13,885 nt of DNA. It comes from Schaalia odontolytica (lineage in GTDB: Bacteria > Actinomycetota > Actinomycetes > Actinomycetales > Actinomycetaceae). The stretch's first letter is position 1; each line of letters starts with the position of its first letter. The translations under genes and the position numbers were made by a program. The DNA lies in the NCBI GenBank assembly GCA_958415245.1, contig CATYYP010000015.1, forward strand, positions 1 to 13,885, in the 5' to 3' direction. This document shows, piece after piece, positions 1 through 13,885 of the stretch. Below the pieces are notes generated by a model. That model did no database searches and had not been told where the DNA came from. It worked only from the letters and a program-made list of their open reading frames with translations.

Positions 1-3000
1 GTCTTTGGCCTGTCGTCCTCGACCAAGCACGAGACGGTCAAGGAGCGCATCGAAACCTCGGTCGAGGCAGTGGTCCCCGGTGCGGACATCACCGACGTGC
101 GCGACTACACGCACGTGCTGGACGGTTTCGCGATCCAGGCCCCGGCCTCGTCCCTGGACGCCATCAAGGCGACCGAGGGCGTCAAGGCCGCGTTCATCGA
201 GCGCCACCACAAGCCCATGGTCGTCGAGGGCGACGCGGGCGCGCTGGGCGCCGAGGCCGTGGATCCTGCCCTGCAAAACGCCTCCTCCCTGGAGATGACG
301 CGTGCCAACCAGACCGCCCAGAAGGGTGATCGTCAGGTCGTCGAGGTCATCGACACGGGCATCGAGGCCACCCACCAGGCGTTCTCCGGCTCCATGGATG
401 GCGTCGACGTGCGCCTGAGCCAGGGGGACGTCGAGGCCCTCGTCGGCAAGCTGCCGCACGGCAAGACCGGCGCCTACCTCAACAGCAAGATCCCCTTCGT
501 CTTCGACTACGCGGACAACGACGCGGACGTGCTGCCCAAGTCCAGCAAGGACCTGTCGCACGGCACCCATGTCGCCGCGATCGCCGCCGCCAACGCGGCC
601 GACCTGCAGGGCACCGCGCCCCACGCGCAGATCATCGTCGCCAAGGTCGCCTCCGACAAGGATGGATCGATCCCCGACAACACTGTCCTGGCGGCCCTCG
701 ACGACGCGGTCGTGATCAAGCCCGACTCGATCAACCTCTCCCTCGGCGAGGACGCGGGTATGGGCACCGAGGCCGGAACCATGTACGCGGAGGTCTACAA
801 GAACCTCGCCAACGCGGGCGTGACCGTCAACGCCGCTGCGGGTAACTCCTACTCCAGCGCATACTCCAACTACAGCGGCAGAAACAAGCCGTTTGCTACC
901 GACCCCGACGCCGGCACGGTCTCCGAGCCCGGGTCCTACAGCTCGACCCTGGCCGTCGCTTCGGTCAACAACCAGGACGCCCTGCCCTACCTGACGGTGG
1001 GGGAGCGCCAGGTCGTCTACCGCAAGTCGCGCGGCCTGAAGGACGCCGTCGTGCCGAGCCTCCTCGACATCCCCGAGGCCACCTACACCCTCGTCTACGC
1101 GGGCATTGGTGACGCGGCGGCCCTCAGCAAGCTCGTCGCCGAGCACCCCGGGGACCTCTCCAAGGTCATCGTCCTCGAAGACCGCGGTGGCTCCGACAGT
1201 GCGACGGGTGCTGACATGACCCACGAGGCCAAGGTCAAGGGACTCACTCAACTGGACTCCAAGCCCGCCGCCCTCATTATCGGCGATTCCGAGACGGTTG
1301 AAAACCCGTACGTGGCCACGATCGAGGCCACCCACACGATGCCGACCGTGACCATCACGAAGAAGGAGAAGGACGCGCTTATCGAGGCCATCAAGGCCAG
1401 CGAGTCCGGCTCCATCACCATCTCCAACCCGCACGCGGGCCTCAAGCTCGCCTCGACCAACCCGTCGGTCTCCGACTTCACCTCGTGGGGCGTCACGCCC
1501 GACCTCAAGCTCAAGCCGGAGATCGCGGCCCCCGGCGGCAACATCGTCGCCGCCGTCCTCGGCAACACGTACCGCTCCATGTCGGGCACGTCCATGGCGA
1601 CCCCGCAGGTCGCGGGCATTGCCACGCTCGTGCGCCAGCGCGTCAACGACGACCCGGCATTCGCCGGCCTGTCGGAGGCGGACAAGGCAGCGATCGTCAC
1701 CACCCTCATGATGGGCACCGCCCACCCGCTGCTCGACATCGACCAGAACGACGGCACCTACTACTCGCCGCGCCGCGTGGGCGCCGGCCAGGTGGACGCC
1801 CTCGCAGCCACGACCACGACCGTCTACCCGAGCGTCGCGGGCGCGGAAAACCCGTGGCGTCCCAAGGCTGACCTCGGCGAGGGTACGAACGGGTGGACCT
1901 TCCAGGTGACCCTGACGAACATCTCCGACGCCGACCACACCTACACGCTGGGCGGCCAGGCGCTCTCCGAGATCGTCGAGGGTGGCCTCTTCACCGAGCA
2001 CTCCAAGAACTGGGCGGGGCAGGGCATCGACCTGACCTACTCCGCTGACTCGGTGACCGTGCCCGCCAAGGGCACCGCGACCGTGACCGTCACCGTGACC
2101 CCGCAGGCGGCCTTCGCCTCGTACGCGAATGAGAACGCTCCCAAGGGCACGTTCATCGACGGCGCCGTGACCTTCACGAGCGCTGACGGTCAGCCCGACC
2201 TGACCGTCCCCTACATGGGCTTCTACGGCTCCTGGGGCGCTCCCGCCGTCTTCGACGGCAAGTGGTACGACGGCACGACGAGCACCGCACACGCCTGCTC
2301 CTCGACCCTCATGAACCCCGCGACCGAGGTTCCCCTGGGTGCCCTGAACCCCCTCGTCGGACAGGAACTCGACGACGTGCGCGCGGTCGACCCCGCGTAC
2401 TTCATCATGTCCCGCTCTGCGCTGCCCGAGGCCCCCTCGCGCATCCTGCCGCGCACCTGCCTGCTGCGTAACTCGCCGAAGGTGACCTACACCTACACGA
2501 ACGAGGCCGGCGAGGTGGTGCGTGAGTACACCTTCGAGCGCGCCCGCAAGTCCCTGTTCAACTACCATGCCAGCAAGGTCGAGCCCATCGAAAGCCAGGA
2601 GGGCAACAACCCGGTTTTCGACGGCTTCGACAAGGACGGCAAGGAGCTGCCCGCAGGCCGCTACAAGCTGACGATCGACGCGGCCTCGGTCGCGCCCTCG
2701 AGCGTTGCCTCGCGGCTGACCTGGGACTTCACCCTGGACACCCAGGCGCCCGTCATCTCCAACCTGACGGTGACCGGCGAGGGCGACGAGCGTGTCGTGT
2801 CCTTCGACGTCACCGACAACTCGCCGCTGGCCGGCATCGCCTTCTCCGAATCCCCGACCTCGCGTCGCTACTACGACGAGAAGGAGGCCGTGGGCGCGAA
2901 CCGTCAGGCCGACGGCACCTACGCCAAGCACTACGAGATTAAGTGGGCCGACCTCATCGACCGCGCGGACTCCTCGGATCCGGCGACAGCCTACCTGTTC

Positions 3001-6000
3001 GCCTGGGACTGGGGGAAGAACCAGGCCCGCCAGGTGATCCGCTTCAGCACGATCCCGATGACCTCCCTGACCCTCACCCCGCAGACCTCCGAGGTCGTCG
3101 CGGGCGAGACGGTCACGCTGAACCCCTCGTACGAGCCGGCGAACGCGAACGTCACCGACCTCGTCTGGACGTCCTCGAACGAGGCCGTGGCCACCGTGAA
3201 CGACAACGGTGAGGTCCGCACCCTGGCCGCCGGCGAGGCGACGATCACCGCGACCGACGCGTCCCAGCCGACCCTGTCGGCCAGCGCCCAGATCCGCGTG
3301 CGCACGATCTCCGAGGATGCGGGCATCGAGCTCGCCGACACCCAGGTGAGCGTCAAGGTGGGAGAGACCGCTCCCGTGAAGGCTTACCTGGCGCCTTCGC
3401 TGAAGGACCGCGCGGTGACGTGGAGCGTGGAGCCGGCCGACCTGGCAACGGTCACCGCCGACACCGACACGCGCAAGGCGACCCTGACCGCCGGCGATCA
3501 CGCGGGTTTGGGCACGCTGACCGCCACCGTCACCACCGAGGCTGGCGCTACTAAGACCGCGTCCATCCCCGTCACGGTGCGCTCCGCCGATGCCGACGAC
3601 TTCGAGATCAGCGAGGACGGCGTCCTTGTGAAGTACAAGGGCTCGGCCACCGAGGTCACCCTGCCCGACACCGTGACCTCCATCGGCGAGCGCGCCTTCG
3701 CGAGCTCCACCGTGGAGCACGTGACGATCCCCGCCTCGGTGCGTTCGATCGGCATGGAGGCCTTCATGTACAGCTCGCTGAAGAAGATCACCTTCGTCGA
3801 CGACGAGGCCCACCCGGCCCAGCTGACCACGATCGCCGACCGCGCGTTCGCGAACACGAGCCTGGAGGCCATCGAACTGCCGCGTTCCGTGGTGACGATC
3901 GGTGCGGAGGTCTTCGACTACAACTCGGCGCTCACCACGATCAAGCTGGGCCCCAATGTTGCTGCCGACTCGGTGACCTCGGGCTACGCCGAGACCGCCG
4001 CGCTGACCAGCGTCGAGGTCGACCCCGCGAACCCGAATTATGAGAGCGTGGACGGAGTCCTCTACTCCAAGGACCACTCTCGCCTGATCCTGTACCCGGC
4101 CGCGAAGAATCCCGGCGGCGCATACACGGTCCTGGACGGGGTAGCGACGATCGCGCCTAAGGCCTTCCAGAAGGCGGGCATCACCTCCGTGACGCTGCCC
4201 GACAGCCTGCGCGAGATCAAGGACGAGGCTTTCCGCCTCTCCGCGCTCACCGCCGTGACCCTGCCCGAGAAGTTCGAGACGGTCGGCACCTGTGCCTTCT
4301 GCTCCGCCGACAAGCTCGCGAGCATCGACCTGGGCGGCACGATCTCCCTGGGCGGCAGCGCGTTTGAGTCCACGAGCGCCAAGGCCGGCGTCAACTTCCG
4401 ACCCGAGCTCGGCCGCCTGACCACGATCGGCGACTTCGCGTTTAGCCGCACGGCACAGTCCTTGGTGTCCCTGCCGGACTCCGTGACCACGGTCGGCGAG
4501 CAGGCATTCTCGGAGAGCACGGCCCTGACCTCGTTCCACATCGGAGCGGGCGTCACCTCCTTCGCCGAGACCGCCCTGTACAACGACCGCAAGATCGCGA
4601 CGCTGACCGTTGCGGATGGCAACCCGGTGTACTCGGCCGAGCACAACGTCCTGTACCGCAAGGCGGACGACGGCCTGCACCTGATGCTGTCCCCGGCCGC
4701 CAACACGCTCACCGACTACACGGTGCGCGCGGGCACGGTCGAGATCGGCGCGACGGCATTCGCCAACAACAAGACGCTCACCCGCGTCGTCCTGCCCGAC
4801 GGCCTCAAGGTCATCGGTGACGACGCCTTCGCGGGTACCACGGCCCTCACCGAGCTCGTCATCCCCGAGTCGGTCGAGCGTTCGAGCGGCGTCACCGGAA
4901 ACTCCCTGGAGCTCGTCGAGTACGGCTCCAAGGTGACCTCGATCCGCATGGAAGGCAGCTGGGTTCCCATGCCTCGTCGCATCGTCGTGCGTGGCGGTGT
5001 GGACGGCTCCTTCGTGTACGACGGTCGCCCGACGAACGGACGCCGCCAGAGCGCCTACTTCGGCGAGGGCATGACCCGCGTGTCCTTCGGCGTGGACGTT
5101 CCGCGCGTCCTCGTCCTGCCCTCCACGCTCACCCGACTCGACCTCGAGCCTGAGCTGAGCGACGAGAAGAAGGACGACACCCACGTCTACGTCGCCGCAG
5201 CCGAGGGCGAGCCGGCGTGGAACGTCGCCAAGGACGCCCTCGAGGCGGCCGGCATCGACCCCTCCCACCTGCACACCTACACGGGCGCGTCGATGACCCT
5301 GGTGGGTGCCAACATTAACGAGGCCGGGGGAAGCTACACGTACACGGGCGAGGTCGGCGCGTCGGTCGACGTGACCGCGACGGTTGCCGGTGGCATCGCC
5401 GGCACACAGCAGGTCCGAGCCGTGCAGATCGGCGCAGACGGCACCGAGACCCTCGTGCGCGACTGGACGACGGTGACGGACGGCGGGGACCGAGCTGCGG
5501 CCTCCTCCGTGACTTTCCCGTGGACCCCGTCCGCCGCCGATGTGAGCCTGCGCGTCCAGGTGCGCGATGCCTCGTACCTGACGAGCAGCCTCATGATCAA
5601 GCTCCCGGGTACCCCGGAGCCGACACCGGCGCCCGAGCCGACGCCCGCGCCCTCACCGGATCCGACGCCCGCTCCGACCCCGGCTCCGAGCGTGGATCCG
5701 ATCCCGGCACCTGAGCCGACTCCGGCACCTGCTCCGCAGGAAGGCCGGTGGGTGAGTGACTCTGTTGGCTGGTGGTACCGCTACTCCGACGGGACCTACC
5801 CGGTGAGCCAGACGCTGCAGATCGGAGGCTCCACCTATCGCTTCGGTGCGGATGGCTACATGCGCACCGGCTGGGCGAGTGAGGATGGTGCGTGGTACTT
5901 CCACAATCCGTCTGGCGCTCAGGCGAGCGGCTGGGTGAAGGATGGTGCGTCCTGGTATTACCTGGATCCGGCGACGGGGCGAATGGTCACCGGTTGGCTG

Positions 6001-6240
6001 CTTGATGGTCCGACCTGGTACTACCTGACGCCCGGTAGTGGCGCGATGGCGACCGGTTGGGTGAAGGACGGCTCGTCCTGGTACTTCATGGCCCCCAGCG
6101 GCGCGTTGACGACCGGTTGGCTGAAGGATGGTGGCTCCTGGTACTACCTGAGCACGGACTCGGGCGCGATGTACACGGGAGGTCACTGGATAGGCTGGAA
6201 GTGGTACTACTTCAACGAATCGGGACAGCTCGTCGGCTGA
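1..6240 (+). CDS. Cell-wall-associated S8 subtilase with BspA-type LRR domain and wall-binding repeats (5'-truncated by window)
   Basis: A secreted surface serine endopeptidase of the lactocepin/C5a-peptidase type, open from base 1 with 2079 residues visible. Alignment with the 9467 paralogue at VRDY suggests about 58 residues (signal peptide and start of the propeptide) are missing. Domains by visible residue: I9 propeptide 1-75; S8 domain about 95-610 with Asp118 (VIDTG), His187 (SHGTHVA), oxyanion Asn282 (AAAGN) and Ser531 (SGTSMATP); a PA-like insert about 325-475 between Asn and Ser; Fn3-like domain 610-755 (ends in PYMGFYGSWGAP); Ig-like region to 1015; Big_2 1018-1102; another Ig-like domain to 1198; BspA-type LRRs 1201-1752; Ig-like module 1760-1869; Pro-rich linker 1871-1912; aromatic repeats 1915-2079. 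All catalytic residues are present, so it is probably active. Family and domain order are clear from motifs; the substrate is unknown. There are four cysteines and no LPXTG tail. A strong hairpin terminator follows, so it probably ends its transcription unit. Confidence 0.93.
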   Translation, partial: VFGLSSSTKHETVKERIETSVEAVVPGADITDVRDYTHVLDGFAIQAPASSLDAIKATEGVKAAFIERHHKPMVVEGDAGALGAEAVDPALQNASSLEMTRANQTAQKGDRQVVEVIDTGIEATHQAFSGSMDGVDVRLSQGDVEALVGKLPHGKTGAYLNSKIPFVFDYADNDADVLPKSSKDLSHGTHVAAIAAANAADLQGTAPHAQIIVAKVASDKDGSIPDNTVLAALDDAVVIKPDSINLSLGEDAGMGTEAGTMYAEVYKNLANAGVTVNAAAGNSYSSAYSNYSGRNKPFATDPDAGTVSEPGSYSSTLAVASVNNQDALPYLTVGERQVVYRKSRGLKDAVVPSLLDIPEATYTLVYAGIGDAAALSKLVAEHPGDLSKVIVLEDRGGSDSATGADMTHEAKVKGLTQLDSKPAALIIGDSETVENPYVATIEATHTMPTVTITKKEKDALIEAIKASESGSITISNPHAGLKLASTNPSVSDFTSWGVTPDLKLKPEIAAPGGNIVAAVLGNTYRSMSGTSMATPQVAGIATLVRQRVNDDPAFAGLSEADKAAIVTTLMMGTAHPLLDIDQNDGTYYSPRRVGAGQVDALAATTTTVYPSVAGAENPWRPKADLGEGTNGWTFQVTLTNISDADHTYTLGGQALSEIVEGGLFTEHSKNWAGQGIDLTYSADSVTVPAKGTATVTVTVTPQAAFASYANENAPKGTFIDGAVTFTSADGQPDLTVPYMGFYGSWGAPAVFDGKWYDGTTSTAHACSSTLMNPATEVPLGALNPLVGQELDDVRAVDPAYFIMSRSALPEAPSRILPRTCLLRNSPKVTYTYTNEAGEVVREYTFERARKSLFNYHASKVEPIESQEGNNPVFDGFDKDGKELPAGRYKLTIDAASVAPSSVASRLTWDFTLDTQAPVISNLTVTGEGDERVVSFDVTDNSPLAGIAFSESPTSRRYYDEKEAVGANRQADGTYAKHYEIKWADLIDRADSSDPATAYLFAWDWGKNQARQVIRFSTIPMTSLTLTPQTSEVVAGETVTLNPSYEPANANVTDLVWTSSNEAVATVNDNGEVRTLAAGEATITATDASQPTLSASAQIRVRTISEDAGIELADTQVSVKVGETAPVKAYLAPSLKDRAVTWSVEPADLATVTADTDTRKATLTAGDHAGLGTLTATVTTEAGATKTASIPVTVRSADADDFEISEDGVLVKYKGSATEVTLPDTVTSIGERAFASSTVEHVTIPASVRSIGMEAFMYSSLKKITFVDDEAHPAQLTTIADRAFANTSLEAIELPRSVVTIGAEVFDYNSALTTIKLGPNVAADSVTSGYAETAALTSVEVDPANPNYESVDGVLYSKDHSRLILYPAAKNPGGAYTVLDGVATIAPKAFQKAGITSVTLPDSLREIKDEAFRLSALTAVTLPEKFETVGTCAFCSADKLASIDLGGTISLGGSAFESTSAKAGVNFRPELGRLTTIGDFAFSRTAQSLVSLPDSVTTVGEQAFSESTALTSFHIGAGVTSFAETALYNDRKIATLTVADGNPVYSAEHNVLYRKADDGLHLMLSPAANTLTDYTVRAGTVEIGATAFANNKTLTRVVLPDGLKVIGDDAFAGTTALTELVIPESVERSSGVTGNSLELVEYGSKVTSIRMEGSWVPMPRRIVVRGGVDGSFVYDGRPTNGRRQSAYFGEGMTRVSFGVDVPRVLVLPSTLTRLDLEPELSDEKKDDTHVYVAAAEGEPAWNVAKDALEAAGIDPSHLHTYTGASMTLVGANINEAGGSYTYTGEVGASVDVTATVAGGIAGTQQVRAVQIGADGTETLVRDWTTVTDGGDRAAASSVTFPWTPSAADVSLRVQVRDASYLTSSLMIKLPGTPEPTPAPEPTPAPSPDPTPAPTPAPSVDPIPAPEPTPAPAPQEGRWVSDSVGWWYRYSDGTYPVSQTLQIGGSTYRFGADGYMRTGWASEDGAWYFHNPSGAQASGWVKDGASWYYLDPATGRMVTGWLLDGPTWYYLTPGSGAMATGWVKDGSSWYFMAPSGALTTGWLKDGGSWYYLSTDSGAMYTGGHWIGWKWYYFNESGQLVG
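3052..3306 (+). other. Big_2 (bacterial Ig-like) domain of the active subtilase
   Basis: Residues 1018-1102 of the first protein show the Big_2 pattern: IPMTSLTLTP opening, W(T/S)SSNEAVATV core, then GEVRTLAAGEATITAT. The paralogous copy is at 12668-12922. Big_2 domains usually act as surface spacers or adhesive modules; here it separates the protease from the LRR domain. A second, more divergent Ig-like domain follows directly to about 3594 (core VTWSVEPADLATV). Confidence 0.85.
3601..5256 (+). repeat. BspA-type (LRR_5) leucine-rich repeat domain in the active subtilase
   Basis: About 550 residues of degenerate units of 20-25 residues following the BspA pattern, with I(G/A)..AF at each turn followed by L..(V/I).(L/I)P, for example TSIGERAFASSTVEHVTIP. 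Insertions reading NPNYESVDGVLYSKD and NPVYSAEHNVLYRK break the array at regular places, as is usual in this family. Family members bind host matrix proteins or other bacteria; that role is inference here. The final part (IVVRGG...YDGRPTNGR...PRVLVLPSTL) is shared with the second gene. The array contains a CAFC pair at 4291-4302 that the second gene lacks. Confidence 0.88.
5611..5736 (+). repeat. Pro/Thr/Ala-rich linker (PEPTPAP-type repeats)
   Basis: About 42 residues built of near-repeats of PEPTPAP, SPDPTPAP and SVDPIPAP join the last Ig-like module to the wall-binding repeats. Such linkers typically span the peptidoglycan and hold the upstream domains away from the wall. The third gene has only a very short equivalent (APAPTPK) and the second has essentially none (SAPAQ), so the large protein has the longest stalk. 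Confidence 0.85.
5743..6237 (+). repeat. Aromatic cell-wall-binding repeats of the active subtilase
   Basis: The C-terminal 165 residues hold about seven units of roughly 20 residues with the pattern (A/T)GW(V/L).DG.SWYYL.P.SG.M, opening with a specialised unit (GWWYRYSDGTYP...YRFGADGYMRTGW). This is the CW_binding_1/choline-binding repeat type, which attaches proteins non-covalently to wall polymers. The array runs to within a few residues of the stop and no membrane anchor follows. Asp codons here are 6 GAT to 4 GAC, unlike the matching arrays at 8834-9268 and 12944-13378, where GAC strongly dominates. Confidence 0.9.
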
Positions 6241-6259
6241 CATAGCTGCGAGACTGTTC

Positions 6260-6292
6260 GCCCGCGCCCCGGAGACTCTCCGGGGCGCGGGC
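6260..6292 (+). terminator. GC-rich hairpin terminator after the active subtilase
   Basis: A perfect inverted repeat begins 20 bases after the stop codon at 6238-6240. The left arm is at 6260-6274 and the right arm at 6278-6292, with a three-base loop (ACT) and 15 GC-dominated pairs. Only a weak T-rich stretch (catttgttc) follows. Stem strength and position support termination; the poor T tract leaves efficiency uncertain. Confidence 0.8.
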
Positions 6293-6652
6293 ATTTGTTC
6301 GACCATTAGGTCGGGTCTGCCGCCCTCTAAGTTCGCGCGCGCTCGCTTGTAGAGCTGTTTAGGCTATAAATTCTGGCTGTCGGTTGATTTGTCAGATTCG
6401 GTGGAAAGATGTTATGCAACCCTAGAAAATACGGGTGAAAAATGCCTGCACCGTCGCCTCTGCGCGTTATCTGTCGGTTCGGTTTGATGCATGGTACTAC
6501 TAGCAAAGATCCAAAAAGTCCGACCGACACATGCTGAGAAGGAGTGTCTCAGGGGGTACCAAAAAACCCTCTTGAGAGATATGTTTGACACGAGGGGTCG
6601 TGGTCGCAACACGGAGCCTTCCCTTACCAACTGTCAATAGAGGGGGTCATAG
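6293..6652 (+). promoter_or_regulatory. AT-richer leader and promoter region of the LRR protein gene
   Basis: About 360 bases without a credible gene, clearly richer in A and T than the flanking genes. A possible promoter has -35 TTGTCA at 6389-6394 and a weak -10 TATGCA at 6413-6418, spacing 18. A perfect TTGACA at 6585-6590 has no recognisable -10 box downstream. The nine-base direct repeat CTGTCGGTT occurs at 6377-6385 and 6471-6479. A purine-rich ribosome binding site (AGAGGGGG, 6639-6646) sits six bases before the ATG at 6653. The length suggests a regulated gene with a long untranslated leader. Promoter positions are low-confidence guesses. Confidence 0.4.
6547..6577 (+). promoter_or_regulatory. 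Imperfect leader hairpin upstream of the LRR protein gene
   Basis: The left arm TCTCAGGGGGT (6547-6557) pairs with 6566-6577 (ACCCTCTTGAGA) as 11 pairs with one bulged T and one G.U pair. The loop is mostly A (ACCAAAAA). It lies about 75 bases before the start codon. It could be a leader RNA structure or an operator. No T tract follows, so a simple terminator is less likely. Confidence 0.4.
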
Positions 6653-9271
6653 ATGTCCCATCGAAAGTCAACGGTGCTGGCGTTCGCGCTTGCCGGTGCC
6701 CTGTCCCTGACCGTGGTCAGCGTGCCAGCCGCGTTCGCGGCTGATGCGGGTGCCGTCGGTCCGGTGAACGCAGCCGCCCCGCTGCATGCCAATGCCGATG
6801 GGTTCACCATCGACGCCGACGGCGTGCTTGTGTCCTACACCGGAACAGCGACGGATGTGCGCATCCCCGAGGGTGTGACCGAGATCAGCACGAATGCCTT
6901 CACTGACACGCAGCTGACGAGTCTGTGGATCCCCGCGAGCGTGCGAGCGATCGACGACAACGCCTTCTCGGGCCAGCCACTGACCCAGGTCACCTTCCAG
7001 GATGACGATGCGCATCCCTCGCAGCTGGAGACGCTTGGAGAACGCGTCTTCGCATACACCCCGCTCGAACACGTCACGCTGCCTCGCTCTCTCAAGACGG
7101 CGGGCCTCGAAACCTTCAGCGACATGGGGAAACTGCGCTCCGTCCACGTCGGCCCGAACGTCCAGGCCGACGGTCTTTTCGCTGCATTCGCGCGTACTCC
7201 GCTCCTGGAGAGCATCGAGGTTGACGCGGCCAACCAGAACTACCAGAGCGTCGAAGGGGTCCTGTACACGAAGGGGCTGACCCACCTGGCGACCTACCCG
7301 CAGGCGAAGAACGCCGGCGGGCACTACACGGTTTCCGAGGGGACCACGACCATCGACGAGGGCGCTTTCTCCTCCGCGCAGATCACCTCCCTGGCTTTGC
7401 CGTCGAGCCTGCACCACGTGAACAGGGGTGCGTTCGTGGGGTCGCAGATTACCTCCCTGAGCCTGCCCGACGGCTTCGAGTCCATGGACGACACGGCCTT
7501 TTGGTACATGCCCAAGCTGCAGCGAGTCGACCTGGGCGGCACGAAGGCGCTGACGGATAGTGCCTTCCGCTACGATAAGGCGCTCGCCGAGGTGAATTTC
7601 CGCCCCGACCTGAATCGCCTGACCGACGTTGGCGACTACGCCTTCGACGGTTCGGCTCTCGTCTCTGTGTCGTTGCCCAACTCGGTAACCTCGATCGGTA
7701 AGGGCGCGTTCGCTGGGAACGCTGCGCTCCGGTCTGTGCATCTGGGCTCCGGCCTCACCTCTATCGGTGAATCCGCATTCGTGGACGCGAGCAACCTCGC
7801 CTCGCTGAGCGTCGACCCCACCAACTCGGCGTTCTCCGTCGAGGATGGCGTCCTGTACAGCAAGGGCGACACCGGGCGCACCCTGGTCCTGTACCTGCCC
7901 ACGAACGGGGCCTCCGAATTCACGGTTCCCGACGGCACGGTCGCTATCGCTGACACCGCTTTCGCGCACAACACGTCCCTGCGTCGCGTCGTCCTGCCCG
8001 AGGGGCTCACGACCATCGGCTACGGCGCCTTCGATGGCGACGCGAACCTCGCCGATCTCGTCATCCCCGACTCGGTCACGGTCGCCCGAGGCCTCGTCAA
8101 CAACGGACTCGACACGATCGAACTGGGGTCGCAGGTCACGGAACTGTGGATGACCCCGCGCGAAACCCCCACCCCGCGCCACATCATCGTGCGCGGCGGC
8201 AACAACGGCGAGTTCTACTACGAGGGCAAGGCCTCCAACGGGCGTCCCGACAGCGCCTTCTTCGGCGAGGGGATGACCATCTTCACCTTCTGGTTCGATA
8301 CGCCGCGCGTCCTGGTCCTGCCCTCGACCGTGCAGGAGATCAAGCTCGCAGCCGACATGGCACAGGACCTCAAGGATGGCACCGAAATCTACGTCGCCGC
8401 CCCCAAGGGGTCGAAGGCCTGGACGCTCACCGAAACCGCGATGAAGGACGCCGGCTACAACACGGCCAACCTCTTCGAGTACACCCGCCCGCAGGTCGCA
8501 GTGTCGGGCGACGGAATCACCGAGGCCGGGCCCGGATACACGCTCACCACCTCCGTGGGTACGCCGATGACCGTGAACGTCTCCGCTCAGGGCGGCACTC
8601 TGGGTGGGCGCCAGATGCGTGTCGTGCAGATCGGCGGGGATGGTACCGAAACGGTTCTCCAGGACTGGGACTCGATGCAGGGCAGCTCGGATGAGAGCGC
8701 GTCCACCGACTCCTACACCTGGACCCCGACCAGCGCCGACGTCGTCCTGCGCCTCGACGTGCGCCAGGATCCCCACGTCGTCACCTCGGCGACCGTGACC
8801 GTCAAGGCCGCCTCCGACTCCGCTCCCGCTCAGGGCACGTGGACGTGGGGCGCTCGCGGCTGGTGGTACCGCTACGTGGATGGCACCTACCCCTCGAACA
8901 CGGCCAAGACCATCGACGGCCAGGTGTACCGCTTCGACGCGGACGGCTACATGCGTACCGGCTGGGTCTTCGAACGGGGCTCGTGGTACTACCACGCGCT
9001 GTCCGGCGCTCAGGCCACCGGCTGGGTCCTTGACGGCGTCTCCTGGTACTACCTGACCCCCGGAAGTGGCCAGATGGCCACGGGATGGGTCGAAGACGGT
9101 TCGCACTGGTACTACCTGAACCCCACCAACGGGAAGATGAAGACCGGATGGCACTACGAGGACGGCTCCTGGTACTACCTCAAGCCCGGCAGCGGCCAGA
9201 TGGCGACCGGACGTCTGTGGATCGTGTGGAAGTACTACCGATTCGCCGACAACGGCAAGTTGATCCGCTGA
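6653..9271 (+). CDS. Secreted BspA-type leucine-rich repeat surface protein with wall-binding repeats
   Basis: A probable surface adhesin or binding protein of 872 residues with no catalytic domain. The signal peptide is residues 1-29 (MSHRKS start, hydrophobic core, VPAAFA cleavage motif). BspA-type LRR_5 repeats occupy about 50-600, a short Ig-like module about 615-722 (VVQIGGDGTETVLQDW), and aromatic wall-binding repeats 728-872. From residue 50 to the end it parallels the C-terminal half of the first gene, including LRR insertions (NYQSVEGVLYTKG) and the VRGGNNGEFYYEG segment. It lacks the protease, Fn3 and Big_2 parts. I see no cysteine. The start is supported by the AGAGGGGG site six bases upstream and the immediate signal peptide. 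A weak hairpin follows. The BspA family includes proteins binding fibronectin, fibrinogen or other bacteria; the ligand here is unknown. Confidence 0.92.
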   Translation: MSHRKSTVLAFALAGALSLTVVSVPAAFAADAGAVGPVNAAAPLHANADGFTIDADGVLVSYTGTATDVRIPEGVTEISTNAFTDTQLTSLWIPASVRAIDDNAFSGQPLTQVTFQDDDAHPSQLETLGERVFAYTPLEHVTLPRSLKTAGLETFSDMGKLRSVHVGPNVQADGLFAAFARTPLLESIEVDAANQNYQSVEGVLYTKGLTHLATYPQAKNAGGHYTVSEGTTTIDEGAFSSAQITSLALPSSLHHVNRGAFVGSQITSLSLPDGFESMDDTAFWYMPKLQRVDLGGTKALTDSAFRYDKALAEVNFRPDLNRLTDVGDYAFDGSALVSVSLPNSVTSIGKGAFAGNAALRSVHLGSGLTSIGESAFVDASNLASLSVDPTNSAFSVEDGVLYSKGDTGRTLVLYLPTNGASEFTVPDGTVAIADTAFAHNTSLRRVVLPEGLTTIGYGAFDGDANLADLVIPDSVTVARGLVNNGLDTIELGSQVTELWMTPRETPTPRHIIVRGGNNGEFYYEGKASNGRPDSAFFGEGMTIFTFWFDTPRVLVLPSTVQEIKLAADMAQDLKDGTEIYVAAPKGSKAWTLTETAMKDAGYNTANLFEYTRPQVAVSGDGITEAGPGYTLTTSVGTPMTVNVSAQGGTLGGRQMRVVQIGGDGTETVLQDWDSMQGSSDESASTDSYTWTPTSADVVLRLDVRQDPHVVTSATVTVKAASDSAPAQGTWTWGARGWWYRYVDGTYPSNTAKTIDGQVYRFDADGYMRTGWVFERGSWYYHALSGAQATGWVLDGVSWYYLTPGSGQMATGWVEDGSHWYYLNPTNGKMKTGWHYEDGSWYYLKPGSGQMATGRLWIVWKYYRFADNGKLIR
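6800..8455 (+). repeat. BspA-type (LRR_5) leucine-rich repeat domain of the LRR-only protein
   Basis: Degenerate units of 20-25 residues with the I(G/D)..AF...L..V.LP turn, for example TSIGKGAFAGNAALRSVHLG. The array has the same order of units and insertions as 3601-5256, down to matching endings (PRVLVLPST). The two arrays therefore descend from one ancestral domain, not independent acquisitions. Confidence 0.88.
8834..9268 (+). repeat. Aromatic cell-wall-binding repeats of the LRR-only protein
   Basis: About six units: an opening GWWYRYVDGTYP...YRFDADGYMRTGW, then repeated SWYYLTPGSGQMATGW-type units, ending in YRFADNGKLIR just before the stop. These are CW_binding_1/choline-binding-type repeats. 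Asp codons are 7 GAC to 1 GAT. There is no LPXTG motif or membrane anchor. Confidence 0.9.
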
Positions 9272-9300
9272 CCCGCTGACCCGAAGGACTACCCATGCGT

Positions 9301-9342
9301 CGCGCCCGCCCCGCCCGGACTCATGCCGGGGGAGCGGGCGCG
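9301..9342 (+). terminator. Imperfect GC-rich hairpin after the LRR-only gene
   Basis: The outer arms 9301-9309 and 9334-9342 pair perfectly (9 bp). The inner arms 9314-9318 and 9326-9330 add 5 bp across an internal loop. No T tract follows. It begins about 30 bases after the stop at 9271, so it is placed as a terminator but weaker than the others; some read-through into the next gene is plausible. It contains an ATG (9323) that is in frame with the next gene but is unlikely to be its start. Confidence 0.55.
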
Positions 9343-9466
9343 CTCGCAAGGCGACGCGGGCACCGCATACGCTCCGCCCGCCCTATCGCGCCCCACAGGG
9401 ATGTGCCGCGCGATCACTCACCCTCATGCAGCTCAACACTTTAGGTGTGAAGAAAGCGAGCCGACA

Positions 9467-12400
9467 ATGTTCCACTACCGACGCGCAGCGCTGACGCTCA
9501 TAGCGGCCGGCGCCCTCGCGCTCACCACGATCGGCGTGCCCGCCGCCTTCGCGGACGAGGCCGACGCCACCCAAGCCTTGTCGCCCCAGCAGGGCACGAA
9601 CGACTCCCCGGCGACGATTATCGTCCAGCTCGAGGCGGGCGACGCCGGGGCCGACCACGCCGCGTACTACGCGCAGATGAAGAAACGCATCGGCGAGGCC
9701 GTGGCCGCGGCTCTCCCGGGGGCGACCATCTCTGACGTGCGCGACTACCACCACGCCTTTGACGGCTTTGCGATCCAGGCGCCCGCCTCGACGCTCGGTG
9801 TCATCAAGGCGACGTCCGGCGTCACGGGCGCCTTCCTCGATGGTAGCCATACGTTCGCCACGGATGACGAGATCTCCGGAGGCTATCGCGCCGTCGCAGG
9901 GGGCGACGAGTCGGATGCAGCCACCGGTGCCGCAGCGCAGATGATGCGGGCCGACGGCCTTGCCCAGAAGGGCCAGGGCCAGGTCATCGAGCTCATCGAT
10001 AGCGGCATCGATACCTCGCACCAGGCTTTTGCCGGCGACATGGATGCAGCGTCGCTGCGCCTCACGCAGGACTCGGTGGCCTCGCTCGCCTCGCAGCTGG
10101 GTGCCGGCAAGGGTGGCGTGTGGGTGAGCCCCAAGATCCCCTTTGCCTACGACTACGGTGATGGGGACACCGACGTGCTGGCCACGGAGGAAGGAGGCGA
10201 CGGAGCCCGCAGTGCCAACAACCAGGGCACGCACGTCGCAGCCCTCGCCGCGGCGAACAGCGGACAGTTCGCGGGCGCAGCGCCCCAGGCTCAGCTCATC
10301 GTCGCGAAGGTGACGACCGATCCGGGCAACCAGGCGAGCGACGTGAACCTCCTGGCCGCGCTCGACGACGCGATGGTCCTCAAGCCCGACGTCGTCTCGG
10401 TCTCCTTCTCCAAGACCGAAGGATTCACGGACGACGCAGAGTCCCTCTACTCCCACGTCTATGATGCCCTCGGCGCACAGGGCTCGACCGTCTACGCGCC
10501 CGCCGGTGACGTCGAGAGCTACGGTCGAGCGGACGATCCTGACAATGGTGCGCTCGGCTTCCCCGCAGCCTTCTCCTCAACCCTCGCCGTGGCCTCGGTC
10601 AACGAGCAGGAGGTCATGGGTGCCCTCACCTTCGGTGATCACCTGATCGGCTACCGGCCCCTGGGTCGCATGAGCAAGGGAGACGGCCCTGGCTTCGACA
10701 CCCTCGCCGAGGGCACGTACCGCGTGGTCTACGCAGGCAACGGCTCGAGCGAAGACCTGACCAAGCACCTCGGAACGGACTATGGGGACCTGTCGCGCAC
10801 GATCCTCCTCGAGGAGCTGGGCGGCAATGACTCGCGCGGTAACTCGGTGGAGGTCAAGCACAAGATCAAGGCCCTCAAGTCCCTGACCAGCAAGCCCGCC
10901 GGCGTTCTGCTCGGACACTGGTACGACAGCGAGACTCCCATCAAGTGGTCGGTCGATCGCTGGTTCAACCTGCCGATGGCGACCATCACGACCTCGGACC
11001 GCAACCGCCTCTATGACGCCATCAAGGCTTCGGAGAGCGGATCGATCGAGGTGAACGTCTCTCCCTCCACGATCCTCACCGTGCCCGAGGGCATCCACGC
11101 CTCCGACTTCTCCTCCACGGGTGTGACCCCCGACCTGCGGCTCAAGCCTGAGGTCGCGGCCCCCGGCGGCGCGGTCATGTCCGCGACCCCCGGCAACTAC
11201 TACGATCGACTGTCCGGCACGGCCGAGGCCTCGGCTCAGGCCGGTGCGGTCGCTGCCCTCGTGCGTCAGCGCGTGGCAACCGATCCGGTGTTTGCGGCCC
11301 TGTCCGCTTCCGAGAAGAATGCCGTGGTCACGAACCTCCTGATGGGCACCGCCCGTCCGATCGTGGACGCGGAGCAGAATAATGGCACTTTCTACTCGCC
11401 GCGCCGCGTGGGTGCAGGCCTGGTGGACGCCCAGGGCGCCACGACCTCGTCCGTGTACCCGAGCGTCGTCGGGGCAGCGGATCCTTCGCGTCCCAAGGCC
11501 GATTTGGGTGACGGAACCTCCGGGTGGACCTTCCAGGTGACCCTGACGAACGTCTCCGACACCGCCCACACCTACACGCTGGGCGGACAGGCACTGTCCG
11601 AAAAGGTCGCGAGCATGCTGTTCACGCACCACTCGACGAACTGGGCGGGACAGGGCATCGACCTAACCTTCTCCTCGGACTCGGTGACCGTGCCCGCCAA
11701 GGGAACTGCCAGCGTGACCGTCACCGTGACCCCGCGCGAGGCCTTCGCCTCGTACGCTGCGGAGAACACGCCCAAGGGCACATTCATCGACGGTGCCGTC
11801 ACCTTCACGAGCGCCGACGGCGCTCCGAACCTCACCGTCCCCTACGTGGGCTTCTACGGCTCCTGGGGTGCGCCTGCGATCTTCGACCTGGTCACCCCGG
11901 ACAACCACATCAGCGGATACGGATCGACGTTCATGAATGGGCGCCTGCCGTTTGGGCAGCAGAGCCCCTTCGACGTCGAGGACGAGAGGATGATCAACGG
12001 TGTCAACCCCGACCTCCTCGTCATCTCGCGCTCCACGCACGAGGACGCCCGGACCGTCGTCACCCCGGGCACGGTGCTGCTGCGCTCCGTTCCCTCGCTG
12101 ACCTACACCTTTAGGAACGAGGCCGGGGAGACGATCCGCTCCTTCACGTGCGGGCGCGCGGATCGGTCCATCTACGACGTGCACACGCGCTCGCCACGCA
12201 CGGTCGAGGACTCCGCGCCGGGCTGCGACCCCTGGTTCAACGGTTACGCGCCGGACGGCACCGAGCTGCCGGATGGACGCTACACGCTGACGATCGAGGC
12301 CTCGACCTACGGCCCGTCGCCCGCGACCCAGTCCATCAGCTACAGCATCATCCTGGACACGCAGGCTCCCGTCATCTCCAACGTGACGGTTTTGGGTGAG

Positions 12401-13381
12401 GGCAAGGACCGCGTCCTGTCCTTTGACGCCACCGACTCCTCGGCCATCGCCGGGGTCGGCTTCTCGGCCACCGAGGACGGCAAGGTCGTCGAGCGCGGCG
12501 CCGAGGTCTACCCGACCGGGCGCAGCGAGGACGGTCTGGTCCACATCCACTTCGACGTGCCGCTGAAGGACGCCCTGACGAGCATCGGCGGTGACCCGTC
12601 GACGATCTACCTGCACGTGTGGGACTGGCCGGTCAACGGGGCAATGGCGCCGGTCGCCCTCAAGGCGATCCCCATGACGTCGCTCGCGTTGTCGCGCGAG
12701 TCCGCCACGCTCGGTGTGGGGGAGACCCTCACACTGAGCGCCACTCACGAGCCCGCGGACGCGAACGTGACCGGCGTCGTCTGGTCCTCCTCGGACGAGG
12801 CCGTGGCGACTGTCAGTGCGACCGGCGAGGTGCGCGCGGTGGGCGCGGGCGACGCGACCATCACCGTCTCCGACCCGACGCAGCCGAGCGTGTCCGCCAG
12901 CGCCACCATCCACGTCAGCGCCCCCGCGCCCACCCCCAAGGCCGGCACCTGGAAGCGGGATGGCCGCGGCTGGTGGTACCGCTACGAGGACGGCACGTAC
13001 CCCGCCGACACGACCCTCGCTATCGACGGAGCGACGTACCGCTTCGACGCGCGCGGCTACATGCGCACCGGATGGGTGAGGGAACAGGGCTCGTGGTACT
13101 ACCACAACGCATCGGGCGCGCAGGCGAGCGGCTGGGTCCTCGACGGGATCTCCTGGTACTACCTAGACCCGGCCACGGGCGTCATGGCGACCGGCTGGGT
13201 CAAGGACGGTGACACCTGGTACTACCTCAATCCCACCACCGGCAAGATGATGACGGGGTGGCTCAAGGACGGCGGTGCCTGGTACTACCTGAAGACAGGA
13301 AGCGGCGCGATGGCCACGGGTCGCCTGCGTATCTTCTGGACGTGGTACACCTTCTCTGAGACGGGGCAGCTGATCAGCTAG
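9467..13381 (+). CDS. Secreted subtilase-like pseudoprotease with Fn3, Big_2 and wall-binding repeats
   Basis: 1304 residues, paralogous to the first gene but predicted inactive. Signal peptide 1-29 (MFHYRR start, VPAAFA end); I9 propeptide about 48-130; S8 domain about 155-665 with PA-like insert; Fn3-like domain 668-805 (PYVGFYGSWGAP); Ig-like region; Big_2 1068-1152; wall-binding repeats 1160-1304. Asp178 (LIDSG) is kept, but catalytic His is Gln253 (NNQGTHVA), oxyanion Asn is Asp348 (APAGD) and catalytic Ser is Ala586 (SGTAEASA). The frame is intact, so selection appears to keep a non-catalytic protein. It lacks the LRR domain. An in-frame ATG at 9323 lies inside the upstream hairpin and would put 48 non-signal residues before the signal peptide, so 9467 is preferred; a modest GAAGAAAG site lies ten bases upstream. 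Two cysteines (12149, 12224) may form a disulfide. Role unknown: decoy, binding scaffold or regulator are possibilities. Confidence 0.92.
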   Translation: MFHYRRAALTLIAAGALALTTIGVPAAFADEADATQALSPQQGTNDSPATIIVQLEAGDAGADHAAYYAQMKKRIGEAVAAALPGATISDVRDYHHAFDGFAIQAPASTLGVIKATSGVTGAFLDGSHTFATDDEISGGYRAVAGGDESDAATGAAAQMMRADGLAQKGQGQVIELIDSGIDTSHQAFAGDMDAASLRLTQDSVASLASQLGAGKGGVWVSPKIPFAYDYGDGDTDVLATEEGGDGARSANNQGTHVAALAAANSGQFAGAAPQAQLIVAKVTTDPGNQASDVNLLAALDDAMVLKPDVVSVSFSKTEGFTDDAESLYSHVYDALGAQGSTVYAPAGDVESYGRADDPDNGALGFPAAFSSTLAVASVNEQEVMGALTFGDHLIGYRPLGRMSKGDGPGFDTLAEGTYRVVYAGNGSSEDLTKHLGTDYGDLSRTILLEELGGNDSRGNSVEVKHKIKALKSLTSKPAGVLLGHWYDSETPIKWSVDRWFNLPMATITTSDRNRLYDAIKASESGSIEVNVSPSTILTVPEGIHASDFSSTGVTPDLRLKPEVAAPGGAVMSATPGNYYDRLSGTAEASAQAGAVAALVRQRVATDPVFAALSASEKNAVVTNLLMGTARPIVDAEQNNGTFYSPRRVGAGLVDAQGATTSSVYPSVVGAADPSRPKADLGDGTSGWTFQVTLTNVSDTAHTYTLGGQALSEKVASMLFTHHSTNWAGQGIDLTFSSDSVTVPAKGTASVTVTVTPREAFASYAAENTPKGTFIDGAVTFTSADGAPNLTVPYVGFYGSWGAPAIFDLVTPDNHISGYGSTFMNGRLPFGQQSPFDVEDERMINGVNPDLLVISRSTHEDARTVVTPGTVLLRSVPSLTYTFRNEAGETIRSFTCGRADRSIYDVHTRSPRTVEDSAPGCDPWFNGYAPDGTELPDGRYTLTIEASTYGPSPATQSISYSIILDTQAPVISNVTVLGEGKDRVLSFDATDSSAIAGVGFSATEDGKVVERGAEVYPTGRSEDGLVHIHFDVPLKDALTSIGGDPSTIYLHVWDWPVNGAMAPVALKAIPMTSLALSRESATLGVGETLTLSATHEPADANVTGVVWSSSDEAVATVSATGEVRAVGAGDATITVSDPTQPSVSASATIHVSAPAPTPKAGTWKRDGRGWWYRYEDGTYPADTTLAIDGATYRFDARGYMRTGWVREQGSWYYHNASGAQASGWVLDGISWYYLDPATGVMATGWVKDGDTWYYLNPTTGKMMTGWLKDGGAWYYLKTGSGAMATGRLRIFWTWYTFSETGQLIS
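12668..12922 (+). other. Big_2 domain of the pseudoprotease
   Basis: Residues 1068-1152 carry the Big_2 pattern IPMTSLALSRES, then WSSSDEAVATVSATGEVRAVGAGDATITV. It aligns along its whole length with 3052-3306. In this protein it leads directly through a very short Pro linker to the wall-binding repeats; in the large paralogue it leads into a further Ig-like domain and the LRRs. Confidence 0.85.
12944..13378 (+). repeat. Aromatic cell-wall-binding repeats of the pseudoprotease
   Basis: About six units with the same opening module (GWWYRYEDGTYP...YRFDARGYMRTGW), followed by SWYYLDPATGVMATGW-type units and a final WYTFSETGQLIS. These are CW_binding_1/choline-binding-type repeats. Asp codons are 9 GAC to 1 GAT. 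Confidence 0.9.
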
Positions 13382-13403
13382 TCCGCCCCTAAGACTGACC
13401 GTC

Positions 13404-13444
13404 CAGGCCCGCACACCCTGCTACATGTGGGATGTGCGGGCCTG
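13404..13444 (+). terminator. Hairpin terminator after the pseudoprotease gene
   Basis: The perfect 12-bp arms CAGGCCCGCACA (13404-13415) and TGTGCGGGCCTG (13433-13444) begin 22 bases after the stop. Inside, CCC (13416-13418) and GGG (13429-13431) can extend the stem past one bulged A. No clear T tract follows. Position and stem strength support a terminator. Confidence 0.75.
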
Positions 13445-13633
13445 ACATCTGTCAAAGGAGGCAGGCGCCAAAATTCCCAGGGTTTTTTCAGGTTGTCTTG
13501 TCGTTGTCGCAAGGTTTGCTGTTTACACTGAATGTCATCACAAGGGAATACGGCACGGACCATGAGGGTCCGGGACATGCCGACGAGACTTTTTCGAGGA
13601 GCTTTCTGGGAAAACTTGCACTGTGTTGATGGG

Positions 13634-13675
13634 ATAAGCCGAGGGGTCGACCGCAAGGTCGGCCCCTCGGCTTAT
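13634..13675 (+). terminator. Long hairpin with GCAA tetraloop, possible terminator of an unidentified transcript
   Basis: The 19-base arms at 13634-13652 and 13657-13675 are fully complementary except for one position that would form a G.U pair in RNA. They are closed by the stable GNRA-type loop GCAA. Because the arms start and end with A/T (ATAAGCC / GGCTTAT), it could terminate transcripts from either direction. It lies about 250 bases after the previous stop and beyond that gene's own terminator, so it either backs up that terminator or ends a separate short transcript. Confidence 0.6.
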
Positions 13676-13696
13676 ATTCGGGCCTGCACAAAATGT

Positions 13697-13712
13697 CAGT
13701 GTGTGGACACTG
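13697..13712. promoter_or_regulatory. Palindromic site CAGTGT-N4-ACACTG upstream of the last gene
   Basis: Perfect 6-bp arms around a four-base spacer (GTGG), about 115 bases before the start at 13828 and about 25 bases upstream of the best promoter guess. The size and symmetry suit an operator for a dimeric regulator, but no regulator is visible in the window. Confidence 0.35.
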
Positions 13713-13735
13713 GGCCATCTATCGGACATGCATAC

Positions 13736-13763
13736 TGCACAACTGGAAGAACTTTCGCATAAT
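13736..13763 (+). promoter_or_regulatory. Possible promoter of the last gene
   Basis: -35 TGCACA (13736-13741, four matches to TTGACA) and -10 CATAAT (13758-13763, five matches to TATAAT), separated by 16 bases. It lies upstream of a 7-bp inverted repeat (GCGCGTC, 13770-13776, with GACGCGC, 13782-13788) that would fall in the 5' leader of the transcript. It is the best match in this intergenic region but is not verified. Confidence 0.4.
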
Positions 13764-13827
13764 GGGACGGCGCGTCAGCCAGACGCGCATCAGATCGTCA
13801 TTTCGTCGACACGTAAGTGAGCCATTG

Positions 13828-13885
13828 ATGTCCCATCACTCCACCCCGGCACTCGCGCTCGCCGCAGCCCTCGCCCTGACCGGCG
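13828..13885 (+). CDS. Start of a further secreted protein (3'-truncated by window)
   Basis: Only 19 codons are visible: MSHHSTPALALAAALALTG. This reads as the start of a signal peptide and begins like the second gene (MSHRKSTVLAFALAGALSLT), so it is probably another exported member of the cluster. A weak AAGTGAG site (13815-13821) lies six bases before the ATG; an in-frame TTG at 13825 is possible but less likely. No mature domain is visible, so the product cannot be named. Confidence 0.65.
   Translation, partial: MSHHSTPALALAAALALTG

What the first reader, a model, noticed from the sequence alone, without database searches (positions are those of the whole stretch)
9467..13381. Secreted subtilase paralogue with three of four active-site residues replaced
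Aligned with the intact protease at 1-6240, the protein keeps the catalytic Asp (9998-10000) but has His to Gln (CAG, 10223-10225, in NQGTHVA), oxyanion Asn to Asp (GAC, 10508-10510, in PAGD) and Ser to Ala (GCC, 11222-11224, in SGTAEASA). The MATP segment after the Ser has also changed. Despite this the gene is full length, in frame and keeps signal peptide, I9 propeptide, PA-like insert, Fn3, Big_2 and wall-binding repeats. That combination points to a maintained pseudoprotease rather than decay. A pseudoprotease beside its active paralogue is a plausible non-catalytic binding, decoy or regulatory system.
Basis: partly seen in the sequence, partly recalled or inferred. Interest (0 to 1): 0.85.

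Follow-up and report, generated by a model that had tools for sequence, protein, structure and literature searches.

The report
Conserved wall-bound dead protease in Schaalia
A bacterium of the Schaalia group carries, beside intact cell-surface proteases, a full-length relative whose cutting site has been replaced, and related bacteria keep the same dead site, which points to a protein kept for binding rather than for cutting.

Summary
Gene C (9467-13381, 1304 aa) is an intact S8 protein of C5a-peptidase/SpyCEP type that keeps Asp178 but has His253Gln, Asn348Asp and Ser586Ala. It is not strain-specific decay. Of its 120 best listed relatives, 118 show the Ser position and none has Ser; a second related group lacks it in 120 of 120 listed; among listed relatives of neighbouring gene D, 120 of 120 keep it. 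The 23 Ser-less proteins in a 41-row tree form one clade (100/100), so inactivation looks old and single. dN/dS of C's S8 part between orthologues (0.08-0.16) matches the intact-type neighbours A (0.08-0.18) and D (0.09-0.22). The clade also gained nearly fixed cleft changes (Met587Glu, Pro590Ala/Gly, Ala345Pro). C keeps propeptide, PA insert, Fn3, Big_2 and choline-binding repeats; in the window and three genomes it lies between LRR gene B and protease gene D. Best reading: a wall-bound pseudo-cell-envelope-proteinase that binds protein ligands without cutting; a CspC-like regulator is the main rival. Ligands, partners and absence of activity are untested. Pseudo-subtilases are known (CspC/CspA); my searches found no report of this wall-anchored clade.

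The parts
9467..13381 (+). gene C: secreted, wall-binding pseudo-subtilase, 1304 aa
9467..9553 (+). signal peptide (residues 1-29, cleavage inferred by eye after AFA)
   Evidence: no dedicated predictor available
9602..9838 (+). I9-like propeptide (residues about 46-124)
   Evidence: fold, pLDDT about 70-89 from residue 50 on; I9 Pfam hits in relatives
9971..11419 (+). Peptidase_S8 domain (residues 169-651)
9998..10000 (+). Asp178, catalytic Asp kept
10223..10225 (+). Gln253 in place of catalytic His
10508..10510 (+). Asp348 in place of oxyanion Asn
10607..11068 (+). PA-like insert (residues about 381-534)
11222..11227 (+). Ala586 in place of catalytic Ser, followed by Glu587 in place of Met
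11525..11848 (+). fn3_5 domain (residues 687-794); this stretch is the part most like paralogues A and D
12674..12880 (+). Big_2 domain (residues 1070-1138)
12926..13372 (+). choline-binding repeats (wall anchor)
1..6240 (+). gene A: active-type paralogue, S8 (DHNS) + fn3_5 + Big_2 + LRR + choline-binding repeats; 5' end outside the window
6653..9271 (+). gene B: LRR + choline-binding-repeat protein, like the second half of A (45% identity)
13828..13885 (+). first codons of gene D, the second active-type paralogue (start inferred from the protein start seen in L005); the rest is outside the window
   Evidence: full gene in L003 14074-18150
6260..6292 (+). terminator-like hairpin after A
13405..13676 (+). 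two strong hairpins between C and D, so C and D are probably separate transcripts

Best explanation
Gene C is a wall-bound pseudo-cell-envelope-proteinase: a C5a-peptidase/SpyCEP-type protein that lost its nucleophile in an old ancestor and has been kept since for a non-catalytic job. Shown by sequence: the replaced site is shared by a clade, the whole protein is under purifying selection, and the secretion, propeptide, PA, Fn3 and choline-binding modules are kept. Follows from known chemistry: without Ser and His it should not cut peptide bonds, so it should not remove its own I9 propeptide and may stay a permanent zymogen unless a neighbour cleaves it. Inferred: it sits on phosphocholine-bearing wall polymers and uses its surfaces outside the active site (Fn3, PA and outer S8 face) to bind proteins of the kind its active-type neighbours handle, as a surface receptor, adhesin or capture partner on the same wall.
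For: No Ser in 118 of 118 readable positions (of 120 listed relatives) and 0 of 120 in a second listed group, against 120 of 120 with Ser among listed relatives of D. One clade: 100/100 in a 41-row tree, SH-aLRT 99 in a 91-row tree, 87 on 338 core columns. dN/dS of the S8 part 0.084-0.164 over 15 pairs, against 0.078-0.178 (A, 10 pairs) and 0.086-0.220 (D, 6 pairs). Clade-wide cleft changes. The N-terminal half of S8, with the Asp, His and Asn sites, diverged from A and D (47-51% against 72% between A and D), while the fn3_5 stretch stayed at 72-80%. Choline-binding repeats in C and LicD in 7 of 7 genomes searched. Closest solved sequences and folds are C5a peptidase and SpyCEP (the whole-model fits are loose, TM about 0.42). 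In those enzymes binding is carried partly outside the active site: abstracts of PMC10624844 (a SpyCEP C-terminal piece keeps KM while activity falls 2200-fold) and PMC9464890 (ScpA Fn2 exosite).
Against: I saw no binding, expression or activity datum for this protein. Cleft residues are only weakly more conserved than background in the pseudo clade (0.63 against 0.91 bits, p 0.06; active clade 0.25 against 0.98, p 1e-7), so I cannot say the old cleft is itself a binding site. The C-terminal half of S8, which holds the Ser site, is not specially diverged (55-57% C to A/D, 60% A to D). The part before S8 is less constrained in C (dN/dS 0.16-0.37, against 0.07-0.28 in A and 0.20-0.31 in D; some pairs include the doubtful leader upstream of ATG 9467). 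Both predicted models have low-confidence catalytic cores, so pocket geometry is untested. Three genomes have A-B-D without C (G151, G152, G159), so C is not needed for the neighbours.
Confidence: 0.55

Rival explanations
1. C is a regulator of its active-type paralogues A and/or D, working like CspC/CspA of Clostridioides difficile, which form a pseudoprotease heterodimer that leads, directly or indirectly, to activation of the linked active protease CspB.
For: Same kind of gene arrangement: pseudo and active-type S8 genes side by side, with C next to D in G001, G003 and G005. Passages read of PMC12880746 and PMC6636752: CspC keeps Asp and has Thr and Gly in place of His and Ser, with an unprocessed prodomain.
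Against: C, A and D are each wall-anchored multidomain proteins. Strong hairpins lie after A and after C, a weaker one between B and C, so no shared transcript with D is indicated. A, B and D occur without C in three genomes. NCBIfam CspC/CspBA models score far below cut-off (21.6 and 35.4 bits against 675 and 1250).
Confidence: 0.25
2. C's tethered I9 propeptide or zymogen-like form acts as an inhibitor or decoy, for A/D in trans or for host inhibitors and antibodies.
For: The propeptide is kept and folded in the model, and the fold is close to that of the active-type paralogues, so inhibitors or antibodies against A/D could be absorbed. Its propeptide is about as close to those of A and D (47-49%) as A's is to D's (50%), so a cross-acting propeptide is neither favoured nor excluded.
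Against: No direct evidence. The stretch joining propeptide and S8 in C is only 24-29% identical to A and D, which share 52%.
Confidence: 0.1
3. C still hydrolyses bonds through a rebuilt acidic site (Asp178, Asp348, Glu587), somewhat as in sedolisins, where Glu/Asp replace His/Asn (recalled).
For: Asn to Asp and His to Gln/Glu recall sedolisins; Glu587 is nearly fixed in the clade (59 E, 3 Q of 62 non-redundant rows).
Against: The nucleophile Ser, which sedolisins need, is absent, and the position varies (Ala, Gly, Asp, Val).
Confidence: 0.05
4. C is a decaying pseudogene seen early.
For: Three of four active-site residues lost, each by a single-base change from the codons used in A.
Against: dN/dS like that of intact-type paralogues, no stops in the copies of six other genomes, one of them cut by a contig end, one old clade. 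Decay looks different here: an S8 copy in G001 and one in G159 carry an in-frame TAG.
Confidence: 0.02

Closest known systems
Streptococcal cell-envelope proteinases: C5a peptidase (ScpA/ScpB), SpyCEP/ScpC; lactocepin PrtP
   Same: S8 domain with PA insert followed by Fn3-type domains; secreted, surface-anchored; streptococcal members are the best PDB matches by sequence and fold
   Different: C lacks Ser, His and oxyanion Asn; it ends in choline-binding repeats and has no LPXTG (the LPXTG anchor of the known enzymes is recalled); has Big_2
CspC and CspA of Clostridioides difficile
   Same: subtilisin-type pseudoproteases encoded beside an active relative; CspC keeps Asp (passages)
   Different: spore proteins with a jelly-roll insert (passages); NCBIfam models far below cut-off; C is a secreted wall protein with PA, Fn3 and choline-binding modules
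NCBIfam NF040553, SGO_0316/SGO_0317 family LPXTG serine peptidase
   Same: best NCBIfam hit over S8+Fn3 (190.1 bits, residues 168-800)
   Different: cut-off 1400 bits not reached; no LPXTG; active-site residues replaced
Pneumococcal choline-binding surface proteins (PspA, PspC)
   Same: choline-binding repeats for wall attachment (below the cut-offs of those models)
   Different: only the repeat part matches (residues 1132 on)

Membership tests
Peptidase family S8 fold (PF00082) | profile match over the whole domain | tested here: met
   104.2 bits, cut-off 21.8, positions 1-288 of 288
Catalytic S8 peptidase | Asp-His-Ser triad and oxyanion Asn | tested here: not met
   D178, Q253, D348, A586
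Catalytic S8 peptidase | proteolytic activity | not testable with these tools
   needs purified protein
Cell-envelope proteinase architecture | S8 with PA insert and fn3_5 domain | tested here: met
   overall fold matches
Cell-envelope proteinase architecture | LPXTG wall sorting signal | tested here: not met
   C-terminus is choline-binding repeats, ends ...GQLIS
CspC/CspA germination pseudoproteases | curated NCBIfam models NF040808/NF040809 | tested here: not met
   21.6 and 35.4 bits against cut-offs 675 and 1250
CspC/CspA germination pseudoproteases | jelly-roll insert in S8 | tested here: inconclusive
   the insert matches PA domains; a jelly-roll was not searched alone
Pseudoprotease (maintained inactive homologue) | active-site loss conserved in orthologues under purifying selection | tested here: met
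Choline-binding protein | choline-binding repeats over cut-off | tested here: met
   PF19127 79 bits and PF01473 59.5 bits, cut-offs 27 and 20.5
Choline-binding protein | binding to phosphocholine on the wall | not testable with these tools
   LicD genes present in 7 of 7 genomes searched make it possible
Sedolisin (S53) | nucleophilic Ser present | tested here: not met
   A586; no Ser in the listed relatives with a readable position

The most novel reading that the evidence does not exclude
The former active site has been rebuilt into a conserved acidic ligand pocket (Asp178, Asp348, Glu587 in C's group; Asp178, His253, Asp348, Glu587 in the sister group) that senses a cation, amine or peptide N-terminus, so that an array of wall-anchored pseudo-proteinases acts as surface receptors tuning the active-type proteinases or LRR proteins encoded beside them.
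Probability: 0.12. Interest if true: 0.82.

Novelty: new variant of a known kind. Interest (0 to 1): 0.6.

Why it matters
Cell-envelope proteinases are known as enzymes. A long-lived clade that kept the whole surface machine but not the cut, in Schaalia/Actinomyces-type bacteria (known from the human mouth; recalled) and encoded next to its active-type sisters, would show that this scaffold works as a binding protein by itself. It also gives a natural comparison (intact and dead sisters on the same wall) for separating recognition from cleavage in C5a-peptidase-type proteins, and a second bacterial setting, after spore germination in C. difficile, in which to study what pseudo-subtilases do. 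It warns that automatic 'S8 family serine peptidase' labels in these genomes can cover proteins without the catalytic Ser (P0182, so named by a source, has Ala there).

Tried and rejected

Rows dropped before counts: one search used the window and loci L036-L119, leaving out duplicates (L056-L070, L071-L075, one copy of a gene cut between L086 and L087), matches under 180 bits, and the two pieces of an S8 gene interrupted by TAG (L112), and added 15 of the 120 proteins; trees also left out L076, P0096 and a truncated L090 gene, and columns around the four sites (in alignments, inside the scripts). The first change count printed (4) and its '_DHNS' groups came from a label slip; one search gives 1. 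One search left out distant outgroup rows and exact duplicates; one search clustered at 98.5%; one search used 41 chosen rows. One search examined 52 of 107 S8 matches in five genomes. Catalytic sites were read only in matches fetched (those of about 40% identity or more to C's S8 domain, plus some distant ones), not in all matches of the 213 genomes. All three protein searches list only the best 120 of 1704, 2056 and 4702 proteins.
Full report

Source. The genome loci found with C are Schaalia sp. ORNL0103 (L003, 97%), a record named Xylanimonas cellulosilytica 352_XCEL (L001, 96%), one named Sanguibacter keddieii 250_SKED (L002, 84%), Actinomyces sp. HPA0247 (L005, 83%) and Actinomyces bouchesdurhonensis (L004, 83%). 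The window therefore comes from a Schaalia/Actinomyces-type bacterium (inference); the two odd names are probably mislabelled records (inference). That this group lives in the human mouth is recalled.

Relatives. 1704 proteins reached the threshold with C as query; the best 120 are listed. At the His position 118 of 120 are readable: 117 Gln, one Glu. At the Ser position 118 of 120 are readable: none is Ser; most are Ala, five Asp, one Val (P0001 itself and the paralogue are not counted). A search with a second Ser-less gene of L005 listed 120 of 2056: His is kept in 120 of 120, oxyanion Asn is Asp or Glu in 120 of 120, and Ser is Ala or Gly in 120 of 120. As control, the search with gene D of L003 listed 120 of 4702: 119 have D-H-N-S and one, lacking its N-terminal part, has N and S. 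Most listed records stand for one or a few sequences; four stand for more than 800 each (up to 2840). Of 52 S8 stretches examined out of 107 matches in five genomes, 47 have all four residues, two small proteins have Gly for Asp, two are C orthologues and one is the second Ser-less kind.

Tree. With the columns around the four sites removed, the Ser-less proteins fall on one side of one branch: 24 of 91 rows, SH-aLRT 99 (change count corrected to 1); 24 of 79 rows, SH-aLRT 87, when only 338 core columns are used; 23 of 41 rows, 100/100 in the careful tree. In the 91-row tree the sister group is A+D (SH-aLRT 94; placed by distant subtilases on long branches, so less sure). Inside the clade there are two branches: H kept (Asn to Asp/Glu, Ser to Ala/Gly, PA insert lost; 100/100) and H to Gln/Glu (Ser mostly to Ala; Asn kept or, in C's group, Asp; 88/89 only). 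The shared and probably first loss is therefore the Ser (inference). The clade also carries nearly fixed changes: Met587Glu (3 Gln in 103 rows), Pro590Ala/Gly, Ala345Pro, Tyr219Trp, Ile260Leu, and loss of Gly315 (Ser/Ala/Met) and Asn311. The equivalence of 587 with Met222 and 348 with Asn155 of subtilisin BPN' is recalled.

Selection. NG86 dN/dS for the S8 part of C is 0.084-0.164 over 15 pairs from six sequences; for A 0.078-0.178 over 10 pairs; for D 0.086-0.220 over 6 pairs. The part before S8 is looser: 0.160-0.369 in C, 0.071-0.281 in A, 0.196-0.306 in D; some of these pairs include leader sequence upstream of the likely start. Relative to the codons in A, the changes CAC to CAG, AAC to GAC and TCC to GCC are single-base; the resulting codons are identical in six of seven orthologues (window included), and the seventh (G166) has Glu, Asn and Ala. 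Elsewhere in these genomes interrupted S8 copies exist: one in G001 and one in G159 contain an in-frame TAG. Cleft positions are only weakly more conserved than background in the pseudo clade (0.63 against 0.91 bits, p 0.06), much more so in the active clade (0.25 against 0.98, p 1e-7). So constraint has largely left the catalytic machinery but not the protein.

Surroundings. In L001 and L003 the order is A (S8+LRR), B (LRR), C, D (S8); the window shows the same order with A cut at its start and only the first codons of D. B resembles the second half of A (45% identity). G005 has a second Ser-less gene and another LRR-like gene between A and B. G166 has A, an 870-aa choline-binding-repeat gene, its C-type gene (D-E-N-A), the second Ser-less kind, two more wall-binding genes and a D-type S8 gene whose repeats lie in another frame. 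G151, G152 and G159 have A, B and D but no C. In G004 the contig ends inside C, and in G002 it ends 1.7 kb after C. Hairpins follow A (z -5.5) and C (z -5.6 and -6.6); the one between B and C is weaker (z -2.9), so one transcript with D is unlikely. Between paralogues the N-half of S8 in C is 47-51% identical to A and D, which are 72% identical to each other; the C-half, with the Ser site, is 55-57% against 60%; the fn3_5 stretch is 72-80% in these comparisons. LicD genes were found in 7 of 7 genomes, compatible with phosphocholine on the wall.

Mechanism. Loss of Ser and His should abolish proteolysis (established for S8 enzymes). By the same logic the propeptide should not be removed by C itself; for CspC an unprocessed prodomain is reported (passages of PMC6636752). 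In the closest solved relatives, binding does not rest on the active site alone: a C-terminal piece of SpyCEP keeps a similar KM at a 2200-fold lower activity (abstract PMC10624844), and ScpA has an exosite on its Fn2 domain (abstract PMC9464890). I therefore favour a wall-displayed binding protein. The regulator rival rests on the parallel with CspC:CspA, which form a heterodimer that leads directly or indirectly to activation of CspB (passages PMC12880746). The gene order fits both. Three genomes with A-B-D but without C speak against an essential role for the neighbours.

Novelty. Pseudo-subtilases are known, so the kind is known. A clade of secreted, choline-anchored pseudo-cell-envelope-proteinases was not found in the searches listed under Tried and rejected. 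The NCBIfam match is far under the cut-off for the SGO_0316 family and for the Csp families. I rate it a new variant of a known kind.

Limits.

Noticed in passing
L005 94-3531; L086 12659-16090; L109 5961-9398: A second Ser-less S8 group (His kept, Asn to Asp/Glu, Ser to Gly/Ala, PA insert lost), in L005 followed by an LRR-like wall protein.
   Followed up: yes
G003 and G005, e.g. L041, L042, L046, L049: 12 (G003) and 14 (G005) small subtilase genes of about 390-510 aa per genome, many in clusters, with unusual motifs; two in G003 have Gly in place of the catalytic Asp.
   Followed up: partly
L112 (G001:C14:21495-22946) and L090 (G159:C1:1250038-1250379): S8 genes interrupted by an in-frame TAG: examples of decay or sequencing error among the paralogues.
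   Followed up: partly
P0096, P0097: Database proteins that fuse B and C across their intergenic DNA with most of the S8 core missing; probably assembly artefacts, but reported on 8 and 7 contigs.
   Followed up: partly
L001, L002: Genome records named Xylanimonas cellulosilytica 352_XCEL and Sanguibacter keddieii 250_SKED carry Schaalia-type loci; the names are probably wrong.
   Followed up: no
window 6653-9271: Gene B resembles the LRR + choline-binding half of A without the protease (45% identity), so A = protease + LRR while C and B look like its two halves apart.
   Followed up: partly
L092, L096, L089 (G151, G152, G159): The same array without C between B and D: natural presence/absence of the pseudoprotease at one site.
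   Followed up: partly
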